Source: Plicaturopsis crispa FD-325 SS-3
Lineage: Eukaryota; Basidiomycota; Agaricomycetes; Amylocorticiales; Amylocorticiaceae
DNA: 64,000 bases
Assembly (NCBI GenBank): GCA_000827205.1
Contig: KN832561.1
Location: forward strand, 97,170 to 161,169
Direction: 5' to 3'
The notes under the pieces were generated by a model. That model did not search any database. It had not been told where the DNA came from and worked only from the letters and a program-made list of their open reading frames with translations. Positions 1 through 64,000 of this stretch are shown piece after piece (the first letter of the stretch is position 1; every line of letters begins with the position of its first letter). The position numbers and the translations under genes are program-made.

Positions 1-945
1 GCCGAGATGAAGACCGCCGTACGGAGCAGAGCCACAGGAGATCGAGAGACCAAAGCGAGGGACCAGGGCAGACTCGCGGGAAAAAGACGGTCGAAAGCAG
101 CCACGGCGACGGTCGAGCCGATCGGAAAAGAAAAAAAAGTCAGAGATGCGAGCGCCACAGTCACCCGCTTAGTCCAAGTCGCTGGTACCGGGTGGTGAAT
201 GCGGACGTGATGAGGCTCGGGTTGACGCCACAGAAAAAGGATCGTTGAATAGGCCACGAGTAGCGACGCCAGAGTACTCAAGTGATGAAGAAAACCAGTG
301 TGGCGTACCGGGTGCAGTTGAACGAGGGCTAGTCTTGATGTGCGAAACAGAGTAATCGAGAGGCAGGATCGAGTCCCAGGTAGTACGCCACAGGACGTGA
401 CAAGACTTGGAGTGAGGGGGGGGGGGACAATGGGGGATGATGGAAGTTGAGAGAGAGAGGTGGAGGCGAAGGTGGACGGCCTTTTATAGTGCCTTTGCTG
501 TGCGACCCTGAGTTCCAAAGCGGGTTGTCCACCTCGTGTTTCTCCAAAGAAGGGGCGATTGTTCAAAGGCCCTCCGATTCCAGTAAATTCGGCGTTTGTC
601 TGACTCGACCGATAAAATCACAATCTGTGGATCCAATTAATTAGCGATATACAAGAGCATGCAATCGAGTCAGACAGAAGCGACAGAAATTTAACCCAGA
701 ACAATAAAAGGGACCTATATGGACCCACATCTGCTGCGACGCCATCAGGCGCCTGCCTTGTATTCTTTCCACTCGACATGTCTACCGGACTAATTTGCTC
801 ACCTGCTGATGAACGTGCCGGCTGCCGATCGATAACAGCAGGGCGTAGGTGCCAATCCGCGGTGTTCAACAGCCGTTGAACAACGTGCTCGCACGACAGA
901 AGCATGGGATATCTCAAAAAGGCAATCGTTGAAGTCGTCCACCAT
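1..945 (-). repeat. Left copy of promoter-bearing dispersed repeat (cut by window edge)
   Basis: Read on the minus strand this segment matches 22256-23210 on the plus strand over nearly its whole length, with scattered substitutions and small indels. It starts with ATGGTGGACGACTTCAACG near 945 and runs off the window at position 1. It contains a TATA-like CTATAAAAGG (complement of about 480-492) followed by a pyrimidine-rich tract, so it may carry a pol II promoter. No open frame in it resembles a known family. It could be the terminal part of a mobile element or a repeated gene start; the family cannot be assigned. Confidence 0.75.
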
Positions 946-1185
946 GGAGGTCGTACATCTGAGCAGTGTTGTAGAGAGAGATTCCGCAGTAATTATGTAT
1001 GTCCCCTTGATAGTCAATGTGTGCAGCATGCCTTCGTAAACACTGGCAGCATGTATACATGGTCCTATCGAGATACTTAATCGAGGTAATAATTCGGAAG
1101 AGATACGGTGCTCGCCGCGAAAGACGCTGATCAAGCAGAATGAAAGTCCAATAGGTCCACGGCCCGTCGAACGCAGAATGCGAGT

Positions 1186-3940
1186 TCAATCTTCTGGAAT
1201 TGGTGCGAACGCTGACACATCACTGTTCATAGACCGGGCTTCCTTGCGTCCGAGGGGACGCACGACAACCACGTCCTGAAGCAGAGGACCACTGGCAAAG
1301 GCCGCGGAAATAGGCCCCGGCTGCATGTCCACCAAAACGAGGCGTGTGAGCGCAGGAAAGGCACGCCTGAAGTACGGGTGCATCGCAACAGTGCTGTCGT
1401 GAAAGCCCACAGCTTGTATAGCCGTCAGGGTCAACGAGCGGCAAGCGGGGAATACGGCGGTTGGCGGTCCCGGGTCAATTAGATTTAGGAAGTTGACCCA
1501 GAACAGGTCGCCCATGGCTGAGAGAGTTAATTCCTGCAGTCCACTAGGATCCAGGGAGGGTTGGAAGATGCGCTCCTCACCAGGAAGATACACTCCGTGG
1601 CATACGTCCGAATTCCCCATCTTCAGCGACGTCAGCGAGCTACCCGCCAGGAGTGTTTGGCTGACAGGCTCGGCGAACGAACAGCACGATATGTTCAGAG
1701 AGCGTAAGCACGGGAACAGCACGGCTCGAGGCTCGACGTTTTCCTCTGCGAGGAGGGCATCGAGGTCCCACGCAAGACCGGTGCACTGCCGGATATCAAG
1801 CGTCTCGAGGCGCGCGGGATTCAGGTTGTGCAGTAACGAGCGAGTGCAGCCCGTGTAGCCTTGTATGCGACAGGAGCGAAGCAATGGGCAACCCTTGAGG
1901 CCGAAGTGTCGTTCCATAGAACCTTGATGGGACCCCAACGCGTTTGCTATATCCGATACAATAATTTCAGCGCTTTCCAGGCATGGAGCGGCGTCCAGCG
2001 CAATGGACCGGGCCATTTGCACGAAGTCCGCGTATGAGGCGGTGATGCTGATATGTCGAGTGCGCACGATCAAGCCTCCGATAAGACGTAGGAATGTGTT
2101 GCTCATGTGGGGAGACGGGATTATGATGGTGGTGTGTTCACCCAGGTCGATGGTCAGCGATAGTTTGAAACCGCGAGAGCGTTCCAACAAAGCGGGCAGC
2201 GCCTTTACACACCGCTTGCGCATGTGCCAAAAGCGGAAGGAGAGGTGCGACCAAAGCAAAGGGATGCCGAGGGTGATGTTTCGCCATCGCTTGCAGACGT
2301 GAGAGAGCACAATTGACGAGGTGACGAAGAACGGGTCTGGTTGGATAACACAGAATTCGAAAATCTCCGCCAGGAGTTCGTTGGCAAGTGAGTGGATACT
2401 GGTAGTACACGTGTCGTTGACTGTTCGCGTTTGTCCGTGAGCCACTATTTTGTAGTCGATATCGCCACTAGGACGACATCGCTTCAGTGCCCCGCCACGC
2501 GCCTGGGCTGAATAAGCAGTGGCAATGGCTTGATCCATTTGCTGCCACTTTTCCAGTCGAGCGATACTCTTCATATCGAGGTCGATGATCGTGACGCGTC
2601 CCGCGGTCGTATCTGCAGCGTCACGAGAGGGGCAGAGTATAATCGAGCAGTCCTTAAACGTCGCAGATAGCAGGTACGCCATGTTATGGTACGCCAACGC
2701 GTTCCTCCGGTACTCCCATCGCTGCATGCGGTCTCGTCGACGCGGACTGAAGTCCAGGCGGAGTTCTACCGCTCGTGCATAGCGCGCAGCCGCATCATTC
2801 GCAGACTTTTCAAGGAAAACAGACTCGTCTTGAGGGGGAGCTCTCCCTTGGCTATGCGATTGCCAAGCGTCCGAAGAGAGGTACACGTCAAGAAAATGTG
2901 TCCACTGTGCCATGGATGGCTCGTCCTGGCTGGAGAAGGTGTTTGGCTTGTTACCGGAAGGGGAATGCTGCCGAACAGCATGCCATAGCTGGTAGAGCCC
3001 CTCGATATCGTGCGCATCCAGAGAGCGCTGGAGGTTGGCAATTGTACGCAAGACAGGGGTGGACATGAGGAGAGGCACAAGTGATTCTACGAATGCATCG
3101 CGAAGGCCGGCCGTGTTGGTAGCGTCACCAGACACGCCAAGTGCGCCACATAATCCTTCAACCTGTACAGCGAATGAGCAGACATCCGGAGGGAGAAGTA
3201 TATATGCTTACGTTTTCCGGAGAGACAACTTTCCCGTGCATAAAAATACGCAGGTTGTTCGCCGAGCCCTCTGTTCGAATCCAGCTATCCCATAGCGCCC
3301 CAACGGCCGCACGCATGCGTTCTGTCGATGTAGAGAACAGATCCAGTGGGCAGTACGTCGTCGGAACACCCTTCGAATGAGCGTGCATGCAAAAGCGACA
3401 TGTTCGCGTTTTGGCGAGAAAAGTTGTAGGCGATAGGTGCTTCGGGTTTGGTAGAAAGGCCCACTTCGGCTGCAGACACGTCAGAGTTTACAAGGAATGA
3501 GAATATGTACTTGGGGGCACCTTAATCTCGATTGCTAAGCTTTCGCCGCCCACTAAATCCGTCGCGAGCACGGCGCTCTTCCTCGTCACATCGATGGATT
3601 GTGCTTGCCGCCTCTCGCCAGGCCTCTCCGCCGAACTATCGTGTACGAACGCGAAACGCTCTAACCATTTCCGATCCAAGGGCACGCTGTCGAGCCGGGG
3701 TAACCACTGAGGATCTACCACGCGTTGTATCACGGAGTGCTGGAATTCAACCGACACGTCCTCGTCCTTGTCCTCATTTGCGCCCGCGGAAGCTTCGTGA
3801 GCAAGCGTTTTGCGCAGCCTGAGCACAGTTCCCGTGAATTGAGGATGCGCCGCGCCCGCGTAAGAGAATACGATGGTGGCGCCACCTTCTGCGACATATT
3901 GCCAGTCAGATGGAGACGTTTTCGTGAGGAGGGCGTCCAT
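1186..3940 (-). CDS. Inositol-pentakisphosphate 2-kinase fused in frame to an F-box/LRR protein
   Basis: Predicted 884 aa in three exons: 3940-3521, 3469-3212 and 3162-1186, with introns of 51 and 49 nt, both phase 0 with GT...AG ends. Residues 1 to about 436 are an IPK1 kinase, which phosphorylates inositol pentakisphosphate to IP6. Family marks are the nucleotide loop EGGATIVFSYAG, EIKPKWAFLP (about 138-147, recreated by splicing intron 1), the zinc-site segment RFCMHAHSKG then YCPLDL (about 165-182), the PLLMSTPVL...LQRSLD stretch and the metal-binding IDLDMK (about 419-424). All appear intact, so the kinase is probably active. With no stop, a linker of about 45 residues leads to an F-box (about 481-530, TSIHSLANELLAEIFEF) and an LRR-like tail to 884, homologous over its length to the neighbour at 4408-5664. 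The frame upstream of 3940 has no ATG. An in-frame ATG at 2538 (Met435) could start a separate F-box protein. Both domain identities are clear; whether one protein is made is inferred. Confidence 0.85.
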
Positions 3941-4407
3941 GGCGAGGGTATTTGGGGGTATTTGAAGAAATGCGCGCACCGGTCAGGACGAATTCAAGCC
4001 AGCCTAGCACAGGCTTGGCCCGGGCTTGGCATCTCTAGACTCTGGTATCATGGTGCTTATGTACAGCGTACTGCCTATACACACTCGCTGTGGAAGGAAC
4101 GGGGAAGACTGTAGACTTCTGTTGAACGGAGAAAGCTAGAAGGAGCGAGGCTACAAAAAGCTAGTGACCACGTTTATTCGGGGAGATCAAGTTGGATTGA
4201 ACGGCCCTGGGCGCTACGGTTTCCACTAACAAAATTTGCTGAGTACATTAGGAAAATATACAAGCTTGAGGGGGTGTCGACTGCAAAATCTCCCCCTCCT
4301 CACTAAACCGATTGTTATAAACCTATCAAGAAAGCGAACACCCAAATGTGTGCAGTAACATGAAATCCTGTACCCAACCCGACGCCCAACATTCTTCGCC
4401 CCAACCG
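3941..4407. other. Intergenic: IPK1-F-box promoter side and 3' flank of F-box gene
   Basis: No open frame of note. Holds the upstream region of the IPK1-F-box gene and the 3' flank of the F-box gene transcribed toward it. No clear TATA box or repeat was seen. Confidence 0.5.
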
Positions 4408-5664
4408 CTACGCACTAGCCCGTACCCAACGCTTTGCCCTGCGACCGACTGGTCCGGAAGTAGGACGTCCATCGCTGGGCACAAATGATACGCCGACCCT
4501 GGCAAACTCGGCCAGGATGGGCGCGGGGTCTATATCGCGCAGCGTAAGATGCGTCACAGAGGGAAATGCAAGCGCGAAACTCTGAGGACTAGCGGCGAGG
4601 GGGAGGGAACGGAAACTGGAGAATGCAAGGGACGTGCACCGAGGGAAGCGCGGCGGTTCGCTCTGGAGGGCGAGGGCAAAGCCCCGCACGCCCTCGTTGA
4701 GTAGACCTGCGATATCGAGTGTTTCCACGGCGCGTGTGTCCACAGAGTCGAAAAAGCGTACAGCCGCATCGACAGTGATTGCGTTGTTGGTTCTGGTCAT
4801 GACTATGCGATGGAGTTTGAGCGACACGAGGGATCCTTCGCTAAGGATAGTCTCGGTTTCCGCGGTCTGCACCCTGAACTTGACACCCTCGGCGTTGAAT
4901 TCGCGTATGCTTGGCAGCGTGACCGTCGGCACGATGTCATTGCCATTTCGGATCCAATTGATCATGGAATGTTTAACCGTCAAATGAGCAAGCGAGGCCG
5001 GGTTGAAACCATCGAAGGTCGGGAGTATATAGCCTTCCAGATGGCACGATGTCATCATGGGCCAGTGGTCCACCTGAAATTCACGTTCTGCAGACGGCAG
5101 CAAGTTGGGCGTCCATCCCAAGACACCAAATTTTACACTCTGCAGCAAAGGAAAGTCACTGGCTTTCATAACCTGGCCTACGATTTCGAAAAATTCTGGC
5201 CAGGCGACGATGCTGAGGTGGCTTAGGCGCCAGAAGGACCCTGGTCCTATAATCGAGATGAACGCCGATACAAGCGCCGTAGATGGCTCGTCGACCACAC
5301 GGAGATTAATGGTAAGCTCGAGACTGCGCGCGCGCGAGCACGCCAGGAACTCCGGCAGCATGGCCAGGCATGGATTGCTGATGTGGGACAAGCGGAACGT
5401 GAGCTTTGTCCACAATTCGGGGAGATCTCTGACCATGCTTCGCCACTTTGCGCAAACGTGTGTCAAGGCGATGGATGATGTGGGGAAACCGTCGTGGTGA
5501 GGCTCCGCCGACAGGTAGAGCTGGAATATCTCGATCAGGATCTCTTTGGCAAGGCTGTCGATGGACGTGGGATGGATAAGGTTCTCAGAGGTGGGCGCGT
5601 CTCGTGGATCATCGACGGAGTCGGTGGACGCGAGGTCGACGGTGTCAGGAAGATGCTCTGACAT
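4408..5664 (-). CDS. F-box and leucine-rich-repeat-like protein
   Basis: A 418-aa single-exon frame with a true ATG at 5664. Residues about 31-80 form an F-box: SIDSLAKEILIEIFQLY, then SSIALTHVCAKWRSM and LPELWTKLTF. The remainder has irregular leucine-rich repeats, as in the F-box families expanded in Agaricomycetes. Proteins of this kind usually join Skp1-cullin-1 ubiquitin ligases through the F-box and bind substrates through the repeats; that role is inferred from family. It is a full-length paralogue of the C-terminal half of the IPK1-F-box gene 0.5 kb downstream in the same orientation, which suggests local tandem duplication. A broken copy of its 5' half and about 270 bp of upstream DNA lies in opposite orientation at 21396-22214. 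Substrate unknown. Confidence 0.85.
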   Translation of the reverse strand: MSEHLPDTVDLASTDSVDDPRDAPTSENLIHPTSIDSLAKEILIEIFQLYLSAEPHHDGFPTSSIALTHVCAKWRSMVRDLPELWTKLTFRLSHISNPCLAMLPEFLACSRARSLELTINLRVVDEPSTALVSAFISIIGPGSFWRLSHLSIVAWPEFFEIVGQVMKASDFPLLQSVKFGVLGWTPNLLPSAEREFQVDHWPMMTSCHLEGYILPTFDGFNPASLAHLTVKHSMINWIRNGNDIVPTVTLPSIREFNAEGVKFRVQTAETETILSEGSLVSLKLHRIVMTRTNNAITVDAAVRFFDSVDTRAVETLDIAGLLNEGVRGFALALQSEPPRFPRCTSLAFSSFRSLPLAASPQSFALAFPSVTHLTLRDIDPAPILAEFARVGVSFVPSDGRPTSGPVGRRAKRWVRASA

Positions 5665-6121
5665 CCTGTTTACTGCTGAAGGGAATGCGGCGGCGATGAG
5701 TCACTAGCACGAATGTCAATAAAGCAGTATCGATAAGTTCTCTGAGTAGACTCACCTAGGAGGGGGATGCAGCGCAGGCTGCGGGCGAACATGGGGGGAC
5801 AACTGTACATATAGGCCACGAAGATCAGATCCCATTGCGCCGCGTGTCACTGACTTGAATGTTTAGCGCCATATACGGAAAATTGGATATGACTTCACTG
5901 AACATGCTGCCTTTGCCGTCATCTTTGCGTATCTTGAGCGGACACGCCGTGGAGCAAGCGAGGCCTGAAAGGAAGAAGTCCGTTTGAAAAAAAGTACATT
6001 GCAGAATGCTACAATCATATGACATGGTAGGCATTGCACGGCTGGAGAAATAACAAGCAGCTCTGACGAAGTCAGCACCCTTAGCGCTAATCCGAGTTCC
6101 TGTAAGAAAGTACCTTGGGCT
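5665..6121. other. Intergenic: F-box gene upstream region, partly duplicated at 21.4 kb
   Basis: About 5665-5950 (complement) matches 21396-21677, so the promoter region of the F-box gene was copied together with its coding start. No gene was seen in the rest. Confidence 0.6.
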
Positions 6122-7221
6122 TCAGAGAATCCGGATGGCCAGTTTCTTGAGCTTGGGTAGGTTCGTCCTTCGCTGTCCCTTAAGTGGTGGGAAGAAACGC
6201 CGAACGGGAATGGGGGGAGGCGTTTGCTCCGGCAGCACGTAGTTGCGGAGAAATTGAGATGCATCGTTCATACTGTGCTGCATGTGATGGATGGGGTATC
6301 GGATATCATGCGCCTGTTCGGGGACCTCGAGAAAGTGGATGCGCGGTAGGTGTCGGGCGGACGTGGTTGGTACGTTACGGCTCTGGTCTGCATCAGAGGG
6401 TTGTGGGGGTTTGATTGGACGCTCGAATGTGGCTTGGTAAACGTTGTCGTGGTGCTCCACGGTCATTCGGTTGCGTGTGCTCATCTCGTCATCAGCATTC
6501 CATTCAACGCGGTTAGGCCCACCCAAAGACCACATTTTCTGCTGGTAGCTTGCCTCCACAGGACGCAGTCGATGATGGTGTGTATCGAATGCCTGATAGA
6601 TCGAGGTTCTTGACGGTGAGCCATGCCAGGCAGATGGTAGAAATGAAAAAAGCGTACCTTCATCTTACGGATGACTAAGTCCTTGATCCGCTTTAACTCG
6701 AACACCGACACCCTATGCCGCCGGCCAGTGGTGGTGAACATGACCTCGTCAGGTTCAAGCACAATGGGGATGCTAAACAAAAAGGCATCTCCCTCCCATT
6801 TGGGCGTTACTTCTATGGGTTCAACGCCTGGAGGATAGGGCGGGGTATCGCCCACTGCAATACCGAAGAATCTGGCCGCCGATCCGGGAAGATCGCGTCC
6901 ATACCGTACGTGCCCAAACGTCGATAGGAAGCACGCGACATATTTTCCGCCGTCGATTCGGTCTAGGACAAGACATGGCCGCCCTTGAGATCCCCGCCTT
7001 TTCACGTCCCTCTCGAGACGAACCTCCATCGGGGATAGCTCGAACCCGCGCCTGCGAAGATGTTTGAAGTATGCATCGTTAACGCTACCTGTCTTGCAAA
7101 AGCCTATTTCGCCCGGCTCGACGAGGTGGTAGCCAGATTCCGGGGGGTGGGCATTGACTCTTTTCTTGAATTCGTAGAGGGAGGCCAAATGTATTCGTTC
7201 CCAGAACGGATAGCTGGACAT
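6122..7221 (-). CDS. Hypothetical protein, two exons
   Basis: Predicted 326 aa from ATG 7221 (MSSYPFWERIHLASLYEFKK). Exon 1 runs to 6658 and exon 2 from 6538 to the stop at 6122. The 119-nt intron has GTACGC...CAG ends and is phase 0; it is longer than is usual here. The open frame extends upstream of 7221 without an ATG, so a further 5' exon is possible. The protein is charged, with a compact first part (about 1-190) and a proline-rich, probably disordered second part that includes PEQTPPPIPVRRFFPP. No signal peptide, membrane segment or known catalytic motif was recognised. It is divergent from TIM54, with about 375 bp between the two starts. Family not recognised. Confidence 0.6.
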
Positions 7222-7595
7222 ATACACTGCGGAGGCACCTGCGATGATCTCAATTTCAGAGCTAGAGTCACAACCTCGGAAGACGCACAGTGCGTGTGAT
7301 TCCCTATCGAACAATCGAATCGGCTTGTAGCAAATACAAGAGAGAGTCGCGCAGATGGAAAAGGTAGATGCAGGCTACAGGTGCCAGCGAGATGTGGAGC
7401 CCAAGAACAAGCCAGAAATCAAGACTTCGCCGCGCACGGAGAGAAAGCGGAGAAAAGAAGTTGAAAATGTGCCACGTTGTTCTGCTTTGGCGCGCAAGCC
7501 GGTGCCAAACAACGCTTTACGGTCGGAAGCCGGCCAAATAAATTTCTCGTTTGACAGCATTTCGACCGCGTTTGTTCTCCGTCTTGTCCGTACGG

Positions 7596-9007
7596 ATGTC
7601 TGCTTTGCCAGAACACAAGTCTGGCATACGGACAGTGCTTCAGTATACTGGAATACCCCCATCATGGCTAGATAAACGTCCCAAGCTGCCCTCGCGGAAC
7701 TGGCTCATTTTTCTGTCTGTCACGTCGTCGGTCGTCGGTTACTACGCCTACGATCGCCGCCAGTGCAAGAAGATACGCGACGATTATATCACCCGCGTGA
7801 AGCACTATGCAGATGAGCCGCTACCGAGCATGGCCCTGCCGCGCAAGGTGCGCGTGTATGGGTGCAAATGGCCAGGGGACGAAGACTACGACCAGAGTAT
7901 GAAGTATTTCAGGAAATATGTCAAGGTGCGCCGTGATCTCGTCTTACGCTCTACGCACGCGTACTTACTCCATAATAGCCCATTTTTGTGTCTGCGGCTA
8001 TTGACTATGAGATGGTCAATGGTCGACGTCACGGGGATCTTGCGAATCGAATAGCCGATGAAATAAAAGCTCAGCGCCGGATAGCTGCGGGCATCGACGT
8101 TCCTCCAGAAAGTCTAATGCCTACACTTCCGAGCAACAGCTCTCCGGAGGTGAAGCGACAGCGCGAGCTCGACGGTGGTATCGTTATCGTGGGACGGCCG
8201 GCGTTCAAGGAGTACCTGGCGGGCCTACGGCGGGGGTGGTCAGAGCCTTTGGATAAGGTCGACAGGGAGGAGACACTTGCGGTCTCCCTTAGCGACGACG
8301 GGCGTTTTGACGAAGTTGACGATCCAAACACAAGCGAGCTTGGCGGTGAGCCCATACCGACTCCCTCGAGGCTAGCAGCGTATTCTCCGCTTCGACGGCC
8401 AGAACCCCCACGCGCTGCACCTCCCTCCGCCATTCCGGCCTCGTTGAATGAGCCACCATCATCTATCCCGCAACAACCCCCGCTCCTCCTTGTCTCCTTC
8501 ACAGACCTCATCGGCTTCACGCAGATCCCGCTCATGCTATGGGACTTCTTTAACCAACGGCACAAAGTGCGTTCCGGTGCAGAGGCTGCGTACCGCCTCG
8601 TAGAGAAGTCCACGCGGCCCATTGACGCATCCACCGACCTCGACTTCAGCGTGGAGTCCGAGGCGTACTACAAGAGCTCCCTCGCATCGACGGCTGAGGA
8701 CATCGAATCTGCGCGCACAAAATACTACGACGCGCTCCCGGCAAAACTCGAGACCGCGCGCGCGCTTGCTAGGCGGACACGTGAACCTACGAAAGACGAG
8801 GAGTCGCACCCTCCTCCTACGGAAGTAGAACTGCGTGCAGAGCGCCTGAAGAAGGAGCTGCGGTGGCGGGGAGATCTCGAGGGCTGGAGTATCGTGAAGC
8901 CGGACGCGCCGGTCTCGTGGGATGAACGGTTCAGAGATTCCTTACGCGTATTTGTCGATCCGCCCTCGCAGTCGAGCGATGGCTGGAAAAAGGACGCAGA
9001 GCCTTAG
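7596..9007 (+). CDS. TIM54: Mitochondrial inner-membrane translocase subunit Tim54
   Basis: Predicted 452 aa from exons 7596-7925 and 7979-9007, separated by a 53-nt phase-0 intron (gtgcgc...aatag) that restores YFRKYVK-PIFVSAAIDYE. Tim54 is a subunit of the TIM22 complex, which inserts carrier proteins into the mitochondrial inner membrane. Family marks are the N-terminal GIPPSWLDKRPKLPSRNW, a single membrane segment right after it (about 32-50, WLIFLSVTSSVVGYYAY), the NGRRHGDLANRIADEIK block and GGIVIVGRPAFKEYLAGLRRG. A second, weaker hydrophobic stretch lies near residues 265-290, and residues about 200-265 are Pro/Ser-rich. Length is close to yeast Tim54 (about 478 aa). In-frame sequence upstream of 7596 has another ATG at 7551, but the conserved part starts well inside either choice. 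Confidence 0.93.
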
Positions 9008-9151
9008 CTCGGAGTTGGACGAGAGAAGGATGGTGATTGTTCCACGTCTGCATAGCATTATCTATCGATACACACATCTCCTGATATAATACATCCCAGT
9101 TGCACGGAGAGAGAGCAGCGTCCACAGCGCGAAAGGAAAAGAAAAAACATT

Positions 9152-12100
9152 TCAGGGCAACTTGTCCACGATAATCACAGCATCGCTTCGTAGAAATGCC
9201 TCGAGCTCGGCGAAGTCGTCCTCATAGTAGTCCGCCGCGTTGTCCTGGGTGCTCGAAGGCGGTTCTGGGATGGCCGGAGCAGGCTGAGCTACAGCTGAGG
9301 GAACGTTGTACCTTGCTGAGGTCTGAATCGATGTGGCGTTCTTGGGCACCGGTGTCGTTGTCGGGAATGTTGATTCAGGAGAGGCAACGGTGTCGAACAT
9401 GTCAGCGTCCAGTTCGAACTCGATGTATTCGGGAGCAGGAAGATGTGACGAGGATAGGTCTTGTGGTGGGTTGCGGTCGGAGGGCGACCAGCGCGTTTCA
9501 GTGTCTTGATCGGGAGACGAAGGAAGGAACAACGCCTCTTTCTTCGGAGGTATGCTTTCCTTCTTGCCGATAATAGTTAGGCAGGAAACAAGTAGAAAAG
9601 GAGAGACGAACAGTATAGCTAGCGCTACGAGCGCGCGATGATTGAATACTGGGCTGGTCCCGGGGACGCTTCGTGGGTGCAGTCTTGATCTCAGAATCGT
9701 CGCTCGTAAGTTTCCTCTTCTTCGTAGTCGTCGACGGATCACGAGTCGATGTCTCGACAACCTGCACGTCGTCGTCGTCGTCGGCATCGATGTCGGCTGG
9801 GGCGTCCCGGATAAGCGCATCCATCTCAGAGTTGGAATATTCGCCTTCCGAGGATCGGTTCCGTGCAGCAGCAGAGTAAGTCGAAATCTCGTATGGCTCC
9901 GGAAGGTCATCGTCAGAATCATGCAGGTCGTCCAGAATTTTGGTCGAAGGCTGAAAGTCACCGGTAGGGCCTGACAACTCCATGTCGAAATTAGGAACGA
10001 ACTTGCCAGGCTTCTGTGCACTGAGGCTGCTGTCCAGTTTGAGCCGACGGCCATTGGTCAATCCGATGCTGGCCTCCACGTTGGTTGCCTTGTGGAGAGT
10101 CTCTAGCTGTTCCAACCTTGGGTCCTGGCGGTTTTCTTTCTTCACCTTGGTCGCAGATCGCTTCTTCTCGTTCTTGGATCCCTTTTCGTTGCGCGCTGGG
10201 GTATTTGTTTCGTGGGTCTTCTGTTCCTTCTGTGACACTGACTTCTTGGGCGCGTGGGGAGGCTCCAAGAGTCCGTCACGACAACTGTTCCATACGGATT
10301 ACGGTCGTCTCTTCAAAAGAATGGAGGTGAGACTTGCCACATGTGCCGGCACACCGTCTTGTCTTTACATGCATGGTTGCATCTGATTGCTGATCAGTAT
10401 GCCGCACCAACTCCAGGAACGCGATAAATATCTTACGGGTAATTTCCATTGGGAAGCTTGACTGGCGGTGCAACCTTGGCATCAACAGTCTTCAGAACAC
10501 TCCCGGCAGAGGTTTTGGTCGATAGTGCCCGAGACGCAGTGCTTTTGGTAGCATCTTGATAGATGAAGATTCAGCGCTCGTCGTTTAGCTTCAAATAAAC
10601 AGTGAGCTATACTTTGATTACCCTTCGTCAAGTCCTTGATTGGTATAGGCTCGTCGTCGTTTTCTTCGTCGTCGTCGACAGCCATGTTCCAAAAGTCCGG
10701 ATCATCTTCGAGCCCTTCGAGATCCATATCCTGTAGTATGTGGGTGAGCATCGGCGGAATAGTACGACGCATAAACAAAGCTGCGGTTACCACAGAGTTT
10801 TTCGGGCGCGTGTCCATCGTCGGATACTCCTTCGCATCGACCTTGGGCTTAAACGTCTCTGTGACTAGAACGCCAGCGATAGATTCCTACGTGCATGTCA
10901 GTACCAGACGAACCCACTTTGAGACAACATTAGGGATTACGGATGAAATGAGAACGACAACGGATTGGCTCGGCTTAACCAGCGACGCGACGACTTCAAA
11001 CGTCTTTGGCTCCTTCAGCGATTTCGTCCTACACAAATCCATCAGCCAGCGCCTAGTACAGTAAACAGTACATATGGGCAATCCATACGCACGGGATCCG
11101 TCGGAAATCGATGTAATCCAAGTCAGAAGTGAGCGTGAGCACGGACGTCATGTCCGTGCCCTTCTTCACCTTCTTCGCCTTCCACCCGGGCGGGTTGTCG
11201 ACTTTGAGCGTGCATTCGATAGATAGCTCTACTTCGACTGGGCCTTGCCCGCCGGAGGACGAGACATCGAGTTTATCGATCTTGAGGGAGTACTGCGGGA
11301 AATTCGTGGTGGATGCTAGAATTTCTAGGCCGAAAGGTGATTTGCGGTTAAGGAGCTGCACAAGTCGTTGAGATGAGACTCCGTCGCTAGCACGAATGTG
11401 ACACGTTTCCTCTTGCTCACCGTCTCTATCCGGTGTGCGTTTTGCTTGCGCAAGGTAGGAAAAGACACTATGCCCGCCTCCGCCAGAACCTGGTACGCAG
11501 ATTAGACATGACCATTGCAGGACGACCGAGGTGGAATACCCTACTTTGAGTCTGTGTTCAAGCCAAAGTCAGAAACGTATAACCCTTACAGATTATCGGA
11601 CGTACGATTTCTCGCCAATTTGCTCGATCTGGCGCATAACGACGGGTCGGTCCTCCCATGCCCTCGCAGTCAAGCAACGCACGCTGCAGCACAAAAACAC
11701 GGTCAATATAATACTGGTCAGAGGAGCAAAACGGCACTCACAGTTCCAAGCCATGTTTCGTCTGGGCTCCAGACTTCTTCACTATACCGACCTCGACGAC
11801 AGCTGATCCGAAAGGTTTTCAGTCGACGACCAGAGACTTGATATAGGGCGAAGATATGGACTATACCTCTTGCAATACGCGGGACATGCCTAAAAACATT
11901 GAACACTTCGAGATGCGGCTGGCTGTCCGAACTTCTGTACTCCGGGACATTCAGCGATATTCCGCCCAATATAGCCTACGACGACGATTAGTTATTCACT
12001 TTGGTTGCGCAGCGGGTCGCTGTAAAACGAACCTGGATGAGGAGAAAGACCTTGTCGCACGGCCGCTCGACCTTTTTTATCTGGAAGCGGATATCGTTAT

Positions 12101-15100
12101 GCTGGCGAAGTTTATTGAAAGCCTGCGCAACGACAACCAGTTAGAACTACCGGCTGAAAGAAGGAGGGGAGCGTACGCACAGTTTTCTCCCCGGCACGTA
12201 TTTTCGATTGCGCGAGCCTGTGGTAGAGGTGAGCATGGCAGGCAGGCAATGTAGAGGATTGAAGACTGACTCCTCTGCAGACGAGATCATTTCCAGCTGA
12301 AGCATCATCAGTTGTATACGATATAATCGAGGGGGTATTTGCTTACAATTTCCCTGACCGACGGGCGATCGGAGAGCTTGAGAATCAGGTTCATCTGGTG
12401 GAAACCCCCTGAGCAGATATCTCAAAGCTTTGAGCAGAAATACTTACCGTCCCTTGCTTGAGGTAAAACTACACCCAATCAGTACTCCATCAATTCCTCA
12501 CAACACTGACCAACTCACTTTACTCATAATATCCCCATACTCCGTACTCCCCAGCTCCCCCTCCCCCTCCTCGTCCACCCCCGCAAACTCCACAAGCTCC
12601 GCCTCCCTCAGCCTCCCCACACTATCCAAAACCAGCCCATCCACCCTCTCCTCCCACGTCTGCCCCTCCTCCCGCCCCATCGCATAATGGCCCGGGTTTT
12701 TCTGAATGCGCTGGAAGAGGAAGGACTCGCGGAGCCAGGTTTTGGCGGAGGCGAGGCTGGTGATGGTGCCGAGCCCGATCTCGGAGTTGAGGTGCTCGGA
12801 GAGGGTGTGGTGCAGCGTGCTTTCGAGGATGGTTTTGCCGTGGGTTAGGGCTTTGTATTTTCCCTCGAGCTCGGCTTCGCAGAGGATTATGGCGACGCCT
12901 TCTTTGTCTGTGGAGGTGTCAGCGATCGGCATGCACGGGAAGAGGCAGCGGGGTGGTTACCAAACTGCGGACGTCCCTACACGGTTTTGCGCGTCAGCGA
13001 CAAGGGACAGGAATGGGAGAACGTAGAGACGCACTGCACGACCCATCATCTGCATGATATCCAAGTCTGAATATTCCGACATCTCACCCCCAAAGAAGTT
13101 CTTCACGCCCTTGATCACAACCATGTACGCCGCTGCACCAATCACCAATCCCATCAGCACAAGTCCGCGTCCTATGCGAGGAACACACGCACGCAGGTTG
13201 ACACCCACGGCGAGGGTAGACGTGCACACCACGACGCGCAGGACCTTCTTCATGAACAGATCCTCCGTTAATCGCTTGTCGTCGAGGCTCAGGCCCGCAT
13301 GGTGCACCCCGATCCCCAGCGCGGCTAGTTCTGTCCCGGTCGTGAGTCAAGTAGTGCAAGAAGAAATGAGCGGACAGGCGCACCCGCTAATTTCGGATCA
13401 GTGAACCGTTGGTCGATCCTATGTTCACCGACATCGTATCAGTGTGGTTGCAAACCCAAGACCGACATACACAACACACCGTGTAGGCTGGTGCCACGGC
13501 AAAGCCCCCTTCGTCTGCCTCGCCTCCTCATAATCTTTCGCCAGCTGCTGTGCCGTCCCAACACACCCTGCACCCACATCAGCACGAGCCATATCAGCGC
13601 GAAGCACACGCACCAGAGCGCGTCGCGCAAAAAATAAGCATGGGCTTGTTAACGGAATGCTGTTGCAGCACGGGGAACAGCCGACGGTCAAGGCTCTTGA
13701 TGAACGCAAAATCGTTCTGGTCGCGGTGCCGGTGCACACCGTACACCGCGCGCGTCAACTTACACGGCCTGAATTCCTCGCCGAACTGCGCACGCCACCA
13801 TCCCATGCATCGTCAGCACGTAACTCGCAGCGACGACGAGTGGAGGCGCACCTCAAAGACCCGCGCGTCCCTCCCTTTGGCATCTCCTGGGGCTCGTGTA
13901 TTTGTACCCGCGCTCCCGATCCACGCCGCAATATCCCCAATATTCGGCACCGTCGCAGACACAAGCACGAACCTTACCTTCACGCCGCGCGCCTTCATGC
14001 GCGCGACGACGACCTCGAGCGTGCTCCCGCGCGGCTCGTTCAGGATGTGCACCTCGTCGACGAGGAAGAGCTGGATCTGCGAGAGGATGTGCTCGTTCTC
14101 GCGCCTGTACGCCATGCGTTCGTTCGTGAGTTTATTACAGGACAGGGAAGTGAAGAAGGGGAAGAGAAGAGGAAGGGGGAGGGAGGGGTAAGTACCAGTT
14201 TCTGGTTAGGGAGTCCCATTTCTCTCCCTGCGGAATGAAGAAAGAAGAGGTAAGCATTCCTGCCTCCGGTACATAATTCAGAAGCTTTACCGTGGTGATG
14301 CTGCCAGGAAGTCAGGTGATCGTTAGTGTCTCCATTTGCCTCGAAGATATGGGTACAGACATGATAGACGAGTTCTTCGCGTCGCCCCACGCGCCCTTGC
14401 CAAACGTGACCGTGTCACCCGTGAGCTCGCAGCCTTGGAATAAATCAACGATGTATACCAGCGATATCGTCAAAGTAACGCAACGCACATTTAATCCCCA
14501 AACTCCCGAACTTCGTCGTCCAGTCCCTAAACCGCTCAGTGCACAGTGCCTAACATACGTCATATAAATGCTACGGAATGCACAAGCTGGGTCAACTTAC
14601 TTTTGTCGGCGCCACGTACACGCATTTCACCGAGCGCCCCGAGCTCGACGCTTCAGTGAGCATGCGAACGATGGAGAGTTCGAAGAGCACGGTCTTCCCG
14701 CTGCCGGTAGGCGCTAACAGGACAGTGAGCATGTTACGTGCCAACAAGCGTAGAAGGACCTACCGCTGACGACCTGTACACACACGATCAGCGCGTTTAG
14801 GGGATCAAGGCCGATATACGCACCAGGTTCTCGTTGGATCCGACGACCTTTGGACGTCGTCAGTTGGCTGTGCGTATTAGGAGAACAAAATGTTACCGTG
14901 TCAAAACATGTCGACTGCACAGCGTTGAACACCCCGAAGTTGAATATACCGCGGTATATATCCGCTGGTACGCACGCAATTAACTTTCTGCGCAGGGCAT
15001 TGAGATACAACTTACGGAGTTCCGATACCGGACGTAAACGGAGTCTATGCGCATTGCGAGGGTCTTCCCCACGACGGGAATTGTTCTCTCGAGCTGTTTG

Positions 15101-15644
15101 TCCGGCAAAATTGTTGGACTGAGACTGATAGTTTGGGCGAGTGTCGTTGTTTTCGAAACGTGGGTCATATTCTATATGTGACGTGTGTTGAGGCACGGGA
15201 ACGTTGCGAGAGGCTGATGCTTGTCCGAATATGTCAGGTTCGGACGTCGCCCAAGGACCGAGAACAGACTCACTGCTGTAACTATTCGAGTCGTTGTATC
15301 GATGCTGATTGGACGGAGGTTCATAGTATTCCGAGTCATCCTCGTATTCCTGCGCACTCGTGGTAGCGACATATTGAGGTTGCTGTGCAAACTGCCTCTG
15401 TGAAGCAACACGGCGTTCTTGAGGCGATGGAGACGAGTCTTCGGGGTCCGTAAGTATCGTAGAACACCAAAAATCGCGTCGTTGACCCACCAATACCGTC
15501 CATATACTGTGCAAACTGTTCCTCGAGATCATAGCTGTTTTGACCAAGAAAGCCTACGCCCGAGTCTACGAATTGGTCCTGGGCGAGGTCGTCGTCATCC
15601 AGACCACATTCACGGGCCATTTCCTCGTAAGTCTGGTCGTACAT
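9152..15644 (-). CDS. HFM1: Meiotic DNA helicase Mer3/HFM1
   Basis: A large gene of many short exons (at least 15 introns) from ATG 15644 (MYDQTYEEMARECG) to the stop at 9152. Mer3/HFM1 is a superfamily-2 Ski2-like 3'-5' helicase that stabilises meiotic recombination intermediates and promotes crossovers. Seen in order: a disordered N-terminus with Gln/Asn/Ser; SEL-P-DIYRGIFNFGVFNAVQS once the intron near 14960-15015 is removed; Walker A APTGSGKT (about 14710); CVYVAPTKALCTERF; the DEVH box (about 14050); LVSATVPN; GVHHAGLSLDDKR (about 13300) with VVVCTSTLAVGVNL; EYSDLDIMQMMGRA (about 13060); then the Sec63-type region including LEILASTTNFPQYSLKI (about 11330). Near 10290-10480 is the HFM1-type cysteine cluster (CKDKTVCRHM, then CRDGLLEPP), split by introns. 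The C-terminus is basic and acidic, unstructured, with KKRKL. Exon borders were followed by motif, not all resolved. Head-to-head with CKS1. Confidence 0.93.
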
Positions 15645-15829
15645 GGCGATGGTCGTGGTAAGTGGTCAAGGGACGCAGGCCTTCTCTTGAAATGCGCGAT
15701 GCCGCGACTCTGTTTATTTCGATCACGTGAGCATCAGCTGTTTGTCAGTCCGCGCGCTTTCGTCAACGCTCTCCCAATTATCGCCACCACCACATCCTCC
15801 GCCGTCCCCATTTCATCCAGCTCCAAACC
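15645..15829. promoter_or_regulatory. Shared divergent promoter, HFM1 / CKS1
   Basis: Only 185 bp separate the two start codons. It holds a CACGTG E-box core (about 15725-15730), an AT-rich TTTATTTCG just before it and C-rich tracts toward CKS1. There is no repeat. Coupled regulation of a meiotic and a cell-cycle gene is possible but inferred. Confidence 0.5.
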
Positions 15830-16329
15830 ATGACAGAACGAGCAGCAGCGCCCGCCATGGACAACGCCACTCTCATTCGAAAGATCAACGAATATGCCGA
15901 AAAGTGCGTCTCATTTCCATCGATCGTCGTGGCCGTTATCGTTGACAGTGTGCCCGTGTGTGCTAAGGATCCACTACTCGGATAAATACGAGGACGACGA
16001 GTTCGAATACCGCCATGTCATTCTCCCGAAACCGCTGCTCAAAATCCTGCCCAAGCAGCTGTGGAACGAGGAGAGTGGGTGCCTGAGACTCTTGGCCGAG
16101 AACGAGTGGAGGGGCATAGGCGTGCAGCAGAGTCTCGGTTGGGTGCACTACGAGGTCCACGGTGCGTTTTTGCTATCCTTGCGTTTGCAGAGGGAAGGAC
16201 TTAGCGTTGTTTGTAGCACCTGAACCGCACGTTCTCCTCTTCCGACGGCCGTTGAACTACGCCCCTCCGCAGCAGGCCCCACCGCCACAGCAAAATGGCA
16301 GCAGGTCCGGGAAGGAGAGGCGCAAGTAG
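15830..16329 (+). CDS. CKS1: Cyclin-dependent kinase regulatory subunit Cks1
   Basis: Predicted 126 aa from three exons: 15830-15903, 15968-16161 and 16217-16329. Joining them gives [25 protein letters not shown], then [23 protein letters not shown], the full Cks fold. Cks1 binds Cdk1-cyclin and phosphorylated threonines, helping multisite phosphorylation and, with some F-box proteins, substrate ubiquitination. Conserved marks are the IxYSxKY start, YRHV anion-binding residues, the HxPEPH hinge (here HAPEPH) and LLFRRP. The tail after the core is short and Gln/Pro-rich ([12 protein letters not shown]) and ends in basic residues. The longer start at 15830 is used because no closer ATG gives better coverage; Met10 is an alternative. 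Confidence 0.95.
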
Positions 16330-16649
16330 TGTGCCACGCCCGCCATGTCTTTCTCTTCTCTTATTATCTGGGCTGTCTGCGCTATCCTTTCCTCTTCTTC
16401 CTCGTTTCTTCCAACATGCACAATCGTCGCGCTTTGAAATTCACCCCAAGTAGATAGCGGTCTTTCCCCCAATCTGTATATCATCCATCACTCATCGCGA
16501 TCCCCCGAGTTTTTTTAGTGAAATGTGTACTCTATTTATTGAAGTGCAAAGCAACGGCAACGGCATCGACAGGAGAAAGTTAAGATATAGACAGCGATAA
16601 ATAAGATAGTATGGATACATTATATGCCCATCCCCCCTCAACATTAGAT
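16330..16649. other. Convergent intergenic spacer between CKS1 and the M16 peptidase
   Basis: About 320 bp holding both 3' flanks. AT-rich stretches near 16500-16640 could serve polyadenylation. No gene or repeat seen. Confidence 0.5.
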
Positions 16650-19600
16650 TCAGAACTTGGACACCGGGAGATCACCCCACTCAACCACAGGCTTCACCTC
16701 CTCCGACGCCCTTAGCCCGCTCTTGAACGCCTGCACATCCTCGATGTACGTCGCGCCCTCCCTCACCCCCGGCTCCGCGTCGCCCTCCGCCGGGTACTGC
16801 GCCATCAAGCCCGGCACCGCCGCGAGCAGCGTCTTCGCATCGCCCCCCTCGCCAATCACGCCCACCCAGTACTTCACGAACTCCGCCGGCACACACCCGT
16901 CCGCGCCGCCCAGCTCCTCGCGCCACTCGCCTTCTGCAAATGTGATACCCGCGTCGCGCACGAGCACCTCGAAGGCAGCGGCGGCGGCTGCGCTGACCTT
17001 TTTGGGGCGCGGTTTTTGCGAGGGCGCGTGGATGGCGAGCTTGGAGCGGGTGGGGGAGGCGGGGTGGATGTGCGAGAGGAAGAGCGCGAGGACGTCGTCT
17101 TTCGTGATCTCCTGCTGTAGCATGTCCGCGTCGCGTTCGCCTATGATAACCACAAACCATCAGCCCCACCGCCCCAAATATTCAGGAAACCAAAAAAGCC
17201 AAACGCACGTCTATAGAAATCCAACGCCCCCGAATCAATCTGCGCCCAAAACCGATTCGTCTCCTCCCCCAAATTCTTCAGTCCCTCCCTCCACTTCCTC
17301 TCCAGCCCCCCCTTCTGCTCCTTAAACTCCTCCTCCCCCATCTCCTCGATCACCCCGCGCATGCCGTGCAGGAACGCGTCGACGCGCGACTCGAGGAAGG
17401 CCGGCGCGCGCTCGCTCTGCACGACGATGCGCAGGCCCGCGTCGCCCGCGCCGGCGAGGTGCCATTGAGAGCAGGAGACGATGTACCCGAGCTGCTCTTG
17501 CGTGCGCAGGACGTTGAATGCGGGCTCGGTGAGGATCTGGGAGAGGAGTGCGGACGTGACGCGGAGGCGCGCGTCGGCGAGCTGGCCAAAGTGGAGGTAG
17601 TAGGTTAGTGCGGAGTTTGGCTCGTTTGTGTTGGGCACGGGCGTCGTCCAGATGAAGTTTGATGCTGTGTAGGGCGTAAGTAGAGCAGCACAGGGGATAG
17701 TGTGGGAGCTTACATTGGGGTAGGATGAGTGCGCGATCTTGGATTTCGGAGGCGGGGAGTGGGGAGGATCCGAGGATCTCCGCCGCCATGTCGGCAATGC
17801 TGAGCGCTTCCTACAAACCATACATCGGGTGAGTCATGAACATCATGGATATGATGCATACGTACATCCTTGTACATGTTCCCGCCCACCAGCATCCGGA
17901 TGTTAACCGCGGATAGTAGCTGCCGGGCGTGCTCCTGCACCTCCGCCGCAGTCACCACTTTTCATCCTATGAGCCTCTATATGCAGCTGTAGACGCGCAA
18001 ACTACACTCACAGGGTACAAGAGGCAACTTCTCCGCCAGCGTCCACTGCTTCTCCGTAAGCAGCGCGCGCCCATAATAATCCGAAATGCGATACGACTGG
18101 CCCATGAAGAAATTCTCCCAGTCGCGCTTGATTTGCTCCTTCATGACCTCGAGGCGCACGGGGTCCGCGACGATGTGCTTCACCTTCTCCAGCACGTGCC
18201 GCGCGAGCACGCCCATTTTGTCGTTGTACCCGCTTAGCGAGACCCATACCCCGAGCGTGTGGTTCGCGAAGCTATACCGCAGGCCTGCGAGGTCGGCGTC
18301 GTATGAGAACTCGGCGAGCGCGTCGTTGACGAGGTCAGCAAAGAGACTGGGTGGGCGCGGGTCAGCGAGTGTTTGTTGTATGCATAAGAGAGTGGGAGCT
18401 TACCGGGTTAGGACAGATGCTTTTGGAGAGGCGTTTGCTAAGGGGCTAGAAAGATGATGAATATGCTGCTCGATGAATGCAGTGAATGTGGGAAGTACCT
18501 CCGGATGTCGAGGACGACATGGGCTTTAGGCACCCAGAATTGGTCGTCCTTTTTGTGCCACACAGACATCAGCGGGGTCTCGCGAATGAGGTGTGGTCGC
18601 TTGAGTGGCTGGACGCGGGCAGAGTGGTGAGCGTTCACTCCTTGTGACAGATGGGATGCATACCTCTGCGACCTCACGTTTGTCCACATCCAAGTTCGTC
18701 GGAATAAACTCGTTTGGTCCAGGCAGATGCAATTCGGGTATCGTGTTCGGTCCTTGAGCCTAAAATCAAGTGTTAATTTTGCCTCGTCAGCATGGCGGTG
18801 CAGACCCTACCTTTGCGATGAACTCTTCGTCAAAGTGCTCGACCGCATACTCTGTGCCGTATACCGGCTCCTGCCGCCAGGTTTTATTTTTGCCACCGAT
18901 TTTCGCATGCTCCTCGCCCTTCGCCATAAGAACTGCACGACCCTTGTCGATGGTGAGACCATCCAGGACCTTCCTAACCTCCCGCTCGGCCTCGCCAGCC
19001 TCATCCCACTCCCAGACGAGCTGCGGCGCACTGATAACGAGCTCCTTAGGCACGGGCCACGTCAGGTGCTCAGCCACCCATACCGCATAGTCGTCTGGCC
19101 GCGTCTTCTCCGCGAAACGGAAACGCGTCGAGTAGATGGTGGATATTTCCTTTTGGTACCATGCCGGGAACGCGGAGGAGCGGAGGAGGGATATGCAGTT
19201 GAACACAGCGAGCAGGACAGCGCGGTAGTTCTCTGTTTACGCTACCGTCAACGGGGCCGAATACAAATGGGCAGCGACACTCACGGAAACCCTCGTTCGT
19301 CAGGCTGATCGTGATCTTGAACATAGAGAACCCGCGACCGAGTGACTGCGGGCCTGCACTAAGACCAGTGAGCCATCCCTTGCCCTTCAAATACGAGTGC
19401 AGAGACCCGGGACCCTCGTGCCCAAGGAAATGTCCGACGAAGGAGCCGGGCTTTGTGCGGTAGTACGGTGGCTGGTACGCGAGCGGGAACGATATCTCAA
19501 CCGCATGGAAGGACATGATCGTTTGCACCGACACGAGTCTCTGTAACGGGGCGTGAGCAGCGTGTCAAAGCGCGAGGGGAAGACGTACGCGTGTCTCGTT

Positions 19601-20841
19601 GGGGCCGAAGGGGTGGTCGGTGATCATGGGCAGCGCTTCTTGCCCGCGGTTCTTGATCGGCGAGAACAGCGTCGACACGGTGTCCGCGAGCACATCGAGG
19701 GACTCTGTTGGCTATCAGCGGCGGACAGATGAAATAATGCGTACGAACGCACCTTTGCCGATGACGCACAGCCGCATGCGGCTCGCACAGTACTCTTTGC
19801 TCCACCATTCGACCAATCGCCGTCGCGTTTCCCGTCCAACGGCGCCACCGTCCGCCTCGACCTCGCTGTTAGCCGACGCGATGGAGGGCGCTGGGGAAGA
19901 TATCCGCGAGGGTATCGGAGACGGCGCAAGGCTGCTGCTGGCGCTCGGTGTGGGCGCCCCGTTCAGCTTTCCTTTCGCCTTTAGCTCCTTTCCCGCGCGG
20001 CTCAGGCTCTCCTTGTTCCCGCTACCAAACTTCTTCCATACGTGCCCGTCCTTGCTGAGCTCCTTGTTGAGCTGGAAGATGCGCCACATGTCCGCCTGGT
20101 GGTTCTTTTTGTGCTCCGAGTCGACCGCGTTCAGCTCACGCGTGGTGCACGAGGGGGCAAAAAGCGGTGAGTGGAAAAATCCGGCGAAGCGGTCGAGAGC
20201 GCCGGAGAGAGCGGGCGTCGCGACGCTGAAGTAGTAATTGGTGTTGGAAGTCGCGGTGTACGCGTTTGACGAGCCGTTGTTTTTGGATAGGTACTGAGAA
20301 AGGTGTCACTCAGAGAGACTACACAGCAAAGCAAAAGAACGCACCTCCGAATACTCGTTCTCCTTGGGATATTGTTCAGTTCCCTGCGATATCATTAGCA
20401 TGCGTTGCGTTGCGCGAGACGTAGCCGGATCTACACACCATGAACAAGAGATGCTCGCAAAAATGGGCCAATCCTGGCATGTCATCCTGGGTGGGATGGT
20501 AAGCGCGCGTCACGGTGTTTTCGACGTGTACTCACCGGGTCGGATAGGTGGCCCACTGCGACGTCGAGACTGGCCGCTGCTTTATCAGCCTTAGCATCAT
20601 GTATCAACATAGCCTCTAATCCATTCTCAAGCCTAATGAGCCTGTACTCTCTGTCGTCTTGCTGCGACGTGACAATGGGCTTTGTGAATACAGAAAACGG
20701 CGGTGTCGATCCGTGTGCAGGCACGCGCCTCCAAGCGCCGGTGTCTGACATATTGCGCGTTGTCGATGATAGACGGCGGTAGCTGACCAGGACAGTGAGA
20801 TGGGGCCTGATTGGTAGAGTACGGAGGAGTCCCACTGACAT
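16650..20841 (-). CDS. Insulysin-type M16 zinc metallopeptidase (Ste23/IDE family)
   Basis: A multi-exon gene (about 12 introns) of roughly 1,100 aa ending in VEWGDLPVSKF. Insulysins are crypt-shaped zinc peptidases that degrade short peptides; yeast Ste23 trims a-factor. The inverted zinc motif HFCEH lies in DDMPGLAHFCEHLLFM (complement of about 20440-20480), followed by NGSSNAYTATSNTNYYFSV. Further conserved blocks are YCASRMRLCVIGK, FPLAYQPPYYRTKPGSF with GHEGPGSLHSYLKGKGW, and the C-terminal half with EEMGEEEFKEQKGGLERKW. A low-complexity Ala/Pro/Ser insert of about 50 residues interrupts the N-terminal half (near 19860-19990). The ATG at 20841 adds 30 residues rich in Arg, Leu, Ser and Thr before Met31 (20751, MSDTGAWRR), which looks like a mitochondrial presequence. 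Both starts are plausible. Confidence 0.92.
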
Positions 20842-21395
20842 TCGCCGTCGACGTTGGGGACAGAAGACGCGTGTCTTTCTTGAGAGGACCTTCGCGGTGA
20901 GTCAGTTTTCATCCAATCATTAGTCAGAAATGCGCAAACCAAAGCCAAAGTCTTACAACGACTAGGGATCTTGTTTCCGTACAGTCTGCGACGAGGCGAG
21001 AGCACGGCAGACAAGCAGACAGCACTTCGGTGGTGGTGGCGGCGGTGGTAGAGGAATGAACGAACACTTCACTCAGCGCCTGGTGAGGCTTGAGCGCTGC
21101 CGCGGGGGAAATTGAGTTCGGCGCGTATTCTGAACTCCGCGACGCCTTCAGGCAAAAGCTGCGACCCTCAGCTTTACCTTATTGTTTCTGCGTTCACTCT
21201 GTAGCACTCAGAGGGGGTATCCTAGCCGCGTCTCCCTTCGATGTGAGTACATTCCGGTGCGTGCGACGCAATGTGCATATAGTTTACGAATTTGACCGCG
21301 AGTCCCCAACTCAAAAAACAGTCAAACAGCGCGAGGTTTTCTACGGGAATTTTGGGTTGCCTTCCTTGCTCTATCCGGTGAGCCCTATCTCCACG
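20842..21395. other. Upstream region of the M16 peptidase gene
   Basis: Holds the 5' flank of the insulysin gene. No conserved open frame. The next homology, the duplicated F-box block, begins at about 21396. Confidence 0.45.
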
Positions 21396-22235
21396 TCGCG
21401 TCCACTTAAAATCCGCAGAATTGACAACAAAGGCAGCATGTCCAGTGAAATCATATTCGGGGGGTTTCCGTATATGGCGCAAAAGATTTATGCCAGTGAC
21501 ACATGGCGCAATGGGATTTAATTATCGTGGCCTATATGTATAGGTATCCCCCATGTTCGCCCGCAGTTTGCTCTGCAACCCCTCCTGTGAGTTTCTTCAC
21601 AGATTTTATCGGTTCTGCATTATTGGCATCCGTGCTAGTAGCTCATCGACACCACATTCCGTCCAGCAGTAAACAGGATGACAGACCATCTTCCTGACAC
21701 CGTCGACCTCGCGTCCACCGACTCCGTCGATGATCCACGCGCCCACCTCTGAGAACCCCATCCATCCCACGTCCATCGACAGCCTTGCCAAAGAAATCCT
21801 GATCGAGATATTCCAGCTGTATCTGTCGGCGGAGCCTCACCACGACGGTTTCCCCACATCGTCCATTGCCTTGACACACGTTTGCGCAAAGTGACGAAGC
21901 ATAGTCAGGGATTTCCCCGACTTGTGGACGAAACTCACGTTCCGCTTGTCCCACATCAGCAAACTATGCCTAGCCATGCTGCCGGAGCTCCTGGCGTGCT
22001 CGCGCGCGCAGTCTCGAGCTTACCATCAATCGCCGTGTGGTCGAAGAGCCCTCTACGGCGCTTGTATTAGCGTTCATCTCGACTATAGGACCAGAGTCCT
22101 TCTGGCGCCTAACCCACCTCAGCATCGTCGCCTCGCCAGAATTCGTCGAAATCATTGACCAGGTTATGAGAGCCAGTGAATTTCCTTTGCTCCAGATTGT
22201 AAAACTTGGTGTCTGCAAATTTTGCCAGCGGTAAA
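21396..22235 (+). pseudogene. Truncated, frameshifted copy of the F-box gene with its upstream region
   Basis: From about 21396 to 22214 this matches the complement of the F-box gene and its promoter side (about 5130-5950). The start ATG is at 21678 (MTDHLPDTVDLASTDSVDD). A 5-nt deletion after GATGATCCACG shifts the frame, a TGG codon in the CAKW motif has become TGA, and homology stops about 180 codons in, after CTTGGTGTCT. About 40 nt of unrelated sequence then leads into the repeat at 22256. It cannot make the full F-box protein. Divergence is modest, so the copy is not ancient. Confidence 0.88.
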
Positions 22236-22255
22236 ATCGCAGCCTTCCTCAATAA

Positions 22256-23210
22256 TGGTGGACGAATTCAACGATTGCCTTTTCGAGATATCCCGTGCTT
22301 CTGTCGACTCACACGAACGCGAGCACGTTGTTACAACGTTGTTTAGCACCGTGAACTGGCATCTACGCCTTGCCGTCAACACACAGCAGCTGCTATGTTT
22401 CTCAACAGGTGAGCAACCTCGTCCGGTAGATATGTTGAGTAGAAATAATACAAGGCGGACGTCTGATGTGCTCGCGTAGATATGGGTCCATATAGGTCCC
22501 TTTTTATTGTTCTGGGTAAATTTCTGTCGCTTCTGTCTGACTCGATTGCACGCTCTTGTATATCGCTAATTAATTGGATCCATAGATTGATTCCATCGGT
22601 CGAGTCAGACAAACGCCGAATTTACTGGAAATCGGGGGGCCTTTGAACAATCGCCTTCTTTCTTTGGAAAAACACGAGGTGGACACTCCGCTTTGGAATT
22701 CAGGGTCGCACAGCACAGGCACTTTAAAAGGCCTTTCACCCTCGCCTTCACTTTTCTCTCTCAACTTCCACCATCCCCCATCCTCCTTCCCCCTCATTCT
22801 TGTCACCTCGTGGCGTACTCCGCACTTGGTCCTATCTCTCGATAACTCTGTCTCGCACATCAAGACTATCCGTCGTTAGACCACACCCGGTGCGCCACCC
22901 TGGATCTCTGCAGCACTCCAGTGCTCTGGTGTCGCCACTCGTGGCCACTTCAACGATCCTTTTTCTGTGGCGTCAACCCGGGCCTCATCAAGTCCGCATT
23001 CACTACCCGGTACCAGCGACTTGGACTAAGCGGGTGACTGTGGCGCTCGCATCTCTGACTTCTTTTTCTTTTCCGATTGGCTCGACCGTCGCCGTGGCTG
23101 CTTTCGACCGTCTTTTTCCCTGCCGAGGCTGCCCTGGTCCCTCGCTTTGGTCTCTCGATCTCCTGTGGCTCTGCTCCCGTACGGCGGTCTTTCATCTCGG
23201 CAACTGTCCT
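22256..23210 (+). repeat. Right copy of promoter-bearing dispersed repeat
   Basis: Matches the complement of 1-945. It carries the same AATTAATTGGATCC stretch, the GCGTTTGTCTGACTCGA-type motif and, in place of the TATA-like box, CTTTAAAAGG at about 22723-22732, followed by the pyrimidine tract and CGCACATCAAGACTA. It continues without a break into the intron-rich locus downstream, so the repeat may be that locus's promoter and first exon. No coding similarity to a known mobile element was seen. Confidence 0.75.
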
Positions 23211-25520
23211 CGGGGGCTCTCTACGTAGCCGCTCGGGTATCTCTCTCGCGGACTCTGGTGCACATAGCGACTCGACTTCCACCGATGGGACTCAGGTTTC
23301 GACGGGGGTAAGTAATTCCAACGATTGCCTGCGGTGAGCGACGCGTTAATGTTCTGCAGACTGATCTGCCAAGGTAGACGATGAAGCAGCCACGATAGCA
23401 AGACCAGCCTCGGGGCCCGAGGACAAGCGGCGAATTCAAGCATCGAACTCAAGACCTCAAGAGCGGATCAAAGCTTCAAGACCGGAGAGTCGGCGTGGCA
23501 TAGCCCTCAAGACCATCGTCAAATCCTGAGGTATCGCAAACGGGGCATCAAGACATCGATACGGTCTATCACGGGCAGGCGGCATCAAGGCCAGGCTACG
23601 ATCAAGCATTTCCAGGAAACGAAGCTGACATTATACTTGCGGGTTTTCCGTGGGATGAGGGTAAGTTGTTTCCTTCGTATGATGTTGAACCCAACGCTCA
23701 TTTGACCGTAGATCAGGCTATAAACGAGACGACAAAGCCGGACTAGAACTTGGCACGGCGAGGCAATCTCAAGGCCCGGAGCTCAAGAATCTCAGGACCC
23801 GCTACTAGGCGACGTCAAGACCAAGGTTCAAAGAGTCAGGACATGTCGACGGGATATCCAAGCCGCCCGGCGATGAGAAGGCGGTGCAAGACCGGCAACC
23901 ACTTCAACAGGATACAAGACGTCCTGGTGTCTACCAGAGGGATTTCACCGGTATGGGGTGCGCAGTCTATGTACATTTATGCTGTGAGCCCGAAACTGAC
24001 GGTGATTCGTAGATTTTCACCGCAGAAAATGACGATGAACACCTCGAAGACAAGACCTCAAGACTGCAATGGGGCGACATCAAGGCTAAGGCGCCATCAA
24101 GACCGAAGACCGAGGAAGGCAAGACCGAGCGAGGCGACGTCAAGACCTTGGGTTCAAGCTTTCAAGACGGGGACATCAAGACATCGACATCAAGACTGAG
24201 GATCGAGGTGTCGAGACCGAGCGAGGGACGCCAAGACCTAGGGCTCAAGATTCAAGACTGGGACTTCAATACCTCAACATCAAGCCCTTCAAGGCCCGGG
24301 ATCGACTTCGACCACCTCGACGACGAAGACTTCAAGCCTGCCCGACGCCTCCCAGCGGGTCTCAGCTGTGATGTGGGTAAGTGGTATGCACTTTCATATG
24401 AGGCGTCCTTACTAACAAGTTGCACAGACCAAAGGCCTGACGACGACGAAGACATTGAGGACTGAAGACGTGACCGTGGCCCTCAAGATATGGACCTCAA
24501 GATGGCGACCTCAAGACAAGACCTCCTCATCGGCACAGGCACATGGCCTGGCGAGGGGAGGCAACCTCAAGCCCTGCGGCCAAGTCCCCCGCTGGATCAA
24601 GACCGAATACGGGCTGACTTGCGGGGAGGGTGCGTGATATGCACTTACCCATGGATCGTCCGCGCTGACACTGCTGTGTAGACTGTAAGCTAGACGATTA
24701 AGACATCAAGACCTCCTCATCGGCACAGGCACGGCCTGGCGAGGGGAGGCAGCAAGCCCTGCGATCAAGTCACCCACCGGATCAAGACCGATTACGGGTT
24801 GACCTGCGATGAGGGTACGTGATATGCACTCTCATATGAGGCTTCCCTACTGAGAATGCTTCGCAGACTGTAAGCCAGACGATGAAGATACCAAGAAGCG
24901 AAGACGACGTCAAGACCTCGACCTCAAGACAAGCCCTCCTCATCGGCACAGGCACATGGCCTGGCGAGGGGAGGCAACCGCAAGCCCTCCGATCAAGCCC
25001 CGCTGGATCAAGACCGAACCTGGTACGCTGCTCCGAGTTGAACCCTCACCCTCGCGGTGGGGGATCCTCGGACTAGCAGAGGCTTCAGAGCGTGGGCTTC
25101 GGCCGCTGTCTCTTCCTCATAATCTTTGGAACCCTGGCGGAGTTCGCTCCGCCGCTGACGAGGTTCGCCTCGTCTCTAGCACCGGGGTCGCCGGCTGTTG
25201 ATGCGGTGATGTCGACTACGATTGAGCGTCCTCCGGTCGACCCAGCCTAGCTAGCCGCAAGCGTCACAGTTGCTGGCGTTTGGCTTTGTGGCCTCGCAAT
25301 TCGTTTCAGCGGCAAATTCTACATCCATGATGGTAAGTATATCTGTTTCCTGGCCACTCACTGTCCGCGACTGAGTGCTGAAGACTGGTGTTTTCTTCCT
25401 TAGCAAGCTTGAACGCCGTGAGTACTATCTGCCCAATCGCATCCATAACCCAACTGACTTCCATACATATATCATGTTCCAGGTTCCTCGTGGCCAAGCA
25501 TCGGTGAGATGAGGACTTAT
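23211..25520 (+). other. Intron-rich low-complexity locus with repeated exon-intron modules
   Basis: The sequence is dominated by degenerate CAAGACC/CTCAAGAC words. Eight intervals look like fungal introns with GT...AG ends: 23308-23359, 23661-23711, 23951-24012, 24377-24427, 24630-24681, 24815-24866, 25333-25403 and 25418-25482. Most are 51-52 nt. Three of them (24377, 24630, 24815) are copies of each other, sharing GATATGCACT-like cores, and the flanking exon-like stretches are also copies, each with CTCCTCATCGGCACAGGCAC and CTGGCGAGGGGAGGC. Short frames such as GYDQAFPGNEADIILAGF and PGIDFDHLDDEDF look protein-like, but no long frame survives across the modules. It could be a decayed multi-exon gene, a repeat-derived non-coding transcript, or a mobile-element remnant. 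Function unknown. Confidence 0.6.
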
Positions 25521-25761
25521 ACATAGGCCTACTTCACAACAAATGCTCACTCATCTGAATCCGCCTGTTGTATCTCCTAAATCTTCAAACCTTCAAACCG
25601 AAGTTATGATGTATCGGTGCGAGTTGGCGTCGCAGACGACATGCATATCTCAGCGTTGGTTTCGACCGGAATTATCATCGTTTTCACACCTCGACATGCC
25701 TAAATTCTGGCCGGTGTGCTCTGCCCCTCGAAACATGCTTGCACGTTTGAAAAAAGATACA

Positions 25762-28509
25762 TCACATCGTTGGGTCAAATGGTGCAAAGGCGGCCTTGAA
25801 AGCCTGAGCATCAGCCCTGTCGTCCTCTTCAGACAACATGCACGCCTTCCAGTCCATCCTCTCCGGCATCGCCAGTAGCTGAACCAGCACTTGCCTAAAA
25901 ACGCGTTAAGCTATCATTGTTTTCCTATTGTTGAATATGCTGCTCACCTGCCGAACTGAATGCTGAAGGGCACGCCGTCCTTCATAACGTGTACCATCTT
26001 CTTGCCGTCTGGCAAGTCGACACGGAAATAGCTCCTGCCGCCCTGGGCGCACGCTTCCAGAGCCTCATCCGGCTCGCCTTCGAAGTCGACGCCAATTGCG
26101 CGGCCCTGGTCCATAAAAGCGCCCTCTACCTTGGCCTCCAGCTTTCGGGGCACTGGCACGACTTGCACATGTGCATGCCCGCCTTTGGCGGTTAGCCTGC
26201 CAACTTCAAAGAAAACTGGGACACAGCCATGTTTGGCGTACATCGATCGTATAGCCGTTTTGTATCTACGGCACGAAAGCAAAATTATAAATGTATATCA
26301 TAGAGAAGAGAGCTCAGGACAAACTTTTCATTCTCTTCCAGGATCGGGGGCGCGAGGTCAGGCGGGATGGTCGAGAGCGTAGGATAGTGCTGCACGGACA
26401 GAACCACTAAGAACGATGAAATACTGAGAGATGGGGAAACTAAAGGCTAACCGTTATAGGCACGATTAGTAAATGCCCGCCGCCGGGAACAGAGGCTATC
26501 CGGTCAGAGTCGTCTGTATGTGTCGGGATGATTTGTCCTTTGGGAAGTGTAAGGTAGCATTCGGATCCAATCGAGACAATTAGATGTTTCCTGTAGGATT
26601 GAACGTTTCCTCAGTTGGACCACGTTGCTTTGCGGCGAGAATGAAAACCTACGCGAGATTTGGATTCGACAAGCAGAACCAGCATTCGTCCGCTATGGGG
26701 ACGCAGCGACGTGAGTATTGAGAGTTATGAGAGGGCTGAGCCACCTACGTGCAATCTCCTTCGGTGGCCCTCTCCGCCCGCCCCTTTGCTGCGGTCGCTG
26801 GCTTGCCACGGGGCAGTCGTCAACTAGATGTGCGTCACTCCCACACGCACGGCACACGTATCCCTCCCGTGGTTTCCGCCCGCCTGTATCTCCGACGGCG
26901 TGGCGCGTGGGACAGTCACGCACGAGATGTCCGGGCTGAGTATCGTTAGTTCTCGCCCCGCTGTCTGCAAAGACGAAGTTTTCGACATACCGTGTTGCAT
27001 ATTTTGCAGATGTATCCTTCGGGTGGCTTTGTCCGCTCGGGGCAGTCATTTATAAAATGCTGAAGCAAGGTCAGTGAGATGGCCCTTTGGATAATCGACG
27101 TACATACATCAGAAGATTCGCATCTTTTGCACTTGTATCCGGGAGGTGGTTTGCCTGGGTCACCCGCAGGCCCTATTCCCCCAAATTCAATCCAACCGTC
27201 TAGCTCGACATGCGATAAAACATACCTGTCCTTGCGCGTTTTCCTGGTTGTCGGACGTCCCCAAAGATATAGTTCTCTCCCCCAGATTCCATCGGACGTT
27301 TTGGTGGACGCGGTGCCGCTGCAGCCTCTGTGAATGGGTTCTTCGTTGCATTTGCAGGCCGTACAGGGGCGGGGGCTTGGGGCGTTATCGAAAATGCATA
27401 GAACCACTGTCATACGGGTCAGATGCGATAAGAGGATGCATGCAAGTAATCGTACACGCTGCTTTTTACCTGGCCCAGGATCCCCACCAAAGGCGCCGAG
27501 ACCCACATATCGCGTGATTCGGCCTTGTTCATCGTCCCAAACGAAGGGCGGCCTCTCCCAGAAGGCTGGAGGCGTCCCCGCACCCACTGTAAAATGGTAT
27601 CTTGGCTTGGTTTTCCGGACAATATCATCCAGCGGCGGAACTCCATATGTGGGCGAGGGAGGTGATGCGAAATGCGATATCGAGTCAGGCGGAACGGTGC
27701 TGAGAAGCACGTCGACGAGCTGTGATGGCGCAGCGGTGTCACGGATAGCAGCCAGGGAAGTGTAATTCTTGGAAGCCGTCTTGGCAGGAGTCGACTTGAT
27801 AAGGGTGTTAGCTAGCAAGCGCTCGACGGTTTGTGTCGAGAAGAAGGGTGAAGAGAAACCCTTGTTTGTGTTAGTATCTAGATAGACAGAAAACGCGTGC
27901 GTTCCTACCGGTGCGGCTTCTGCTGAGGTGAATACATCAGGGTCGTATATTCCACCTAAGCATGCTATTCGGAGTCCGTGGGCAGTCGTAAAAATCCCAG
28001 ACTTGTCTATGTCGCGTTAGTTAGGGATAGGGATAACACCTATGACGCAGGAGCTCACGAAGAAGGAACACGTTTTGGCAAAGCTGTCCCCCGGCTTTTG
28101 CGAATTTCTCAATGACTGATTCAGGTAGCGGATGCTCGCCCTGCATGATATAGCATTCCAGCGGCACTAAGAACGCGTTCAGTCGTCGCCCGCGTTAGTT
28201 ATGAGTGGCACATACGGACCTTCCAACCTCCCCTCCAGCAGCATCTTTATCTCGTCATCCTCCTCGTTGACATGTTCCTCCGGTGATCGAAGGGGACCGA
28301 AAAAGTCACCCGTGCATAAGACGAAGTCGAATTTCCCATGTTTCGCGTCGATGGCTTTGACTTTCGCGAAAAGCGCTCGGATAGAACCACATGCGGGTCC
28401 CACTGTCAGACTGATTGCAAGTCTTTAGTCTATAGATCACATATTATCGTATAGATGCGCACATTTTGACCGGTGTAGTTGCACTCGGTGGGCTCGGTGC
28501 CGCAGACAT
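25762..28509 (-). CDS. CWF19-like (CwfJ) protein with three CCHC zinc knuckles
   Basis: A multi-exon gene from ATG 28509 to the stop at 25762. Exon 1 (MSAAPSPPSATTPVK) joins exon 2 to give KILTVGPACGSIRALFAKV, typical of the CWF19L1/Drn1 N-terminal domain related to the Dbr1 phosphoesterase fold. VLCTGDFFG follows. The middle carries three knuckles of form CX2CX4HX4C (CKRCESSDHFINDC, CKICNTPGHLVRDC, CRACGSDAHLVDDC). The C-terminal half has the two CwfJ regions: a HIT-like block ending HVQVVPVPRKLE and a final block SYFRVDLPDGKKMVHVMKD...QFGRQVLVQLLAMPERMDWKAC. CWF19-family proteins associate with late spliceosomes and stimulate intron-lariat debranching. Introns interrupt the first two knuckles at nearly the same place. 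Head-to-head with UBLCP1. Identity is firm; the exact exon map is by eye. Confidence 0.92.
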
Positions 28510-28686
28510 GGCCGTCGGGAAGTTGAATGGTGGCTGTAATTTCCGACAGCCGCTCCGGCCTCGCGACTCGAGCGCGCCACAAAATATCGCGTCTCGTTTG
28601 TCCGTGACTTCTATCCAGCTGCACCGTATAATTTGTCGCACTCGGTTACGCGTATAGCACCAGCTACACATTCGTGATTATACCAG
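28510..28686. promoter_or_regulatory. Shared divergent promoter, CWF19-like / UBLCP1
   Basis: 177 bp between two opposed start codons. No TATA box is obvious. Both genes act in nuclear RNA metabolism, so co-expression would make sense, but that is inference. Confidence 0.45.
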
Positions 28687-30701
28687 ATGTCTCAGGAAAC
28701 GTCGTCTTCAAAGCGGATACGGCTCGATGTCGACAACGCGTCGAGCGACGCCACTCAAGAGACCACGGTCGTAGCTACGGACGTCCAGGTTAGATCGCCC
28801 TTGATCCACAAACATCTTACCTGAAATCATGCAGACCGAGATCGTACCCGCGACAAACGCGGCGGAATCTGAGCGGTGGATCCATCTCCAATTCACTTGG
28901 TCGGGAAAGCCATTCGCCCTCGACGTCGCCGAGTCCGACAGGTCTGTCCCTCCTTCCGTCAAGTGTCCTCGCGCAACCACATTGAACGCCCTTCTGAATA
29001 GAGTGTTTGATCTGAAGGCCCTCCTGCAAAGCCTTACTGATGTGCCTCCCGAGCGGCAGAAGATCCTCGGCCTCGTCAAGGGCAAACTGCCGCCTGACCA
29101 GGAGCGCGTGTACGCGACATAACTATTACCGTTTGCGCGTAGATGACTTATACACGTGCATACACCGTTCAGATCCGACTTGAAACTCTCTGCGGGGAAG
29201 AAATTTACGCTGATCGGCACCCCAGAGGGACATGAGATCAAGGATCCTTCGCGTATGTCTTTGTTGTTTGCGCGTTTCCTCGTGTCTGGCGTACACGCCC
29301 CTCCTCCTCTTAAGCCTCGGCGTTGCACTGACGCGCCGCCTTTCAGAACTCGAATTTCTCCCGGATGTCGTTAATGATCTCGATGTCGACTTCACCGAGA
29401 ACCCGGTAGCCGCTGATGCCTACCGCAATGACCAACGCAATATACGGAAGGTTCGCGAGATGACAAAGAAACTGAAAGATCTCCACGTTATCAACCCACT
29501 GCGGGACGGCAAGAAACTGCTCGTCCTCGACTTGGATTACAGTGAGCACATACTGTTGATTGTTCCTCAGCTGCCATTGACGCCGTCTGCCAGCTATACT
29601 TGACACGAAACCACTCACAACTGGGGCACTACCGCCGTCTGAGTGTGCAAGACCGGGTCTGCATGCTTTCTTGGAGGCCGTCTATCCGTGGTATGACATC
29701 TGTATATGGTTCGTGTCTCAATCTACGCGGCAGTACTTCTCTTTTCCCGCACCTCATGCAATGGCATTTGTGTTCGATTTTGACCACAATCCACGCAGGT
29801 CGCAAACTAGCTGGATATGGCTCGAGACGAAACTTGTTGAGCTCGGAATGCTGGGCTCAGACCGCACGTACAAGGTCAGCGCCGCCCATGCCCACCCAAG
29901 CACTGATGTTACAGCCCATTCTGACGAGGCACAGGATTGCAGATATCATTTGGTGCGTCGGGACCCATTGCTGTCCACTTACGATATTTCATGTGGCTAA
30001 TCCTGGCACAAACTACCATAGTTCTAGATAAGACAACCATGTTCACCGTGTTCACGGAGCGCGCTGGGAAACCATATACGCATTCCGTGAAGCCACTACA
30101 AATAATATGGAACAAATTCCCGCAATTGTACGTCCGCCCTGTGTTCATGCTTGTCCGCATGTGAAACACGCAAGCTGACACTCCCTTCATCGCCTGGACA
30201 GCAGCGCGAAGAATACCATCCACATTGACGATCTCGTGCGTTCTCAATCCCTTTTCTCGTCCACTATTCATCTCCATTCGTGTATTAATCGTTCTTTCAC
30301 TGCGTTTCTTCCCCTGTCATCCTCGTCATATCCACCGCAGAGCCGGAATTTCGCGCTCAACCCGCCCCAAGGGCTCAAGATCAGTCCGTTCAAGGACGCA
30401 CACACTGAGCACGCGCTCGGGGACCGGGAACTGGAGAAGCTGACGCGGTATCTCGTACACATCGCACAGACGAAGCCGGACTGGACGGCTGACGATGTAA
30501 AACATAATGTAAGTGCACATATCTGTCTCGATTATATGCGGCGATGCGAGCGCTACCGTGAAATGCGGCAGATGCTGGTGGTCCCTGTTGTCTTCCCTCG
30601 GCCCGTAAAACTCCATGCAGACGCTGACAGACCTATTGCTTGTGCTGTTTTTGCTTGCACAGGAGTGGAAAAATGTCGTGAAGAGCCTCCCACCGCCGTA
30701 G
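28687..30701 (+). CDS. Ubiquitin-like domain CTD phosphatase (UBLCP1)
   Basis: Multi-exon, from ATG 28687 (MSQETSSSKRIRLDVD) to the stop at 30699-30701 (WKNVVKSLPPP). The ubiquitin-like domain runs from about residue 45: RWIHLQFTWSGKPFALDV, LKALLQSLTDVPPERQKIL, GLVKGKLPPD. A conserved linker follows (LEFLPDVVNDLDVDF, IRKVREMTKKLKD), then the FCP1/HAD phosphatase with its catalytic motif DLDYS in KLLVLDLDYS-ILDTKPL (intron at the dash; 29541-29602). UBLCP1 dephosphorylates the RNA polymerase II CTD in vitro and regulates the nuclear 26S proteasome. The C-terminus FALNPPQGLKI...FKDAH and LTRYLVHIAQTKPDW matches the family. The second Asp of the DxDx(T/V/S) signature is present, so it should be active. 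Confidence 0.93.
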
Positions 30702-31103
30702 GCTGCCAGACGTGTCCTCCACCATGGATCGATGAAGGGAATTCTCTTCCATACATACTTTCTTGAGATCGAACGATGCCATTGCTTTTTGACTGAAGCG
30801 TGCGCAGCGCGTGCATGAAGAACATTGGACATTACTCGTATAGAGATGGTAGGTGTATTGTAGGTATGACGGAATGATGAAGTGGGCTACAAGGCGGGCA
30901 GGAGGGTGTGGTGCGCAAATGGATACAGTATCAGAAGAAAGCGTGAAAGACTACAAAATTGGGCGGTTTTGAGAGGGTATAGGACAGAAAGACCAAGATG
31001 CAACCAAGATGCAACGAAAGCGAAGCAATGAACGTGAAAGCAGAGAAACCCACAGAAGAAACCCCAAGGAAATAGATCTAAAATTGTCTGTATGGAGATG
31101 AAA
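30702..31103. other. Convergent intergenic spacer
   Basis: About 400 bp between the UBLCP1 and esterase 3' ends. It holds a simple CCAAGATGCAA tandem duplication near 30992-31015; nothing else was recognised. Confidence 0.45.
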
Positions 31104-33089
31104 CTAGATGTCGTAGACCTGGTAGTCGTATAGTACTTCCTTGCCCTATAATTCAAACGACGCCCGAGTCAGCATCGCGCGCAAACCATTTGAGACATGC
31201 GACTTACCCAGAAATCAGGGGAACAAGCGCCAACGGGTGCCTCCCCGCTCCCGCCTAGCGAAAGAGCATGCACGTCCGACGTCGTGGCAGGAGTCCACGC
31301 AGCCACAGATCCTGTATTCGGGCTCCCAGTACGCAAAAAGGCGCTGTAGCGTGCCTGCATCGCAGCCGTCAACTGAGACTGCGCCGAGGTCGGGCTTGGG
31401 ACAGTGCCAAACTGCGAGAGAAAGGTTGGGGGTAAGGGGGGGTGAAACAAGGAGGCACATGACAAGAACTTACAATGATCTCAATGTCGTCCTGGTGGCA
31501 CACGTGTCCGGACTCCGTGCAGAACGAGACCTCGTCGTTCCCGGGGTACGTCGCGCCGACGACGTACAAGCCCACGTATGCCTTCCCACCGCTGCCAACC
31601 CAGTTGCGCGCGAACGTCCAGCTCGAGCACTTCCAGAGGTAGTCAGTGCCAAGCGTGGTGAGCTGCAGTCGTGCATCATCATCGGCGGCACTGCTGTTTC
31701 CCGAGGCGCTCGAGGGGGCTGCGTAGTTCGCGCTAGAGACGATGGTTTGCGTGCGCGTAGTGCCGAACGTGGCATTCACGACGGGGCCGAAGGCTGCCTC
31801 GGGCAGCGCCGAGGAGAAGGCGCCGAAAATCGATGGCGCGGCCTCGTCGAGGACGGTGGATATTAGGAGTGGCTTGGACTGGGAGGGAAACGGAGCGGTG
31901 GAGTCAAGCGGGGATGTAATGAAGGATCCGTCGTGGACGGGGCGGATAGGCTCGGCATTCCCCGCAGAGGCGTCAATGTTGATTGCGTTGCTGAACAAAG
32001 TGGACTGCGCATCCAGAATGTTGTCGAGGGAGAGTGCATTTAGACAGGACGTAGAGCTCGCGGTGCAGTTCAAGGAAGACGTGAAGGACGCCTGGAGTTT
32101 ACTTTGCGTTGCGCTCGAGAGGAAACCATAATCCTATAGAAAGATGTGAGCCAAGCCTCGATAGAAAATGGTGGAGGAGCCTACCATGGGGTCGGATTGA
32201 ATAATGGCAGACTGGAATAGCAACGACGCGGAGGGCACAGCAAGCAGCGCTCTGATCATGTTGGCACCGCTGCTCTGGCCGGCAAGCGTGATTTTCGACG
32301 AGTCACCACCAAAACTAGGGAGGACCTTCTTCAGGAATGTCATCGCAGTGACGATATCCTTCAGAGCTAGATTGGTAGTGCCATCAGGCGCCATCCATCC
32401 AAGCTAGATAAAAAGAATTAAGACGCGTTCGAAATGTAAATCTGTATGAAAAAAACGCACAGCACCTAGGCGATACTGAACGACTGCGACGATAGAGTTA
32501 GTCGCAATTGCGAGCTTCGAGCCATCAAGTCCCGGGTTGGTGGCGGAGCCGACAATGAACGAGCCGCCGTGTATCCACATGAGCGTCGGCACCGCACTGC
32601 CGACCTTGAGTGTCGAGGGCACGTACAAAAGCACCGACAGACAGTCTTCAGTGAACGACGCGTCGTCTGCATTCGGCTGGGGGCAAGCCAGCGGTAACGC
32701 CGTTGGATCCGATGCGCCATTCCTTTTCGTGAATTAGCACAAGAGTACTTGTACAATAGACGCGCGCAGAGGACTTACGGAAGCGCCCAAGTTGTGGCGA
32801 CTGACGACGCCTTCCACCGTTGCGCCGACCCGTACTTGGCAGCAAAGCGGACTGCACCCGACACGCCCACCGTTCCCTTGGCCGTACCGATTGGTGTATT
32901 GATGTTTGTCCCCGACCCTCCTTGTCTTGGACAGAGAGCTGGGATCGACCGAATGACGGGGAGTTGGCATAGCAAGCCACGCGGGTCAAAGCTCGGCAGG
33001 GAGAGCGCCTCGGCCTGAGGGTTGGAGACGGGAGATGCCCTGCCAGACGAGACGAACAGCAGACACGCGACAACGAAAGCAGCGAGCAT
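31104..33089 (-). CDS. Secreted type-B carboxylesterase/lipase
   Basis: Multi-exon, from ATG 33089 to the stop at 31104-31106 (KEVLYDYQVYDI). The first 18-20 residues (MLAAFVVACLLFVSSGRA) are a signal peptide, so the enzyme is probably secreted. Family marks in order: GTVGVSGAVRFAAKYGSAQRW, EDCLSVLLYVP, the oxyanion segment LMWIHGGSF, VVQYRLGALGW and the nucleophile elbow GQSSGAN, with FGGDSSKITLA just before it. The downstream region has DPM, EAAPSIFG and a C-terminal block ending DVHALSLGG. This alpha/beta-hydrolase family hydrolyses carboxylic esters; the substrate cannot be told from sequence. A TTAAAAGG element about 90-100 nt upstream of the start (complement of about 33178-33185) is a possible TATA box. 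It is distantly related to the next gene upstream. Confidence 0.9.
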
Positions 33090-34172
33090 TTTGTCGATAT
33101 TAAGAGGAATTATGGGTGCCGTTCGCAGACTGTCGTGGGACCAACTTTTGAGCTGCTGGAGAGCATGAACGAGGAGACCTTTTAAGTAGAATGAAATCCA
33201 GCCTCGTGCTCGTTCCTGCGAGACAACAAGGACCTCAGGAAGAGCCGACAGACAGAATTAGAGAGAAACGGGCTCGAGGAGACGATGGGAAAGAACGGAA
33301 ATAAAGCCGGCGCCATGTCGCGGAACAGAATTGCAAAAGGCCGACGCCGCTACATAATTAAAAGGACCTCTACAAACGACATATTGCGCCGTAAAACATG
33401 GTATGCACGGTTTAGAGTCAAATCAAAACGACTCTTATACGGAATGCATGCACGTATAACGTACTGTGCTTAGACATTTGACTTCGTATGTACTGTTTAC
33501 TGTAACGACAACGACCTCGAGCAGATTTATTTGCTCAAGAATTGCAAACGGGGGTCCTTTTCCGAATCGAGGAACAATGCCAGGGACTCAACGCCGCCAC
33601 GTGCTTGCGATTTCCTTTTCTCGTCGCCCGCCCTCTTGTTTTCTATTCCCAGTTTACCATGCAGTTGCCCGCGCGATGTCCTCACAGTGCCCTGTGCCTA
33701 AAAATGCAAAGTGCTTCACACCGTGTATTTTTGCCGCCTTGTTTTTTTGCCGCCTCGACCTGACCAGCGCTCTTCAAGGGGACCGTCGCGGCAAGGGGTT
33801 CAGGGCCCTCAGGTCCACGTTCCGGACAGAGCACGACAACGCGCGGAAATAAATGTTCACCACATGGTCATAGAAGTAGCGCCTTGCAGTACCAGTATGG
33901 ATGCCAAGCTTCGATTACAAGGCTAGCTGAACGGCAGGCTGCACGCCCAGAGCTGCCTACTCCTGCCCTTGAAGTTATTGAATATTCTCGTAAAATCTGC
34001 CACTAGCAGGGTAATTTGTTTATTTGACTCGCTATAAACAGAGAAAAGAATTCGACTGTCTGAAAGCAAAGCAAAGCGGTGTAGCGACATGCAAACGGCC
34101 TACTAGTACTACGATTGCCAACGATCACGACTAGGTCCTGCACCTTCCGCCGAGGCGCGGTCCGCTGTGCAT
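33090..34172. other. Intergenic region between two esterase genes
   Basis: About 1.1 kb. It holds the promoter of the esterase at 31104-33089 and the 3' flank of the next. Open frames here lack any recognisable domain. AT-rich around 33340-33480. Confidence 0.5.
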
Positions 34173-36753
34173 CTAAAAGCCCCATTTGGCCTGCAAATCC
34201 CGCAAAAGGTTCATCGCTGCCTCGCGGTAGTCGTCCGGCCGGATGGCGAGGTCCGTGTTGTTTTCAAACGACAGAAGCTGTGGGGGCGCAGTGCCATTGC
34301 CGATCTTCCACTGCGGCCACGTCACGTTCGCGAGCACGCTACTCACATTAGCATGCGGCGGGTGGTTGGGATCCAAGTGGTAGGCGAAATTGACTAAAGG
34401 ACCGTGTCAGATGCGCGGAACGCTGGGAGTAAGCAGACAACACGCACCAAGCGCGTCGATTCCCACATAGTCGGTCGCTGCCGTCGCTGGATAGAATTCC
34501 TGCAGGTCCGAGCCGTGGTAGGAACCTATAACCGCCGTGTCCTTCGCGCGCTTGAACACTGGGACAATGCGCATTATTAGTTAGTACATTGCGGCAAACA
34601 TGAGACGGCGCGAAAGCACTAACGGTAGGCCCACGCTGGGGCAGTCTGCGAGAGCACCGATAGCATCAGCCTCCGCGGTGCCTGGAACCCAAAGTCGCCC
34701 TGGAAAGCGGCAATGCGCTTGAATTCGGGGCTAGCAACAGGAATATCAGTATATATTCCCGCCGATTTACGCACTGTACGCACGTTACTGCATTGGCGGC
34801 TCCAGTATCGAAAGGCGAGCCCTGCGCAGCTCTGTGTAAATGGCGTGCACAAAGACATGTAGATGAAGACGAACAGCAGATGGATCCCCGGGGTATGCTG
34901 CTGCAATCTGCGCGAGTTCGGTGTCATTTGCCCCGGGCAGGTACCTGTGGACGGTGTCAGCACGGCACAATCCTACGCGCACTGCGAATCACGTACACGT
35001 CGCGCACGTATTCAACGAAAGTTTGATTCGTCCTTTACGAAGTCAGCTGTGTCAGATATTAATGTCAATTCGTGCCAGCTTGGAATGAGCTTACGTGACG
35101 TTGGTAGAGAACAGCGAGAAGAGCCTGTGAAGATGGATCAGTGCATAGGCCTAATATGTGAGTCCTAGTCTTTGCACACTTACGTCCCTTCATCGTCGCA
35201 ATCCGCCCCAATGACCGGTACCTGCATACGACCAATCAGATTCAGAGCTGGTACCGTAGCATGTATCTTACCTTTGAGTATTTACCCGCCTCAAGGGACT
35301 CCCTCGGCGTCCTCTGCAAGAAACCGCCGTCGACTCTCGGCACCCACGTAAGGTTCAGGCTTGTGTAGCCGAAATCCGCCGGCGTGGCATTCACCGCGCG
35401 CATGAGCGCGTCGTAGGGCGCGGCACGAAGGCAGTCTAGAGTCGACCGGGCCGCCGTGCAGTTGGTCGACGCGACGAGGCCGTCGTAGACCGACTGGCCC
35501 ACCTCGATGTCCGTCGTCGGCCATGCGAATCCGGACTGCAGCACTGCGCCGCGGAAGAGGCCAGCGTTGTCGCCGTCGTTGGTGACGATGTGGTCCGCAA
35601 CGGATATGGCCCCAGCGCTCTCGCCCCATCTAGTGCATCCACGCGGTGAGTATTCCACGGTGTACATGGAGGATGGCGATGTCAAGCGGGACGCACAATA
35701 TGACTTTGGAGGGGTCACCGCCGAATAGCGGTATGTGCCGCTGCACCCATTGCAGTGCGAAGCGTTCTGAGAGAGGGATCAACATGCCAACTGACTATCG
35801 AGGAAAGTGACATGGGCGTACGGTCGTGCAGTCCAAGATTCCCGACGCCCGCTTCCTTGACCTCTTTACTGGCCAAAAATCCGAATGCTTTAGGGAGACA
35901 AGTAATCAGCGCGCCATGTTCAAGACTACATATGCATATGGCCGGCAGAAAAAACGCACCGTTTAAGCGGTAATTCATGGAGACATAGATGACAGGCTCC
36001 CCGAGAGCTACAGAGCGCTCGACGAGGGGTACGCCGCTGTAAATTGACGTAGAACCGGATGAGAATCCCCCTACATTGTGCGTTATATGAATTTGAGGTC
36101 AGAATAATCAATAAGAACCAAGACTGACCTCCGTATATCCACTGGGTATTATTAAAGCACCGTGTTCATGATAAGCATATGGCAGACGCGAAACTGGGAC
36201 TCACGACGACGACAGGCAACTTCGCGCTTTCCGAGATACCGCTTGGGCGGATAACGTTGAGGTACAGACCTTACAGAATTTCCAGGGTGTTAAAATACCA
36301 GACCAAACCAGTGGTCAGTGAACAAAGAGCTTACAATCTTCTGAGGCATTGACACCCAGCGACCACTCCATGCTGGAGAAGTCGAACCCCGGAATGTTCG
36401 GTATGCTCTGGCCGGTAGTCACCACGCTCTGCTGTGAACACGCGTTACTGTACGATGTCGCATTCCGCACGCCTGGAGAAAATTTTGGAGGCACCGGGTG
36501 CCGAAAGCGCAGGTTGCCGACACTAGAGGCGCAGGTGATAGTGAGCAGCTTATAGACGCGAGTAAGAAACAGCGTGGACTGACGGCGGCTGGGCGAACGG
36601 GATGCCCAAGAACGAGTCCGTTGAATTGGCAGAAGCACCCGCGAAAGTGCCGTACTCCAAGTGGACGAGGGGAGCAGCGCTGTCGCTAGGAAGGTGATGT
36701 CCCGCAACGCATGAGAGCGCAAGCGTCCCTAGTAGGGCTGTATAGTGGAACAT
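34173..36753 (-). CDS. Secreted type-B carboxylesterase
   Basis: Multi-exon (about 10 introns), from ATG 36753 to the stop at 34173. MFHYTALLGTLALSCVAG is a signal peptide. Conserved parts in order: YGTFAGAS...FLGIPFAQPP, VGNLRFRHPVPP, SIPNIPGFDFSSMEWSLG with SEDC, LPVVVWIYGG (oxyanion), VIYVSMNYRLNAFGFLAS, LGLHDQRFALQWVQRHIPLFGG, and the nucleophile elbow WGESAGA. Later come VLQSGFAWPT, VIGADCDDEGTLFS (acidic triad region) and, near the C-terminus, GSYHGSDLQEFYP with the likely catalytic His. Several NxT/NxS sequons suggest glycosylation. The triad looks complete. This is the cholinesterase/lipase-like group common in wood-rot basidiomycetes; substrate unknown. Confidence 0.9.
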
Positions 36754-36873
36754 CGAGGACAAATTTGTGCCAATGTTTTTTACCTGCGAGATTTCATTGT
36801 CATCAGTAGGGCCTACATATACGGAGCCGGGCGAGGAGTGGATACGACCCACCTGTTGGACCGACAGCGACGT

Positions 36874-36968
36874 AGGGCGCTTATTAACAGTGAAAAGCGG
36901 GGCCAGCGTCGCCCTGCTGAGAAATCAGGGCGCCGCTGGCCCCGCTGTTCACTGTTAATAAGCGCCCT
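36874..36968. repeat. 95-nt near-perfect inverted repeat (hairpin)
   Basis: AGGGCGCTTATTAACAGTG at 36874 is mirrored exactly at 36950-36968, and the GCGGGGCCAGCG...CGCTGGCCCCGC part continues the pairing to a loop of about 10 nt (CTGAGAAAT). The stem is over 40 bp with very few mismatches. It lies upstream of the esterase start. It could be a foldback MITE, an RNA hairpin or a DNA cruciform; no flanking target-site repeat is clear. Confidence 0.9.
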
Positions 36969-37407
36969 TGAGCGGTCAGTCCGAGCCATTGAGTGTGCCG
37001 TAGGCTGTTCTAACCTGCCGTAGACGTAGTTACGCACGTTCTTCTGGCTGGGTACAGCTTGAAGGGCCCTGCACAGACAGTAAATTAGAGCTTACTCACC
37101 CGCAGGCTAATCCTGTCCCAAAGCATCGAGCATCAAATATTGAGTGGCGGAGAAGTTTGAGAGCGCCGGTCACCATTTATGAGAGGCACGGGCCAGGCTC
37201 GCGGCATACAAATGTTCAAACGCTTATGCTTGTTCATGCCTCAGAGTCATTGTAAGCGGGTCGAAGAAAATTGCTGTGATATCTTCGATATGTTGAAGGG
37301 GACCATAAAACTACACGGTGATATACTTGGGCAAAAAACAAAACATGAATCTTGCAGAACGAAGAAAAGCGAAAGACTGAACATGCACGTACAGATTAAC
37401 TGTCCTA
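36969..37407. other. Intergenic region between the hairpin and CENP-C
   Basis: About 440 bp, with the 3' flank of CENP-C. No gene recognised. Confidence 0.45.
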
Positions 37408-39199
37408 CTACGCCCTAGAGGCTGCCCGTTTCGCCTTCCCTTCTTTGGCCTTCTCCCTACCTCCATCTCCTGCGCTCGAGCTCCGTGCCGCTGGTCCGGC
37501 AGTGCTGGAACTCCGTCTCCGCCCGCGCGCCGCCGCCTCTTCCTCTTCCGCGCTCGTAGGCACCTTGCGCGCCTGGGTGAAGAAGAGCTTTGCGTCGCGC
37601 TCTGATATGTTCTCGATGAAATACGTGTTCCCTCGCGGGACGAGGAACATGCCGCCCGTCGCGATAATTAGGGACGTGTTGTGCACCTTGAGATTGACAG
37701 CGCCCTCGATAACGTAGAATATCTGAATGCGCGGTGAGCACTCGCAGGAGGAACGAGTGGAAAGAAGAGACGTACATAAGTATTATCTTTGGTGCCCTTG
37801 CTAGGCTTACGACTCTTTGGCGGGATAATAAGCTGCCCGGCAGCGATAAAGTCACCGTCACCAAACACCTTCTGGAAAAACCAGTCGCTATTGGCCGCCG
37901 CGCGCGGCTGCACCATGCTAGCCGTGAACGCAATACGACGGTCGACCTCGACCTGCGTGACATAGTCGATCACGCGCCCGTGCGGGTTCGTATCATCGTC
38001 CCAGCCCTCCTCCGGATTAGCAATCGCCACCGGCGTCTCCGCCGTCCTGCTCTTACTGCGCGGCGCCGCTGCGGCGCGTTTGCGCTTGTGCTTCCCGAGC
38101 GGCTCGACCTGCTCCTTCGGTATGCGCACGATCTCCTTGATGTGCGGCACGAGCGTGACGCCGCCGGACTCGCTGCGGCCGTACACGACCTTCTCGAGGC
38201 GCCACCAGTCGAGCGGGGCGAAGCGGTGCCGCCGCCCGCGCCGCACGCCGTCGGGGTGGTCGTTCCCGGGAGAGGCGGGTAACTCGATGCGCGGCTTGCG
38301 CACCTCGCGGGGTTTTCGGGCTTTTGCTTGCTTGGATTTCTTGGTTGGCGGCTCTTCTTCTTCTTCGGCATCGTCCATCGCATCGACCTCGCCCATGCCT
38401 TGCGCGATGTCCTCCTCCATGTCGACATCGGCGGGCTCGTCATAGTCGGGCTCGGGCTGCCTTGCCTTGCCCTTGCCCTTCCCGACGATCGGCTGTTCGT
38501 CCTCGTCTTCGTCGTTGTCTTGGCTCAGATGTGCGAAACTCTTTCGATGCATGCTGCGTTGCTCAGGCGAGTGCTCGGGCTGTTCGTAGTCGTCGAACCC
38601 GCCACCACCACCGCCGTCGTCTCCATCGTCGTCATCATAATCCGGTTGCGCAAAGCTCGCGTGGGATAGATTGGAGGGCCCGGCATTTCCTAGAGACTTT
38701 CTGCCGGTCGAAGTACGGGGGCGCGGCGAGGGCACCTTGTCAAAGTCGACATCGGGTGATCGGCGCCTCGAGGACTGGCCCACACGGCTCGTGCTCGGCG
38801 GTGTTGCAGCCCTGCGTGCGTTCGTAAAGTAGCTCATCGGATTTCCGGGTGTGCCTGTTCACAGTTTAAGAATCGTACGCCAGAATAAAATAAAACTCGC
38901 CGCTCACCGTCGTCGAGCTCCATGCTCATCTCGCCGCCATCGTCCGCATCCTCTACTACCTCGACAGCCTTCTTGCGGCTGCGCTTCGTGTTCTTCGCGC
39001 GTGGCGGCGTATGGTCGTCTGCCTGTCCGATGACCTGGTCGAACGGTTCAAAGCCATCAGATGCACGCGCCATGTATGCTACGGTCATCCCCGTCCTCTT
39101 TCCATGTCCCAGATCGTCTGCATTGTATGCGACGTGCGGCTTCAGAGGACCGCGACGCGCTGCACCGCCTAAGCTGGAATTTCTGGGAGCTGGTGCCAT
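37408..39199 (-). CDS. Inner kinetochore protein Mif2/CENP-C
   Basis: Predicted 561 aa in three exons: 39199-38908, 38854-37776 and 37722-37408; both introns are 53 nt. CENP-C binds CENP-A nucleosomes and links centromeric chromatin to the outer kinetochore. An N-terminal basic region (RNSSLGGAARRGPLKPHV) is followed by a long acidic, disordered middle (runs of Asp/Glu and Gly), then the CENP-C motif RRGRRHRFAPLDWWRLEKV (about residues 310-330). The C-terminal cupin homodimerisation domain follows: HGRVIDYVTQVEVDRRIAFTA, IFYVIEGAVNLKVHNTSL, GGMFLVPRGNTYFIENIS, ERDAKLFFTQARKV. A Ser/Ala/Lys-rich tail ends in KRAASRA. The start at 39199 is favoured because upstream in-frame sequence is not protein-like. 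A partial paralogue of the cupin part lies at 47276-48043. Confidence 0.94.
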
Positions 39200-41057
39200 G
39201 GTGGTAAGAAACAAGAAACGGTTTCGTGTAATTCGCGGATCGCGAATCAACAATATCGCGCTTTTCTTTCCGGCCGGCACGTGACCATCTTAGCGCACAA
39301 CAGAACAAATTCAACAATTATTTATGACTAGCGGTCGTCGCACGCGCCGACTAAAACCTTGCTTGCATGATATTTCCAGTCAAGAGTATGTTTTTCTATG
39401 CTCAGCTAGTAAGTTTCACTGAGCTGTCCAGCAATTCCCCGTCCACAATCCTTTCTGCCAGCAAGGACAGTAAGACCAACATTTTCTTCCAAATTGGCCT
39501 GGACCGTTAGACTCAGAAACGCGCACAAAGAGACGACGGAGGAATTGTGGCGCATAACGTGTTTGTACAGCTTTGTTTTTGGCAGGTCACGAGGGCCCGC
39601 CACAGATACAGTTATCCACCGGCCCGTGGTACACCAGAAACTCATTTTGACCATTGCACAACGGGAACACCATTTTTCTTGAAATTTTTGTTGTAGATGT
39701 CATTCAATATCTCTTTAGAGGGCCTGTGTGAAAGGACTAAGGGAAAGGATCATAATTGAACGAGGTATCGCTCGAATACTGGTGTATCAGTGAGTAGTTG
39801 GGCATCATCTGCACAGCCACCAACGAGCTGAACCCGCTCTCAGCAATTTTCTGGGCATTCAAAACTCACAGAAAAATGCTAGAATATTGAGTAGAGAGTA
39901 GTATTATACCATACCATGATGTATAAGGTGAAAGAGCAAAGAAAAGTGGTTGAAATCGAGGTGTATCACTCAGTGGTGGTGTCTCAGTGGCCGGTGGATG
40001 ACTGTACGACATTTCAAGTCGGTATAACAGTTACGCATGTTTGGTTTATCTTGGTACTCTTTGGTTTTGGCATGCGAGGGTTAACTGTGCCACAATTGTG
40101 ACATGGGAAAGACCTTGACAAGCAAGGTGATTTATTCGCGGTATAAAATCGTGCTGGGCAACTGCTAAGTATAACATGCATGTGGGTATATATTAGCAAA
40201 GAAGAGGGAAGGAACGAGACAAAGCAATGACCGATGAAGGTACAACAAGAAGCGTTACAACTGAATCGGACGCGACGAGAGTTGGACAGAACTCGACGAG
40301 ACTCGGATTACAGGTCTGCTTGTCGGTGAGCCGTGTCGCAATGGACGAAGCGAAGTGCAGAGAACAGAGACGAGGGCAGATTGAGAGCAGCGGGTCCGAC
40401 TGGAAGGGTACGCGCGAGGGTTGAGAATTTGAAGTGGCATGTAAACATTGGGAATGTAGAGCTAATCCAGTGCCTTGTACGTGCAGGGCCAAGAAGTGTG
40501 CCAGGTATTGCTGGAAACCGTGGAGTCAAACGGCATGTTCTCTTTGTCGGAGGCTGGAGGAGACATCGACGGATTTGGGCGTGCGCGGAGGAGGAGCGGG
40601 GACGACGTATCGGCAATCGCAACGCAAGGGAGGGAAATCCTGCGCGACCAGCCATGTTATGGAGCTCACGATGCAAGGAAACCGACTCGGAGATTAACTA
40701 CTTCAGCACCTGCGTTTGTATGCTGTTCGATGAAAGCCAACAGACGAAGATGCTTACAATCATGCACATGTACTGTATCCTGCGCTAGACATCCAGTCGA
40801 CGAAGGATTTGCGGCAATCCTCGCCTACATGTCCTGCTCATCCGAGTCGGCGTCGGCCTGCTGCGAGGAGGTACGCGCTAATATAGAGGACTGTCAGCGT
40901 GTTTGCTAGAAAACCGTTGCTAGAAAGTTCCGCGGTGGTCGATGGCAGAAAGCAAGAGTCGTATTTGACGCGTCGCGACTTGTCCCCCGATTCCACTCTC
41001 TTTTCACCTCCGTTCTTCCTCCGTTCCTGCCTCCGTACTTATTACTTTCGATTCGCG
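39200..41057. other. Long intergenic region, no supported gene
   Basis: About 1.9 kb between CENP-C and Aha1. Open frames around 40200-40900 on both strands have no convincing homology; one plus-strand frame is Cys-rich (about 40434-40560) and faintly recalls a Zn2Cys6 cluster. The last 80 bp before 41058 are pyrimidine-rich, as in fungal promoters. Confidence 0.5.
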
Positions 41058-42543
41058 ATGTCTCTGCCACCAAGCACTGCAAACTGGCACTGGAAGAACA
41101 AGAACGTCACCAGATGGGCCCGAGAATGGTTTGAGCGCGAACTAACGGTCATCACCGTTAACGGTGACGCCGAGGGCGAATCCGTCTCCATCTCGGGTGT
41201 CACCGAGGTCGATGGCGATGTCGAGCTGGGCCAGCGGAAATCCAAGTGCGTGTCCGTTTCTCATCATGCGATCACCACCAGGCGGGTCGGATGAGATACG
41301 CTCTTGCTAATTTTTGCTGCTTGCATCGCGCAGATTGATCACGATATACGACTGCAAGATTGAGTTGAGCTGGACCGGAACCGCCAGCGATGGCACTGCT
41401 GTGGCTGGCAAACTGCTCATCCCCGAGGTCTCGCATGAGATCACCCTGGACGGGCTGTCGGACTACCAAGTAAGCGCTGGAGTATTTCCTTCTGGCAGCA
41501 TGTTCTGATATTCCATACGTACAGTACTCCTGGACCCTCACCACGGACGCCTCGCCAGCCGTCAATGCCCTTTTCGCTGTCGCGAAAGCCCGTTTACCCA
41601 CCGCGCTCGAGACCAAATTCGCCGAATTTCCTACCGCACTGATCGACACGCACGGAAGGGACCTCACCGTTAGCGCCGACCCAAGCCGCACAGGCACACC
41701 TACCCCTGCCGCAAATACGTCGACAACAACGGCCGCCCCGCCCAAGCCAGCAGCGCCAGTAGTAAAAAAGGCGGAAAAGGCCTTGAACACGACCAAGGTG
41801 GTCGTGGAGGCGACGTTTATGGCTGCAGCCGCCGACCTTTTCAGCATCTTGACAGATGAAAAACGGATCCCGTCGTGGACCCGAGCACCTGCGCAGGTTC
41901 GTCCGTGTTTTCCTTAACCGATAATAGATAGATTTACGAGGCGTGGTTTTTTGTAGTCGAAGGTCGAACCCGGCGGCAGCTTCTCCCTTTTCGGTGGTGG
42001 AGTGAAAGGCACATATGTCTCTCTCGAACCACCGACTAAGATTGTTCAAACCTGGGCTCTTCAAAGCCCGACTTGGCCATCTGGTAAAACCTGTCGCGCT
42101 TCTCAAGTGGAAAATATGGCTAACCTCCACGACAGATCACATTGCTACCCTCACGACCACCTTAGATCAATCCTCCGACTCGACGAAGGTAGTATTCTCA
42201 CTTGACGGGGTGCCCACCGGCCTTGACACCGAAATCACCCGCAACTTGGAGGGATACTAGTACGTCGGCACTGTTGCATTCATGACGCTACGGTTTACTG
42301 ATAATTCTCATTAGTGTGCAAGGTCTCAAGTCGATTGGGTATGTACAACTCATTATATCGTCGCCTCCACCACGTCTCTCTTCCAAAAAACGGACACATC
42401 GCGCTCCTAAGAACAAGCCCGCGAGCGGCGGCCAGCATTACGGAGCCGCGATCGTAATCGCCTCCATAGCGTTACTCGCAGCATTCACGATACCCTATCT
42501 CTCGTCTACGTCCTCCCCACCACCTCCCTCCTCTTCCAGTTGA
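41058..42543 (+). CDS. Hsp90 co-chaperone Aha1 with a C-terminal membrane segment
   Basis: Multi-exon, from ATG 41058 to the stop at 42541-42543. Aha1 stimulates the Hsp90 ATPase. The N-terminal domain is complete: NWHWKNKNVTRWAREWF, then KLLIPEVSHEITLDGLSDYQ-YSWTL across an intron. A Thr/Pro/Ala linker (about residues 180-210) leads to the C-terminal SRPBCC-fold domain: ATFMAAAADLFSILTDEKRIPSWTR, GGSFSLFGGGVKGTY, KIVQTWALQSPTWPS and YYVQGLKSIG. Where the family normally ends, the frame goes on for about 65 residues with AAIVIASIALLAAFTIPYL, a likely membrane helix, then a Ser/Pro tail. A possible last intron (gtatgt at about 42339 to gcgag near 42428) keeps the same frame and the helix, so both splice choices give a tail anchor. 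Confidence 0.9.
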
Positions 42544-42926
42544 TATCCTTATTATGGAATAATACGAGACTGATTGCAATTTCCCTCTGTCCGTTTAGGT
42601 TGGGCACCACCCTTTAGACGCGCGTTAATGGACCTGGCCACCGGGGAGCGCCCATGTAGGATGGACGATGTGGACATGTAGAAGGCAGAAATGTAAGGTC
42701 AAAGAGAAGTACTGTAGAGAAATATACGAGGATTTATAGTCGATTAATTCTTGTGCACTGAGAAAGTCGGCAGCCCGCCACCTGTTGTGTGCGACGATTT
42801 GGCTGCTTTACGGTTTACCTTCTCACCCGCCTCTCCTCAAATTTATTCGCTTCGTTCGTCGCTTGCTTGTCGTTGTCGTTCACGTCCGTTTCACTCCCAC
42901 ATCTCCTCCAACACTCCTGCTCAAAA
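42544..42926. other. Intergenic: Aha1 3' flank and septin promoter
   Basis: About 380 bp. The last 100 bp before the septin start are rich in pyrimidines (CTCCTCCAACACTCC type), as in highly expressed fungal genes. No other feature seen. Confidence 0.45.
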
Positions 42927-44274
42927 ATGGCCGACGCTGAAGAAATCCGCGCCACGTCGTACGTCGGTTTCGACACCATCACCCAGCAAATCGAGCACAA
43001 ACTCTTGAAGCGCGGTTTCCAGTTCAACGTTATCGTCGTCGGTAAGCAGCGGCTCCGTTTCGGTTTCGCGTGCATACTTGCATGGCGTTCGAGGGGGGCG
43101 AGAGGACCGAGTTCTGAATGGCTGCTGCAGGTCAGACCGGTCTCGGAAAATCCACGTTGATAAACACCATATTCGCGTCCCACTTGATTGACTCCAAGGG
43201 CCGCCTGGAGGCGGACGAGCCCGTCAGGCAGACAACTGAGATACAAGCTGCTTCTCATGGTGCGTGTAGTCTTGTCATGTCAATGTTAGCGTGTGTTCTC
43301 ATCGCGGTCGACACGTAGTCATCGTCGAGAACGGTGTGAAACTGCGGTTAAACATCGTCGACACGCCCGGCTACGGCGACCAGGTGAACAATGAGAACTG
43401 GTGCGTCCTTACCCATACGCCCATTGGTGTGCATTAACGACGTTGTGTGCAGCTGGGACCCGATCGTGAAATACATCAAGGACCAGCACAGCGCGTACCT
43501 GCGCAAGGAGCTCACGGCCATGCGCGACCGGTACATCCAGGACACGCGCATCCACTGCTGCCTCTACTTCATCAACCCCACCGGCCACTCCCTCCGCGCC
43601 ATCGACGTCATCGTCATGAAGAAGCTCAGCGAGGTCGTCAACGTCGTGCCCGTCATCGCCAAGAGCGACAGCTTGACGTTCGACGAGAGGGAGTCGTTTA
43701 AGCAGAAGGTAATCGTCGCTGCTTCAATGTGTGGTGTATCGCCATTGACGGGGACGTAGATTCGGGCTGAGCTGGTGTACAACAACATCCGCCTGTACCC
43801 CTTCGACACCGACGAGAACGACGACGACGAGATCCAGCTGAACGAATCCATCCGAGTGCGCCTCATGTTTTCCCCTGTTGTAAAATAACATTAAACTCAT
43901 AACCCCAACAGAGCCTGATCCCCTTCGCCGTCGTCGGCTCCGAGCGCAACGTCATCATCGACGGCAAGTCCGTCCGGGGCCGCAAGAACCGCTGGGGCGT
44001 CGTCAACGTCGAGGACGAGACCCACTGCGAGTTCATGCACCTCCGCAACTTCCTCACTAGGTACGTCTTTCCTCCACACGTCTTTCCCCTCCCCTTGCCC
44101 CCGTGCACTTGTAGTCGTGTTCGTTACTGACGCGCACGCGCACACAGGACGCACCTGCAGGACCTCATCGAGACGACCGCGCAGATCCACTACGAGGCGT
44201 TCCGCTCCAAGCAGCTGCTCGCGCTCAAGGAGGGCGTCAACCAGCGCCCGCCCGCGTCCGAGCGGACGGCATAG
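42927..44274 (+). CDS. CDC10: Septin, Cdc10 type
   Basis: Multi-exon (six introns), from ATG 42927 to the stop at 44272-44274, about 320 aa. Septins are GTP-binding proteins that form filaments at the bud neck, septa and hyphal branch points. The start YVGFDTITQQIEHKLLKRG is the Cdc10-type N-terminus. G1 GQTGLGKST is rebuilt across intron 1 (GTAAGC at 43042), G3 is DTPGYGD, G4 is AKSD. The septin unique element GRKNRWGVVNVEDETHCEF is present. There is no coiled coil after the G domain; the protein ends soon after LLALKEGVNQ, which fits Cdc10 and sets it apart from Cdc3, Cdc11 and Cdc12. Confidence 0.95.
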
Positions 44275-44502
44275 GCGCGCTTCGCCGTCGCGCGTCGCGT
44301 AGGCGTGTGCTGCCGTCACGCGTGGGTTTGCGTGACACAAAATATGATACCCCGTCTCCTCTCGTTCCGCCGCCTCGAACGCTCGTTCCTTTGTTTGTTT
44401 CCCTGGATGATTAGGATGTCCGCCCCCGTCTTAATACTGCAGTTGTTTGTCTCCTTGCCGCGACCTTACGCTCATTTGGTACACTATGTTTTTCGTCAAT
44501 GA

Positions 44503-45110
44503 GAATTCTCTCTGGCCGTATCATTCGCAGTGACGACTTGAGTGAATTCTGAATAACGTATGCATACAACACAGTAGTAGGCGCACAGCAATGTTCGTTT
44601 CCTTCTATCCTTCGGTAGCTTATTGAATACGCATCCTCGCCAAGGCCTCCGCTGCGAGAAAGAATTTCGTCAAAAAACGCGCCAGTGAGAAGGGACCGGA
44701 CGAGCGAACGCATGTCCACGCGGTCTTGGAATTGTACATGACAGGTACGATGACAGTACGCCGTCGAGGGCGCATGCTCATGAAGGCCTCCGCTGCAAAA
44801 AAGAATGTGGTCAAAAGACGCGAACTCATTGCCGCCGCCGACGAGAAACACAGACGCGTGCGCGCGCCGTCTCGAAACAACACACACACACTACGATGGG
44901 ACCCCCCCACCGCGCGAGAACCGCTGAGGAAGCGCTCCAAATCCGCGAAGAAAAACAAGAGAAATCGGGGGATGCGCACCTTCCTTGCACGACGAAATTC
45001 TCTCTGGCCGTATCATCCGTAGTGACGAGGGGAGTGGATTCTGAGTAACGTATACATACATACATGCAAGACAGTAGGCGTACAACAATGTTCATGTCCT
45101 TCTATCATTC
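44503..45110. repeat. Interleaved direct repeats in a 3' intergenic region
   Basis: Two copies of a roughly 110-bp unit (44503-44614 and 44994-45110) share TCTCTCTGGCCGTATCAT, ATTCTGA(A/G)TAACGTAT and CAATGTTC...TCCTTCTATC. Between them, AAGGCCTCCGCTGC...AAGAAT...GTCAAAA occurs twice (44643 and 44783). The second large copy overlaps the GST 3' end, so the array probably arose by duplication of that gene's 3' flank. Confidence 0.75.
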
Positions 45111-45123
45111 GTCCCGCAGTGAT

Positions 45124-45980
45124 CTACGCAGGGACTTTGATCCCAAGCTGCACGGCGGGCCTTTCCAAGATCCTTTCGACCCAGGCCTACGTGAAACACG
45201 TTCGTCAGCACGACCCCAAGTACGCATGGACAGCAAGACGCACCTTGACGTTCGGCCACTCGTCCAGACTCTGGATCCCGGCGTACTGGTGTATACGCAC
45301 CCACGGGAACACGTTGATGTCCGTGACGCTGTATTTCCCGCCGACGAGCCACTCGCGAGGGCCCGCGGAGAGGCGCAGCTCGAGCACGCCATACAGCCGC
45401 TTCGTCTCGTCCGTGTACCGCTTCTCCCCGTACGGGATCTTCTCCGGCGCAGAGTGGCGGAAATGGTTAGCTGGCGCGACGAACATCCAGCAATCAGCAG
45501 TGTACGACAGGACGCGGGCGAAGGGGGCGGGACGCACCTTGGCCCTGCATAGGCCCGACGCCGCCGTGCGCGAAGAAGATCCACTGTAGCATCTCGCTCC
45601 ACTTGTCCGCGTCCGGGCCGTCCGCGGTCCAGTAGAACTTGCGGTCGGTGTCGTAGTGCTGCGCGAGGTAGAGCAGGATCGCGGCGGTCTCGAAGACGGC
45701 GAAGTCCCCGCGGGAGTGGTCGATGAGCGCGGGTATGCGTCCGTTTGGGTTGATCGCGAGGAACCACGGCTCCTTCTGCTCGTTGGTCGAGAAGTTGATC
45801 TTCTGGGTGCTGCAAATGACCGTATGTGAGTCCTGGCATGGGGTATAAAGGTGGGGCGGGGACGCACGCATACTGCAGCCCATACGCGGCTTTGAGCTCT
45901 TCGAGGAAAATGGACACTTTGTGTCCGTTCGGCGTGCCTGCCGTGTAGAGCGTGAACTGGGACTTGCTTGCGTCGGTCAT
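45124..45980 (-). CDS. Glutathione S-transferase, Ure2/GTT-like
   Basis: Four exons or so, from ATG 45980 ([19 protein letters not shown]) to the stop at 45124-45126 ([13 protein letters not shown]). The N-terminal thioredoxin-like domain shows [49 protein letters not shown] and [14 protein letters not shown]. The helical domain shows [72 protein letters not shown]. This matches the Ure2p/nuGST group common in fungi, which conjugate glutathione or reduce peroxides. The frame runs upstream to an ATG at 46088, but a TATAAG element lies at about 46093-46099 on this strand, so transcription should begin downstream of 46088 and 45980 is the better start. The last intron (gtgcgtc...cacgtag) restores AWVERIL. 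Confidence 0.92.
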
Positions 45981-47275
45981 GGCGTTATGAATGGCGCGTA
46001 TGCGGCTCGTAACAGTGAAGCTCGGCGATGTGAAAGACGAGGGATGAAATGAGCGCAAAGAGGATCTGGGGAACTTCAACATGTACACGGTCTTATAAAG
46101 AGTCGCGGCTCGCGGCGAGTCTGCTACTTATCATGGCGAACGTTTGGCGATTACTGATCATCTCAGTCAGCGCTTGCGCGTCGTGGGCTTTATAAGATTG
46201 TCGTGATCGTGTACAGCCCGCGAAAAGGCGGTATTCAAGGAAATCTAGTTACAGGCTTGCCGGTAAGTGCCACTGCATGGGAAGTGTCCTGGTACTCAAT
46301 CATAATGGACATGATATTCAATTTCAAGCAAATGCGAAAGATAGACGGTGTTGAACGCTGTGGAATACACGTTTATATCGTGGACGAGAGGTACATAAAC
46401 ACCAGGGGGATACGGAGCGAGAAATTGTGGCCGCACCCTGCTAAGCGAGACAGAGCACCGCGAAAAACATGGCAGGGATAAGATAAGATCAGTCGCATGT
46501 CAGTCGCATTCAGGCCGTTCCTTTGACATGATCTGATAAACACTGCGAGCTCACATACGCACCACACGGCGGCTGACATCGACACCTCTCCGGCGTATGT
46601 CCTCCCAGGGAAGTCGGTGTGTAATAGCGGCGTGCACTCAGAGCCGCGGGACGTGCGCGTCAGGACGAACCGATGACGAACACGGCGTGAACAGCCTGAT
46701 AAAAGCTAGCCGGTGTCAATCAGTTCAAAGTGTACAGCGAGAAGGAACACGAGAAAACACAAACAAAAAAGTACAATTTCCGGCTCCGTGTAGCCCACGG
46801 CTCCCACTGTGTGTGGTCGGTTCGTCACATGGTATTCATCGCACGACTACCGTCGTCGTACCTTTTGCATCCTTAGTCCTCCCCGAATAACGCCTTGTAC
46901 AATCATCCATGGAACTAAAATGGGGTGGTCAGAGTAGATTTGGATTTTGTTTAGGGCACTGGTCGAGCCCTCAACGACAGCCGTGCCAGTACGTTGATGC
47001 CGTTGAGCTGCGGCCAAGGCGAAACAGGAGGTTTTTCATGGTGAAGTGTGCTGTACGACACCGAGGAGAGGGCCCTGTCGTCGAACGTATATGCAGGGAT
47101 CCGTACGAAGGAAGAGACGGCGGAGGTTTGGCGGAGGTGAATTTCGCGTCGGTACATGTGCGCGTGAGGCGTGAGAATATTGGACCGCGCCGATTTCCAG
47201 GCGCGTAACTTCGACGCTGTCTTTGTGGCGCTCTTCGCTGTTTCGCAGTACACAGTACGGACGCTGGAGGCCCCC
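45981..47275. other. Intergenic region between GST and the CENP-C-like gene
   Basis: About 1.3 kb. It holds TATAAG elements at about 46093 and 46188 near the GST gene. No supported gene. Homology of the cupin paralogue to its CENP-C parent starts just before its ATG, near 47255. Confidence 0.5.
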
Positions 47276-48043
47276 ATGGCAAATCCTAACCCGGAGGAAG
47301 GCATGGACGCCGCCACGAACCCCAAAGGACGCGTACTCGACTACGTTACCCACATCGAGGTTGACCGCCGCATCGCGTTCACTGCGAGCATGGTGCAGCC
47401 GCGGCCAGCGGCCAACAGCGCCTGGTCCTTCCAGAAGGTGCTCGGCGACGACGACTTCATCGCCGCCGGGCAGCTCGTCATCCCGCCCAAGGTCCGCAAG
47501 CCCACCAAGAGCGCGAAGGACAACACTTATGTGCGTCTCCTCTTTTCCGCGCCACTCACTTATTGCCCAATTAATGATATCTCGCGTGCTCACGGAACAA
47601 GTGAACAGGTATTCTACGTGATCGAGGGGGCCGTGAATGTCACGGTGCACAAGACGTCGCTGGTCGTCGCGACGGGCGGGATGTTCCTGATCCCGCGCGG
47701 GAACACGTATTCTATCGAGGCCATATCGGAGCGCGACGCAAAGCTCTTCTTTACGCAGGCGCGCAAGGTGCCTGCGAGCGAGGAGGAGGAAAAGGCGGCA
47801 TCGCGTGGGCCGAAACGGCATTCCAGTACTCCTGTACCAGTGGAACCGACAGTGAGTGTGCCGGTGGCTCCGACATCGAGTGCGCCTGCGTCACCGAGCT
47901 CGAGTTTAGGCGATAAAGGTGGGGAGAAAGATAAATCAAGAGAGGGGAAAACGAAGCGCGCTGTCTCGAGGCTCAAAGGCGCACGACTGTGGTTTGCACG
48001 CGTACGTGCGAGTTCAGTCCGTCGTCTTTGTCGCTCTGCGTAG
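47276..48043 (+). CDS. CENP-C paralogue reduced to the cupin dimerisation domain
   Basis: Predicted 229 aa from exons 47276-47530 and 47609-48043. Nearly all of its length aligns with the C-terminal cupin of CENP-C at 37408-39199: GRVLDYVTHIEVDRRIAFTA, NSAWSFQKVLGDDDFIAAGQ, VFYVIEGAVNVTVHKTSL, GGMFLIPRGNTYSIEAIS, ERDAKLFFTQARKV. The intron is in the same place (after DNTY) but is 78 nt and has no stop, so retention would also keep the frame. The CENP-C motif and the N-terminal and acidic parts are absent. The start Met sits where the parent has Val (ETPVA against EAPMA), so a GTG to ATG change may have made the start. Many substitutions are conservative and the frame is intact, which points to a working gene. 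The Ser/Pro/Val-rich tail runs longer than the parent's. Role unknown. Confidence 0.85.
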   Translation: MANPNPEEGMDAATNPKGRVLDYVTHIEVDRRIAFTASMVQPRPAANSAWSFQKVLGDDDFIAAGQLVIPPKVRKPTKSAKDNTYVRLLFSAPLTYCPINDISRAHGTSEQVFYVIEGAVNVTVHKTSLVVATGGMFLIPRGNTYSIEAISERDAKLFFTQARKVPASEEEEKAASRGPKRHSSTPVPVEPTVSVPVAPTSSAPASPSSSLGDKGGEKDKSREGKTKRAVSRLKGARLWFARVRASSVRRLCRSA

Positions 48044-48352
48044 TCCATGTTTTCCTTCTCCCCAATCCGAGTCTTCTTTCTACCCAATCTTACCATCGTC
48101 CAGCTTCAACCTCGTCATATCGAAAGAACGACAGCATCTTTCCACGAACCATTGTGCTTAGGTTCATACTCTCGAGCTCTGACTCTCACGAGTATATATA
48201 CTGCGCGCGACCCGTGCAACTGAAAGCCCCACTTTGCCTCAACTTTGCCTGCAATGCCTGTTGCGGACAATTCACGGTCGCGGAGATGAGAACGCACATC
48301 CCGCGGAGGTATGCCACGTGGCATCGTCGGGGGTAATTTTGCATCAATCCTA
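48044..48352. other. 3' flank of the CENP-C-like gene up to the transposon
   Basis: About 310 bp, with no gene. It ends at the TA that borders the transposon (48351-48352). Confidence 0.5.
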
Positions 48353-48733
48353 GTCTGAACCAACTTATCGGTGGCGCGGTAGGGGGGTACATTCGGTGTC
48401 TTTTCGGTTATCCGGTACGGTGCATGTGGCTGAAGGGACTCAGTCGCGTCGCGTTCACCAGCTATTCTATATCCTCGATCCTTGATCCTCTCGCTCGTAG
48501 GCCGAGATGTTACTCCTGCCATGAAGGGTACGTGACTGCATCTGGCAGAGCAACAAGCCGGTAACCGCGCGACTCGGAAGTACTTGTGAGCTGAGACTAG
48601 TCTGAAGGTGTGTAGTCGCGGATGAAGCTCTTATGAACTGTTGTTGATCGTTCGTCTAGACCAATGCGTTTCGCTGAGGACGGTGTGCCACCATCTGAAG
48701 CCGTTCAGTAACTATTCCGTAATTATTCGAAGG
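48353..48733 (+). repeat. Left terminal inverted repeat of the transposon
   Basis: Inverted match to 50190-50570 along its whole visible length; runs into the N tract. Confidence 0.85.
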
Positions 48734-49191
48734 NNNNNNNNNNNNNNNNNNNNNNNNNNNNNNNNNNNNNNNNNNNNNNNNNNNNNNNNNNNNNNNNNNN
48801 NNNNNNNNNNNNNNNNNNNNNNNNNNNNNNNNNNNNNNNNNNNNNNNNNNNNNNNNNNNNNNNNNNNNNNNNNNNNNNNNNNNNNNNNNNNNNNNNNNNN
48901 NNNNNNNNNNNNNNNNNNNNNNNNNNNNNNNNNNNNNNNNNNNNNNNNNNNNNNNNNNNNNNNNNNNNNNNNNNNNNNNNNNNNNNNNNNNNNNNNNNNN
49001 NNNNNNNNNNNNNNNNNNNNNNNNNNNNNNNNNNNNNNNNNNNNNNNNNNNNNNNNNNNNNNNNNNNNNNNNNNNNNNNNNNNNNNNNNNNNNNNNNNNN
49101 NNNNNNNNNNNNNNNNNNNNNNNNNNNNNNNNNNNNNNNNNNNNNNNNNNNNNNNNNNNNNNNNNNNNNNNNNNNNNNNNNNNNNNNNNNN
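48734..49191. other. Assembly gap (458 N)
   Basis: Unknown bases inside the transposon. Its true size is not known; frames that cross it are meaningless. Confidence 0.99.
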
Positions 49192-49415
49192 GTCAGCAAA
49201 GGAGACTACATCAATCCTCTGCAGTTCAAACCGAGTTCAAACTTCAGAGGGTCGTCGCAAAGTGGGCCGCCGCAGGAGGCTGGAAACTTCATCATGCACG
49301 CCGAGGAAGATTTAGCTTGAGGCTGCTCTCGCAATCGAAACAGTCGCGTTTATAGGCGGACGACGCTGTAAGTGACCGCTCTCAGGCTGTGTACAACTTA
49401 GTCTCCTTTGCTGAC
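49192..49415. repeat. Nested small element with 17-bp inverted ends
   Basis: GTCAGCAAAGGAGACTA at 49192-49208 is the inverted complement of 49399-49415. The 224-nt span could be a MITE inserted in the larger transposon. The left border touches the gap, so a target-site duplication cannot be judged. Confidence 0.55.
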
Positions 49416-49458
49416 CTAATAGAGCATGATAGTCGATGCTCTATATAAGGTCTGCCCC

Positions 49459-49493
49459 AACTTATCGGTGGCGCGGTAGGGGGGTACATTCGG
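49459..49493 (+). repeat. Third, short copy of the transposon end sequence
   Basis: AACTTATCGGTGGCGCGGTA followed by GGGGGTACATTCGG repeats the outer end of the 381-bp arms, inside the element. It may be a leftover of another insertion or an internal duplication. Confidence 0.8.
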
Positions 49494-50189
49494 CATTCGG
49501 AACCTCCGACACTGCTCTCGAGATCTAGAGTCGAGAGAGGCCCCATGGAGGAGGCGCAGGGCCCGTGTAGTATGTACTTTCGAAGATGCCATTAAATTTA
49601 AGTACTAGTATGTTTCGAGGATGCAAAGTGAAGCATTGACTTAGACTATGCCATTTGAGTAATCATAAGCACTCGAAACAATTGAATACTATTCGAACCG
49701 TGACGCATGGCCCTACTGCCTCGTTGGCACGTCGTTTCATGCGTCAAACATTCCAAATAGCGTAGGCTGTCGTCGTACGGCGAGAGGGTAGCGGGTCCTG
49801 CCGCTGCATTGAATCGTTAGTTGATGCTGTCTGATAACTGAGACTTGGAGAAACGTACAATCACACTGAGAAGGAGCCTGTACGAGCAGAGAGGCAACCG
49901 TGATGTGCTGCCATCATCCGATCCTGCCTTCTCTGTCACAGTACTCCTCGTTAACCCTCGGCACGAAGAGTGCAGTGGATGCGGCGCAGTTGTTGCTGTT
50001 GCGTTTCGAGACGAACGCGCTATCTCGAGCGCGACGCATCACTTTTGAAGGACATTTGACGGATACTCGGGTGATTTCTCGATGATGAGATGACGCTGTC
50101 GTCGGGAATTGAGTGTCGAGTCGTTAGTAGTAGTCAACGCCAAATGCGCACCAGTTTTGTCTCCGCGTGTACGCGTTAGTAGCATATTT

Positions 50190-50570
50190 CCTTCGAATAA
50201 TTACGGAATAGTTACTGAACGGCTTCAGATGGTGGCACACCGTCCTCAGCGAAACGCATTGGTCTAGACGAACGATCAACAACAGTTCATAAGAGCTTCA
50301 TCCGCGACTACACACCTTCAGACTAGTCTCAGCTCACAAGTACTTCCGAGTCGCGCGGTTACCGGCTTGTTGCTCTGCCAGATGCAGTCACGTACCCTTC
50401 ATGGCAGGAGTAACATCTCGGCCTACGAGCGAGAGGATCAAGGATCGAGGATATAGAATAGCTGGTGAACGCGACGCGACTGAGTCCCTTCAGCCACATG
50501 CACCGTACCGGATAACCGAAAAGACACCGAATGTACCCCCCTACCGCGCCACCGATAAGTTGGTTCAGAC
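50190..50570 (-). repeat. Right terminal inverted repeat of the transposon
   Basis: Inverted match to 48353-48733; followed by TA at 50571-50572. Confidence 0.85.
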
Positions 50571-50981
50571 TATGTACAACTTGGCGAAGAATTTGTGTTG
50601 ATGCTTACCCCAGATCCCCGAAACGGGCCTTATTTTGCGTGGACACACAAGGACATCTCTTCCTCCACCAAACGGCCAGGAAGTCAATCTCGGGCCGTGA
50701 CTTAGAGTTATAGCGTTATAATGATGCTTACCCCGAGCGGCCTCCGTGCCCTCCGAGAGACCTTCAAGGTCGTCCCTATAAAGGACGAATGCAGTTGCAG
50801 ATCTACCGCAATCAACCCACATAAAGCCCTACACCTTTAAATTATACTGGAAAGGGACAACAATCCGGACGATCAAGCCGCTCTACGCGTCTAATTCCTA
50901 TGGTATGCAGTCAACCCCAGATTCGAGTCCAGCTACTAACATCACACTACCCTCTAGCTGCAACAGCAAACAGCACCGAAC
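50571..50981. promoter_or_regulatory. Esterase promoter with 5' UTR intron
   Basis: A TATA-like CCCTATAAAGG lies at about 50774-50784. A likely intron in the leader runs from GTATGC at 50903 to CTCTAG at 50957, with a perfect branch-site CTACTAAC at about 50933-50940. The gene starts at 50982. Confidence 0.55.
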
Positions 50982-53969
<2,988 letters not shown>

Positions 53970-54559
53970 GTGGACAGCACTTGGAATGACTCGGACTCCT
54001 GCTCGAACTTTTTGCTACATCCTTGGACACGGATGGACGATACTTACATGTTAAAAAGATCGTGACTCATGTCACCCACACTCGTTTACTTATTTATATG
54101 AAATTATTCGAGTCGTTCTCATTACTTGCTCATCGCATTCCACAAAGCAAGTCCGGCGCACCTGCGGGGCGCCACACACTGCACAGCGACACCTTTCCAT
54201 AAATATTGGATCTCCGCGACGAAAGGATTGTTGAAACAAACGGAGTCTGGGGCGTGGGAAACTCCACTTCCGGACGCGTGGGCAGAGGCACGGTGCTCCT
54301 CGACGCCGTCTTTTTCATTGACAGGTTGCCGCTCGTCGCTGTTTCTCGGTCTACTCTGCTTTTTATATATCCTGTCGTTCGCCGCATACCCTAGGCTATA
54401 CATACATCCTGTTGCACACAATATTGCCCCCAGCGCCCAACTTCTTTGGAGAGAATCGGACCGAGACAAGCCACCCCCGCGACGACCATCCCCATCGACT
54501 TTCGAACGCGTTCTGTGCACAAAAACGCGTCTTAGAGCCTCTTATTAGGGTGCTGAACG
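53970..54559. other. Intergenic region
   Basis: About 590 bp with no supported gene. It contains the promoter of the next gene and the 3' flank of the esterase. A 132-codon frame on the minus strand (54122-54520) has a hydrophobic stretch but no recognisable family. Confidence 0.45.
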
Positions 54560-57500
54560 ATGCCGACGCCGACGCCTTCGCGATATAGCCGTGCGCTGAG
54601 CCCGTCGCTCTCTGCGAGCTCGTCGCACGCGCTTACAATCAATCAGCAGCAGAAATTGAATGTTGTGACGCGTCTCGCCATCGAGGGGCAAGCAAAGCAG
54701 GGAAAGGATGGCGCGAATATCAAGATGTATTTGAAGGTGCGAGGATTTTACCTCTCCAAAAGTCGCTGGGTTGACGCGCTCACAATATAGCTCTCGTTAC
54801 CGATGGACAGCGTGTCTCCTGGGTCAACCATCCAGCTGTTTCCAGGTAAGTTTGCGCGCTCATTCACAGTGCGTGAGGCATCTAACTCTCGTTCAGAGGA
54901 GAACGTGAAAATCTTGACCTCTCAAGTCCATCCTATCGACAGCAATTCCGTCCCGTACAATTTCTCGTCCACGACTTGCCCTCTATTGCACAACGCGGCA
55001 CGAGCCCTGAACCTTCCCGCACGCTCTCCGCACTCGTATATGACCGTTTTCGGAATCCCTGCCTCATCCTCTGTCCGGTCCTCCTCAAGCCGCTCGCAGT
55101 CCTCCCCCACTAACGGTATCCTAGTCCCACCGCTGGATGATAGATACACCGGCCATATTCTCGTCTCGGGATACAACGTCTCATATGTACTCCCCAAAGA
55201 ATTTCCACCGGTAGACGACACTAACAGCGTAACACGGACGCCCTCGATGTACAAAGGCAGGCGCTCCTCTATCGGCGACCGCAATTCCATGCAATTCATG
55301 GCTGCCATCGACCTATGGGTCCCGTATGTCTGTCGACCTCCCCGAGCACCATATCTCGTAAGTACACCGTGGCGTGCCTACCTATCTCACGCTGACGCCC
55401 TCACAGCTGTCGATCCCAACACCACGGTGCCTCTCAAACCAAATCAAGCTGCGGATATTCCCACCGACGAATCCCGCGACGTCGTTCGCGTCGCTCTCGT
55501 CCGCGGAGGATGACGCGGGCTCGTGGGACCTCACCGCCGACCCACACGTTACCCGCGCAGCCTCCGCACGCCCGTCGCGCACGACCTCGTACACGCACTT
55601 TGCGGACGACGAGTCGAGCGACTCGTCGGCCACGGCCGGTCTTGGCGAGGGCTGTGGGATACAGGGCACGTTCCCAAGCGCCGAGCGCATCCGCGTGCGA
55701 TGGGCGTCGCCCATGAAGACGGTGAATGTGCCGGGGAGCGACGGTCGACGGCAGGTCGGGGTGGATAACGCGAAGGGCGAGATGACCTGCACTGTTCTGG
55801 GAAGAGAGGCCGACGGTGTGGTGATGAATGTCGAGTACAAGGGGACATGCAAGGGGATTTGGTTTCCTGGAGTTGCCACGATGCTCGGCATGGATGTCGG
55901 ACTTGAGGCGAAAGGCTCGAAAGTAGACTGGCTAAATGCTGACTCGAGCTGGTCTGTCAGTGGCGGATCTGGATACACGGGATTCGACGTTGGCGCGCCG
56001 TCTCGGAATCACTCCAGGCAGTCCTCGCCAGAGGCGCCCAAGTTGAATGTCCATCCATCTACTCCAGGATCGAGGCAGCCGCCGTCCGGCATCCCGACGC
56101 GATACAACTCCAATTCTTCCACCTCATCAACGACCTCGCTGCTCAGAGCTCCACTTCCTGCTCAAAATGTTGCAGAATACTCTTTCGAGGGGTCCCAGAC
56201 CTCTTCCGGCTTGTCGGAAACGATTTCCTCCCTTGGCTCCATGGCCCCTTCTACCCCGAACAGTGAGAGCCAGAGCAGAATACCCTCCACAAATGGCGAC
56301 ACAGCCACACCAACACCCGCCGCCCCTGTTACACTACATCTGAACATGAACGACCTCTTACCACCGTCCAAGAACTCGTTCACATTCACAATCTCCGGAA
56401 CCATCCTCGTAACGCCGCGCGCACGCGGCCGCACATCCGACCACGACGCGCCGGACACCGAGCCCCTCGTCCTTCCGCGGTTCACCGTCCTCGCCGCGCG
56501 CGACGAGTCCACCTCTGTGCTAGTGCGCAATGATGTCGACGCGTGCACCGTGGAGGTGTACAACGCGTCCGGCGACATCCGCGACGCGCAGACGCGCAAA
56601 ACCGTCCTGCAGAGAGGCGGGCTCACACGGTGTGGCTCCGACGGTGGGCGCATCGCACTACGCTCGCTCCAACCCCCCGCGCGGCAGGAGGATGCGCAGA
56701 CGCCACAAGGGCGTGCGCGTACTGTGAGTACCAACGGGAATGGGCATAGCCATAGTCGGGCTTCGTCTATGAACTCCCTCCGACCATCGTACGGTGTCCT
56801 CTCGGGACGGCCCAGGCGAGACGGTCCCTTGATGATTCCATACGTCGTTGCTACGGTCACACCACTGCTCACCGGCGACTGTCCGTTTCCGGACGCATAC
56901 GCCGTGCGCATATGCCTTCCTGCACCAGCCGAAGCGGAGTCTGACTGGCTGGAGTTCGGCCTGGCGCAGCCCAATCTGTCTGGGTCGACTGCGACTGCTG
57001 CGACTGCCCGACCGCCGCGCGTGGAGGTGGCGAGCGCCAGCCTGGACGGTGTGCCTGTTCGGTTCGAGACGACGGCTGCTGTCAAGCAGGAGGATACTGG
57101 CGAGAATTTCTCGCAATTGGATGTGCCGTTTGAGCAGCTCAGTGGAAAGGAGTGGGTTAGCTGGGTGCGCGTGCATGTCGGTGAGGTGGGCGGCGGTCAA
57201 GTTGTGGTGGATTATATTGTGAGGGCCCATAACCAGGATGACGCTGATACGGGCCGAACGAGGGCGAAGGGAAAGGGCAAGGAGAAGGCATATGCCGATA
57301 TGAACGTCTTCCTGCCTTCATTCTCGCTCCCTATCGGCCGGCTAGAGGTGAATGTCGAGCAGCCAGCAGGTACGTCTTACCTTCCACTGTTTTGCTATGG
57401 TAAACTGAGCGATACTACAGGATTCGAGATCACATCCCTAAGGTCTAACTTGCCTCACCAGCACACACTCTCTTCTGCACGAAGGGTCCTCGAATATTCC

Positions 57501-58109
57501 CTCGAGGAACTATTTTATCCCCGTCTCTCTTTGCGCTTCGACCCCATATCCCCACCTCGGTCAAGTAGCAGTGCCCTGAAGGGATTTCGTGCCCTCCTCA
57601 CTACTCTTCCGCTTATGCTATCGTGTCTCCTACTGTTCTCCCTCGTAAATCTCGGGACGGAATTTCGGCACCTCAAGTCCTCGTTGGAGAGCTGCTCGAC
57701 GGTCTTGGGATCGGGCTGGGACTCTGAACCGATCACCAGGACCGTCACGAGTACCGTGTACCCTACTGGGCATGGCAGTAAATGGTGGTTTGGGGAGACG
57801 ACTATTTCGGCCACCAGTACAGAGGCAGCGTCGATGGATACACCCATGCCAACTTTCTCGGGCCCCACTCATCCCGATCCAACACACGTAGAGCCAGCAT
57901 CCCCAGCACCAACCCCCACCCCATCTCCGGCTTTCCAGATGCCAAACTCCCTTCTCCCCATCCACGACTTCCCCTTCCCGTGGCCCTTACATTTCAAGCT
58001 TCCTGACCTCAAGGTCCCACGCGTCAGCGTTGACGCTGTCCTGAATGGCGTGGGCCTCGTCTGGCAGGTCTTCCGGAAGGTTTATCATTATCCGCTGGAC
58101 CCTCCTTGA
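54560..58109 (+). CDS. Large hypothetical protein with one membrane segment
   Basis: Roughly 1,060 aa in six exons, from ATG 54560 (MPTPTPSRYSRALSPSLSAS) to the stop at 58107-58109. Introns start near 54736, 54846, 55359 and 57370. No family is recognised. The N-terminal half has a basic, Ser-rich start, a KLNVVTRLAIEGQAKQGKDG helix, and beta-rich stretches (HILVSGYNVSYVLPKEFPP, IRVRWASPMKTVNVPG, GDGRRQVGV-like). The middle (about 430-520) is Ser/Thr/Pro-rich and likely disordered, followed by SFTFTISGTILVTP, which recalls an immunoglobulin-like strand. Near the C-terminus is one hydrophobic helix (LLTTLPLMLSCLLLFSLVNL), then a Thr/Ser/Pro tail. One pass with a long N-terminal part suggests a tail-side membrane anchor. 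Function unknown. Confidence 0.75.
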
Positions 58110-58607
58110 TTTTATGGGTCGATCCTTCTCATTGATTTATGGTTATCGACTATGATATTTATGATGATTGGTACTTTGTTGAGACATGCATACATGTACA
58201 CTTGCGATTGATATCTCTTGCTAGTGATAGTCCAGTCGTCCTTTCCAAGTCCTCTGCCTGAGTGCATGAAAGAAAGACTTGTCGCAGATTTTTTGAGGCC
58301 GCGGCGGTAATCTCCTATTGAATTACGCAGGACTTTTGACGTGATAATTACATCGTCCGTTTTCTTTCACTCTCCTCTCGTCGCCGTCGCCTGTAGCGTC
58401 TGCTATGTCTACTTGACCCACAAACATAACTGTGAGTGCGAATTTGCGGCGCTGTCGGCGTTATTGGATGAACGCCGACCTAGCGCCACCTTGCGCCACA
58501 TCGTTGGCTAATCTGCTTACGCAGCCATTTGCAGCCGCCGTTCGTCGTCACCAAAAAGGACGGCTCTATTTATCAGATAGTTCACACCTTGCCTTTCGAC
58601 CACCACC
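58110..58607. other. Intergenic region before NFS1
   Basis: About 500 bp, AT-rich near 58120-58210. No gene seen. CT-rich stretches near 58360-58395 may belong to the NFS1 promoter. Confidence 0.45.
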
Positions 58608-60475
58608 ATGCTTTCGAGGTTTTCGAGAAATGCAATCCGCAAGGCCGCGTTGAAGCCCAGGACGGCGACGGCGTGCGCGAAAAGGACGTTTGTGACGCCG
58701 ACGGGTGCTGATAGGGCCAGCATCGTCGATGTTCCGTCGACGTACGAGGGCGATGACTTCACACCGCGCTCAGGTGCGTGCAAATTGCAAAAAACGGTCG
58801 CACAACGCACGCTAAAACGATTTGTAGACATGCTTGGGTTCAAGCTCGATATGCCGCGGCGGGAGGACTCGGTGTCCGACAAATTGCGGCCCATCTACTT
58901 GGACATGCAGGTGTGAACTCACGGTCGTTGTTGTCTCTAAAGCCAATCGTTTACTCTTATACACAAAGGCAACAACTCCTGTCGACCCCCGAGTGCTCGA
59001 CGCGATGCTTCCCTACCTCACTGAGCAGTACGGAAACCCCCACAGTCGGACACATGCGTATGGATGGGAGGCAGAGACGGCGGTCGAGGACGCCCGCAAG
59101 GCATGTGTCCGCAGTACATATGCGTGCGCGCCACGCTAACTGACTGATGCACTCAGAACGTTGCCGATCTTATCGGTGCTGACGCCAAAGATATTGTGTT
59201 CACCTCAGGAGCGACCGAGACAAATAACATGTCTATCAAGGGCGTCGCTCGCTTCCACAAGGAAAAGAAACGGCACATAATCACCACCCAGACCGAGCAC
59301 AAATGCGTGCTCGACTCGTGCCGCAAGCTCGGCGAGGAGGGCTTCGACATCACATACCTGCCCGTGCAGACGAACGGGCTCATCTCGCTTGAGGAGCTCG
59401 AAGCCGCCATCCGCCCCGACACGTCGGTCGTGAGCATCATGACCGTGAACAACGAGACGGGCGTCATACAGCCGATCGCGGAGATAGGTGCGCTCCTGCG
59501 TAAGCACCGCGGCGTGTACTTCCACACCGATGCCGCGCAGGCCGTGGGAAAAATACCGCTCGACGTCAACGCGATGAACGTCGACCTCATGAGCATCTCG
59601 GGGCACAAGCTCTACGGCCCCAAGGGCATCGGCGCAGCATACGTGCGGCGGCGGCCCCGTGTGCGCCTGGAGCCGATCTTGAGCGGAGGCGGGCAAGAGC
59701 GTGGCTTGCGGAGCGGGACTATCCCTGCAGCGCTCGTCGTGGGCATGGGTGAGGCTGCGCGACTCGCGAAAGTTGAGATGGCGGTACGTCCATTCGTACT
59801 TGGTATGCGGGAGGTGATGATACTCGCACGTGAGATCGAGCCAAGTGGCCTCGCGCGCTCGGGGGGATGCCTCATTCCATACTCGAGCGCCGCCAGCTTG
59901 GCAAAGACGCTCGTGCAGGGGTACTGATCCCGCAACCACTACCTCCTCCCCGCACCTCGTATGCTGATCACACTACTCTACTCTACAGCGCGACGCTGCA
60001 CACATCCGTGCGCTCTCGGAGCGGCTCATCCAGGGCATCAACGCGCAGGTGGAAAACGTCGTGCGCAACGGCGACCCGAACGGCTACCCCGGCTGCGTGA
60101 ACTTGTCGTTCGCGTACGTTGAGGGCGAGAGTCTGCTCATGGCGCTGAAGGACATCGCGCTGTCATCCGGCAGCGCGTGCACGTCCGCGTCGCTCGAGCC
60201 GTCGTACGTCCTCCGTGCCCTTGGTGCGGCGGAGGACATGGCGCACTCGAGCTTGCGCTTTGGTATCGGCCGGTTTACGACCGAGGCGGAGATTGATTAC
60301 GTGGTGAAGCAGATCGTGGGCACGGTCAACAAGCTCAGGGATATGAGGTATGTGTTTCTTCCGCTTTACGCTGCGCACAGGGTGCTCATAGTTGCACGCG
60401 TGTAGTCCGCTGTGGGAGATGGTGCAGGAGGGTATCGACATCAACTCGATTGACTGGTCTCAGGCCCAGCACTAA
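58608..60475 (+). CDS. NFS1: Mitochondrial cysteine desulfurase Nfs1
   Basis: Six or so exons, from ATG 58608 to the stop at 60473-60475 (SIDWSQAQH). Nfs1 takes sulfur from cysteine for Fe-S cluster assembly and tRNA thiolation. [20 protein letters not shown] is a mitochondrial presequence. PLP-enzyme marks are [20 protein letters not shown] (across an intron), [53 protein letters not shown], the Schiff-base lysine region [12 protein letters not shown], and the catalytic cysteine loop [20 protein letters not shown]. The C-terminus, [16 protein letters not shown] to [11 protein letters not shown], is typical. One intron (about 59784-59989, 206 nt) is unusually long and GC-rich; the spliced join [16 protein letters not shown] fits the family. 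Confidence 0.96.
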
Positions 60476-60834
60476 TTCTCTGTTCCCGCTGTTTCTATGG
60501 CTCAATGCTACCATCGCCAGCTGCATGTAGGGCTGTTTATGTTTTCGTCGGGGATGAGTTCCGGCAAAGTCCTCATATCCATTCCGCTAACGCACACTAC
60601 TACCTATGTTTCTTGACGTGTACTAGTATATATCTTCCACGAGGACCGTCAGTCTAATTGCAAAATTTAAGTTTCCTGACTCCATGCATAGAGGTGTGTA
60701 GCAGATGTACAGCCGACGCTCTGAGTCTTTGTGTAAGTTGGTTAGGCAATCCTTCCAACATTTTATCCGCCCACATGTTTGTAAACCCCAAGACCGTAAA
60801 AGAAAAACACGCAACAGCTGCAGGCACTCGCTGC
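60476..60834. other. Convergent intergenic spacer between NFS1 and the cellobiohydrolase
   Basis: About 360 bp; no gene. AT-rich around 60620-60680. Confidence 0.45.
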
Positions 60835-62858
60835 TCAGAACGGCGGGTTCGCTGCATTGATCAGCTGCTCGAAGTACGCCTCGAACCACGTCCCAGCCTC
60901 CGGAGCCGGCTGAAGCGCGTCGGACTGTAGAATGACACCACACTAATAAGCATCCTCCGTACCAATGCAAAAAACATTCGCGGCTGCTTACCTGCCCGCA
61001 GTGCGGGTCATAGCGGGGCGACGAGGTGTTGCTGGTCCCATCGCACTCGCCTCCGGGCTTGATCCACGCAATCGCGTCGATGAGGCTGTCGCCGGTGTTC
61101 GTAGTCGGGCGGGTCCCGAAGCCCGCGCCCTTGACGTTGCACCAGTCGCCCCACGCGGTGCGGATGTTCTGCACGCCGGAGCGGCCCTGGTCCACGATGA
61201 ACTTGGCTGACCAGCCCTGGGCAGAGAGGAGCGGGGCCAGTGCCTGCGATCGTCCGGCTTAGTTGGATGGTATGGAGTGAGGACATGGTCATTACTTACG
61301 TTGATGTAGAGGCTTTCGTCGTAGTTCGCGTCGCCTGGAGAGGTGGATGTTCATACCATGTTTTTCGATATGATCAAGTAGGTTGTGTCAGGCTCACCTT
61401 GTGTAATGGGGTCGGGCGTAGCTGCCACCAATGCATTGTAGTTGGCCACGTCTATACAGATGGGGGTCAATTGGAGGATCCCTCGAGAGTAATGAAAATA
61501 CTCACTAGTCGCCAAACCCCGGAGCTGTGCAGGCGATCCGGCGTTCTTGTACACTGAGGAGAAAAGCTGCGCTGCCGGCGACAAGTTTGCACTCCATCCC
61601 AGCCAGCCTGCATGTCCCGCGTCGATGTACATGTTCACGCCGACCGCCGCGAGCTGCTCGATCGCGTAGTTGACACAGGCGAGATAGGTGGTCTGTGCGT
61701 TCGCGCACTTCGGCACGGAGAGGTTGGTGACGAGGTTCGCAAGGGAGTCTGGCTCGATGACAGCGACGACGCGGACATCCGGATACACTATATTGCAAGA
61801 TGGTTGAGCATCGAGAATCGACAGTCTGCATGCGAAGGATGGGGCTCACGTTTGATCTGGGCGACGATCTGGTCGATGTAGTTGAAGTAGTTGGCTTGCC
61901 CGTTGTCGGCGATGCTGAACTCTCCATTGCTGTAGACAAATGGTGTGAGTGGTGTATACTTCTACTCAAGCAGGGGACGATACGCACGAGGCAGAGGCAG
62001 CGCAGTCTCGGTCGGGCAGATCATAAACGATGATCTGCGCTAGCTGGGTGGTCCCCGAGCTAGTTTGCTCCGCGGCTGCCGCCTTGAGGTAATCCCCGAG
62101 GAGAGGAATCTTGGAAACGGAGTCCAACCTGCAGGCCGTTGAGTCCATCGTATACATGCGACCTAGGAGACGAGGACAGACCATGTAAAGTTTGGAACCT
62201 GTGCGACCGCCAATGCCTTGGCTTTCAAGGTTGCATCGGTGATGTTTGCCGCCGCAGCCTGGACCTCAGACTGATAGTACGGACTGAGGAAAGGCTATGG
62301 GAACTATATGTTAGTATACGGAACCAGCGAAGTGGCCCTAGACTGACGGTAGCGCCAACGAAAGGATTGCCTGCTGAGCTCGAAGGCGTGGACGTAGGCG
62401 CAGATGTGCTAGAAACGGACGAGACAGTCGTCACGCTCGTCGGTGACGTTGTTGGAGTTGCAGACCCCGGCCTGATTTTTTTATTCAGCCCAGTCTCACG
62501 GGCTGGTAGCAACACACTTACAAGCACTGTGAATAATATTCGCCATTTGCGACACATGTACTTCCAGCTACGCAGGTCGTGGGTCCAGCTAGACATTATC
62601 CGAGTCAGCAATTGCCCACCAGTGCCAAGAACGCATATGCACTTACTCCACCCAATGCCACCGCATTGCCCGTCTGTCGGTTGTTATAATGCATTAGCCT
62701 ATTTGATCAAGACAGCAAGAATTCTACGTGCATATGGGTGACTGCGCACTGGCAAAAACGTCCGTCAGAAACATTTCCGAGCGACATGCAGTGAAGAGCA
62801 CTTACTGTACCACAGTAGCAAGAGTAACCAAAGCGAGGAGCGCAGAGAACTTGGACAT
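60835..62858 (-). CDS. Secreted GH6 cellobiohydrolase II with CBM1
   Basis: Multi-exon (about 10 introns), from ATG 62858 to the stop at 60835-60837. MSKFSALLALVTLATVV is a signal peptide. A fungal-type CBM1 follows, split by introns: GQCGGIGWS, then GPTTCVAGSTCVANGEYYS and QCL. A Ser/Thr/Pro linker leads to the GH6 catalytic domain: AKALAVAQVPNFTWL, LAQIIVYDLPDRDCAASAS with the catalytic Asp region, DVRVVAVIEPDSLANLVTN, YIDAGHAGWLGWSANLSPAA, KFIVDQGRSGVQNIRTAWG, DWCNVKGAGFG and IKPGGECDGTSNTSSPRYD. It ends AYFEQLINAANPPF. The enzyme releases cellobiose from the non-reducing ends of crystalline cellulose. A CCTATAAAATAGG box at about 62903-62915 (complement) lies about 50 bp upstream of the start, a strong TATA element fitting an inducible secreted enzyme. 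Confidence 0.95.
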
Positions 62859-62902
62859 CGCGGCAGCTTGGTAGACCACTGAGGCAAGTCCTTGCGCTGC
62901 AG

Positions 62903-62915
62903 CCTATTTTATAGG
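62903..62915 (-). promoter_or_regulatory. TATA box of the GH6 gene
   Basis: CCTATAAAATAGG on the minus strand, about 50 bp before the ATG at 62858. Confidence 0.6.
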
Positions 62916-64000
62916 CCCTTGTGCGTACCTGGTACGGCTTCAGGCCCTCCTAGGTCCTCCTCGTATGACCCTCCCTGCATACATAGTAAGCCCGGTGTTG
63001 AACCGAAACCTCAGCGGATAGACGTCGGGGACATAATGGCGGCGCTGGCAAGACACGTTTCTCGGGGTCACCAGACTATGAGCGCGCGACGCAGTGTCAA
63101 TAGATTCTGAATGAGAGCATTATAGGGCAATTTATCCGGGACAGCTGGGCTCAATGATGTTGCCGGGACAACGTCGGAGGTACATTCCTGAATATAGACG
63201 GATTCGCTGGTTGACATCTCGAGGCTCGAGTCAAGGAGTCCTGGGCGAAAACCGCCTCTTGGATCAGCTTGATACGGCCACTCACTAACAGACATCTACT
63301 GACTTACTGAGAGCGATAGCGGACGTTCTCGAGGCAGTGTCAAGAGCATATACATGCATATGAGCAAAGCCTCGTCATTGATACGCCCAAGATACGCCCT
63401 GTCGTGAGGAAGGACTTCCATCTAGTCAGGTCTACCACCTACTGGATACTTCGATCAACGAGAACAATACACAGGAAGTGAATGAATTCCTTTCCGATAT
63501 CGCACCGAATTCGGAACCGCAGTTGAGAAGAGCTCTCCTTTGACAAGAGTGCCAAGTCAAGCGACCTTAACGAGTGCTCTCGGAGCTCGAGTGGGTTGTC
63601 TTCCAGGAACCTCTCTAGAGCTGCTTGAATGTTTTGGAGAGGTCGTAAAAGCAGTGAAAGCCGCGCCGTTGGTCAAATGAAATGAGGATCATGACAGTCC
63701 AACGTGTGCGCACCAGCCGTACAAGTTCACGACGCAATCATCGAATAAAGTCTCATGCACACGGCTAGTAACAGACATTCTCTAAAATGAACATCGAGTG
63801 AGCTGGGGAGTTGGTGCGAGGACTGGAGTCACGTACTTGGGGCGATTGCAAGTCCTAGCTTTACACACTTGTGACATACATGTCATCTGATAGGAATGCG
63901 AGAGGTGTTCGTACCCCGTACTATCAGCATCATGGCGATACACACCAAGGCTCTGGTCATCCGTCTGACAGGGCCACCAGATGTGCCTATGGGCACTGAG
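62916..64000. other. Right-edge region without a recognised gene
   Basis: About 1.1 kb. Beyond the GH6 promoter, open frames are short and unlike known proteins. It may hold regulatory sequence or part of a gene lying outside the window. Confidence 0.5.

Follow-up and report, generated by a model that had tools for sequence, protein, structure and literature searches.

In-Frame Joining of IPK1 and an F-Box/LRR-Like Protein in Three Gene Copies of Plicaturopsis crispa

Introduction

Domain fusions often reveal functional partners. A minus-strand gene at 1186..3940 in a 64,000-nucleotide stretch of the Plicaturopsis crispa FD-325 SS-3 genome (the window) raises the question of whether an IP5 2-kinase (IPK1) and an F-box/LRR-like protein are made there as one polypeptide and, if so, what their joining could do. 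IPK1 makes IP6, and F-box proteins belong to the machinery with which cells dispose of proteins; the two systems are known to affect one another, and such a fusion would link them. A sequence-only reading of the locus had proposed a ligase that carries its own source of IP6, and we consider that proposal here together with its rivals.

Structure of the Gene

The gene (copy A) has its start ATG at 3940 and its stop codon at 1186-1188 and encodes 884 amino acids with a computed mass of 97.8 kDa. Exon 1 (3521..3940; all features on the minus strand) encodes aa 1-140, from EGGATIVFSYAG to EIK, and is followed by intron 1 (3470..3520; GT..AG, 51 bp). Exon 2 (3212..3469) encodes aa 141-226, including PKW, CMHAHSKG, and NN, and is separated by intron 2 (3163..3211; GT..AG, 49 bp) from exon 3 (1186..3162), which holds the C-terminal half of the kinase, the linker, and the entire F-box/LRR part. 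The open reading frame at 1186-3207, which takes in the C-terminal end of the kinase together with the F-box/LRR part, stays open for 673 codons. This three-exon model is identical to the deposited P. crispa protein PLICRDRAFT_175759 (P0001), bearing out the earlier description of a single stop-free frame that leads from a complete kinase into an F-box/LRR-like part.

The Ins_P5_2-kin domain (PF06090) covers aa 15-437 (2530..3898, introns included; E 6e-91). A linker of 25 codons with neither Met nor stop (aa 456-480; 2401..2475) starts right after a KRC motif and leads into the F-box (aa 481-536; 2233..2400), which is followed by an LRR-like region with weak matches (aa 537-884; 1189..2232). 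The spacing of about 45 codons previously estimated between the kinase and the F-box part corresponds to the interval from aa 437 to about 484.

Several features surround the gene. An inverted partial copy of window positions 1-945 and 5121-5954 lies at 21389..23201 on the plus strand (86-87% identical), in which only 40 bp replace 946-5120, so that it lacks the fusion gene together with the 3' portion of the neighboring F-box gene N. Two overlapping open frames at window 7542-9007 (plus strand) presumably resemble mitochondrial TIM54. Outside the window, toward the two further gene copies described below, two long open frames (L017 1522-8060, minus strand; contig C8, ∼86.4-93.0 kb) lie between those copies and the window; we take them to be similar to the gag and pol genes of a Ty3/gypsy-type retrotransposon, and the pieces that flank them (L017 583-1164 and 8742-9329) to be one aminotransferase-like gene.

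Two Further Copies on the Same Contig

Copy A (C8:98.4-101.1 kb) is accompanied on the same contig by two intact fusions about 18 and 15 kb away, copy B (871 aa; C8:77.1-79.9 kb; L016 1645-4372, minus strand) and copy C (876 aa; C8:80.7-83.4 kb). The model of copy C equals the deposited protein PLICRDRAFT_698563 (P0002), and this protein and PLICRDRAFT_175759 are both deposited as hypothetical proteins. Both intron positions are identical in the three copies. Intron 1 of copy C (L016 7409-7477; 69 bp) begins with a GC donor (GCGAGT) and contains no in-frame stop, so that a transcript retaining it would encode 23 extra residues and stay in frame. The IPK1 frame runs directly into an F-box/LRR-like frame in all three copies, and the fusion is thus a real gene family.

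A search of the 33.2-Mb assembly with the IPK1 half placed all seven matching pieces within loci A, B, and C, as did a Pfam IPK1 profile search for all six of its pieces (all candidates scored in both). Neither the sequence nor the profile search found an unfused IPK1 in the assembly. An annotation or frame artefact is ruled out by the identity of the model with the deposited protein and by two diverged copies that repeat the fusion. An assembly artefact is unlikely given three separate loci; a run of 1663 N (L018 1108-2770) adjoins the first base of the window on its left, outside the fusion gene.

Anatomy of the Junction

Unfused IPK1s extend over a median of 42 residues from IDLD to their C-terminus (range 22-106 in 115 proteins), and the tail pattern [KR]..C.D/A occurs in 88 of these 115. 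The P. crispa fusions retain KRC at the place aligned with this C-terminal tail; the D after the tail Cys is missing, so that the fusions would not match the full pattern. We read this as a complete kinase joined near its former stop. None of the three copies has a stop in the kinase frame where one half passes into the other, and the stops in all frames that mark read-through in the sense of PMC4503453 are therefore not seen here.

A Met codon between KRC and the F-box is likewise absent from all three copies, in keeping with the earlier suggestion of an F-box that lacks its own start, and a separate F-box start at this place is rejected. The nearest upstream Met is Met435 in copy A (the in-frame ATG at 2538 that had been pointed out before) and the aligned Met441 in copy C; copy B has Leu at this place and its nearest Met is Met454. 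The linker was also inspected for a splice that would end the kinase, as the sequence-only reading had asked. Copies A and B have no intron candidate there, and the single lenient candidate of copy C (100 bp) would remove aa 448-481 and shift the frame.

Gene models of other fungi provide a point of reference. IPK1 models of Tephrocybe (P0005) and Tricholoma (P0019) are joined to an acyl-CoA dehydrogenase and lack the Cys-bearing tail where the two parts meet, as one would expect if splicing over the stop had been predicted; they are probably merged neighbor genes, and such merging counts against the fusion reading. The P. crispa fusions keep KRC and have no intron at the join, a difference that is a contrast and not a proof. 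The shared acyl-CoA dehydrogenase partner of Tephrocybe and Tricholoma hints at a conserved gene order. Further IPK1 fusion models involve a transporter (P0017) and a GATA domain (P0049), and all four proteins were left out of the conserved-position, tail-length, and tree counts.

These observations bear on whether the cell might instead hold two proteins, arising from separate transcripts, internal initiation, or cleavage. Met435 (A), Met441 (C), or Met454 (B) could start an F-box product, and the IPK1 merges of other species look like annotation errors. However, the Met of A and C is Leu in B, no copy has a Met beyond KRC from which the F-box could start, and KRC is kept without an intron, unlike the tail-less joins of P0005 and P0019. 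We consider two separate products highly improbable, and one polypeptide is very probably the architecture of this family.

Conservation of the Kinase Half

All three copies match the Ins_P5_2-kin profile over its full length, with 306 bits for A (profile 1-374 of 375), 273.7 for B (1-375), and 279.7 for C (1-374) at a cut-off of 22.7. As a finer reference, we used 92 columns conserved in at least 95% of 117 unfused IPK1s. Copy A keeps 90 of these positions, copy C 86, and copy B 84; among the unfused proteins, 45 of 117 differ at none, 33 at one, and 3 at more than eight. Copies B and C thus deviate at 8 and 6 of 92 positions, above nearly all unfused IPK1s, which counts against the fusion reading, whereas the kinase of copy A looks active by its conserved residues.

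The changes in copy B include N214T in the NN motif, D185G in PLDLF, and D425E in IDLD, residues whose roles we assume to be those of their counterparts in the plant enzyme. Judged by these substitutions, the kinase of copy B may be altered. Copy B, with its changed conserved motifs, also has no deposited protein among the matches listed in the protein searches, and it may be a diverging copy or one of altered activity.

The F-Box/LRR-Like Half and Its Relatives

The F-box-like profile (PF12937, cut-off 24.3) gives 20.6 bits at aa 488-536 of copy A, 24.4 for copy B, and 26.1 for copy C, so that A falls below the cut-off, B passes only just, and C lies above it. The LRR-like region is weaker still: LRR_At5g56370 reaches 21.3 bits in copy A (cut-off 27), and profile A2 matches PDB LRR chains at E 0.061-0.26 and SKP2 at a nonsignificant E 0.16. 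The sub-threshold F-box and weak LRR match of copy A count against the fusion reading.

Gene N (P0124, 418 aa; 4411..5664, minus strand), just upstream of the fusion, is an unfused F-box homologue with an F-box-like score of 23.9 bits, just below the cut-off. Among unfused proteins it comes closest to the F-box half (30-33% identical), which agrees with the homology to the next gene claimed for this half. Outside the P. crispa genome, the scoring of 8000 candidates yielded distant relatives only, the best of them at E 8.6e-8. Of 330 F-box-like candidates in the genome, 150 were scored, which gave at least 146 matches, among them B, C, and N; the F-box of copy A is not one of them. Two matches to the SKP1 domain were found in the genome, and a CSN2-like gene carries the motif GFKALKQ, whose lysine we take to correspond to human CSN2 K70. 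Human CSN2 K70 is named in a published account (PMC12954528).

The composition of this half is relevant to a receptor of the TIR1/COI1 kind, in which the LRR would hold IP6 as a cofactor loaded by the attached kinase. An F-box followed by an LRR-like region, the IP6 described in TIR1 (PMC12954528), and 14 K/R positions common to the three copies after residue 483 are consistent with this idea. Against it are the weak LRR matches and the lack of a clear basic excess in the LRR-like region, where K+R versus D+E residues number 34/36 in A, 32/42 in B, and 43/40 in C. We regard such a receptor as improbable. The proposal of a ligase with its own IP6 source therefore holds in part, as the fused frame and the local F-box homologue are present, but the TIR1/COI1-like cofactor role receives no clear backing from the basic residues of the LRR.

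Age and Constraint

Silent divergence and pN/pS were obtained by Nei-Gojobori counts, with the kinase half, the F-box half, and 23 linker codons treated apart. Copies A and B differ by a dS of 1.77 in the kinase half and 1.91 in the F-box half, A and C by 1.68 and 1.95, and B and C by 0.77 and 0.69. The two halves are thus of like relative age, as would be expected for duplication of an already fused gene, and the near-saturated dS (1.7-1.95) of A versus B/C, over which the frame has been kept, indicates that the junction-spanning frame is long-lasting. A FastTree phylogeny of 120 kinases, 117 of them unfused, groups A, B, and C together with a support of 1.0 and a stem of 0.71; within this clade B and C are sisters. 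The branches of B and C are longer, with root-to-tip distances of 1.43 and 1.49 against 1.15 for A under midpoint rooting.

Changes that alter the amino acid are fewer per site than silent changes in both halves of all three copies (pN/pS 0.34-0.39 in the kinase half, 0.45-0.48 in the F-box half). The linker is weakly constrained (0.64-0.99 over 23 codons), and its lengths of 25, 20, and 20 codons in A, B, and C imply that indels occurred, with a net change of whole codons. When linker drift was simulated (20,000 runs of free drift, with branch lengths below the observed A-B dS), 2.8% of runs at 0.03 and 1.7% at 0.1 indels per substitution left the linkers of B and C both free of stops and in the same frame as A. 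This share rose to 18% without indels, a figure that counts against the fusion reading.

Two alternatives take up these patterns. F-box proteins undergo auto-ubiquitination, and the F-box half could be mainly a turnover device by which an SCF-bound kinase would be auto-ubiquitinated and IP6 output would track SCF activity, with no special IP6 role for the LRR-like part. The linkage of all IPK1 pieces located in the assembly to an F-box and the faster change of the F-box halves (by the pN/pS values above) would suit a turnover device, but the LRR-like part belongs to the constrained half (F-box and LRR counted together), and a simple degron could do without it. We find this rather unlikely, though less so than the second alternative, in which an ordinary IPK1 and an independent F-box half are joined without function and the fusion is merely tolerated. 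Such neutrality would fit the frequent read-through reported for P. crispa (PMC4503453), the weakly conserved linker, and the branches of B and C that are longer than that of A. It is hard to square with halves that all three copies have kept whole and in one frame while dS between A and B/C approached saturation, or with the lack of any separate IPK1/F-box pair among the loci found in the assembly, and we judge it unlikely.

Distribution among Other Species

Only two IPK1-F-box fusions, both from P. crispa, are present among the 120 homologues listed of 266 (7999 candidates scored), so the fusion is not seen as a common fungal trait among these matches. The unfused proteins leave little room for one: the stretch that begins with IDLD and runs to the C-terminus has at most 106 residues in 115 of 117, and the remaining two, P0099 (441 aa) and P0106 (426 aa), are too short for such a fusion. 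Labels alone could miss other fusions, as P0001 itself has no F-box label in the match table. A protein search with 21 matches (8000 scored) likewise showed no F-box fusion in its remaining members.

Close relatives with two separate genes had been named as evidence that would speak against the fusion. The two nearest relatives, within the same genome, are fused too, and the IPK1s of other species among the matches listed are unfused. P. crispa belongs to the Amylocorticiales, and no other member of this order was recognised among the matches listed. Our literature search, which also covered fungi, basidiomycete F-box kinase fusions, and P. crispa F-box proteins, found no description of an IPK1-F-box fusion among the papers listed, in line with the earlier remark that no description of the architecture was known to the reader. 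Both component families are known; their combination is new to us.

Origin and Possible Mechanism

We infer that the simplest route to the fusion is a same-strand IPK1/F-box pair that lost a stop. The two neighboring genes would have been co-transcribed, the IPK1 stop and the F-box start would have been lost, turning read-through into fusion, and the fused gene would have been duplicated afterwards. Co-transcription at the origin is suggested by the abundance of read-through transcripts in P. crispa, called a white-rot fungus in a study that produced deep long-read RNA data from it and reported that read-through transcripts involve 717 (7.9%) of the 9,073 loci transcribed, with tandem duplicates enriched (PMC4503453). 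If real, the fusion is a lasting protein fusion in a species with widespread read-through transcripts.

The mechanism we favor is an SCF-tethered IP6 synthase. The F-box would bind SKP1 and thereby put the enzyme on CUL1-based SCF ligases, the kinase would make IP6 where it is needed as glue between the cullin and the COP9 signalosome, and kinase abundance would be coupled to SCF turnover. Mammalian IP5K, the counterpart of IPK1, is reported to interact with CRL-CSN and to bind the cullin, and CSN is described as glued to CRLs by IP6 (PMC6722667, PMC12954528). By analogy, the P. crispa fusion would be a covalent form of the mammalian IP5K-cullin association, and the IP5K/CRL-CSN link appears better founded than a TIR1/COI1-like cofactor role. 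As IP6 is a small molecule that diffuses, where it is made may be of no consequence.

The one-polypeptide family taken together with the SCF-tethered mechanism is a tentative proposal, to which we give slightly less than an even chance. A stronger version, in which all IP6 synthases found in the assembly are parts of SCF receptors, so that the ligase itself is the site of IP6 production and ubiquitination forms a single unit with inositol-phosphate signalling, is possible but distinctly more doubtful. With IP6 synthesis tied to a likely SCF component and no free IPK1 found, P. crispa would offer a natural test of local IP6 for cullin control.

Comparison with Known Systems

The fusion resembles TIR1 and COI1 in a putative F-box/LRR-like architecture with a connection to IP6. 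In TIR1, IP6 is described as a bound cofactor of the receptor (PMC12954528), whereas an IP6 pocket in the P. crispa fusion is hypothetical. SKP2-like FBXL receptors resemble it in the order of an F-box-like domain and an LRR-like region, although the SKP2 profile match is not significant as noted above, and the P. crispa protein differs in carrying an enzyme domain of about 455 aa before the F-box.

Fungal IPK1 (PF06090), represented by ThIPK1 of Trametes hirsuta (PMC12421882) and by chain 5xu6, is like the P. crispa kinase half in its full-length domain, its conserved motifs, and the K/R..C of its tail. P. crispa differs by the C-terminal F-box/LRR-like part, by having three copies, and by the lack of an unfused copy among those found in the assembly, and its fusions lack the D usually found after the tail Cys. 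A 2025 study of T. hirsuta, a white-rot fungus, reported that IPK1 regulates enzymes that degrade lignocellulose (PMC12421882), a role that offers, by analogy, a possible physiological frame for the P. crispa fusion. The likeness to mammalian IP5K lies in the same enzyme activity being associated with cullin ligases (PMC6722667). As that review describes it, the mammalian association is noncovalent and runs through the cullin; in P. crispa it would be covalent and presumably made through SKP1.
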